From a virus, in the IMG/VR virus record IMGVR_UViG_3300047551_001369, positions 1 through 35,162 of that record: a stretch of 35,162 nucleotides of DNA; one strand, written 5' to 3'. The position numbers were made by a program, and so were the translations under genes. The notes below the pieces were generated by a model. That model made no database searches. It was given only the letters and a program-made list of their open reading frames with translations, and was not told where the DNA came from. Position 1 is the first letter of the stretch. The number at the start of each line of letters is the position of its first letter. Shown here in pieces: positions 1 through 35,162 of the stretch.

Positions 1-741
1 AAAGGAAACAAAAGTTTATCTTTCGAAGACTATAAGAAGATTATTAATAAATTACCATCCCAGGTAAGGATTACTTTTGCAGGATTTACAGAACCATGGT
101 TGCATAGGGAGTGTACTGATATGCTTATCTATGCCTACGAAACCGGTCACGAAATAGCAGTCTTTACCACAGGAATAGGGATGAAAATTTCCGATATCGA
201 AAGAATTAAACGTATTCCTTTTTCCGGAGGACCTAACGGAGGTTTCGTATTTCACCTACCTGATAACGAACTTTTTGCAAAGCATCCAATAACTGATAGG
301 TACATAGAATTAGTAGAACATGTAGGTAGGGTAAATCATGAAATCGAAAATTTCTATTTAATGAGTATGGGCTCGGTACATGAAAAAGTTAGACATGTAT
401 TCGATAACATAAGACCTAGTGCTATGTGGTCTAGAGCTGGAAATTTAGTACATGAGTCTATCTTAAAACCTGAGCTTCTAAATTTAAAAGATAAGTTCAA
501 ATCTATTTATCATGGTAAAGAGGAGATGACTTGTAACTGTGATGAAAGACTTTACCATAACGTCTTACTTCCAAATGGAGACGTATCTCTTTGTTGTATG
601 GATTATGGCTTGGATCAAATATTAGGAAATTTATTAGAACAAGAATACGATGAGATTATGCCGTCTCCTTTTTCCTGTTTTAAACTTTGCCGTTTTTGTG
701 AAAACGGAATCAAACCAGAAACTTTAAGAAATGGAATCTAA
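1..741 (+). CDS. Radical SAM / SPASM-like protein, 5' truncated by window
   Basis: The frame is open from base 1 to the stop at 739-741 (246 codons visible), so the start and the expected CxxxCxxC cluster motif lie upstream of the window. A TTG at 100 is an internal codon: the frame before it already reads protein-like sequence (ITFAGFTEPWLHRE), which resembles the first strand-loop after the radical SAM motif. The C-terminal third looks like a SPASM-type auxiliary-cluster region: CNC near 532-540, then LPNGDVSLCC (CC at 592-597), and CRFC near 688-702. SPASM proteins usually modify peptides or proteins; some act on sugars or other substrates. The next gene, also radical SAM, overlaps its end by 11 nt, so the two are probably translated together. 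Substrate unknown. The family call is good; the exact role is open. Confidence 0.72.
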   Translation, partial: KGNKSLSFEDYKKIINKLPSQVRITFAGFTEPWLHRECTDMLIYAYETGHEIAVFTTGIGMKISDIERIKRIPFSGGPNGGFVFHLPDNELFAKHPITDRYIELVEHVGRVNHEIENFYLMSMGSVHEKVRHVFDNIRPSAMWSRAGNLVHESILKPELLNLKDKFKSIYHGKEEMTCNCDERLYHNVLLPNGDVSLCCMDYGLDQILGNLLEQEYDEIMPSPFSCFKLCRFCENGIKPETLRNGI

Positions 742-1579
742 AAAAATAAGGATTGAATATCACGTAATTGATAAATGCAATCTAAACTGCAAATCGTGTT
801 CTCACTTTTCTAATTTAGTAGATAAAGAAATTCCTAAATCTCTAGATCAAATAAAGAAAGATTTCAAAAAAATATGGGATCTTACTGATCAAGGCAGTAC
901 ATATTGTGTAGAAAAAGTTACACTACTAGGCGGAGAACCTCTACTGTATCCTTATTTGATAGAGGCTATTGACTATGTTAAATCTTTGTTTCCTTACGAA
1001 TACGACGAAGGCCCGTTACAGTTAGTAACTAATGGAATATTATTAAATAAACAAACACCAGAATTCTTCGAATGTTTAAGAAGAAATAAAGTTAGAGTTT
1101 GCGTTTCAATATACAATATTAAACAAGCTAAGTACGAAGAAATTTTTAGCCTGCTAAATAGTGAAAATATAGACTGGTACTGGTTTGCAGCTTATGCTTT
1201 AGACGATAAAAAGTTTAGTACAAAGTGGTTACATAATCATTTTAACGAAAATTATAAAGAGTATGCTAGAGACTGTAGGTGGCGTTTATCTTGTACTCAG
1301 CTTGTAGATAATAAAATTTATCTTTGTGCTCTAATTGCATACTTTAAATTCTTCGACGAAAAATTCAAAGGTCAACATAATATACAAGTAACACCTGAAG
1401 ACTATATTGACTTAGATCACATTTTTAGTTTTGAAGAGTTAGTAGAAGCAAGAAAAATGATACCGAGATTTTGTGGACATTGTAGAGGATCTCATGCTAT
1501 AAGTGAACCATGGTCAATAACAAAGCAAGATATTGGCGAATATATTTTAGACGAAGTTAAAACAGAAGAAAAAAACTAA
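731..1579 (+). CDS. Radical SAM protein with C-terminal Cys cluster
   Basis: 282 residues. The radical SAM cluster motif is visible as C16-N-L-N-C20-K-S-C23 (CxxxCxxC) just after the first strand, and the SAM-contact motif LLGGEP lies at 65-70. Further cysteines at the C-terminus (FCGHCRG, about residues 248-254) and mid-protein (DCRW, SCTQ) suggest an auxiliary or truncated SPASM-type cluster. The general form (EYHV..KCNLNCKSCSHFS) resembles radical SAM proteins often found in polysaccharide or glycan gene clusters; this is recalled similarity, not a search. ATG 731 overlaps the upstream radical SAM gene, and a 2OG-oxygenase-like gene follows 4 nt after the stop, so it belongs to a co-translated accessory cassette. 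The reaction and substrate are unknown. Confidence 0.8.
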   Translation: MESKKIRIEYHVIDKCNLNCKSCSHFSNLVDKEIPKSLDQIKKDFKKIWDLTDQGSTYCVEKVTLLGGEPLLYPYLIEAIDYVKSLFPYEYDEGPLQLVTNGILLNKQTPEFFECLRRNKVRVCVSIYNIKQAKYEEIFSLLNSENIDWYWFAAYALDDKKFSTKWLHNHFNENYKEYARDCRWRLSCTQLVDNKIYLCALIAYFKFFDEKFKGQHNIQVTPEDYIDLDHIFSFEELVEARKMIPRFCGHCRGSHAISEPWSITKQDIGEYILDEVKTEEKN

Positions 1580-1583
1580 CTGT

Positions 1584-2258
1584 ATGAAATACGTTAATCG
1601 AAATCCAGATTCAGATTGGGGAATTATCGAAACCGATAAATTCAGTCCAACAGAATGTAAAAATAAACGCTTTTTTGTTGTCGATAATTTTTACGAAGAT
1701 CCTTACGGTGTAAGAGAGTTTGCTCTACAACAAACATACTACCCTGGAGAAGGAGCTGTAGGATTCCGTACACGCAAACAGTTCTTTTTTGACGGTCTGA
1801 GAGAAAGATTTGAAAGCATTATAGGAGAGAAGATAGCCGATCATACTGAAAGCGGACTCGGCTGGTTTGATGAAGGAATCAACGGCAGGTTCCAATACTG
1901 CCCAGGAGGAACACCTTCAGTCTTTCACTGCGATACTCAGAAATGGGCCGCAGTAGTTTACTTAACTCCCGATGCACCGCCGCAATCCGGAACATGTTTT
2001 TACAGACACCGTGAAACTAAAATACATCATAATACACAGATGGATTGGGGACCTCTAGGAGACGGATTTAAAGTATTTCCAGGAAAAACTTTCCTTGACG
2101 GAACACCTTACGAAATGGTTGATACTGTAGGAAACATATTTAATAGAGCAGTGATATTTGACGGAGGACTAATACATTCAGGAGTAAACTATTTTGGACA
2201 CGATTTAGAAACTAGCCGTTTATTTCATATATTCTTTTTTGATCAAGTTTATAGTTAA
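1584..2258 (+). CDS. 2OG-Fe(II) oxygenase-like protein (DUF6445-like)
   Basis: 224 residues. The pattern fits a double-stranded beta-helix Fe(II)/2-oxoglutarate dioxygenase: H115-C-D117 as the HxD pair, followed by the strand WAAVVYL; a distal H198 in IFDGGLIHSG; and R212 in TSRLFHIFFF as the likely 2-oxoglutarate-binding arginine. The stretch SGTCFYRHRETK between them resembles the DUF6445 family, a recalled similarity. Such enzymes hydroxylate or otherwise oxidise amino acids, sugars or nucleobases. The stop overlaps the next gene's ATG by one base (TAATG), so it is coupled to the C-methyltransferase-like gene. It probably acts with the surrounding radical SAM, methyltransferase and glycosyltransferase proteins, but no substrate can be read from the sequence. 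Confidence 0.68.
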   Translation: MKYVNRNPDSDWGIIETDKFSPTECKNKRFFVVDNFYEDPYGVREFALQQTYYPGEGAVGFRTRKQFFFDGLRERFESIIGEKIADHTESGLGWFDEGINGRFQYCPGGTPSVFHCDTQKWAAVVYLTPDAPPQSGTCFYRHRETKIHHNTQMDWGPLGDGFKVFPGKTFLDGTPYEMVDTVGNIFNRAVIFDGGLIHSGVNYFGHDLETSRLFHIFFFDQVYS

Positions 2259-3499
2259 TGGTTTTAGAAAAAGGTTTGCGAGTTTGTCCTATTACTGGAG
2301 ATAAAGATCCTATTGAATATTTTAACTTAGGAAACTTACCGCTTGTAAATAACCTATGTGACAGTAGAGAGGAGTCTATTACTTGTCCTAGATATCCTTT
2401 AGCAGTCCAGTACTTCCCACAAAGCGGATTATCGGCTTTAACGCATATTATAGATCCTGATGTTCTATACAAAAATTACACGTATAAATCTGGAGTATCC
2501 TATCCTTATATAGAACATTGTGAGGAAATGTTTCAATTTGTTAATACCTACCTGCAATTAACCGACAAAGATTCAGTTTTAGATATTGGAGGCAACGACG
2601 GTACCTTACTTAAGACTTTTTTATCTCTTAAACCTCATTTGAATGTTTTAAATATTGATGCTTCGGAGAACTTAACAGAACTGGCTATCAAGAACGGTAT
2701 TCCATCTTTAAATTTATTTTGGAATAAAGAAACTGCACAAAGACTTGATAAAAAATTTAAACTAATCACAACAACAAACTGCTTTCAACATACCGAACCT
2801 ATTAGTAGCTTCGTAGAAGGGATATCGTTGAGTTTGGATAAATTCGGTATTTGGTGCTTAGAATTTCCTTACTGGAAAACTAGCTTAGAGACTAATCAGT
2901 TTGATCAAGTATATCATGAACATGTTTATTATTACTTATTAAGGCCTCTAGTAAAGTTATTTGATAAGTATAATTTACGGATAATCAAAGCGGTAAAGTA
3001 TCCTATACACGGAGGTACTATGAGATTACTCATAACACATAAGGGAGAGTTAGGGCAAGCCTTTCAGCCTTGTGATTATAGTATCGAAGATTATTTAGAG
3101 AAAGAAAGCAATACAATACAGGATTACATAGATTGGGGAAAAGGAATAGAGTTGTATATAAAAAAATCTAAAGATTTTATTTTAAACTTAAAAAACCAAG
3201 GTTATAAATTAGCAGGATTTGGTGCAGCAGCAAAAGGATGCATATACTTAAATGCAATGCAACTTACAGATAAAGAAATAGACTACGTAGTCGATGATAC
3301 TAATTTAAAACAAAGCAAATACATTCCAGGTACCGGTATAAAGATAGTAGATAGAACTACCTTAAAAACATCACCGCCAGATTACATACTAGTATTAGCA
3401 CATAATTTTGCAGAGTATATAATAAAGTCTTTAGCGTTGGAAGTTCAAGCAAAATTTATTATATTGTTACCAAGAGTCAAAGTGATAGATCTAAATTAA
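2258..3499 (+). CDS. Sugar C-methyltransferase-like SAM methyltransferase
   Basis: 413 residues arranged like the NDP-4-keto-sugar C-methyltransferases (TylCIII/TcaB9 type): an N-terminal small domain, a class I SAM-binding Rossmann domain (VLDIGGNDGTLL, about 107-118), and a C-terminal domain. The hallmark Y219-H220-E221-H222 (QVYHEHVYYY) matches the spacing of the catalytic Tyr/Glu/His triad known from TcaB9, and HGGTMRLL (251-258) and GFGAAAKG follow as expected. In this family the N-terminal domain normally binds zinc through two CxxC pairs. Here only C10 aligns (CPIT instead of CxxC) and the second pair is replaced near FPQSG, so the zinc site looks lost. It is coupled to the oxygenase gene (TAATG) and followed 4 nt later by a glycosyltransferase, pointing to synthesis of a branched or methylated sugar. 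Confidence 0.78.
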   Translation: MVLEKGLRVCPITGDKDPIEYFNLGNLPLVNNLCDSREESITCPRYPLAVQYFPQSGLSALTHIIDPDVLYKNYTYKSGVSYPYIEHCEEMFQFVNTYLQLTDKDSVLDIGGNDGTLLKTFLSLKPHLNVLNIDASENLTELAIKNGIPSLNLFWNKETAQRLDKKFKLITTTNCFQHTEPISSFVEGISLSLDKFGIWCLEFPYWKTSLETNQFDQVYHEHVYYYLLRPLVKLFDKYNLRIIKAVKYPIHGGTMRLLITHKGELGQAFQPCDYSIEDYLEKESNTIQDYIDWGKGIELYIKKSKDFILNLKNQGYKLAGFGAAAKGCIYLNAMQLTDKEIDYVVDDTNLKQSKYIPGTGIKIVDRTTLKTSPPDYILVLAHNFAEYIIKSLALEVQAKFIILLPRVKVIDLN

Positions 3500-3503
3500 C
3501 TTT

Positions 3504-4283
3504 ATGAAAATACCGGTTATTGGAGCGCCAGTTATGAAAAACCCGCAATGGGTGGAGAGGTTGTATAGGAGTATAGATTACCCTGTAGAAAACTTTGTTA
3601 TATTTAATAATAACGGTAAAGGAGAGATAACACAACAGCTTGAGGAGTTAGATAAAAATAAAAATTACTTTGTTGATAAATTAACAGTATGCCATCTCCC
3701 TGCTAACTTAGGTATTCCTTGCGTTTGGAACTTAATTATAAAATCTTACATAAACGCTCCTTTCTGGATAATAACAAATGACGACATAGCTTTTACCGAA
3801 GGTTTTCTAAAAGAGATGGTACAAGCCTCTCAACAAAACGACATAGGTATAGTTCATGGATATGGAGGAGATTTTAATGACGGATCATGGGACCTTTTCT
3901 TAATTAAAGATTGGGTTATTCAGGAGTACGGATTATTTGATGAAAACTTATCTCCAGCTTACTGCGAAGATGCAGATTACATTATGAGAGTATGGGCAAA
4001 ACCTTTAAAGCGTGTTTACAGTTTAACTAGACCTTACTACCACGGAGATGGATTAGCTCACGAATACTATAAACACGGAAGCCAGACAGTTAAATCAAGC
4101 TCTGAATTACAAATGCGCCTATCTCAAATAAACCAAATTAATTTTGAATACCTAAATAAGAAGTGGGGCGAAGGATGGAGGATGACCGATCCTTACAAAT
4201 ATCCTTTTAATAACGAAGCTTTCCCGATATCAACAACAACTTTCGATTTAGAATTTATTAGAAGCAAACAAATAAACCTTTAA
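3504..4283 (+). CDS. Glycosyltransferase family 2-like protein
   Basis: 259 residues with a GT-A type N-terminus: a first strand IPVIGAP, the strand FVIFNNNGKG after an R-S-I-D-Y-P turn, HLPANLGIPCVWN (typical NxGxxxxxN of GT2 enzymes), and a metal-binding DxD-like motif T-N-D-D at 91-94 in WIITNDDI. A later acidic EDADYIMRVW is in the position of the GT2 catalytic base region (ED in xEDxD). There are no membrane segments, so it should be a soluble cytoplasmic enzyme transferring a sugar from a nucleotide donor. It sits 4 nt after the sugar C-methyltransferase and 10 nt before an oxygenase, consistent with one glycan-modification operon. Donor and acceptor are unknown. Confidence 0.8.
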   Translation: MKIPVIGAPVMKNPQWVERLYRSIDYPVENFVIFNNNGKGEITQQLEELDKNKNYFVDKLTVCHLPANLGIPCVWNLIIKSYINAPFWIITNDDIAFTEGFLKEMVQASQQNDIGIVHGYGGDFNDGSWDLFLIKDWVIQEYGLFDENLSPAYCEDADYIMRVWAKPLKRVYSLTRPYYHGDGLAHEYYKHGSQTVKSSSELQMRLSQINQINFEYLNKKWGEGWRMTDPYKYPFNNEAFPISTTTFDLEFIRSKQINL

Positions 4284-4293
4284 AAATAACACC

Positions 4294-4887
4294 ATGTTTA
4301 CAACTTACACATTTCCTAAAAAAGAAAACGATCCTCAAAATTTCTACTACTACCTTACAAAATTCACTCCAGAAGAACTATCTAAGATAGACCAGGACCT
4401 TAATTCACTGCAATTTGAAGAAGCTACTGTTATTGGAGACGGAAACGAGGGTAAAAAAATTAGATCATCCCGTCTTAAGTGGATACCAAAAACACCACAA
4501 TGGGAATGGCTATATGAACGCTTAATGGCATGTGTTATTGAAGCTAACGAAGTACTTTGGGATTTTAATTTACATCACATAGTCGATAATATTCAATATA
4601 CAGAATATTTAGCTTCTGAGAGCGGTCATTACGTATGGCATCAAGATATAGGCCCTGGTTCGCCATCTCTCAGAAAAGTTTCACTCGTTGTACAATTAGC
4701 AGGCCCTGATGACTATAACGGAGGTGATTTACAATACTGGTTAGGAGGAGACAATTTTGTAACTGCCTCTCGTGATAAAGGTGCAGTATTTGTATTCCCT
4801 TCTTATATGATGCATAGAGTTACTAGAGTAACAAAAGGTATGCGCCGATCTTTAGTGTTTTGGGTAGGCGGAGAACATTTCAAATAA
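4294..4887 (+). CDS. 2OG-Fe(II) oxygenase (PKHD/prolyl-4-hydroxylase type)
   Basis: 197 residues with a clear 2-oxoglutarate/Fe(II) oxygenase signature: H116-Q-D118 in HYVWHQD, the long strand VSLVVQLAGPDDYNGGDLQYW typical of P4H/PKHD-type proteins (a strand then Y-x-GG-x-L), a distal H174 in FPSYMMHRVT, and R184/R185 followed by SLVFWVGG for 2-oxoglutarate binding. Similar proteins are common in T4-like phages of aquatic bacteria, often near structural genes; their substrates are mostly unproven. It is the last gene of the accessory block, and a non-coding stretch with the first putative late-promoter motifs follows before the tail genes. It could hydroxylate a virion protein or take part in the sugar pathway upstream. 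Confidence 0.85.
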   Translation: MFTTYTFPKKENDPQNFYYYLTKFTPEELSKIDQDLNSLQFEEATVIGDGNEGKKIRSSRLKWIPKTPQWEWLYERLMACVIEANEVLWDFNLHHIVDNIQYTEYLASESGHYVWHQDIGPGSPSLRKVSLVVQLAGPDDYNGGDLQYWLGGDNFVTASRDKGAVFVFPSYMMHRVTRVTKGMRRSLVFWVGGEHFK

Positions 4888-4967
4888 TATAATAGCTACT
4901 AGGCTGATATAGATCATTTCAAATTTAATATTGTGTATATTATATCTAATTCTGTCACGTAATCAGC

Positions 4968-4975
4968 TATTTATA
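4968..4975 (+). promoter_or_regulatory. TATTTATA motif, putative late promoter element
   Basis: CTATTTATA lies 54 nt before the ATG at 5022 and is the upstream member of a pair. Its reverse complement is exactly the T4 late -10 box TATAAATA, yet the downstream genes are all on the + strand. Function is inferred only from recurrence upstream of tail genes. Confidence 0.35.
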
Positions 4976-5000
4976 TATTAGACCTGCTAAGTAATATTAC

Positions 5001-5008
5001 TATTTATA
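5001..5008 (+). promoter_or_regulatory. TATTTATA motif, putative late promoter element
   Basis: CTATTTATA starts 21 nt before the ATG of the small gene at 5022. Same motif and context as the other sites upstream of virion genes. Confidence 0.42.
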
Positions 5009-5021
5009 AAAAACAAAACTT

Positions 5022-5156
5022 ATGAAGCTCGTTAACATTCTCAACAAATTAAAGAGTCTTTTTATCAAATCCGAACCTAAAGTAGAAGCTCCCGTTGTAG
5101 AAGCAAAACCTGAGAAGGTTAAAAAAACAGTTAAAAAAGTTACAAATAAGAAATAA
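5022..5156 (+). CDS. Small Lys-rich protein upstream of tail sheath
   Basis: 44 codons from ATG 5022 to TAA 5154-5156. The product has an amphipathic N-terminus (MKLVNILNKLKSLFIKSE) followed by a low-complexity Pro/Val/Glu/Lys tail (EAPVVEAKPEKVKKT). It is supported by its position: a TATTTATA motif 21 nt upstream, and the next gene's ATG two bases after the stop. No family is recognised. It may be a small virion or assembly protein, or a nucleic-acid-binding peptide given the basic tail; neither can be shown. Confidence 0.6.
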   Translation: MKLVNILNKLKSLFIKSEPKVEAPVVEAKPEKVKKTVKKVTNKK

Positions 5157-5158
5157 TT

Positions 5159-5413
5159 ATGGAAGAAAGAAAATTAACTCCGGAAGAGTTACAAGAGTTT
5201 CAGAATAATAGAACTGAAGCTAACCGTTTAGCTGCAGTTTTAGGAGAGATACATTTCCAGAGAACACTATTAGATCTTGAATTAGAGAATCTAAAAGAAG
5301 CTGTAAAAGCTAACGCTATTAAACAACGAAATCAATTAAAACAGCTTGGTGAGAAGTACGGAGACGGATCCATTGATCCTGAAACAGGTACAATTACCTC
5401 TGTTTTAGCTTAA
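5159..5413 (+). CDS. Small helical protein upstream of tail sheath, unknown
   Basis: 84 residues, mostly predicted helix with a heptad-like stretch (about residues 8-64, rich in Leu, Glu, Gln and Lys) that could form a coiled coil, then a short turn-rich tail (YGDGSIDPETGTI) that reads like a beta hairpin. No family is recognised. It begins two bases after the preceding small gene and 76 bases before the tail sheath gene, so it is probably expressed late with the tail module. Confidence 0.7.
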   Translation: MEERKLTPEELQEFQNNRTEANRLAAVLGEIHFQRTLLDLELENLKEAVKANAIKQRNQLKQLGEKYGDGSIDPETGTITSVLA

Positions 5414-5461
5414 TGTAGAGTACTCCTTAGGAATAAATTAGGTTTTGCCTTTACGGACTGA

Positions 5462-5469
5462 TATTTATT
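5462..5469 (+). promoter_or_regulatory. TATTTATT motif, putative late promoter of sheath gene
   Basis: GATATTTATTA lies 28 nt before the tail sheath ATG at 5490, in the 76-base gap after the preceding gene. The remainder of the leader is A/T-rich without a Shine-Dalgarno sequence. Confidence 0.42.
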
Positions 5470-5489
5470 ACTAGAAATAAATTATTAAA

Positions 5490-7259
5490 ATGGCAGAAGC
5501 ATTAATTTCACCAGGCGTATTCCTAAGAGAAAACGACCTTTCTCAGGTAACTGCAGGTCCAGTAACTGTCGGTGCAGCCTTAATAGGTCCTACAGTGATA
5601 GGAAAGCCTAATATTCCCACTCTCGTTACTTCGTATTCTCAGTATAAAGCTAGATTTGGAACTACATTCGTTTCAAACAGCAATACTTACGAATATATGA
5701 CGTCTCAAGCCGCTTACAACTACTTTCAACAAGGAGGTACTTCCTTACTTGTAACAAGAGTAGCTAGCGGCTCTTATACTGCTGCAAGCTCTTCACGTAT
5801 TCCTTGCGGAATTGCAGGAGAGAGTCCATTTGTTCTTGAAACCCTTTCAGTAGGTACTATCATGAACAACAATCAAGGCGTTGATACAATAACCGGCAGT
5901 ATTCTACCTTCTGGTTCAGCAAGTAACGTTAGATGGCAAATTACTCAAGCCGATTCCGCTTCCGGCCAATTTACTTTACTAATCAGGAGAGGTGACGATT
6001 ATAATGCAAACCAGACTGTACTTGAGACTTGGACTAATCTTTCTTTAGATCCAAATCAGAATAACTATGTCGCTTACGTAATTGGAGATCAAACACAAAC
6101 GGTAGCTACAGATAGTGATGGACAGAAGTACTTAGAGATTACAGGAAGCTACCCTAACGCCTCTCTATATGTCCGTGTTAAATCTGTTAATTTACCAACA
6201 CCTAACTATCTAAATCCACAAGGACAAGCTTACACTCAATATACTGCATCAATCCCAACTAATGGAACTGGATCAGAAAATGGAGCCTTTGGCGGTGCAA
6301 CAGGTCCTTTATATGGATGCTTTGGTTTAGCTGCATTAAATTTATACGAAAATATTCCAGTAGTATCTTCAACTGGTGCTACTCCGGGAACTAATATTCA
6401 AGGTGTATTCCCTGAGAACTATACTACTGCTATCAATCTTCTATCTAACCAAGACCAGTACGTATATGATGCAATTTACGCACCTGGTATCTCAAATCAA
6501 AACGCTTCATCAATTGTCGGTAGTCTATTATCTACAGTTCAGAACCGCGGAGATGCTATCGCAGTAGTTGACATGGTTGGATATAATCAAACTATTTCAT
6601 CCGCTACTATATCTGCACAATCTTACGATAACAGCTACGGTGCTACATATTGGCCTTGGGTACAGGTTCGCTCTATTGAAACTGGCCGTTTAAACTTCGT
6701 ACCTGCTTCTGTAATTATTCCTGGAGTGTACGAATATAATGATAAGGTATCAGCTGAGTGGTTTGCACCAGCAGGTCTTAATCGCGGAGGTCTACCAACT
6801 GTAATTCAGCCTGAAAGACGTCTAACTGTAGGACAGCGTAACACGTTGTATTCTGCTAAAGTTAACCCAATTGCAGTATTCCCAGGACAAGGTACAGTGG
6901 TATATGGTCAAAAGACCTTACAAGCTCGAGCTTCTGCACTTGATCGCGTAAACGTACGTCGTCTATTGATTGCGTTAAAAGGATATATTGGTCAAATAGC
7001 ACAAACTCTTGTATTTGAGCAAAATACAGCAGTTACCCGTAATAGATTCCTTTCTCAAGTTAATCCATATCTAGACTATGTACAGCAGCGTCAAGGTCTA
7101 TATGCCTTCCGTGTTGTAATGGACGAAACAAATAATACACCAGATGTAATTGACCGTAACCTACTTGTAGGTGCTATCTACTTACAGCCAACTAGAACTG
7201 CTGAATTCATTCAACTTGACTTCAACATTCTACCAACCGGTGTAACATTTGGAGCTTAA
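5490..7259 (+). CDS. 18: Contractile tail sheath protein (gp18-like)
   Basis: 589 residues. The N-terminus has the hallmark of phage sheath proteins: ALISPGVFLRENDLSQ, then GPTVIGKPNIPTLVTSY and a Phe-Gly shortly after. The C-terminal core, about residues 480-589, is also typical: LDRVNVRRLLIALKGYI, FEQNTAVTRNRFLSQVNPYL, and the final strand with LQPTRTAEFIQLDFNI that joins neighbouring subunits. The variable middle (about 120-280) carries a beta-rich insertion. The protein polymerises around the tail tube and contracts to drive it into the cell. T4 gp18 is 659 residues, so the size is close. The tube gene follows after one small gene, the usual sheath-tube order. A TATTTATT motif 28 nt upstream marks likely late expression. 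Confidence 0.95.
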   Translation: MAEALISPGVFLRENDLSQVTAGPVTVGAALIGPTVIGKPNIPTLVTSYSQYKARFGTTFVSNSNTYEYMTSQAAYNYFQQGGTSLLVTRVASGSYTAASSSRIPCGIAGESPFVLETLSVGTIMNNNQGVDTITGSILPSGSASNVRWQITQADSASGQFTLLIRRGDDYNANQTVLETWTNLSLDPNQNNYVAYVIGDQTQTVATDSDGQKYLEITGSYPNASLYVRVKSVNLPTPNYLNPQGQAYTQYTASIPTNGTGSENGAFGGATGPLYGCFGLAALNLYENIPVVSSTGATPGTNIQGVFPENYTTAINLLSNQDQYVYDAIYAPGISNQNASSIVGSLLSTVQNRGDAIAVVDMVGYNQTISSATISAQSYDNSYGATYWPWVQVRSIETGRLNFVPASVIIPGVYEYNDKVSAEWFAPAGLNRGGLPTVIQPERRLTVGQRNTLYSAKVNPIAVFPGQGTVVYGQKTLQARASALDRVNVRRLLIALKGYIGQIAQTLVFEQNTAVTRNRFLSQVNPYLDYVQQRQGLYAFRVVMDETNNTPDVIDRNLLVGAIYLQPTRTAEFIQLDFNILPTGVTFGA

Positions 7260-7277
7260 AATAAAAAATACCTTTAG

Positions 7278-7772
7278 ATGAAAAATAATACGAAAGTTAG
7301 ATTGCATTTATCAAAGCAATTATTTGAATCTCTTGCCAAGCAAGTAATTACTGAGTCTAAGAAAAATTTTGGCGCAGGAATGGAAGAGGTCAAAGTTAAA
7401 AAAGATAAAAAAGAAAAAGCTCCTGAAGTTAAAGCTACTGATAAAATGAAGTCTATGGAAGAAATGGAGACTAGAGTAGCTGAAAAGAAAGAGAAAGTAG
7501 AAGAGGTAGCTGAACCAATCCAACAGCTTCTATCAGATCCAGAAACTTTTAAATCTTTCCTTGAAAGCCTTGCAATTCTCGGTACAAGTGGTGCTGCTAT
7601 TGCAGGATTCATCAAACTTGGTGTTAAGAAAATGGCTTCTAAGTTAAAGAAAGATCCTAAATACGCAGGTAAGTCTGATCAAGAGATCGAAAAAATGATC
7701 GGATCAGAACTTACAGGTAAAGTTCAATCAACAGCAGGCGGTTCTGGTGAAGGCGGATTCCTCGGTAAATAA
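7278..7772 (+). CDS. Charged protein between sheath and tube, unknown
   Basis: 164 residues. Residues 1-75 are strongly charged (many Lys and Glu, low complexity), followed by a mostly hydrophobic helix (about 91-119, FLESLAILGTSGAAIAGFIK) and a basic region with a Gly-rich end (TAGGSGEGGFLGK). The hydrophobic segment could be membrane-associated or buried. No family is recognised. It sits 18 nt after the sheath and 40 nt before the tube gene, so it is presumably a late structural, prohead or tail accessory protein. A shadow frame on the other strand here is explained by the Lys/Glu-rich codons. Confidence 0.75.
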   Translation: MKNNTKVRLHLSKQLFESLAKQVITESKKNFGAGMEEVKVKKDKKEKAPEVKATDKMKSMEEMETRVAEKKEKVEEVAEPIQQLLSDPETFKSFLESLAILGTSGAAIAGFIKLGVKKMASKLKKDPKYAGKSDQEIEKMIGSELTGKVQSTAGGSGEGGFLGK

Positions 7773-7788
7773 GTTTTGTATTAACAGA

Positions 7789-7796
7789 TATTTATA
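7789..7796 (+). promoter_or_regulatory. TATTTATA motif, putative late promoter of tube gene
   Basis: GATATTTATATAAAA lies 24 nt before the tail tube ATG at 7813, inside the 40-base gap after the preceding stop. Confidence 0.42.
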
Positions 7797-7812
7797 TAAA
7801 ACATAGAATAAA

Positions 7813-8298
7813 ATGCCAGTACTAGATCCAAATGAGATAATGTTTACGGCCTACGAACCTACAGTTCAGAACCGTTTCATCATGTATATTGACGGCATTC
7901 CTTCTTTCATGATTAAGAGTGCTACTGCACCCAACATTAACTTGAATGAAGTAAAGCTTGACCATATCAACGTTTACCGTAAGATTAAAGGTAAGGCTGA
8001 GTGGCAAGATATGACCCTCAATCTTTATAATCCAATCTCTCCTTCTGGTCAACAGGCCTGTATGGAGTGGATACGTTTATCACACGAATCTGTAACAGGA
8101 CGTGACGGATACTCTGACTTCTACAAAAAAGACTTGAATTTATCAATTCTCGGTCCGGTAGGAGACGTAGTATCTGAGTGGATTATCAAAGGAGCTTTCG
8201 TTAAGACTGCAAACTTCGGATCTTACGACTGGTCCAATCAAGATGCAATTACGATTGAATTAGGAATTGGAATGGATTACTGTATCCTGAACTACTAA
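7813..8298 (+). CDS. 19: Tail tube protein (gp19-like)
   Basis: 161 residues, matching T4 gp19 (163 residues) in size. Family features: an N-terminal YEPTVQNRFIMYIDGIPSF (strand with N-R-F-x-x-x-I-D-G-I), KLDHINVYRKIKGKAEWQD (the V-x-R-K-x-x-G strand after the variable loop), LYNPISPSGQQACMEW, and a C-terminal strand pair ending in an I-E-L-x-x-x-M-D-Y-C pattern. Hexameric rings of this protein form the rigid inner tail tube through which DNA passes. It follows the sheath gene as in most contractile-tailed phages and has its own putative late promoter and a strong downstream terminator, fitting very high expression of a major tail protein. Confidence 0.95.
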   Translation: MPVLDPNEIMFTAYEPTVQNRFIMYIDGIPSFMIKSATAPNINLNEVKLDHINVYRKIKGKAEWQDMTLNLYNPISPSGQQACMEWIRLSHESVTGRDGYSDFYKKDLNLSILGPVGDVVSEWIIKGAFVKTANFGSYDWSNQDAITIELGIGMDYCILNY

Positions 8299-8304
8299 GA
8301 ACTC

Positions 8305-8318
8305 ATTGATTTTCAATA
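8305..8318. repeat. 14-bp direct repeat copy 1 (ATTGATTTTCAATA)
   Basis: Exact 14-base copy of the element at 8385-8398, lying 80 bp upstream of it and just after the tube gene stop. The core ATTGA-TTT-TCAAT is self-complementary, so it could form a small hairpin or be a dyad protein site. The two copies flank the terminator. Confidence 0.6.
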
Positions 8319-8324
8319 TGTTAG

Positions 8325-8349
8325 AAGCCGCCTAAAAAGCGGCTTTTTT
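8325..8349 (+). terminator. Rho-independent terminator after tail tube gene
   Basis: A perfect 7-bp stem AAGCCGC (8325-8331) / GCGGCTT (8339-8345) with a 7-nt loop CTAAAAA, followed by an unbroken T run (8344-8349). It is the only clear GC-rich intrinsic terminator I found in the window and lies 27 bases after the tube gene stop. It probably ends the highly expressed sheath-tube transcript or lowers expression of downstream genes. Confidence 0.9.
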
Positions 8350-8381
8350 CATGAAAATTACGGAAATCTTAATATTCATAA

Positions 8382-8400
8382 CTTATTGATTTTCAATAAG
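8382..8400. repeat. Direct repeat copy 2 within an 8-bp inverted repeat
   Basis: CTTATTGA-TTT-TCAATAAG: an 8-bp perfect inverted repeat with a 3-nt spacer that contains the second exact copy of ATTGATTTTCAATA (8385-8398). It lies between the terminator and the start of the membrane-protein gene. It could be an operator-like dyad, a weak hairpin, or a recombination-prone repeat. Confidence 0.6.
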
Positions 8401-8467
8401 ATATACCACTGTGAAAAGTTGTTTCCTAATGGAAAACTCGTTATATTTAGGTATAAAAATAAATGTT

Positions 8468-8962
8468 ATGAAGAATAGAAATCTCCGATGGAAACTAGAG
8501 CTTATTATCGGTATCCTTATTTTCATCTATACTACAGGTACGGTTATCTGGTATGGACCAGAGAAAATCCTTAATGCTCGTAACGTAGGCTTGCTTCTAG
8601 GCTTTGCTATTGTATTTACTGTAATAAAATTTACGTGGTTCGGAATAATATGGGCCGCTAATATCCTCGAAGATATGTTTGTACCTGTGTTTAAGGATAC
8701 TAGGTTTGAAGAACCCGTAGGTAAGTTTTTCCGTAAGCTAGGTAATCTAGTAGAAAACTTTAAATGGGCCGACCCTAAGGAGAGTATGTGGAGGGCGCAT
8801 GATAGAACTTTAAATGCAATACATTCCGGCGATTTTACTCAGGAGTTGAAAGCAGAGATTGATAAAGAGGAAACTAGTATGGAAGATAGAGATCAATTAA
8901 GAACTTTTATTGTTGGTGCTATCGTTTTTACTGCTGTTATACTACTATACATTTACAGCTAA
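8468..8962 (+). CDS. Small membrane protein with three TM segments, unknown
   Basis: 164 residues from ATG 8468. A GTG at 8411 in the same frame would add 19 residues, but that part overlaps the repeat-rich leader, and ATG 8468 begins a typical basic N-terminus (MKNRNLRWK). Hydrophobic segments lie at about 11-29, 40-63 and 147-163, with an amphipathic or charged middle (70-145). Not recognised. It is placed between tube and tail-assembly genes. Possible roles include a membrane-associated lysis or superinfection protein, but there is no specific evidence for a holin. Confidence 0.7.
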   Translation: MKNRNLRWKLELIIGILIFIYTTGTVIWYGPEKILNARNVGLLLGFAIVFTVIKFTWFGIIWAANILEDMFVPVFKDTRFEEPVGKFFRKLGNLVENFKWADPKESMWRAHDRTLNAIHSGDFTQELKAEIDKEETSMEDRDQLRTFIVGAIVFTAVILLYIYS

Positions 8963-8999
8963 GAAAGGTTATTTAGTCTTAAAAAAGTTATTTTTGATA

Positions 9000-9007
9000 T
9001 ATTTATC
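9000..9007 (+). promoter_or_regulatory. TATTTATC motif, putative late promoter of chaperone gene
   Basis: GATATATTTATCAATATA lies 30 nt before the ATG at 9030, in a 67-base gap. The sequence around it is very AT-rich, so part of the match could be by chance. Confidence 0.38.
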
Positions 9008-9029
9008 AATATATAACTAAATTAAGATT

Positions 9030-9794
9030 ATGAGCACACCTCCTAAAATGAACCTTCCTACGGAAACCGTAGAACTACCTTCCAAAGGTCTTGTTTATCC
9101 CAAAGAGAACCCTTTATCCTCCGGGGTTATCGAAATGAAGTATATGACAGCAAAAGAGGAAGATATACTGTCAAACCCAAACTATATAAAGCAAGGCAAC
9201 GTTTTCGATAAGCTATTAAGCTCTCTTATAGTTTCCAAAATTAATTACGACGATTTAGTAACTGGAGATAAGAATGCTATACTAATTGCCGCCCGTATTC
9301 TCGGTTACGGAAAAGATTATTTAGTTAAAGTACAGCATCCACTTACAGGAGAAGAAGAAACGGTTAACGTGGATCTTTCGGCTATAAAGAATAAAGATAT
9401 TGACTATACTGAACTGAAAGGTGTAAATGAATTCACATTTACTCTCCCTATATCTAAAAATGAAATAACCTTCAAATTGCTTACTCATGGAGATGAGAGG
9501 CAAATTGACGAAGAGTTAAAAGGACTTAAAAGAGCAAATTTGTCTGCTGAAGTTACTACAAGACTCAAGCAAACAATACTTGCGGTAAATGGAGATAGGG
9601 AGAAAAAAACGGTTAGAGATTTCGTAGATAATTTTCTCCTAGCAACTGATGCCAGAGCATTTAGGGACTATCTTAAGAAAGTATCACCAGATTTAGATCT
9701 AACATTTACTTTTGTAGGCTCCGACGGTTACACACAGGAGGGTGTAGAGATTCCTTTAGGACTTTCATTTTTTTACCCTTCCGTCAGAGTATAG
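9030..9794 (+). CDS. T4 gp26-like baseplate/tail assembly chaperone, upstream frame
   Basis: 254 residues ending in LGLSFFYPSVRV. The stretch VELPSKGLVYP (about 16-26), followed by an acidic IEMKYMTAKEEDILSN and a DKLLSSLI segment, is typical of the T4 gp26-like baseplate-hub/assembly family (PF12322-type, recalled from memory). Its position between tube and tape measure is where tail assembly chaperones are encoded in long-tailed phages. Reading continues in the +1 frame: from 9760 the other frame is open and encodes conserved-looking sequence that joins the ORF at 9871. The T7 run at 9768-9774 is a plausible slip site, giving a short product from this frame and a fusion of about 362 residues. 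T4 gp26 is 208 residues. Confidence 0.82.
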   Translation: MSTPPKMNLPTETVELPSKGLVYPKENPLSSGVIEMKYMTAKEEDILSNPNYIKQGNVFDKLLSSLIVSKINYDDLVTGDKNAILIAARILGYGKDYLVKVQHPLTGEEETVNVDLSAIKNKDIDYTELKGVNEFTFTLPISKNEITFKLLTHGDERQIDEELKGLKRANLSAEVTTRLKQTILAVNGDREKKTVRDFVDNFLLATDARAFRDYLKKVSPDLDLTFTFVGSDGYTQEGVEIPLGLSFFYPSVRV

Positions 9795-10119
9795 ATCTAC
9801 TCTCTTCAGACAAATACACGAAATAGTCTTTCACGGTAAAGGCGGCTACGATTGGAATACTGTCTATAATATGCCTATTTGGCTTCGTAGATTTACATTC
9901 AACAGTATGAATGAATTTTACGAAAAAGAACGTGAAGAATACGATAAGGCTTCTGGTAAAGGAGAGCTATTGACAGAGAAAACTAAAACCTTTAAACCCC
10001 CTATTTCTGATTTACCAGAAACGAAACCTACGTATACTACTAAAGTAACACGTCCTAATATTCCAAACCCTGCTATAGCCAATAAAGCTATATATAGTTC
10101 TAAGACAGGTAAAAAATAA
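9760..10119 (+). CDS. Downstream frame of tail assembly chaperone, frameshift extension
   Basis: This frame is open from 9760 to TAA 10117-10119. The first ATG is at 9871, but the codons before it already read convincing protein (LFRQIHEIVFHGKGGYDW, then NTVYN) that runs without a break into MPIWLRRFTFNSMNEFYEK, so the ATG is likely an internal Met. No start codon with a leader is seen between 9760 and 9871, implying access by a +1 (or -2) shift from the upstream gene. The last 60 residues are Pro/Thr/Lys-rich and low complexity. By analogy with gpG/gpGT-type chaperones, the long form would bind the tape measure (next gene) and the tube protein during tail assembly. The alternative is a separate 82-residue protein from ATG 9871, or a sequencing error joining two parts of one gene. 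Confidence 0.72.
   Translation, partial: DFHFFTLPSEYRSTLFRQIHEIVFHGKGGYDWNTVYNMPIWLRRFTFNSMNEFYEKEREEYDKASGKGELLTEKTKTFKPPISDLPETKPTYTTKVTRPNIPNPAIANKAIYSSKTGKK
9768..9774 (+). promoter_or_regulatory. T7 slippery run, candidate programmed frameshift site
   Basis: Seven T residues read TTT TTT T(AC) in the upstream frame. A tRNA-Phe on TTT 9771-9773 can re-pair perfectly one base downstream (9772-9774; +1) or two bases back (-2); either puts the ribosome in the open frame ACC-CTT-CCG. Both frames are open together only from 9760 to 9791, so the shift must occur here. No obvious pseudoknot was identified. Confidence 0.5.
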
Positions 10120-10129
10120 CCGGTATCTC

Positions 10130-10137
10130 TATTTATA
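10130..10137 (+). promoter_or_regulatory. TATTTATA motif just upstream of tape measure gene
   Basis: CTATTTATATACATG: the motif starts only 11 nt before the ATG at 10141. If it is a -10 element, transcription would begin at or within the start codon, implying a leaderless mRNA. Otherwise it may act at the RNA level. Confidence 0.35.
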
Positions 10138-10140
10138 TAC

Positions 10141-12408
10141 ATGGAGTTCAACAAGAAATTTTATGCTGCAAATACTCCCGGACAAGGAGGTGGAGGTAAT
10201 ACTCCTCAACAAGGGCCGAGCAATGATGATTTAAGTAGGGCAGAAAAATTAGCTGAGATTTTTGCTGAACAGTTAAATACTATTAGAGCTATTTCGGAAT
10301 TATGGAAAAATCAGTTGAATCAACAGGCTCAAACTCTAGACGATACCAGTAAGGATATTGTTAAGAGTATAGGCAGGGATTTATATAGAGAATTACAGAG
10401 CGCTAAAAAACAAACTGCTGCATTAGCAGATAAATCTTCAGATCTTACTAAAAATTTAGGATCTGCTAAAGATATAGAGAAAAAAATAAACGAATTAAAA
10501 AGACAGCAGAATTCTATAAGCCGTCTTGCAGCAGAACTAGAATCAGAAGGTATACAACTTACAGCCGAACAGTTAAAGTTTCAAGAACAGATAACTGAAG
10601 AATTAAAAAAACAAGAAGATCTATTAAACAAGCAGCTTAAAATTAAAAAACAACAAGAGTCTTTAATTAAAGGTTTTCAAAGAGCTTTAGTAGGGATAAG
10701 TAATACACCATTTATTGGAGGTTTTCTTGGAAATCTAATTAAAGCCGATAAGGTTGTAGAAGAGATGAATAAAAAAGCTGCTGAAGGAGCTAGTAGATTG
10801 AAAATTTTATTTACAGGACTCGATCAAACACTTAAAAATATTTCATTCGGACTGATAGGGCTTTTGCTAAAAGGATTTGAATCTCTTATCAGGCTTGTTA
10901 TTCAGTTTAACCAGAAGACTTTTGATCTTGCAAAAAGTTTAGGTATATCTGTTGATAAAGCAGCAGACCTACAGCAAAAATTTTTACAGATATCCTTATC
11001 TTCTAAAAATGCAGGACTAACAGCTAAAGAATTAGCCGAGACATACGGACAACTTGCTAGCACTTTAGGATTCTTACCTCCTGCTACTAGAGAGTTTGCT
11101 GAATCTGCAGCCTTAATACAGAAACGTACCGGTGCTTCAGCTGAAGCGATGAGTGCTCTTGCTACACAATCTGCGATATCGGGTAGAACTCTAGAAAAGA
11201 CTTACAGTACTTTAGTAGGCACAGCGCAAGTAGAAGGAGCTAGAAATAAGCTCTACGTTACACAAAAGCAGTTACTTGAAGGAATTGCTAAAACTAGTTC
11301 TACTGTACTAATTAATTTTAAGGGAAGTTTAGAAGCATTAGCAGGTGCAGTTGTACGAGCAACTAAGTTAGGTACAACACTCGATCAAGTAAATAAACAA
11401 GGTGATACATTATTAGATTTTGAAACTAGTATAGCTAAAGAGTTTGAAGCACAGGTCTTAACTGGACGAGACCTAAACCTTACACGAGCAAGAGAACTTG
11501 CTTTAGCAGGAGATACTCGAGGATTAATGGAGGAGTTGAATAAGCAAGGAGCTTCTTATAGCAAGTTCATGAGTATGAATGTTATTGCTAGAAAAGCAGA
11601 AGCTGAAGCTCTAGGTCTATCTATCGATGAGTATTCAAAAATTTTACTACAGCAGCAGCAAGCTAACAAACTTGGTGTTCAACAAGGAGAGTCGTTAAAT
11701 GAGGCCTATAACCGTTTATTAAAAGAAGGTAAAACTAGAGAGGAAATTGCAAAAGATTTAGGTAAAGCTGCAGAACAGGATTTATATAGAGCCTCTATTC
11801 AAGATAAGTTCAATGCAGCTATGGAGAGATTTAAAGATATTCTTGGAAGTACCCTTCAAGGTCCGGTAGCCGGTTTGTTAGAGAAATTCATTGCATTTGT
11901 TGGCAATACACAAAAAATGCAAGAATTAGCAAATAAAATAAAAGGTGCTTTTGAAGCTATGGTAAGTGTTTTAAGACAGTTACCGAGTATAATGAGTAGT
12001 GCAGTAGCTATTGCCAAAGTTTTAGCTTCTTTAGCAATTGGAAGAGCAGTAGCAAGTATGATAGCTGCTTTTGCCGGAATGGGACCTCTTGCACTGATCG
12101 GAGGTTTAGCGGTAGCAGGAACAGCGGGAGCATATCTATTCGGATTAGCAGGATTAGGGGGCGGAAGCGAAGCTCCAAGTGCCACAGGACCTGTAACAGG
12201 AGCACCTGAAAAAAGTACTACAATGACTGCCCCCGTTAATCCCGCTGTAGCTGCTGCAAAGACTGCTGCACCTATCACTTCTGCACCAGAAGGAGGTACA
12301 GCTTCTATGGGAGGAATGAGAGAAAGAGGAGACGTTTATTTAGATAAAGAAAAAGTAGGTTATATTATTTTAGGTAGAAACCCAGTATATGGATTAAATA
12401 CAGCGTAA
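10141..12408 (+). CDS. Tape measure-like tail protein
   Basis: 755 residues, mostly helical. Residues about 30-190 are charged coiled coil (repeated Leu/Lys/Glu/Gln). A hydrophobic segment follows at about 234-256 (FGLIGLLLKGFESLIRLVIQF), then a long alanine-rich helical middle, and a hydrophobic Ala/Gly/Ile stretch at about 620-672 as expected for a tape measure that enters the membrane. The end (about 675-755) is Pro/Ala/Thr-rich with a final strand (VYLDKEKVGYIILGR). Its place directly after the chaperone pair and before baseplate genes fits the tape measure (role of T4 gp29, 590 residues). At about 0.15 nm per residue the tail would be roughly 113 nm, by the usual rule of thumb. Assignment rests on composition and position, not sequence recognition. 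Confidence 0.78.
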   Translation: MEFNKKFYAANTPGQGGGGNTPQQGPSNDDLSRAEKLAEIFAEQLNTIRAISELWKNQLNQQAQTLDDTSKDIVKSIGRDLYRELQSAKKQTAALADKSSDLTKNLGSAKDIEKKINELKRQQNSISRLAAELESEGIQLTAEQLKFQEQITEELKKQEDLLNKQLKIKKQQESLIKGFQRALVGISNTPFIGGFLGNLIKADKVVEEMNKKAAEGASRLKILFTGLDQTLKNISFGLIGLLLKGFESLIRLVIQFNQKTFDLAKSLGISVDKAADLQQKFLQISLSSKNAGLTAKELAETYGQLASTLGFLPPATREFAESAALIQKRTGASAEAMSALATQSAISGRTLEKTYSTLVGTAQVEGARNKLYVTQKQLLEGIAKTSSTVLINFKGSLEALAGAVVRATKLGTTLDQVNKQGDTLLDFETSIAKEFEAQVLTGRDLNLTRARELALAGDTRGLMEELNKQGASYSKFMSMNVIARKAEAEALGLSIDEYSKILLQQQQANKLGVQQGESLNEAYNRLLKEGKTREEIAKDLGKAAEQDLYRASIQDKFNAAMERFKDILGSTLQGPVAGLLEKFIAFVGNTQKMQELANKIKGAFEAMVSVLRQLPSIMSSAVAIAKVLASLAIGRAVASMIAAFAGMGPLALIGGLAVAGTAGAYLFGLAGLGGGSEAPSATGPVTGAPEKSTTMTAPVNPAVAAAKTAAPITSAPEGGTASMGGMRERGDVYLDKEKVGYIILGRNPVYGLNTA

Positions 12409-12410
12409 CC

Positions 12411-12641
12411 ATGAGCGTAGTAAATCAAATAAAAGATTCGCAATTAAGTAAACAAGGACAGACAAACCCTTCAGGTATTTTTGAAGGTACTCCCGCTAAT
12501 GTAGCTGCAGTAGTTAGAGGCGGTTCTGTACCGCGAGCATCTGCCGTTGTCCCTGTTGCTCAAAACCCTATTGATGTTACGTTTAATTCTAGACCCCAAC
12601 CCACTTATCTAGAGTATCTAAAGTCCGTTAATAAACTATAA
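12411..12641 (+). CDS. Small tail-module protein, unknown
   Basis: 76 residues, Pro/Val/Ala-rich with few charges; the C-terminus has SRPQPTYLEYLKSVNKL. No family is recognised. It starts two bases after the tape measure stop and ends one base before the next structural gene, so it is surely co-expressed with tail genes. It is probably a small virion or baseplate protein. Confidence 0.7.
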   Translation: MSVVNQIKDSQLSKQGQTNPSGIFEGTPANVAAVVRGGSVPRASAVVPVAQNPIDVTFNSRPQPTYLEYLKSVNKL

Positions 12642-12642
12642 A

Positions 12643-14583
12643 ATGCCTTTAATTAATTTTAAGACGGACTTAACTAGTCTCCGATACGGAGGAGATAGAC
12701 CGGGAGGTGGCAGTAGTAATCAACCCTACATGCAGTTCCCGATTGATAACGAACAAGCATCTCCTGCAATTAGAGATTATTACGAAATTAATAGAACAGC
12801 TCTAGATTTTCCGGTTAGAGGAGGTGCAATAACTCAATTGCTTACTGGTACTGCTGGAATTATTACTTCTACTCTTGATAGAGAGAGAATACAGAAGTTT
12901 TTCAAAGATGCCCCTAGAGGGACTGCTTTTATAGAAAAGCAATTAGGCCTTCAACTTACAAATCCTAGAACCCAGGTACCCAATACTCTAACTTTTGCAG
13001 GCCCTGGTATCGGTAATACTTTCTTACCTGTAACAAACGTTTATAATCCATTAAACACTTTAGCACAAGTACAAGTCCAAGGTACAGGAGCACATTTTAA
13101 TAGACATGGAGTTGCTCCAAATATTTACGAAAACCCTAGACAAACTTATGCTTATATTGTCGGGGCTCCTCAAAATAATACCGCAGTTACAAACAGGCTC
13201 TCTATTTTAAGAGCCTTAAAGATAATAGGTACTTCTGATTTTTTAGTAAACCCGTCTTTAATCGGAGGTACCGGAATCGACCCGTCTATAGTCGATAGAA
13301 TGGGTATATCACCTATACAAAATCAAATACTTAATTATCAAGGAGGGCCTGGATCAGTATATGGAATTGGATTTACAAGAATTTTTAGATACACTGATAC
13401 TAACATAACAAAGTTAAGTGAAACAAACCCAGACCCTAAATTTACTGTACAGGGAAAACAAGGTGTAGCTTATTCTACTATCGCCTTTACTTATGCTCAA
13501 ATTGCAACACAGGGAAATAGTAGTTATAATCCAACCCAACAACCTATACAAGACTTTAGAGATAAACTACCGGCCGGTACACCGAGATCTAACTACGAAG
13601 TTTTTAATATAGCTAAACCTTTTAACGGAACAGGAGGCTTAGGTATTGGTAATCCAGGTGCGCCTAGAATAAGAACTCGGTATATAGAACTGACTAATAA
13701 CGGAGAGGATAGTTTAAACATGTTGAATCCTCTTGCTAACTCCTTTTACTATAACCCAAATACACAAGATCCTTGGGAAGTAACAGGTAACCAATCTAAG
13801 GATATTATCAAATTCGCTTTCGAGTGTATAGACAACAATAACTTACAAGATTCTATACCTATAATTTTTAGAGCATTTTTTGATGGATCAATAACAGATA
13901 ATAATACAGCAGAATATAATTCATTCAAGTATTTAGGAAGAGGAGAAACATTTAGAACTTATCAGGGTGTAGATAGAACTATTGCATTTAATTTTAAAGT
14001 TTTTGTGCAAAGTAGGCAAGAAATGTTACCGTTATATACGAAATTAAATCAGTTGATTTCACAAGTGTACCCGGATTATTCTTCTGATTATAATTTAATG
14101 CGCGGAAATGTTGTTAAAGTCACAATTGGTGATTATCTTTATAGAGTGCCCGGTTTCCTTGAAAATGTAAACGTAACTATTGATAACAGTAATACACCGT
14201 GGGAGATTTTATTAAATCAATTTGGACCCGAAGATGATGTAAGACAGTTACCGCATATGGTATCTGTAGCATGCAGCTTTAAACCTATTATGGATATACT
14301 ACCACGGAAAGTTAATAAGAGTAATCCTTTTGTACCGCTTATTGTTAATAAAGATCACTTTATCGATCCGACCGCAACAACTCCAGATCTAAGAAGAAAA
14401 CCTGCTATTCGACAAGGAGGGCCAATAGCGCCTGCTGTCGGAGTACAAACCAATACTCAAGTTGCAACACAAGCACAGGTTCGCGATACAGGTACCTTAG
14501 CGCTACAAAATAGGATAAGTCCAACACCAGCACTAGTTATACCGAATGCTAACACTACTAGTTTACCTTCAATTAGAGGCTAA
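12643..14583 (+). CDS. Baseplate / tube-cap structural protein (gp48/gp54-like candidate)
   Basis: 646 residues. The C-terminal part (about 425-560) contains a pattern I associate with baseplate tube-cap or initiator proteins of T4-like phages: FKYLGRGETFRTYQGVDR, then IAFNFKVFVQSRQEMLPLYTK, a MRGNVVKVTIGDYLY strand, and TPWEIL before a final strand. This reads like a tail-tube-fold domain with an insertion. The first 350 residues are Asn/Pro/Gly-rich and not recognised. The last 60 residues are a Pro/Thr/Ala tail. It overlaps the gp53-like gene by one base (TAATG) and follows the tape measure module. The baseplate role is well supported by context; whether it equals gp48, gp54 or another protein is not settled. 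Confidence 0.68.
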   Translation: MPLINFKTDLTSLRYGGDRPGGGSSNQPYMQFPIDNEQASPAIRDYYEINRTALDFPVRGGAITQLLTGTAGIITSTLDRERIQKFFKDAPRGTAFIEKQLGLQLTNPRTQVPNTLTFAGPGIGNTFLPVTNVYNPLNTLAQVQVQGTGAHFNRHGVAPNIYENPRQTYAYIVGAPQNNTAVTNRLSILRALKIIGTSDFLVNPSLIGGTGIDPSIVDRMGISPIQNQILNYQGGPGSVYGIGFTRIFRYTDTNITKLSETNPDPKFTVQGKQGVAYSTIAFTYAQIATQGNSSYNPTQQPIQDFRDKLPAGTPRSNYEVFNIAKPFNGTGGLGIGNPGAPRIRTRYIELTNNGEDSLNMLNPLANSFYYNPNTQDPWEVTGNQSKDIIKFAFECIDNNNLQDSIPIIFRAFFDGSITDNNTAEYNSFKYLGRGETFRTYQGVDRTIAFNFKVFVQSRQEMLPLYTKLNQLISQVYPDYSSDYNLMRGNVVKVTIGDYLYRVPGFLENVNVTIDNSNTPWEILLNQFGPEDDVRQLPHMVSVACSFKPIMDILPRKVNKSNPFVPLIVNKDHFIDPTATTPDLRRKPAIRQGGPIAPAVGVQTNTQVATQAQVRDTGTLALQNRISPTPALVIPNANTTSLPSIRG

Positions 14584-14888
14584 TGCAATCAAGATATCAA
14601 AATATACCAGTAACTAGATCAGATGTAACAGGAAGTTTGTATTATCAAACTAACCTATACCCTACTGTTCAACCAACTGATACAGATTATTATATAATTA
14701 CAACTATCAACGATAGACTTGATTTAATTGCTTTTGACTTTTATCAAGATTCAAGTCTTTGGTGGATAATATCATCTGCAAATGCATTACCCGGTGATTC
14801 TATTTATCCACCTGTCGGGATACAGCTTAGAATACCTGTAGATATAAAGACAATTTTAGGTCAGTATAATTTAGTTAATAATGTCTGA
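14583..14888 (+). CDS. 53: Baseplate wedge protein with LysM-like fold (gp53-like)
   Basis: 101 residues. The core pattern is typical of gp53-like wedge proteins with a LysM-like domain: YPTVQPTDTDYYIIT, NDRLDLIAFDFYQDSSLWWI (the D-R-L-D-x-x-A-x-x-x-Y/F-x-D-x-x-L-W-W motif), SSANAL, and a closing PPVGIQLRIP. T4 gp53 is 196 residues, so this is a minimal form holding only the LysM-like core. It overlaps its neighbours by one base upstream (TAATG) and eight bases downstream, so the three baseplate genes are translationally coupled. Confidence 0.82.
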   Translation: MQSRYQNIPVTRSDVTGSLYYQTNLYPTVQPTDTDYYIITTINDRLDLIAFDFYQDSSLWWIISSANALPGDSIYPPVGIQLRIPVDIKTILGQYNLVNNV

Positions 14889-17800
14889 TATTAAGTTATC
14901 TAATGTTATTGGTGCCCCTTTTAGTCCTTTTGTTCTAGAACAACTTCAACAAAGAGCTAGTCAAAATAGCACTGCAACACGAACAAATGAGCAGGTTTTG
15001 TTTCTAGCAAACAAAATGTCTTGGGCAAGACTAGTATCTTCAGTGAATGTAGTCCTACCGCCTATTGCAGCAACTCCCGGTATTTTTCAAGTAGGAGCAA
15101 ATGTTGCATATCCGGCTTTCTATGAAAGCTTAGGTTTAGATTATACCGACTATCCTCAACCAGATTCCCTAGCTAAAAATTGGATTCTAGAAGCAGGTAC
15201 TTCTATACAGAGTGGAAATGGGGTAACCTTGAGAAAGGGAATTGGTGTTAATGGAGCATACGGCTTAGGAGGTACAGAAGAGTTAGGATATACACCAATG
15301 CCTGGATTAAATTCTGTACAAGTACAGACGATGGGTACTCTCGGTTCATTGAGACAGGCTACAATTAGTTTCAAGGTCTGGAATATGAACCAGCTAAATG
15401 TTATCGAAGCTTTATACTTTAGATTAGGGTATTCGATGTTACTAGAATGGGGGCATGTTCAATATTTTCAAAACAATGGCGCTTTTATACAAGACGGTAT
15501 TTACGGGATTAATAATCCTTTTTCGGATAATAGAAGGAAAGAAGATATACAACAGGAAATAGCTAAAAAAGTCAAAGAAACAGACGGCAATTATGACGGA
15601 ATGCTAGCTATTGTTTCGAACTTCAACTGGTCATTCAATCAGAGCGGAGGATATGATTGTACTCTAAAGTTAATCGGGTTAGGTGCGATTATGGATTCTT
15701 TGAGAATTGATCAAACCTATGCCCTTCCCCCCGGATCTATTGCTAGATTCAAAAAAGATCAAGATGCGCTTGAAGCAGAGGCTCAGCGACGTAGAAATCG
15801 AAATGTAGTTAATCAGACACAACAACAATCACAGCAACGAGAACAGGTCAAACCTCGACCAAGAAATATTACCGAAGCGTACGAGAGAGCAAAAGAATAC
15901 GCAAATTTTCAAGGAACTAGAGACGAATATATTGCACAATATGGAGTTAGACAGTTTTTAACTAACCCAGAACGCTTTAATAACAATAATAGCGCGTTTA
16001 TTAATATTCCCAATAATGATAGTACTGTAGCTGATGAGACTTATAATGGTTTATGGATTTTTTATACAGATAGATCGATCTTAGTTAACCCTAAAGAGAA
16101 TAGCCCTGTAAATGTAAAAATTAATCTTACAAAGATAAACGAATTAGCAAGACTTTTTTTTAGACAGAATCCGGCTAGCGCAAGAAGTACTTACGGAGAA
16201 ACTCCCGTCCATAATACTGCTCTCGTCAACTACGTACAGTTAGGTACCGAGGCTTTCTTAACAGGAGGAGGTACAAGATTTGAACAAGTTCCGTTAGATA
16301 GCATATTACGAGGTAGATACGCTCTTTCCGATACAGTAAACGATTTGTTGCAGCTAAGTATTGACTCACCAGTAAAAAATGACGACCTATATTTCAGGTT
16401 TGATCAAATAAAGGTTGTAGCTGCGAATCGAGATAATCCGGTAAGTAGAAAGTTGATTTTAGATACTCTGTATGCGCGTTTAGTAGATACAAAAGTTATT
16501 TCTGCATCGATAACTTCCGTTGATTATACAACTCCCTATGCGACAATAAAAGGAGTTTTCACATTAAAGGTAGATACTCCTGGAATCAACAACGCACCTT
16601 CTACTGAAAAGCTTGTAACTTTCAATTTTACAACCACTAACCCAGCTATTATTGATGGTTCAGATATACAGGAAACAATAACGCCACCAACTACTGTAAC
16701 TCAGACAGGGAATGACGGAAATACTACAGGAAATGCTAACGGAGCAGATATAGAAACTACTGAAGCTCCGAAAGGCTTTCAATCTGCCTTGCAAGCTATG
16801 CTTACTATTGTAAAAGCACGCGTACAAGCTACTAGTAATTTTGAATTATCAGTTAGTGTTATAGATATAACTGAAATCACCCAAGAATTCTACAATAGCG
16901 GTATATTAAAAGATATCTTTATAACAACAACCGCTACTAACAACAAAAAATTAATAACACCCAGAAAACCGCCAGTAGCAGGACCTAACGGATTACCTTT
17001 CGATATAACTAATTACGCATTAAAAGGATTTAATACTGAGTTAATGACAAACCCAACGCTCTATGACCAGGTTAGTGGAGTTGAGTTTGATAAACTCTGT
17101 AAAGCACTTATAGTAAGATATCCCAACACAGGTGCAGATGAGGCCCTAACGAACTTACTTGTACCTGTTTATATCTCATTCGGGTACTTACTTGCGTTTT
17201 TAAATAATATGTGTTTAATATACGATAGCGAGAAGCCGCAAACAGGTAGAGAGCCTGCTAGCGGTAAAAAACATCCGTACGTTTATATTGACTTCAATCC
17301 AAATACTAACTTCTGTTTAACATCACCGCAGCAATTTTCTATCGATCCTAAAGTTTGTCTAGTACCAATGCAAGCTAATCTAGAACAGTACCAGACTATT
17401 TTCCCTGATTCTGTTTTAGAGAAAAATACAAGAGGAGAAGTTGTAGGAATTAAAGGAAATCAAGCCCAACCTCTTTTTGACTCTACAACAGGTAATTCCG
17501 TTTCTACTGAAATTATAAAATTTGCTCCATTTCAAAATACAGACCTATCTCCTTATCAAGGAAAGATTATGAATATTCTCTTAGAAGTAGACTATCTCTT
17601 AGGTCTTGCAAAATCTTTTCAAGGAAGCGACCCAGAACATGCAGTCAGATTGCAACCTTTTTTAGAACAAATTGTTACGGATATTAATAAGTCTCTCGGT
17701 AATATGAACCTTTTTAAGGTCAAGTATAGAGATGATACAAATACAATTCAGATACAAGACTCGCAATGGACTCCTTCATTAGATAAGGAAGATTCTATAA

Positions 17801-19134
17801 TGGTACAGGAAGCTAGTTCTCTACCCCGCGGTATGCTCCCTATTTTCGGAAAGCAAAGTTTAGCTAGAGAATTCCAATTTAAGACTGTTATTTCAACAAA
17901 GTTAGCAAGTACTATTGCGATCTCAGCTCAGGCTGCAACTGGATCTATAAACGCAACAGACCATTCCTCTTATAGCTGGTTAAATCAAAATTTTCAAGAC
18001 AGATACAAACGTTATATTCAAGATCCAGATAGTAAAGCTAGCGGTGCATCAAATGATGGAAGACAGACTAATAACGAGGTTTCTAATGAAGTAAAAGCTG
18101 CTGCAATGTTCAATCAGCACGTTAAAAACGTTTACGATAATCCTTCAAATTACTCTAACGAAAATGCAGAGTTAGCGAAGAATTATTATATTGAAGCAAT
18201 ATCTAAAACTAAATCGGAAGATCAAACTACTGTATCTGCACCTTTTATTCCTGCTGATTTAGAGATAACAATAGACGGAGTAAGTGGTATAATTATGGGC
18301 AACGCTTTTCTTATACCGGAGGATAGAATGCCACGATCTTTAAGAGGAGTTGGCGGTATTCCGAAAGTAGGATTCATTGTTACTTCACTTATGCACACTA
18401 TTGAAAAAAATCAATGGTTGACTAAGATGCGAGGTCAAATGATTAAATTGAGAGGTTATAGAGGTTTTGGAACAGTAGCGACAGTAGGTGGAGCTGCAAG
18501 AAGAATCACTAGTAGTACATTGCCGCCAGGAGCAGCTAACGATTATTCAGGAGCTACACAGGTAGCAAGTCCCGACTCTATAAATACGAGAAATTTTAAT
18601 GAATACTACCCGGGATATACATTTACAAGAGGACAGTCAGATATTAACTTATCTTCCTACGGACTGCAACCTTTAACAGAAAATGAGATTGTAGATAGCA
18701 CTACAGAGAATAGATTTAAGTTAGGTACCCTAACATCTCCTGTACAGTATTTCGTTATACATCATACTGGAGGAACTGGAACTGCGCAAAATGTTTTTGA
18801 AGTTTTCTACTCAAGAGGTTTACCTGCTCAATATGTAATCGACAGAAACGGAAGGATCTATAGATTTATGCCAGATGGAGCAAAAGCGTATCATGCCGGT
18901 CCAGGATGGAATTCAAGATCTATAGGAGTAGAGATCATAGCATTAAACGATAGGGATGTAACAACAGCTCAAAGAAATGCTGCAATTAGGCTAGCGCAAT
19001 TTTTAGGATTCAAAATAGCAAATATAGTGGGTCACGGAAAAATAAGTAATCAAAAACAGGATACGGAAGGGTTTACTGTCGTTAATTTCATCAATCCTAA
19101 CTATAGACCAGGTTTTGATCCTACATATGGGTAA
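14881..19134 (+). CDS. Giant baseplate/hub protein with C-terminal AmpD-like amidase
   Basis: 1417 residues. The N-terminal region (1-270) looks structural, with a recognisable block LNSVQVQTMGTLGSLRQATI, then VWNMNQLNVIEALYFRLGYSM, LLEWGHVQY, that I recall from large baseplate-hub-like proteins of T4-like phages. A Gln/Arg-rich linker follows near 298-330, then a long unrecognised middle. Residues about 1285-1410 form a zinc N-acetylmuramoyl-L-alanine amidase (Amidase_2/PGRP fold): YFVIHHTGG with ligand H1294, YHAGPGWNSRSIGVEI (H1338), GHGKIS with H1385, and K1392-x-D1394 matching the AmpD Lys/Asp. All expected catalytic residues are present. The protein is probably the tail-tip lysin that opens peptidoglycan during injection, the role of the T4 gp5 lysozyme, here by a different enzyme fused to a hub protein. 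Confidence 0.85.
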   Translation: MSDIKLSNVIGAPFSPFVLEQLQQRASQNSTATRTNEQVLFLANKMSWARLVSSVNVVLPPIAATPGIFQVGANVAYPAFYESLGLDYTDYPQPDSLAKNWILEAGTSIQSGNGVTLRKGIGVNGAYGLGGTEELGYTPMPGLNSVQVQTMGTLGSLRQATISFKVWNMNQLNVIEALYFRLGYSMLLEWGHVQYFQNNGAFIQDGIYGINNPFSDNRRKEDIQQEIAKKVKETDGNYDGMLAIVSNFNWSFNQSGGYDCTLKLIGLGAIMDSLRIDQTYALPPGSIARFKKDQDALEAEAQRRRNRNVVNQTQQQSQQREQVKPRPRNITEAYERAKEYANFQGTRDEYIAQYGVRQFLTNPERFNNNNSAFINIPNNDSTVADETYNGLWIFYTDRSILVNPKENSPVNVKINLTKINELARLFFRQNPASARSTYGETPVHNTALVNYVQLGTEAFLTGGGTRFEQVPLDSILRGRYALSDTVNDLLQLSIDSPVKNDDLYFRFDQIKVVAANRDNPVSRKLILDTLYARLVDTKVISASITSVDYTTPYATIKGVFTLKVDTPGINNAPSTEKLVTFNFTTTNPAIIDGSDIQETITPPTTVTQTGNDGNTTGNANGADIETTEAPKGFQSALQAMLTIVKARVQATSNFELSVSVIDITEITQEFYNSGILKDIFITTTATNNKKLITPRKPPVAGPNGLPFDITNYALKGFNTELMTNPTLYDQVSGVEFDKLCKALIVRYPNTGADEALTNLLVPVYISFGYLLAFLNNMCLIYDSEKPQTGREPASGKKHPYVYIDFNPNTNFCLTSPQQFSIDPKVCLVPMQANLEQYQTIFPDSVLEKNTRGEVVGIKGNQAQPLFDSTTGNSVSTEIIKFAPFQNTDLSPYQGKIMNILLEVDYLLGLAKSFQGSDPEHAVRLQPFLEQIVTDINKSLGNMNLFKVKYRDDTNTIQIQDSQWTPSLDKEDSIMVQEASSLPRGMLPIFGKQSLAREFQFKTVISTKLASTIAISAQAATGSINATDHSSYSWLNQNFQDRYKRYIQDPDSKASGASNDGRQTNNEVSNEVKAAAMFNQHVKNVYDNPSNYSNENAELAKNYYIEAISKTKSEDQTTVSAPFIPADLEITIDGVSGIIMGNAFLIPEDRMPRSLRGVGGIPKVGFIVTSLMHTIEKNQWLTKMRGQMIKLRGYRGFGTVATVGGAARRITSSTLPPGAANDYSGATQVASPDSINTRNFNEYYPGYTFTRGQSDINLSSYGLQPLTENEIVDSTTENRFKLGTLTSPVQYFVIHHTGGTGTAQNVFEVFYSRGLPAQYVIDRNGRIYRFMPDGAKAYHAGPGWNSRSIGVEIIALNDRDVTTAQRNAAIRLAQFLGFKIANIVGHGKISNQKQDTEGFTVVNFINPNYRPGFDPTYG

Positions 19135-19149
19135 AAATATTAATAGATT

Positions 19150-19806
19150 ATGCCACTAAAGTATTATCCATTAAATAGAATAGTAACTGGACTCTATACA
19201 AGAGGGAACGAATACATAACACCAGACGGAAAACTCTATACAGGTAGATACTACACTACTTTCGATAATAAAGCGTTTACCGGGACAGATCCCGTCTTAG
19301 GAACTAACCTACTTCTAACCCCTGTTAATCAGGAGCCAAACTACCATGAAGGCGGCAGGACTCCGACATTAGGCGCTGAAACGTACGCTGCATTACAAAA
19401 TAGAGGTAGCGATCCTAACAGACAAACAGATAACAACGGAAGGTTGACAGAGTTAATTTCCTACTTCCCTAGCCCGCTCGATAGTGATTATGCCCGAGGA
19501 TACTTTACTCGTTATTTTGCAAAAACTGTAAGCGGTCCAGGAATTATTTTTGAAATATCTAAAATTGATTTTACGAAAATACAAAATGGAGATATTGAGG
19601 CAGAAAATATATTAGGGTACGAAAGTATTGATATGCTTTGGCAATTAACCGGACCATTAAAAGATACCCGAATATCACAGTACCAGATAAAAGGAGGAGT
19701 TTTTGATACTAATAAACGCGTTACAGAAACTAAAAACAAAGTATTTAACGGACTTCTAGATTTTATTGGCGGGGACTATACTAAGTTTGCAAGAATTACA
19801 CCTTAA
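19150..19806 (+). CDS. Conserved tail/baseplate-type protein, unknown function
   Basis: 218 residues. The N-terminus has a repeated strand pattern (LYTRGNEYITPDGKLYTGRYY, then NKAFTGTDPVLGTNLLLTP) seen in small structural proteins near phage baseplates, probably a beta-rich virion domain. The C-terminal half is mixed alpha/beta with no motif I know. It lies 15 nt after the amidase-fusion gene and is the last gene of the tail block, followed by a 56-base gap with a putative promoter for the DNA polymerase. A virion role is likely from position only. Confidence 0.68.
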   Translation: MPLKYYPLNRIVTGLYTRGNEYITPDGKLYTGRYYTTFDNKAFTGTDPVLGTNLLLTPVNQEPNYHEGGRTPTLGAETYAALQNRGSDPNRQTDNNGRLTELISYFPSPLDSDYARGYFTRYFAKTVSGPGIIFEISKIDFTKIQNGDIEAENILGYESIDMLWQLTGPLKDTRISQYQIKGGVFDTNKRVTETKNKVFNGLLDFIGGDYTKFARITP

Positions 19807-19809
19807 TAG

Positions 19810-19838
19810 TTGGATTACAGGTAATTTTATCTTACATT
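19810..19838 (+). promoter_or_regulatory. Putative sigma70-like promoter for polymerase gene
   Basis: TTGGAT (19810-19815), 17-bp spacer, TACATT (19833-19838). The expected start near 19845 leaves an 18-nt leader before ATG 19863. The same spacer and -10 form recur before the helicase gene and, nearly, before the ssDNA-binding protein gene. Weak in isolation because the DNA is AT-rich. Confidence 0.42.
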
Positions 19839-19862
19839 ACTTGAAGGTTTTAAATCAATGTT

Positions 19863-21158
19863 ATGTACTACATTATCGAGACTGTTGAGCAGTTAAGAAA
19901 ACTTCCGAAAACTGATAAATGCTATATTAATCTAGTTCCTTCTTCGGAAGAAACTCATCCAATATTAACTGCCCCTTGTGTACTTTATTACAACGATTTT
20001 CAAAAAGGTTACATACTTCCTATAAATCACCCAGAAGGCTTTTCGCTAAGTATAGAAGAGGTCCAGATTCTATTATTTGATATTGAAAAGGTTTATCTCG
20101 TAGATAAAAAGAAACATTCGTATTTCCTTTACTTGCCACAAGCAATCGACCTGTGCTTTAATATTCTTGATTTAAACGGTGAAATTAAAGACGTAAAATG
20201 CGATACTCCTATCCATTCAGATTTCTATAATAAATTTAAATATTTTGAAAAAACAAATGAGCTGATTCCAATTTCTAAGCATTATGAGAGATGTGAATGT
20301 ATTTTTGAAAACTTGAAAAAGTATTGCGGAAAAGAAGGTAACGTTGATTGGCAAAACAGATACGTAGAAGCTTATAAATGGGTCGAAGAACAGGGTCTAA
20401 CGTTAAATGAAAAGGTTTTCGATAAGTTTTTTGAACCTACATGGAAAGCACGCTCTGTCAAGGATAATAGGATATTCACAAGCTATAACCTTTTTAACAT
20501 AACATCTAGACCTACTAACGCTTTTAACGGTATTAACTTCCTTGCTTTCAATAAAGAAAACGGTTCCAGAAGCGCATTTATTCCAGAAAATGATACTTTT
20601 ATTGAATTTGATTTCGACGGATACCATGTCAGGTTAATTGCAAATATGTTAGACTTGAAAATACCTACTGATGATTCAGTTCATATGATTCTTGGCAAGC
20701 AGTATTTCGGAAAAGAGGAGCTAACACCGGAAGAATATCAAGAGTCTAAAAAAATTACATTCAGGCAACTCTATAATGGAATCGAATCAGAATTTAAGCA
20801 TATCGAACTTTTTAGCAGTATAGACGAGTTAATACAAGTTACCTGGTTAGAGTATAAGAAACAAGGGTATTTGAGATTACCAAACGGAAGAGAGATAGTA
20901 ATGGAAAATGCTAATCCACAAAAGCTTTTCAACTACTATGTTCAGTGTTTAGAGACTGTAAACAACACTAAAAAGCTTATTGCACTTAAAGAGCTCTTTA
21001 AAGGCAAGAAAAGCAAAGTAGTTCTAGTAGTGTACGATTCAATCCTTATAGACTACTCAGCCGAAGATGGAAAAGGATTTCTAAAGCAAATAAAAGATTT
21101 GCTAGAAGAAGAAGGATATAGGGTAAAAGCTAAAAAAGGAGATAACTACAACTTTTAG
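19863..21158 (+). CDS. Short divergent family-A DNA polymerase
   Basis: 431 residues. The C-terminal part has family-A polymerase landmarks: TSRPTNAFNGINFLAFNK (about 214-231, the T-x-R-P/L-S-x-x-x-x-N-x-Q region); motif A as F-D250-F-D-G-Y-H-V-R257-L-I-A; a fingers helix K296-x3-F300-x3-Y304-N-G as motif B; a Q361 in NYYVQCLE; and motif C as V-Y-D392-S-I instead of H-D-E. Both metal-binding Asp candidates (D250, D392) are kept, but the motif C Glu and motif B Arg are changed. Residues 1-170 may be a decayed exonuclease-like domain without visible D-x-E. It is much shorter than Klenow (about 605) or T7 gp5 (704). It lies before gp32/UvsX-type genes, so it may be the replicase or a repair polymerase. 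Confidence 0.75.
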   Translation: MYYIIETVEQLRKLPKTDKCYINLVPSSEETHPILTAPCVLYYNDFQKGYILPINHPEGFSLSIEEVQILLFDIEKVYLVDKKKHSYFLYLPQAIDLCFNILDLNGEIKDVKCDTPIHSDFYNKFKYFEKTNELIPISKHYERCECIFENLKKYCGKEGNVDWQNRYVEAYKWVEEQGLTLNEKVFDKFFEPTWKARSVKDNRIFTSYNLFNITSRPTNAFNGINFLAFNKENGSRSAFIPENDTFIEFDFDGYHVRLIANMLDLKIPTDDSVHMILGKQYFGKEELTPEEYQESKKITFRQLYNGIESEFKHIELFSSIDELIQVTWLEYKKQGYLRLPNGREIVMENANPQKLFNYYVQCLETVNNTKKLIALKELFKGKKSKVVLVVYDSILIDYSAEDGKGFLKQIKDLLEEEGYRVKAKKGDNYNF

Positions 21159-21171
21159 AAGAATTTAAGAC

Positions 21172-21179
21172 TATTTATT
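21172..21179 (+). promoter_or_regulatory. TATTTATT motif abutting start codon
   Basis: CTATTTATTATGG: the motif ends directly before ATG 21180. This is too close for a normal promoter with a leader, so it is either a leaderless-mRNA promoter or a translation-related element. It sits inside the replication block, unlike most other copies. Confidence 0.33.
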
Positions 21180-21599
21180 ATGGCATATATACAACTAACG
21201 CAAGAACAATTGAAAAATAAGTTATTTTGTACGTTTTGTACTAAGGATAGGCTTGAAGAGACATTAAGTTTGATACAGGAGGAGTATTCAATAATGTACA
21301 AAAAGATATTTGTTTTAGAGTCTTCTGATTCTGAAGAGTTTCTGTGTACTTATAATATTGAAATAGAAGGAAGCAGTACTAAAGTTTTACAGAACACTAT
21401 TTTACTGCATCGAAAAAAAGAGACGAATACGTTATACACTATTAACAGTCTCAACCTTTTAATAAAATCACTAAACGAAGGCGTTCTAGATACTTCTTAT
21501 CGAATAAATTGGCCGGATTATAGAAACACAGTTCTTTTGTCCCAAGGGGATGAGCTTAAAAAGCTTTCCACAAAAATTTATAAAATAGTTAACGTATAA
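21180..21599 (+). CDS. Unknown protein between polymerase and SSB genes
   Basis: 139 residues, mixed alpha/beta. Conserved-looking stretches are LLHRKKETNTLYTINSLNLL and NWPDYRNTVLL; an F-C-T-F-C pair near residue 16-20 gives two cysteines only, so no zinc finger. I do not recognise the family. Its ATG follows the polymerase stop by 21 bases and immediately follows a TATTTATT motif. Neighbours suggest a replication, recombination or late-transcription accessory role (in T4 several such factors are encoded near gene 32), but the sequence does not show one. Confidence 0.75.
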   Translation: MAYIQLTQEQLKNKLFCTFCTKDRLEETLSLIQEEYSIMYKKIFVLESSDSEEFLCTYNIEIEGSSTKVLQNTILLHRKKETNTLYTINSLNLLIKSLNEGVLDTSYRINWPDYRNTVLLSQGDELKKLSTKIYKIVNV

Positions 21600-21600
21600 G

Positions 21601-21629
21601 TTGACTGTTTGAATTTTTTTCTTTATATT
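21601..21629 (+). promoter_or_regulatory. Sigma70-like promoter for SSB gene
   Basis: TTGACT (21601-21606), exact 17-bp spacer, TATATT (21624-21629): a near-consensus host-type promoter in the 67-base gap before the gp32-like gene. The expected start near 21636 gives a leader of about 31 nt, A/T-rich (CTTTAAACTTTAAGTT) without a Shine-Dalgarno sequence. Strong, constitutive early or middle expression is expected for a gp32-type protein. Confidence 0.62.
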
Positions 21630-21666
21630 TTCATATAAACAATAATTAAACTTTAAACTTTAAGTT

Positions 21667-22476
21667 ATGGGCATGGATTTAGGTGCAATCAAATCTAAAC
21701 TAAGCGCCTTGCAAAATCAAAGACAAGGCGGTCAGAAAAGAGACTTATCATTAGTTTTATGGAAACCGACTGTAGGTAAGCATTCAGTACGTATTTTGCC
21801 TGCAGTATGGGATAAGTCTAATCCTTTTAAAGAAATACTATTCCACTATGGCATCGGAAATAAAGTGATGCTAGCTTTATCTAATTTCGGTGAAAAAGAT
21901 CCGATCGTTGAGTTTTCAAAACAACTTGCATCAACCGGAGATAAGGAAAATTGGGTAATGTCTCGCAAGCTAGAACCTAAGATGCGAGTATTCACTCCCG
22001 TAATTGTACGTGGAGAAGAAGACAAAGGCGTTCGTCTCTGGGAATTCGGTAAACAGATTTACGGTGAATTGCTTAGCTTAGCAGACGATCCAGATATTGG
22101 AGATTATACTGATGTTATTCAAGGTAGAGATATTACTATTGAAACTACTAGCCCTGAAACAAACGGTACATCTTTTAATCAGTCAAAAGTGCGCGTACGT
22201 ACTAAGACGACAGCTCTATCTGATGATCCTAAAGAAGTTGAAAAATGGTTAAATAATCAACCTGATGTATTTACTATATTCAGAAAGTACTCCTATGATG
22301 AAATGAAACAAGCTCTACTTAGTTGGTTAAACCCTGAAGATTCAACCGAAGAAGTAGCTACTACTCCTGAACCACCTAAGCAAGAAGAAGCACCTGCTGC
22401 TAAACCAGCTTCATTTTCTTTAAACAACAAACAGAAGTCTAACATCGACGACGAATTCGACGAACTTTTTAAGTAA
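21667..22476 (+). CDS. 32: Single-stranded DNA-binding protein (gp32-like)
   Basis: 269 residues (T4 gp32 has 301). The N-terminus holds a basic LAST-like segment (QNQRQGGQKRDLS), then the OB-fold core begins with LVLWKPTVGKHSVRILPAVW and continues with FHYGIG and EPKMRVFTPVIVRGEEDKG. A Pro/Ala/Glu-rich linker (about 228-248) leads to an acidic tail ending DDEFDELFK, the usual partner-docking tail of gp32 and SSB proteins. The zinc-binding Cys/His set of T4 gp32 is absent: no cysteine is present in the core. It binds ssDNA cooperatively in replication and recombination. It has its own promoter, and the UvsX gene follows 6 nt after the stop. Confidence 0.9.
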   Translation: MGMDLGAIKSKLSALQNQRQGGQKRDLSLVLWKPTVGKHSVRILPAVWDKSNPFKEILFHYGIGNKVMLALSNFGEKDPIVEFSKQLASTGDKENWVMSRKLEPKMRVFTPVIVRGEEDKGVRLWEFGKQIYGELLSLADDPDIGDYTDVIQGRDITIETTSPETNGTSFNQSKVRVRTKTTALSDDPKEVEKWLNNQPDVFTIFRKYSYDEMKQALLSWLNPEDSTEEVATTPEPPKQEEAPAAKPASFSLNNKQKSNIDDEFDELFK

Positions 22477-22482
22477 TAGTTT

Positions 22483-23559
22483 ATGGCTAAATCAACAAGG
22501 GCTTCGCTAAACGAAAGTATAGCGGGTGCTGTCAAGGGTACTTTTAACCTAGATAAGTTTATTGCCTCTAAGAATCTATCTAGTACGTCGATTAAAATGA
22601 AAGAGCAAACTTGGATACCTTTATCTAAGGCTTTTCAAGACTGCTTATCTATACCCGGTATTCCAGTCGGACATATAACATTACTACGAGGACATTCCGA
22701 TACAGGTAAGACTACCGCTCTTCTTGAGGCTGCAGTAAGTGCACAGAAGATAGGTATCTTACCTGTATTTATCATTACTGAGATGAAATGGAATTGGGAA
22801 CATGCCCGGCAAATGGGATTAGATTTTCAAAATGTACCTAACGATGAAGGAGAGGTAGCGGACTACAAAGGATTTTTTATCTACGTAGATAGAGAAAGAT
22901 TAAATACTATTGAAGATGTAGCTGCATTTATTGCCGATCTTTTAGACGAACAGAAAAGAGGTAATTTACCTTACGACTTATTATTCCTTTGGGATTCTGT
23001 AGGATCGATTCCATCTAGATTATCTGTAGAGTCTAACAAGAACAACAACGAGTGGAACGCAGGTGCTATGTCCCAACAGTTCGGTAACTTTATTAACCAG
23101 AAGATTGTTCTTTCCCGTAAGCAAAGTCAACCTTATACCAATACCATGCTTGCCGTAAATAAAATCTGGGTTGCTAAAGCAGAGAATATTATGGCCCAGC
23201 CTAAGATGAAAAACAAAGGTGGCGATACGATGTATTTCGATGCCTCTTTGATTATTACTTTCGGTAATGTAACCAATTCCGGAACTAATAAGATCAAAGC
23301 AACCAAGAACGGCAAGGATGTAGAGTTCGCTAAGCGTACCAAAGTTAGCTGTGACAAGAATCACGTTAATGACGTAACATCTACCGGCAGGGTTATTATG
23401 ACTGCCCACGGGTTCATCGACGATACTAAGCAGGCAATCGATGCCTATAAGAAGCAATATTCTAAAGACTGGTTAAAGACTCTTGGATCTACTGATTTCG
23501 ATGTAGTGATCGAAACTGATGAAGATAATAAAGACGTGTTTGATCCTACTGAAGAATAG
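22483..23559 (+). CDS. uvsX: UvsX-like RecA-family recombinase
   Basis: 358 residues (T4 UvsX has 391). The Walker A motif is G70-H-S-D-T-G-K-T77 after IPVGHITLLR; the Walker B-like strand is YDLLFLWDSVGSIPS. The T-E-M-K-W sequence after the second strand occupies the place of the RecA catalytic Glu region, and AGAMSQQFGNFINQ with NTMLAVNKIW resembles the L1/L2-flanking core. It catalyses homologous pairing and strand exchange in recombination-dependent replication together with gp32. It is immediately downstream of the SSB gene and upstream of denV. The C-terminus is acidic (ETDEDNKDVFDPTEE). Confidence 0.92.
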   Translation: MAKSTRASLNESIAGAVKGTFNLDKFIASKNLSSTSIKMKEQTWIPLSKAFQDCLSIPGIPVGHITLLRGHSDTGKTTALLEAAVSAQKIGILPVFIITEMKWNWEHARQMGLDFQNVPNDEGEVADYKGFFIYVDRERLNTIEDVAAFIADLLDEQKRGNLPYDLLFLWDSVGSIPSRLSVESNKNNNEWNAGAMSQQFGNFINQKIVLSRKQSQPYTNTMLAVNKIWVAKAENIMAQPKMKNKGGDTMYFDASLIITFGNVTNSGTNKIKATKNGKDVEFAKRTKVSCDKNHVNDVTSTGRVIMTAHGFIDDTKQAIDAYKKQYSKDWLKTLGSTDFDVVIETDEDNKDVFDPTEE

Positions 23560-23583
23560 CTTATTTTAATGTAAATTAAGGTT

Positions 23584-24021
23584 GTGACTAGAATCAATGT
23601 AGGTATCCCACCTAAGGAACTTAGCAATAAGCATTTAATTGCTGAACATAGAGAGCTAAAACGTATCCCAAACGTAGTAGCCAGAGGTAGGTGTAATCTC
23701 AACAATATACCTACCCAATTTTCACTCGGTAAAGGTCACGTATCGTTTTTTTATGATAAGTTAGGGTATTTAAAAGAGCGGTATATTGATCTTTACAACG
23801 AATGTATTGCAAGAGGATTTAATGTTCAAAATTACCTTCTGTCCTGGGATAGTATACCTGCAGAATTAATGAACGGATATACTCCAACAGAGAATGACGT
23901 TCGAATAATCCGCGAGAGGATAGCTGATAGATTAGCTAATCCAATTGCTAAACAAAAAAAGAATGGATTACAGGAAGATGTTCGAACAGATGGAGAAAGA
24001 GGAGCCAATAGAGCTACATAA
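23584..24021 (+). CDS. denV: Pyrimidine dimer DNA glycosylase/AP lyase (DenV, endonuclease V)
   Basis: 145 residues (T4 DenV has 138). The start is a GTG at 23584 giving M-T-R-I-N, exactly the T4 N-terminus; Thr2 is the known nucleophile after Met removal. HLIAEHRELKR carries the catalytic Glu24 (T4 Glu23) and Arg23 (T4 Arg22), and LGKGHVSFFYDKLGYLKERY, then CIARGFN, match the T4 core almost residue for residue. The C-terminal about 20 residues differ from T4 and lack its Trp/Tyr-rich end (WYKYYG), which in T4 helps dimer recognition. It removes UV-induced cyclobutane dimers. It follows uvsX and overlaps the exonuclease gene by about 44 nt, so both are probably coupled. Confidence 0.93.
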   Translation: MTRINVGIPPKELSNKHLIAEHRELKRIPNVVARGRCNLNNIPTQFSLGKGHVSFFYDKLGYLKERYIDLYNECIARGFNVQNYLLSWDSIPAELMNGYTPTENDVRIIRERIADRLANPIAKQKKNGLQEDVRTDGERGANRAT

Positions 24022-24979
24022 AAATAGTAGAGTATTAATCGTCGATTCACTAAATACTTTTCTCCGTAGTTTCACAGCTATTGGCCATATTAATCCGAGT
24101 GGAGCACATATCGGAGGTCTAGCAGGTTTTCTAAGATCCTTAGGTGCTGTAGTAAAGCAGTTGCAACCAACAAGAGTTATTTTAGTCTTCGATGGACAAG
24201 GAGGTTCAACCAATAAAAGATACCTCTACCCAGAATATAAAGCTAACAGGCATATAACAAAAATTTCAAACTGGGATGCCTTCGATAACCAAGAAGAAGA
24301 GTCTGAGTCTATAACTGCTCAAATCATACGTCTAATTGAATATCTTAAGTGTCTCCCTGTTGACTTAGTAACAGTAGATAAGATAGAGGCGGATGACGTT
24401 ATCGGGTTCTTAGCAGGGAAATTCGAAGAGAAAGTATTTATTTTATCAACAGATCAAGATTACTTACAGCTAGTAAGTGAAAATGTTTCCGTCTTCAGTC
24501 CAATTAGAAAAATAATTTACAGTCCAGTAGAAGTAAAGAAAGAGTATGGAATACCGCCCCATAATTTCTTAACTCACAAGGTAGTTGTAGGGGATAAAGG
24601 AGATAACGTACCTGGGGTAAAAGGCATAGCAATAAAAACGCTTATTAAATTATTCCCGGCTATAACAGCTGATACACGATTCACGGTAGAGGAGCTACTG
24701 AACGAATGTAAAGGAAAAGATAAGAAGTATGTTGATATCTACAATTTCAGAAATCAGTTAGAGATTAATAAGCAGTTGATGGATTTAGAAAATCCAAATA
24801 TTTCCGACAACGACAAAATACTTCTTGAGAATATTGCAAACAATCCGAAAAATACTTTCGATCCTAATTGTTTTTTAAATCTATACAAAGAGGACCAATT
24901 AGGAAAAACTTTATTGAACCCTCAGATATGGTTAAATGAAACATTTGCAAAAATAGTTAAGTTCGAGTTGAAAAAATAA
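23978..24979 (+). CDS. rnh: 5'-3' exonuclease / RNase H (T4 Rnh, FEN family)
   Basis: 333 residues from the chosen ATG 23978; ATG 23963 and ATG 23990 in the same frame are alternatives. AGGAAG just before 23978 favours it slightly. The FEN/5' nuclease acidic residues are visible: LIVDSLNTF; VFDGQGGSTNKR followed by YPEYKANR; IEADDVIG; LSTDQDYLQL; and VGDKGDNVPGVKGIAIKT with the helix-hairpin-helix (H3TH) region. T4 Rnh (305 residues) removes RNA primers from lagging-strand fragments. The start lies inside denV in another frame (44-nt overlap). The gene is followed by the helicase after a 22-base gap. The internal DNA sequence shows no break in the active site. Confidence 0.9.
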   Translation: MFEQMEKEEPIELHKNSRVLIVDSLNTFLRSFTAIGHINPSGAHIGGLAGFLRSLGAVVKQLQPTRVILVFDGQGGSTNKRYLYPEYKANRHITKISNWDAFDNQEEESESITAQIIRLIEYLKCLPVDLVTVDKIEADDVIGFLAGKFEEKVFILSTDQDYLQLVSENVSVFSPIRKIIYSPVEVKKEYGIPPHNFLTHKVVVGDKGDNVPGVKGIAIKTLIKLFPAITADTRFTVEELLNECKGKDKKYVDIYNFRNQLEINKQLMDLENPNISDNDKILLENIANNPKNTFDPNCFLNLYKEDQLGKTLLNPQIWLNETFAKIVKFELKK

Positions 24980-24996
24980 AAAAATATCCTTACATT
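24968..24996 (+). promoter_or_regulatory. Putative sigma70-like promoter for helicase gene
   Basis: TTGAAA (24968-24973), 17-bp spacer, TACATT (24991-24996). The start would be at about 25002-25003, i.e. at the ATG of the helicase (25002), implying a leaderless mRNA if real. The -35 lies inside the last codons of the exonuclease gene. Confidence 0.38.
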
Positions 24997-25001
24997 ATTG
25001 T

Positions 25002-26375
25002 ATGAGCGTTTTGAATCAATTAAACCAGTACGGCGTAAGTTTTCAGATTAAGGTCTTATCAAGTCTTCTTAAGCATAGAGAGTTTTTACAGAGCATATAC
25101 GATATACTTGAAGAAGATTATTTCGATAATCCAGCACATAAATGGATTGTAGAAGAGATTTTAAAGTACTACTATAAGTACCATACAACCTGTACTCTCG
25201 ATGTACTCCAGGTCGAAGTTAAGAAGATCGAAAACGAGGTATTAAAAGTATCTGTTATCGAACAATTAAAAGAGGCTTATAAAGCTTCTAATGAAGACCA
25301 AGAGTTTGTTGAGCAAGAGTTTTCTAACTTCTGTAAAAACCAACAACTCAAAAAGGCATTACTATCCTCTGTCGAATTGCTTGAAAAAGGACAGTACGAT
25401 GATATCCGTTACCTTATCGATACTGCGTTAAAAGCAGGTCAAGATAAAAATATCGGTCACGAATACGAGAAAGATACTGAAACTCGTTACAGATTAGAAG
25501 AGAGAAGTCCGATTGCAACTCCGTGGGAGCATGTCAATCAACTATTGCAAGGTGGTTTAGGTATTGGGGATCTAGGTATTATTTTCGGTAACCCCGGAGG
25601 AGGTAAGAGCTGGATGTTAACTGCACTAGGCGCTATGGCTGTAGCACAAGGACGTATAGTTCTTCACTATACTTTAGAGCTATCAGAATCTTATGTAGGT
25701 AGAAGATATGATGCAGCGTTTACAGGAATTAGGATCCAGGATTTAGGGTTAAGTAGAACTCAAGTTGATGAAGCTATTAATAAATTACCTGGAAAGCTTA
25801 TTATCAAAGAATTCTCTATGGGCAAAGCATCTATATCTACAATAGAGAGCCATGTACAGAAAATGAAAGATCTTGGACATAAACCAGATCTTATTATTAT
25901 AGACTACGTTGATTTACTAAAATCTAAAAGAAAGTCCGTAGACAGAAAGGATGAAATTGATGATGTATATATTTCCACTAAAGCACTTGCTAGAGACCTA
26001 AAGGTCCCTGTTTGGACTGTATCGCAGGTAAATAGAGCAGGTGCTAAAGACGATGTAATTGAAGGAGATAAGGCAGCTGGATCTTATAATAAGATTATGA
26101 TTGCTGACTTTGCAATGTCACTGTCTAGAAAGAGGATAGATAAGGTAAACGGAACAGGGAGAGCACATATTATGAAAAATCGTTATGGCGGAGACGGTAT
26201 GACATATCCTGTAAAAATTAATACTGAAAATGGTAATATTGAAATAGAATCTCGAGAAATGAGTGAGGATGAATTTGTTCAGGAAGGTTCTCAAACGCCC
26301 GGTAAGCCTATTACAAGTTTTAGTGCAGAAGAAAGAAATTTTTTACAGCAAAGGTTTTTTGAATTAGGGAAATAA
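25002..26375 (+). CDS. 41: Replicative DnaB-family helicase (gp41-like)
   Basis: 457 residues (T4 gp41 has 475). Residues 1-145 are a DnaB N-terminal-like helical domain. The RecA-like ATPase domain follows: Walker A G196-N-P-G-G-G-K-S203, YTLELSESYVGRRYDA (motif 1a with the catalytic Glu and Arg), Walker B LIIIDYVDLL near 294-303, VWTVSQVNRAG (motif 3 with Gln and Arg), and DFAMSLSRKR with KNRYGGDGMTYPV (motif 4 and arginine finger region). The enzyme unwinds DNA at the fork 5' to 3' on the lagging strand. A separate primase is not seen in the window. A putative promoter lies directly upstream. Confidence 0.93.
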   Translation: MSVLNQLNQYGVSFQIKVLSSLLKHREFLQSIYDILEEDYFDNPAHKWIVEEILKYYYKYHTTCTLDVLQVEVKKIENEVLKVSVIEQLKEAYKASNEDQEFVEQEFSNFCKNQQLKKALLSSVELLEKGQYDDIRYLIDTALKAGQDKNIGHEYEKDTETRYRLEERSPIATPWEHVNQLLQGGLGIGDLGIIFGNPGGGKSWMLTALGAMAVAQGRIVLHYTLELSESYVGRRYDAAFTGIRIQDLGLSRTQVDEAINKLPGKLIIKEFSMGKASISTIESHVQKMKDLGHKPDLIIIDYVDLLKSKRKSVDRKDEIDDVYISTKALARDLKVPVWTVSQVNRAGAKDDVIEGDKAAGSYNKIMIADFAMSLSRKRIDKVNGTGRAHIMKNRYGGDGMTYPVKINTENGNIEIESREMSEDEFVQEGSQTPGKPITSFSAEERNFLQQRFFELGK

Positions 26376-26377
26376 GC

Positions 26378-26385
26378 TATTTATT
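26378..26385 (+). promoter_or_regulatory. TATTTATT motif upstream of small gene
   Basis: GCTATTTATTATTAC begins 27 nt before ATG 26405, inside the 29-base gap after the helicase stop. Its presence in front of an unknown gene hints that this gene is expressed late. Confidence 0.38.
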
Positions 26386-26404
26386 ATTACAAAAGTTATC
26401 AGAT

Positions 26405-26623
26405 ATGAGTATAGCAGAATTATATGTCGAAAAAAGAACTCCTTTCGCTCCTCCAGCAAATCAATCTACTTACGAGCAGTTTGTATTTAATATGGAGAGA
26501 AACGGAACAAACGATCTAGTCGAAAGAGATATGGTTGATCCTACCTTTCGTCCTCCACAAGCATCTGATAGCTATTTAGCTCAAAAATTTCAATCTGGGC
26601 TAAATTCGAATTTATCACAGTAA
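26405..26623 (+). CDS. Small unknown protein with putative late promoter
   Basis: 72 residues, few hydrophobics, rich in Asn, Pro, Phe and Ser (EKRTPFAPPANQSTYEQF, MVDPTFRPPQ), so probably partly disordered. No family is recognised. It is placed between the helicase and the ribonucleotide reductase, yet has the TATTTATT motif typical of the tail genes at 27 nt. It may be a small virion-associated protein stranded among replication genes. Confidence 0.65.
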   Translation: MSIAELYVEKRTPFAPPANQSTYEQFVFNMERNGTNDLVERDMVDPTFRPPQASDSYLAQKFQSGLNSNLSQ

Positions 26624-26632
26624 TTTAACCGA

Positions 26633-26683
26633 ATAGGTTATATACTTTAACGAGAATCGTAAGATCTCGAATGAAAAACCTAT
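26633..26683 (+). promoter_or_regulatory. Nested inverted repeats in RNR leader
   Basis: In the 87-base gap before the reductase gene, ATAGGTT (26633-26639) can pair with AACCTAT (26677-26683), enclosing a second stem CGAGA (26651-26655) / TCTCG (26665-26669) with a 9-nt loop. The outer stem ends 27 nt before ATG 26711. This could be a structured 5' UTR regulating the reductase. It is far too short for a cobalamin riboswitch. Confidence 0.4.
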
Positions 26684-26710
26684 CTTTAAAACTTAAAAAA
26701 CAAACAGAAA

Positions 26711-28567
26711 ATGGACATTTCGCAAAGTATTCTAAGTGACATTACAGTGTACATGAAGTATGCTAAATTTAATTCTTTAGTAAATAGAAGAGAATCTTGG
26801 GAAGAATTAGTAGATAGAAATAAAGAGATGCACTTAAAAAAGTTTCCTAACCTAAAGGAGGAAATTGAGAATGCTTACGATTATGTTTATGCTAAAAAAG
26901 CTCTACCATCAATGCGCTCTATGCAGTTTGCAGGTAAACCTATTGAGATTAGTCCTAATCGTATCTACAACTGTGCTTATTTACCTATTGATGATTGGAG
27001 AGCCTTTGGAGAAACGATGTTTCTATTATTAGGAGGTACAGGTGTAGGGTATTCAGTACAAAAGCATCACGTAGAAAAACTACCTGAGATAAGAAAGCCA
27101 GATTCGAAAAAACATCGTCGTTTTCTTATCGGCGATAGTATTGAAGGATGGGCTGATGCTGTAAAAGTATTAGTACGAGCATACTTTGAAGGAGGATCTA
27201 CCCCAGTATTTGATTTTTCAGATATCAGACCAAAAGGTGCACAATTAATTACTTCAGGAGGTAAAGCACCTGGACCTCAACCTCTTAAAGAGTGCTTATT
27301 AAAGTTACAAGGTATTCTTGATAGTAAACAAGATAATGATAAGCTAACCTCTATCGAGGTGCATGATATGATCTGTCATATTGCTGATGCAGTATTAACA
27401 GGTGGTATTCGTAGAGCAGCTCTAATTAGCCTTTTTAGCGCTGATGATGAAAATATGATTGCTGCTAAATCAGGTGCATGGTGGGAATTAAATCCTCAAA
27501 GAGGTCGTGCAAATAACTCCGCTGTATTACTACGTAGTAAAGCCGACGAAGAGTTCTTTATGAATTTGTGGGATAAGATCAAAGCATCGGGTGCTGGTGA
27601 ACCAGGTATTTATTTTAATAATGATAAAGACTGGGGAACCAATCCATGCTGTGAAATCGCACTACGTCCTTATCAGTTCTGTAACCTATGTGAGGTAAAC
27701 GTATCAGACGTTGTAGATCAAGCAGATCTAAATGCACGCGTTAAAGCCGCAGCATTTATCGGTACGTTACAAGCTTCTTACACTAACTTCCATTATTTAA
27801 GACCGGTATGGCAGCGTACTACTGAGAAAGACGCTTTAATCGGTGTAGGTATGACCGGTATCGGGTCAGGTGTAGCACAAAAACTAGACCTCAAACAAGC
27901 TGCCGAAATCGTAAAAGAGGAGAACACACGTGTAGCTAAGTTAATTGGTATTAATGCAGCAGCAAGATGTACTACGATTAAACCTTCAGGTACTTCATCT
28001 CTTACTTTAGGTACTTCAAGTGGTATTCACGCATGGCATAATGACTATTACATTCGTAGAATAAGAGTAGGTAAGAACGAAGCGATTTATACGTACCTAG
28101 CTGTCAACCATCCTGAACTTGTTGAAGACGAGTATTTCCGTCCCCATGACACAGCTGTAATTTCTGTACCGCAAAAAGCACCAGAAGGATCTATCCTTCG
28201 TCACGAATCTGCATTAGACTTACTTGGCAGGGTTAAATTCTTCTACCAAAATTGGATTAAACCGGGACATAGAACCGGTCAAAATACTCACAACATATCT
28301 GCGACTGTTTCTATCAAGGAAGAAGAGTGGGAAGAGGTAGGTAAATGGATGTGGGAGAACCGTAAATTCTATAATGGACTTTCTGTACTTCCGTTTTCAG
28401 AACATACCTACAAGCAAGCTCCTTTCGAAGACTGTACTAAAGAGCAGTATGAAGAACTTATGAAAAGTCTCCATAATATAGACTTATCTAAGGTAGTTGA
28501 ATTTGCTGATATGACTAACTTAATGGGAGAAGTAGCTTGTGCAGGAGGAGCTTGTGAAGTTGTATAA
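26711..28567 (+). CDS. nrdJ: Adenosylcobalamin-dependent (class II) ribonucleotide reductase
   Basis: 618 residues. The active-site residues align with Lactobacillus leichmannii RTPR: C88 (NCAYLPI) and C324 (FCNLCEVN) as the redox pair, N311-P-C313-C-E315 as the radical Cys with its Asn/Glu, and C610-A-G-G-A-C615 at the C-terminus spaced like RTPR C731/C736. C313 to C324 is 11 residues, as in RTPR (C408/C419). PSGTSSLTLGTSSGIH is the phosphate-binding motif. There is no class I partner gene (nrdB) adjacent. RTPR has 739 residues, so this enzyme is about 120 shorter. It makes deoxynucleotides without oxygen but needs host or environmental vitamin B12. The last 14 bases overlap a glycosyltransferase gene, and structured DNA lies upstream. 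Confidence 0.9.
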   Translation: MDISQSILSDITVYMKYAKFNSLVNRRESWEELVDRNKEMHLKKFPNLKEEIENAYDYVYAKKALPSMRSMQFAGKPIEISPNRIYNCAYLPIDDWRAFGETMFLLLGGTGVGYSVQKHHVEKLPEIRKPDSKKHRRFLIGDSIEGWADAVKVLVRAYFEGGSTPVFDFSDIRPKGAQLITSGGKAPGPQPLKECLLKLQGILDSKQDNDKLTSIEVHDMICHIADAVLTGGIRRAALISLFSADDENMIAAKSGAWWELNPQRGRANNSAVLLRSKADEEFFMNLWDKIKASGAGEPGIYFNNDKDWGTNPCCEIALRPYQFCNLCEVNVSDVVDQADLNARVKAAAFIGTLQASYTNFHYLRPVWQRTTEKDALIGVGMTGIGSGVAQKLDLKQAAEIVKEENTRVAKLIGINAAARCTTIKPSGTSSLTLGTSSGIHAWHNDYYIRRIRVGKNEAIYTYLAVNHPELVEDEYFRPHDTAVISVPQKAPEGSILRHESALDLLGRVKFFYQNWIKPGHRTGQNTHNISATVSIKEEEWEEVGKWMWENRKFYNGLSVLPFSEHTYKQAPFEDCTKEQYEELMKSLHNIDLSKVVEFADMTNLMGEVACAGGACEVV

Positions 28568-29153
28568 AAACCAAGTACATTATATCTGGGTAGGGGGTAA
28601 TAAGTTACCTGATGATTTCAAGTCAAATTTTGAAAAGACTCAGGAACTTAATCCGAGCTATAATTTCAATATTTGGACAGAAGAGAAAATTCTACCTTTT
28701 TTAGAGGAGTTTGAAGAATTATTTTCTAGATCTTCCATATTCCATAAATTACAGTTAAGCAGATATCTAATTTTAAATAAGGAAGGAGGTATTTGCTGTG
28801 ATTTTGATATAGAGTGGAAAAAAGACTTTGACACTGTCTATAGTCTGTTTGAAGATTATGATTTAGTATTCACTATAAGGAATAGTTTATACTCTTATAG
28901 TTCTACTGAAAAGATATATCTAAAAGACGATTATGTAATTGTTGCTAAACCAGGGTTCACGAAATCTTATATAGAATACTGCCTTACTAGAACCGACTCA
29001 AAAGGAGACGAATCAGAACCTTTTGGGGTACGAGCACTCACGGAATGGTGTTTAAAACAGAAAAAAGTAGGCTATTTCGATAGTACTCAGATTTATGATG
29101 ATCCTAGCTCTAGTATAGCATATCATTACAATAAGAGAACATGGGCTAAGTAA
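28554..29153 (+). CDS. DXD-type glycosyltransferase (GT32 / capsular sugar family)
   Basis: 199 residues from GTG 28554, chosen because AGGAGG (28543-28548) sits 5 nt upstream; a GTG at 28539 would add five residues read from inside the reductase end. Motifs of the Gly_transf_sug/OCH1-like family are visible: VHYIWVGGNKLP at the N-terminus, NIWTEEK, and LSRYLILNKEGGICCD followed by F-D85, i.e. the R-Y-x-x-L-x-x-x-G-G-x-x-x-D-x-D with DFD at 83-85 binding metal and nucleotide sugar. The gene overlaps nrdJ by 14 nt. A cytoplasmic sugar transferase here is unrelated to deoxynucleotide synthesis; it may glycosylate a virion protein (the fibre genes follow) or host glycans. Confidence 0.82.
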   Translation: MKLYKNQVHYIWVGGNKLPDDFKSNFEKTQELNPSYNFNIWTEEKILPFLEEFEELFSRSSIFHKLQLSRYLILNKEGGICCDFDIEWKKDFDTVYSLFEDYDLVFTIRNSLYSYSSTEKIYLKDDYVIVAKPGFTKSYIEYCLTRTDSKGDESEPFGVRALTEWCLKQKKVGYFDSTQIYDDPSSSIAYHYNKRTWAK

Positions 29154-29174
29154 GTATGGACTAGAGTCTTCTAC

Positions 29175-29182
29175 TATTTATT
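29175..29182 (+). promoter_or_regulatory. TATTTATT motif upstream of fibre operon
   Basis: CTATTTATTAACATG begins 11 nt before ATG 29186, in the 32-base gap after the glycosyltransferase. It is the likely late promoter for the small gene and the fibre gene behind it. Confidence 0.4.
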
Positions 29183-29185
29183 AAC

Positions 29186-29473
29186 ATGAGTCTTCTTGAT
29201 TTATTCAGAAAAAGTAGGTTAAAGATAAATACTCCTAACGGAAATAAACCTGCTCCCTACCAAGACAGTGTTGCAAAAGCACGTAATGTACGATTCCCGC
29301 CAACTATATCTCCGGGAACTGGTTTCGATGATTATATTCGGTATGAAGAAACAGGAGCAGTTGCTGGAACTCCAGATCCGGTTGAATTAACAATTTATAT
29401 GGTTACAGAAAATGATGATTTCTTAATGACCGAAGATAATAATAATCTCATAACTACACAAGAAATAATATAA
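29186..29473 (+). CDS. Small protein upstream of fibre gene, unknown
   Basis: 95 residues. The C-terminal part (TIYMVTENDDFLMTEDNNNLIT) has a short repeat-like strand pattern, E-N/D-N-x-x-L/F-x-x-T-E, that I recall from small phage virion proteins near fibres. The N-terminus is basic and not recognised. It is the first gene of the fibre operon and ends 14 nt before the fibre start. It is possibly a fibre-attachment or small structural protein. Confidence 0.68.
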   Translation: MSLLDLFRKSRLKINTPNGNKPAPYQDSVAKARNVRFPPTISPGTGFDDYIRYEETGAVAGTPDPVELTIYMVTENDDFLMTEDNNNLITTQEII

Positions 29474-29487
29474 ATAATAGCTAGCAA

Positions 29488-32391
29488 ATGGCAAACGTAA
29501 AAATATCACAACTTCCTGCAGTCACTTCCGTTACCGGAACCGATGTACTTCCTGTAGTAGCTTCAACTACTACTTCAAAGCTATCAGTCACTAATCTTGC
29601 CAATTCATTACCGCAAGTAACTTCATCTATTAGTGCTTCTGTAGCGGTATCTTCTTCTTATGCATTGAGTAGCTCGTTTGCAGTATCTGCATCCTGGGCA
29701 CCAGGGGCGAGTGTAGTTTTAGCAGTATCAAGTAGCGGTTCATCGATATATTCTACAGATCCCAGCACTTCAGGGTTTGATACTACGAACGGTATATTTT
29801 TAGGATCTAATGCCGGTTCCAGTACAAACGGATCTGACAACCTAATAGCTATTGGTCAAGCTGCTGGAGCAGGTAACTCTAATGCTCAAGAAGGAATTTT
29901 TATAGGAACTTACGCCGGACAAAACGCCACTAATGCAATTCGGACTATTGCAATCGGAATGAATGGAACCGGTCAACTCTCTACTCATGCTTCACATTCT
30001 GTTTTTATAGGAGATACAGCCGGGTATATAGCACCAGGTGCAGGGTATTCAGTCATGATCGGTACTGCAGCAGGATACGTAGCTACTAACGCCAATTATG
30101 CAAACTTTATTGGCCATAATGCAGGTCAATATGCCGGAGAAGCAAACAATTCAAATTTTATCGGAGTAAGCGCAGGAGCTAGCGCAGCAACTGCAAGTTA
30201 TTCTAACTTTTTCGGATATCAAGCAGGTAAAAACGCAACTGGAGCAGATAATTCTACCTTTATAGGTAGACAAGCAGGAGAAGACGCTAACAATGCTATC
30301 TACTCAAACTTTATAGGATACCAAGCCGGGTACAGTGCAATAAATGCAAATATTTCAAACTTTATAGGTGTAGGTGCTGGATTCAATGCAGATGGCTCCG
30401 ATCATTCGAACTTTATAGGTCAAAATGCCGGTCAATCTGCCACTAATGCAGCTTATTCAAACTTCATAGGATGGAGTGCTGGTTCATTTGCTGCTAATGC
30501 CCAATATTCAACTTTTATCGGCTATAAAGCTGGAAATAGCGTAAGTCCTGGAAGAGATAATATTATTATCGGTAACAATATTACTCTAGCAAACGGTACT
30601 GTAGGATCTATTAATATCGGCGGTATTATTTTTGCTACAGGTTCTTATGTTACTAGAACCGGTGACGCTTTTTCTGGCTCAATGACTGAAGCGAAAGTAG
30701 GTATCAATAAGGTAGTTCCCCAATATACATTAGATGTAAGCGGAAGCGGTAATTATGCAGCTGGACTAACTGTATCAGGATCTTTAGTTTCTGATAATAT
30801 AACCGGAAGCCTTTTTGGAACATCTAGCTGGGCTGTATCTGCATCCTGGGCACCAGGCGGAGCCAGTGTAGCTTTAGCAGTATCAAGCAGTGGATCATCA
30901 ATATACTCTATAAATCCTGCTACTTCTAACTTTAGTACTACAAATAATATATTTTTAGGTGAAGGTGCTGGTCAAAATACTACAGTTACTCAAAAAGCAA
31001 TATTTTTAGGGTATTATGCCGGATTTAACAATAATTCGAATAATACTATTTCTATTGGACCTAATGCAGGATACACAGCAGGAAATAGTGCCGATTCTGT
31101 TTTTATAGGAAATGATGCTGGTAATTCTGCAACTAATGCCGGTGGCTCTAATTTTATAGGATATCAAGTAGGTCAAAATGCAAACAATGCTGATACCGCT
31201 AATTTTATAGGATATCAAGCAGGTAAAAATGCAACTAACGCCAATACTTCTAATTTTATAGGATATCAGGCAGGCGCGAGTGCATCTAATGCTAATTCAT
31301 CTAATTTTATAGGATATCAAGCAGGTGTAAGTGCATCCGATGCTACCTACTCTAACTTTGTAGGTGCTAATGCTGGAATCAATGCAACCACAGCTGACCA
31401 GTCAAACTTTATAGGAACTAATGCAGGAGTAAACGCAAGTGGTAGTATTCAAAAAGCAAACTTTATAGGGTATTATGCCGGTCATAGTGCAGGAAATGCC
31501 TACAACGCTAACTTTATAGGTGTTGAAGCCGGTAGAAACGCAATAGGTGCTAATAAGTCTAACTTTATCGGACATCAAGCCGGTAATGGAGCAACGAATG
31601 CAGAACGTTCCAACTTTATAGGACGTTATGCTGGATTCGAAGCAACTGATGCTACTAATTCTAACTTTATAGGAATGCAAGCTGGTTACCAAGCAACCAC
31701 TGCTAACGATTCTAACTTTATAGGTCGAAATGCCGGTTACCAAGCATCTTCTGCTACTGCAGGTAACTTTATAGGAAACCAAGCCGGGTATCAAGCAACA
31801 AGTGCTTCTGAAGCTGTTTTTATAGGTACCAGTACTGGAACGGCCGCTATCAACGCCAATTATTCTATTTTTATAGGAAATCAAGCCGGCAATTCAGCCG
31901 CAGCCGCTGAACGTTCTAATTTTATAGGAATTAATGCAGGTTATCAAGCAACTAGTGCATCATATTCTAACTTTATAGGAAACGGTACTGGATTTAATGC
32001 CGTTAGTGCATCATATTCAACCCTTATTGGATCTAATGTAGGATATGCTTCATCAGGAACTGGAATAGGCTCTAATAATGTAATTATCGGCACAAATATA
32101 ACATTAGAGAATAATAGAAAGGATTCTATTAATTTAGGTGGTATTATTTTTGCAACAGGTTCATATTCAAACTTAGGCACCAACCCTTTCTCTAGCTCAA
32201 TGACTGAAGCGAAAGTAGGTATCAATAAATCACTTCCAGAATATACATTAGATGTGTCAGGAAGTATCGGTATAGCTACTGTACTTCATATAGCAGAATC
32301 TGATCCGCTACCGGCCGGAAATATTGGAGACCTTGCAGTATCTGCATCTCATTTATGGTTCTACAACGGTGCTTGGTCTCAGTTAGATTAA
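29488..32391 (+). CDS. Tail-fibre-like protein with 17-residue beta-solenoid repeats
   Basis: 967 residues. The N-terminus (1-70) has a fibre-type Ser/Ala-rich heptad pattern (SSYALSSSFAVSASWAPG). Two repeat arrays follow, each built from a 17-residue unit close to S-N-F-I-G-x-x-A-G-x-x-A-x-x-A-x-x, resembling YadA-head/Hep_Hag beta-roll repeats. Each array ends with the same closing block (NIIIG.NITL, SINIGGIIFATGSY, SSMTEAKVGINK, YTLDVSGS), so the protein is a duplication of one module (29683-30710 and 30835-32228). The C-terminal 35 residues (AGNIGDLAVSASHLWFYNGAWSQLD) form a small cap. The arrays would give a stiff trimeric or monomeric rod for host contact. The spaced 51-bp DNA repeats could drive length variation. 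No chaperone or peptidase domain was seen. Confidence 0.85.
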   Translation: MANVKISQLPAVTSVTGTDVLPVVASTTTSKLSVTNLANSLPQVTSSISASVAVSSSYALSSSFAVSASWAPGASVVLAVSSSGSSIYSTDPSTSGFDTTNGIFLGSNAGSSTNGSDNLIAIGQAAGAGNSNAQEGIFIGTYAGQNATNAIRTIAIGMNGTGQLSTHASHSVFIGDTAGYIAPGAGYSVMIGTAAGYVATNANYANFIGHNAGQYAGEANNSNFIGVSAGASAATASYSNFFGYQAGKNATGADNSTFIGRQAGEDANNAIYSNFIGYQAGYSAINANISNFIGVGAGFNADGSDHSNFIGQNAGQSATNAAYSNFIGWSAGSFAANAQYSTFIGYKAGNSVSPGRDNIIIGNNITLANGTVGSINIGGIIFATGSYVTRTGDAFSGSMTEAKVGINKVVPQYTLDVSGSGNYAAGLTVSGSLVSDNITGSLFGTSSWAVSASWAPGGASVALAVSSSGSSIYSINPATSNFSTTNNIFLGEGAGQNTTVTQKAIFLGYYAGFNNNSNNTISIGPNAGYTAGNSADSVFIGNDAGNSATNAGGSNFIGYQVGQNANNADTANFIGYQAGKNATNANTSNFIGYQAGASASNANSSNFIGYQAGVSASDATYSNFVGANAGINATTADQSNFIGTNAGVNASGSIQKANFIGYYAGHSAGNAYNANFIGVEAGRNAIGANKSNFIGHQAGNGATNAERSNFIGRYAGFEATDATNSNFIGMQAGYQATTANDSNFIGRNAGYQASSATAGNFIGNQAGYQATSASEAVFIGTSTGTAAINANYSIFIGNQAGNSAAAAERSNFIGINAGYQATSASYSNFIGNGTGFNAVSASYSTLIGSNVGYASSGTGIGSNNVIIGTNITLENNRKDSINLGGIIFATGSYSNLGTNPFSSSMTEAKVGINKSLPEYTLDVSGSIGIATVLHIAESDPLPAGNIGDLAVSASHLWFYNGAWSQLD
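30055..30540 (+). repeat. 51-bp repeat array 1 in fibre gene (approximate borders)
   Basis: Tandem 51-bp units encoding S-N-F-I-G-x-x-A-G-x-x-A-x-x-A-x-x. Units are recognised by repeated AACTTTATAGG or AATTTTATCGG-like words and differ mainly in the x positions. Borders are approximate. The array follows a more degenerate leading portion (29900-30055). Confidence 0.7.
31095..32035 (+). repeat. 51-bp repeat array 2 in fibre gene (approximate borders)
   Basis: A longer array, with AATTTTATAGG words at 31150, 31201, 31252 and 31303, exactly 51 bp apart, continuing to about 32035. Some units have the codon order kept almost exactly, which suggests recent expansion by slippage or unequal recombination. 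Confidence 0.75.
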
Positions 32392-32394
32392 TAG

Positions 32395-32595
<201 letters not shown>

Positions 32596-32615
32596 ATTTT
32601 AATAAATCTCACTTT

Positions 32616-33083
32616 ATGGCTAACTATAAATCAACCAAATTATTCGATGGGTATTCTACTTGCTTCCGTCAGTGGAAAGCAGATGGAACTCATTGTAAAT
32701 TTTTACACGGCTATGCTGTTTCCTTCCGGGTATGGTTTGAAGGGCAGCTTGATGAGAGGAATTGGGTATGGGATTTTGGCGGAATGAAAAGAGCAAAGAA
32801 TACAATCGAGGGAATGAGTCCGAAAGATTATTTTACTTGGCTACTTGATCATACTACTGTAATAGCTCAAGACGATCCTTACTTAGATAAGTTTACACAG
32901 ATGCATATGGACGGTGTAATTCAACTCCGTATACTACCCGCAGTAGGATGTGAGAAGTTTGCCGAACACCTTTACGGTGTTATTAACGAGTTTCTGCAAA
33001 AAGAAACTAACGGTAGAGTAAAAGCAGTAAAAGTAGAAGTATACGAACACGAAAGAAACTCAGCATCTTATGAAAAAAACTAA
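32616..33083 (+). CDS. queD: 6-carboxytetrahydropterin synthase-like (QueD)
   Basis: 155 residues in the QueD/PTPS family. It keeps C27 (THC-K-F-L-H-G-Y), the catalytic D78-H79 in LLDHTTV, a following D86-D87-P, W-V-W-D-F-G-G-M-K (51-58) and C112-E113 in place of the substrate-binding Glu region. QueD normally binds zinc with H-x-L, and H-G-H. Here the first His is replaced by the FRQW region and the HGH pair is HGY (H31, Y33), with an extra H26 before C27. This variant form is one I associate with phage QueD proteins. It forms 6-carboxytetrahydropterin from dihydroneopterin triphosphate, the first committed step to preQ0. QueE lies 0.8 kb downstream. Confidence 0.8.
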   Translation: MANYKSTKLFDGYSTCFRQWKADGTHCKFLHGYAVSFRVWFEGQLDERNWVWDFGGMKRAKNTIEGMSPKDYFTWLLDHTTVIAQDDPYLDKFTQMHMDGVIQLRILPAVGCEKFAEHLYGVINEFLQKETNGRVKAVKVEVYEHERNSASYEKN

Positions 33084-33333
33084 AAAAGCCGAGAGGAAGA
33101 AATTAATAGAAGCAGTTAAACCTCCTCCCTACAGTGAAGGACATTGGGAAGAGGCTATGCTAGAAAATAATAGCTACTACGATGTAGATATTATCAATAA
33201 AGCAAACAGACCTATTTTCCGCAAGATAGAAGAGTGGGAAAAAAAGTATGATAAAGCCGTTAACTGGTTAGGGAAATGGTATTGCCAAATTCAAATTGAT
33301 AAGTGGAAGAAAAAACTACATCACTATAAGTAA
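33070..33333 (+). CDS. Small charged protein after QueD, unknown
   Basis: 87 residues. A basic N-terminus (MKKTKKAERKKLIEAVKPPPY) is followed by a Trp/Tyr/Lys-rich helical part (YDKAVNWLGKWYCQ). No family is recognised. It overlaps queD by 14 nt, so it is probably co-translated. It could be a partner in the pathway or simply a small early protein. Confidence 0.68.
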   Translation: MKKTKKAERKKLIEAVKPPPYSEGHWEEAMLENNSYYDVDIINKANRPIFRKIEEWEKKYDKAVNWLGKWYCQIQIDKWKKKLHHYK

Positions 33334-33388
33334 GTTATGATAAATTAATCGTATTTTTAATTACATAAAAACATGGAGGATTTAACCT

Positions 33389-33613
33389 ATGAAGTGTATC
33401 AAGAACGTCAAGACAGGTGACATTAAACGAGTAGACGATTTACAAGCAAATAACCTAGTCGGTGTTACGTGGCAGTACATCCCCAAATCTGAGTGGAAGG
33501 CAGCTACTAGAGTAGTATCAGAAAAACAAGAAGTAGAAACTGAAAAGAAAGAACAGACTATTTCAGAAAAGGCTCTTAAGCGTAAAAAGCTTAAGGAAAA
33601 ACAAAGACAATGA
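33389..33613 (+). CDS. Small protein with strong SD-like leader, unknown
   Basis: 74 residues. The N-terminal half (MKCIKNVKTGDIKRVDD, then VGVTWQYIPKSEWK) reads like a small beta domain; the tail is Lys/Glu-rich and helical. Its leader ATGGAGGATTTAACCT carries GGAGG 10 nt before the ATG, one of the few Shine-Dalgarno-like sites in the window. The stop overlaps the next ATG by 4 nt (ATGA). Function unknown. Confidence 0.7.
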   Translation: MKCIKNVKTGDIKRVDDLQANNLVGVTWQYIPKSEWKAATRVVSEKQEVETEKKEQTISEKALKRKKLKEKQRQ

Positions 33614-33840
33614 CCGTTAAAGAGTTGATAGAGCAATTACAGCAATTAGATCCCGACCTACATGTATTTACATCAGGGTATGAAGGCGGGTTCGATGATG
33701 TCTACGTGGGTAAAGATATAATGGAGATTGCTTTAGATGTACACGAAGAATGGTATTACGGTAAGCATGACAGTGCTGACAATACTTACCATGTACCCGA
33801 TAAATCAAAACACACAATCGTAAAAGGAATAGTATTATGA
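33610..33840 (+). CDS. Small phage protein (TVKELIEQLQ type), unknown
   Basis: 76 residues. The N-terminus TVKELIEQLQQLDPDLHVFT resembles a frequent class of small phage proteins (an L-x-x-L-P-x-D helix-turn). The C-terminal half is acidic and Tyr-rich. ATGA overlaps at both ends link it to its neighbours (4 nt upstream, 4 nt downstream into queE), indicating a coupled operon. No enzymatic motif is visible. Confidence 0.68.
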   Translation: MTVKELIEQLQQLDPDLHVFTSGYEGGFDDVYVGKDIMEIALDVHEEWYYGKHDSADNTYHVPDKSKHTIVKGIVL

Positions 33841-34676
33841 GTAAGATAAATCCAAATAAGCTGCTTATCAGTAGCGATTTTTATTCAGTTCAAGGAGAGG
33901 GGATAAGTAGCGGTATACCGTCTTACTTTGTTCGTTTAGGTATCTGCAACTTGACTTGCGGTATGTCACGTAAGTTCGCTAATCAATTAGAGAAAGAAAA
34001 AAAACTAGAAGACGGGGAAATATTTATCGGTGACTTACATGCTGAAGGCAAAGCTACTTGGACTTGTGATTCAACAAGTCAGTGGCTGTGGCGAGGTGAA
34101 GATAAAGAATTTCAGTATCTGATTGATCGGTGGAAAGAACAGGATATTTACAACGATATTCTAAATAGTAATATACACATTATATGGACCGGCGGTGAAC
34201 CTACAATTAAAGGTCATCAAGAAGCTATAGTCAATTTCTTTAAGTATTGGGGATTAAAAGAAGATTTTAAAGAATCTTATAGCGTCTATAATGAAATTGA
34301 AACTAACGGTACTGTAGTAATTCAAAATGATTTGTTTGATATACTAAATCAAATTAACTGTTCACCTAAGTTAACTAATTCAGGTATGACAGCTAAACAA
34401 CGTATCAATCCAGAAGCAATTAAACGCATTATGGAGCACGATAATTACCAATTTAAATTTGTTATTAGTACAGAAGATGATATAAAAGAATTATTTTGTG
34501 ATTTTGTAGAACCATTCAATATTCCACTTAAGAATGTAGTGTGTATGCCAGGGTTAGATGATGTTAAAGACTTTGAAGAGCGTACTCAATTCTGTTTGGA
34601 AATGGCTAAGAAGTATAAATTTAGAGGACTAACAAGATTGCATATTGCAGCTTGGAATAAAACATTAAACGTATAA
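33837..34676 (+). CDS. queE: 7-carboxy-7-deazaguanine synthase-like (QueE), split cluster motif
   Basis: 279 residues. QueE features: FYSVQGEGISSGIPSYFVRL (15-34), then the radical SAM cysteines C37-N-L-T-C41. The third cysteine, normally three residues later in CxWCDT, appears only at C77 (TWTCDST) after a 35-residue insertion. WTGGEP (117-122), EIETNGT and CSPKLTNSG (QueE substrate region) follow. It converts 6-carboxytetrahydropterin (product of QueD) to CDG, precursor of preQ0. Overlaps the upstream small gene by 4 nt. QueC, FolE and any transferase (DpdA-like or Tgt) are not in the window. Fe-S cluster binding by C37/C41/C77 is plausible but not proven. Confidence 0.85.
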   Translation: MSKINPNKLLISSDFYSVQGEGISSGIPSYFVRLGICNLTCGMSRKFANQLEKEKKLEDGEIFIGDLHAEGKATWTCDSTSQWLWRGEDKEFQYLIDRWKEQDIYNDILNSNIHIIWTGGEPTIKGHQEAIVNFFKYWGLKEDFKESYSVYNEIETNGTVVIQNDLFDILNQINCSPKLTNSGMTAKQRINPEAIKRIMEHDNYQFKFVISTEDDIKELFCDFVEPFNIPLKNVVCMPGLDDVKDFEERTQFCLEMAKKYKFRGLTRLHIAAWNKTLNV

Positions 34677-34677
34677 T

Positions 34678-34830
34678 ATGGAAATTAAAAATCAAAAAGA
34701 GCATCTAAACGCTCTACTAGCTGAAATCCAAGTTCTAAGATCTAGATTCGAACCTACAGACACGGGACATCTCCGTACTGCTGTTACTGTACTAGAAGAA
34801 CGAGTTCAAGAAATTTTAAAATCCTTATAA
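34678..34830 (+). CDS. Small helical protein after QueE
   Basis: 50 codons from ATG 34678 to TAA 34828-34830. It is helical with a heptad-like leucine pattern (HLNALLAEIQVLRSRF, and HLRTAVTVLEERVQEILKSL). It is supported by tight spacing: the ATG overlaps the queE stop region closely (one base after TAA) and the next ATG follows one base after its own stop. It resembles short phage proteins of unknown function. Confidence 0.62.
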   Translation: MEIKNQKEHLNALLAEIQVLRSRFEPTDTGHLRTAVTVLEERVQEILKSL

Positions 34831-34831
34831 T

Positions 34832-35137
34832 ATGGGACAACAACATGTACCTCTTAAAATCGATGAAAACGGTAATGTACTAGCCGTAGGATCTATCAAT
34901 GATGATGCTTTTGATACTTGTGTTCTATGCGGTATCGAAACGTCTTATAGACGATCTACACATATTGATTTCAGATACGGATACGTAGAAGGCGCCGGTC
35001 AATTATGTAAAACTTGCTATGATAGAGGGACTGAACGTCAACAAATACTTGTTCCTGCTGATTTGATCTATAATACACCTAATGATCAAGAACTAGGAGA
35101 GAAGGTGAGACGGCTTTATTGGAGTACTAAAAATTAA
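34832..35137 (+). CDS. Small protein with CxxC pair zinc-knuckle-like motif
   Basis: 101 residues with two CxxC pairs, C-V-L-C (about 31-34) and C-K-T-C (about 59-62), spaced 24 residues, a typical treble-clef or zinc-ribbon layout for a structural zinc. The ATG lies one base after the preceding stop. The family and function are not recognised; nucleic-acid or protein binding is possible. Confidence 0.68.
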   Translation: MGQQHVPLKIDENGNVLAVGSINDDAFDTCVLCGIETSYRRSTHIDFRYGYVEGAGQLCKTCYDRGTERQQILVPADLIYNTPNDQELGEKVRRLYWSTKN

Positions 35138-35144
35138 AGAAAGA

Positions 35145-35162
35145 ATGAACGTACTTGTAACT
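35145..35162 (+). CDS. Start of next gene, truncated by window
   Basis: ATG 35145 opens a frame reading M-N-V-L-V-T to the end of the window, 7 bases after the previous stop (close spacing as elsewhere). Too short to identify. Confidence 0.4.

Follow-up and report, generated by a model that had tools for sequence, protein, structure and literature searches.

Known tail assembly chaperone systems

Tail assembly chaperones of the lambda gpG/gpGT type comprise a short form and a rare long form, the latter made by a −1 shift (Xu 2004; PMC5009743). The locus described here is like lambda in having an overlapping pair of open reading frames (ORFs) 5′ of the tape measure gene, which would give a short form and a rare frameshifted long form. 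In contrast to the −1 shift of lambda, the shift proposed here is +1 at a UUU-pyrimidine site, and the N-terminal domain belongs to the T4 gp26 family.

The tail-chaperone frameshift rule has T4 as its named exception (PMC5009743). In T4, gp26 and gp51 are separate genes; the statement in PMC10885494 that cites Vladimirov 2022 describes them as one short gene plus a long, fused gene that is separate from it. T4 gp26 is like the short form, and T4 gp51 has an extra C-terminal segment beyond PF12322, as in the long form. T4 differs from the present locus in having two separate genes and no frameshift. Poly-T −1 signals in T4-like tail-chaperone genes are cited as known where PMC12846349 refers to Vladimirov 2022.

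KVP40 and the Kyanoviridae (e.g. Synechococcus phage Bellamy) have gp26 and a small 'gp51' ORF, and the annotation of the KVP40 record notes a likeness to the gp51 C-terminus. These phages share with the present locus PF12322, the Phe-Phe position near the stop, and a homologous C-terminal domain. They have a T TTT TTC heptamer, the −1 frame, and GAGGG at −15, whereas the clade of the present locus has NNV TTT TTT T, the +1 frame, and GGAGG at −31.

For the tail chaperone of the haloarchaeal myoviruses HF1 and HSTV-2, a +1 shift at TTT-CGC has been proposed (PMC7230728, PMC8211752). This resembles the present locus in the proposed +1 shift at UUU followed by a pyrimidine and in the myovirus tail chaperone, the likeness being drawn by site only. 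HF1 and HSTV-2 differ in being archaeal viruses, and their site has been compared in six genomes only.

Other +1 sites are UCC UUU CGU in influenza PA-X and AGGGGG N3 CUU UGA C in bacterial prfB. In both, as proposed for the present locus, the P-site tRNA slips +1 onto an overlapping codon and the added base is a pyrimidine. Phage GXN1, a relative described below, has the same UUU CGU as PA-X. The present locus differs from prfB in that the features of the RF2 form, a Shine-Dalgarno-like (SD-like) motif 3 nt upstream and an A-site stop, are absent; the motif lies 26 nt upstream and the A-site codon is UGG or UAC.

Gene map of the locus

The window, i.e. the whole stretch of DNA analysed, is a 35,162-base virus record (IMGVR_UViG_3300047551_001369, positions 1 to 35,162). 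Its tail genes and the elements of the chaperone locus are as follows.

5490..7259, + strand, tail sheath gene (phrog_23, E 7e-73)
7813..8298, + strand, tail tube gene (phrog_4542, E 4e-22)
9030..9794, + strand, putative TAC-N, the T4 gp26-family tail assembly chaperone, short form, 254 aa (PF12322, phrog_150, AlphaFold)
9737..9741, + strand, GGAGG, SD-like element, 26 nt 5′ of the slip codon (conservation)
9757..9759, + strand, TAG 3′ of GGAGG and 5′ of the slip site, bounding the +1 frame upstream (sequence)
9760..10119, + strand, +1-frame ORF, 119 aa; putative C-terminal domain of the long form (TAC-NC), coded from 9775 (conservation, dN/dS)
9765..9767, + strand, TCA codon, its last base a non-T that caps the run upstream (clade comparison)
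9768..9774, + strand, putative slip site TTT TTT T; codon 1 at 9768-9770, codon 2 at 9771-9773, next base T
9792..9794, + strand, TAG stop of the short form; in the +1 frame its bases fall within the codons for YR (sequence)
9871..9873, + strand, first in-frame ATG of the +1 ORF, coding for the M of YNMP within the conserved core (alignment)
10141..12408, + strand, probable tape measure gene (position as in Flavobacterium phage immuto; weak PF10145 match, E 0.006)

The chaperone locus sits between the tail tube and the probable tape measure genes, in the order given by the first-pass annotation, with one additional ORF (8411-8962) between the tube gene and the gp26-like ORF (9030-9794). In Flavobacterium phage immuto, the gene after the equivalent locus is annotated as tape measure. 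The gp26-like ORF and the +1 frame overlap at 9760-9791 (32 nt). The +1 frame has no start codon ahead of the ATG at 9871 and ends at the TAA at 10117-10119. The first-pass annotation was exact in all frame coordinates, namely the stop at 9794, the +1 frame open from 9760, the overlap, and the T7 run at 9768-9774. It expected a product near 362 residues, and the computed translation of the +1 fusion comprises 362 aa. Since the TAG at 9757-9759 lies between GGAGG and the slip site, internal initiation from GGAGG in the +1 frame is excluded.

Elsewhere in the window, a galactosyl transferase-like gene (3504-4283) and a 2OG-Fe(II) oxygenase-like gene (4294-4887) are located just 5′ of the tail genes. 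A 1417-aa protein encoded at 14881-19134 contains an amidase/endolysin-like C-terminal stretch at residues about 1270-1394.

The two protein parts

The ORF at 9030-9794 matches PF12322 (T4_baseplate) with E 1e-7 and 32.3 bits against a cut-off of 24.5, and phrog_150 (baseplate hub) with E 2.7e-15. For structure prediction, the N and C parts were folded separately; a mixed N+C alignment of the whole fusion misplaced the C rows. Rows from annotated phage records were left out of the input alignment. The AlphaFold prediction of the N part has a mean pLDDT of 92; among predicted structures, those closest to it are T4 gp26-like baseplate hub proteins of phages, including that of SP-15. The best solved-structure matches to the N part are all weak, among them the HK97 chaperone (gp13, 2ob9) with Z 4.7, rmsd 4.2 over 94 residues, and a Foldseek probability of 0.21. 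Profile searches of solved structures gave no match for the N part or the C part.

The C part is predicted with moderate confidence (pLDDT 74) to comprise three helices, at residues 4-20, 27-31, and 35-60 of the translation of 9775-10116, followed by a tail without regular structure. The median pairwise dN/dS of the C-domain is 0.14 (840 pairs of relatives), which means purifying selection. The window has dN 0.18 and dS 1.06 against relative L008, and dN 0.15 and dS 0.84 against L010. The best-conserved part, EYRxxLFxQIHEIVFHGxGGYDWxTVY, lies within the +1-frame codons 9775-9870, the very codons whose conservation the first-pass annotation had put forward as decisive. The most conserved stretch starts well 5′ of the ATG at 9871.

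The C-domain of the relatives with the −1 arrangement aligns to the T4 gp51 C-terminus (hhalign probability 96%, E 1e-8) and is in turn matched by the C-domain of the +1 clade (77%, E 2e-5). The direct match between the window-clade C-domain and gp51 is weak, though in register (2%), and thus the homology between the two is transitive, via the −1 clade.

Spread of the +1 arrangement

Relatives were gathered by scans with both protein parts, which gave hundreds of matches, and by further scans. The resulting +1 set contains 259 loci, corresponding to 131 clusters at 90% identity and 44 at 70%. In 164 of the 165 loci of the first round of scans, the C-domain frame is shifted by +1 against the gp26-like ORF, a frequency that far exceeds chance. 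The sole exception, L138, has its reading frame disrupted upstream, around 2970-3005, by an error or a mutation. Isolated phages sharing the +1 state are Flavobacterium phage immuto, Microcystis phage Mel-JY01, Bacillus phage SP-15, Listeria phage LIS04, and Streptococcus phage GXN1. None of the 259 fetched relatives contains an in-frame fusion of the two parts, i.e. the continuous frame that the first-pass annotation would have read as a sequencing error.

Homopolymer runs are error-prone, and with the frame disruption of L138 in mind, a sequencing or assembly error or a decayed gene might be suspected. However, the arrangement is common to 259 relatives and to the isolated phages, and lacks any in-frame counterpart, so it is not a sequencing error. 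Decay is countered by the dN/dS of 0.14 and by the lack of a relative with a continuous frame. The probability of error or decay is thus negligible. The programmed frameshift that was suggested from the window alone, joining a gp26-like chaperone to a downstream domain, gains strong comparative support from the 259 loci.

Putative slip site and direction of the proposed shift

The window has the slip site TTT TTT TAC, and most relatives have TTT TTT TGG. Variants in other relatives are TTC TTT TGG (L169, L171, and L174 groups), TTC TTT CGT (phage GXN1), TTT CTT TGG, TTT CTA TGG, and TTT CTA TTC (L004), with TTT CTT and TTT CTA TGG being common in a marine subclade. A UUU followed by U or C is present at codon 1 or 2 in all 131 clusters at 90% identity and all 44 at 70%. 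TTC at codon 1 is invariably followed by TTT at codon 2, and CTN at codon 2 is invariably preceded by TTT at codon 1. All 103 representatives with Phe at codon 2 use TTT for it, compared to a TTC share of 19% among Phe codons elsewhere in the ORF (p 2e-10, with representatives counted as independent despite their kinship).

All variants allow tRNA-Phe to re-pair at +1, several preclude re-pairing at −2, and in several no homopolymer exceeds four bases. A P-site UUU or CUU followed by a pyrimidine, as in +1 slippage of the RF2/PA-X type, is present. A classical −1 heptamer X XXY YYZ with a −1-frame product is not; the C-domain of the window, like that of the +1-clade loci, is coded in the +1 frame. 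Re-pairing at −2 of the Mu type is not possible in all members, the TTC TTT and TTT CTA members being the exceptions.

The downstream frame is reachable by +1 or −2 alike, and the first-pass annotation had left the choice between them. In a −2 programmed frameshift, the tRNA-Phe on the second UUU would slide back two bases, and the T7 run of the window permits full re-pairing. The direction is nevertheless +1, because the relatives with TTC TTT TGG, TTC TTT CGT, and TTT CTA cannot re-pair at −2. Together with the many TTT CTT and TTT CTA TGG sites of the marine subclade, this leaves the −2 part of the earlier proposal very unlikely.

Slippage of RNA polymerase on the T7 run would produce mixed mRNAs, some of them short of one U. 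This is in line with the presence of the T7 run in most relatives and with the capping of the run by a non-T, but relatives with TTTCTTTGG, TTTCTATGG, and TTCTTTTGG, which have no homopolymer longer than four, keep the +1 geometry. Polymerase slippage is accordingly an extremely improbable source of the long form. The T7 run itself, although found in most relatives, is not the essential element; as judged by site comparison, one UUU with a following pyrimidine is (131 of 131 clusters).

No conserved RNA structure of note was found by RNAalifold in five ranges. The range −36..+18 has a modest stability excess over synonymous randomisation (mean z −1.4), which is probably due to conserved G+C-rich motifs. 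For a downstream hairpin, the mean z is about −0.8 and not specific.

Start codons and probable natural loss of the shift

UUU is missing altogether from two loci only, L179 (TTC TTG TAT) and L184 (TTC CTT TGG). Each of them encodes the C-domain in an ORF of its own, which has an ATG directly after the stop, and in a quick tree the two form a single branch nested in the +1 clade. Since UUU is lost in exactly these two loci, the constraint vanishes once the shift is not needed. The ORF at 2232-2552 of L179 and the equivalent ORF of L184 encode a stand-alone C-domain with an added N-terminal stretch (MENIDNLLREIQ...).

A separate gene for the C-domain can also be considered in the window, starting either from the ATG at 9871 or from a non-standard codon within the overlap and possibly coupled to the upstream stop. 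L179 and L184 indicate that a stand-alone C-domain can work, and deposited annotations call a short downstream ORF; in the deposited phage genomes L002, L003, L005, L006, and L007, the C-domain is annotated as a short truncated ORF or not at all. In the window, however, the ATG at 9871 lies inside the conserved core, and a start there would drop the best-conserved helix (predicted helices 4-20 and 27-31 would be removed). An ATG, GTG, or TTG between the slip site and the core is absent from 81 of 95 representatives, including the window. Furthermore, the UUU rule is universal except in exactly the two loci with a separate ORF. A separate gene is thus a poor prospect, with little probability left to it, and the +1 frameshift remains the preferred reading.

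The upstream GGAGG motif

An SD-like 5-mer is present in the range −45..−2 in 89 of 109 representatives of the +1 clade, compared to 6% of background stretches, and mostly starts at −31. The CTT subclade has the motif in 73 of 73, nearly always at −29 or −28. The Glu codon of this motif (codon −10) is GAG in 86 and GAA in 3, with GAG at 18% in the background. By comparison of these sequences, GGAGG about 26-31 nt 5′ of the slip site is kept beyond coding need. To our knowledge, the 26-nt spacing matches no established +1 stimulator.

Strong (5-base) Shine-Dalgarno (SD) motifs are absent from the 27 gene starts checked in the window, and the host therefore probably does not rely on SD. Flavobacteriia are known for not relying on SD. 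For F. johnsoniae, this lack of reliance has been described (PMC12421855).

The −1 relatives

All 81 unique loci of the cyanophage/KVP40 set have NNT TTT TTC at the Phe pair and a −1-frame C-domain. The jumbo phages Atu_ph07, XacN1, and LR756511 likewise encode the C-domain in the −1 frame. A T precedes the TTT TTT run in 2 of 102 clusters of the +1 clade and in 65 of 65 of the −1 clade (Fisher p 1e-44); with clustering at 70%, the numbers are 2 of 36 and 6 of 6 (p 5e-6). Asn before the run is coded by AAC in 57 cases and AAT in 1, compared to 32% AAC elsewhere. The −1 clade has GAGGG at −15 in 60 of 80, a spacing close to that of −1 stimulators such as dnaX. Few changes of direction are required on the tree, which is a quick one with unsure placement of long branches.

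The first-pass annotation regarded the locus as extending the frameshift rule to T4-like phages. This is only partly new, as KVP40, cyanophages, and some jumbo phages have a −1 version at the same codons. A tentative and rather doubtful proposal is that one tail-chaperone family has undergone switches of frameshift direction (−1 or +1) at one and the same pair of codons, through changes in the second codon, in the base preceding the run, and in how far upstream the SD-like motif lies (−15 versus −31), and that the distant GGAGG would be a new long-range +1 stimulator in phages whose genes otherwise lack SD sites.

Proposed mechanism and meaning

Of all readings of the locus, by far the best supported is that it encodes the N/NC tail assembly chaperones of a contractile-tailed phage and that a +1 frameshift at UUU-pyrimidine gives the long form; on sequence grounds, this is very probably correct. 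Conserved here are both proteins, the +1 frame, the UUU-pyrimidine rule, and the non-T capping of the run. Most ribosomes would read 9030-9794 and make the short form TAC-N, a protein of the T4 gp26 kind. A minority would shift forward by one base with the tRNA-Phe on UUU of UUU UUU U; the new pairing of this tRNA would be with the overlapping UUU, or with UUC where relatives have UUU C. Translation in the +1 frame would then continue to 10119 and give the 362-aa TAC-NC with its helical C-terminal domain. Both the occurrence of the shift and its frequency are inferred. The A-site codon (UGG/UAC) and the upstream GGAGG may promote it. The roles of the two parts would follow those in lambda gpG/gpGT, with the N part coating the tape measure protein and the rare C part bringing in the tail tube subunit.

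In practical terms, deposited phage genomes either lack an annotation of the long form or give it truncated. The codons used by the −1 and +1 versions are homologous, which makes the two versions a natural experiment on what sets the direction of slippage. In this locus and its relatives, the same two products would be made in three ways, by a −1 shift, by a +1 shift, and from separate genes. The locus would thereby bring the gp26 family of T4 under the tail-chaperone frameshift rule.
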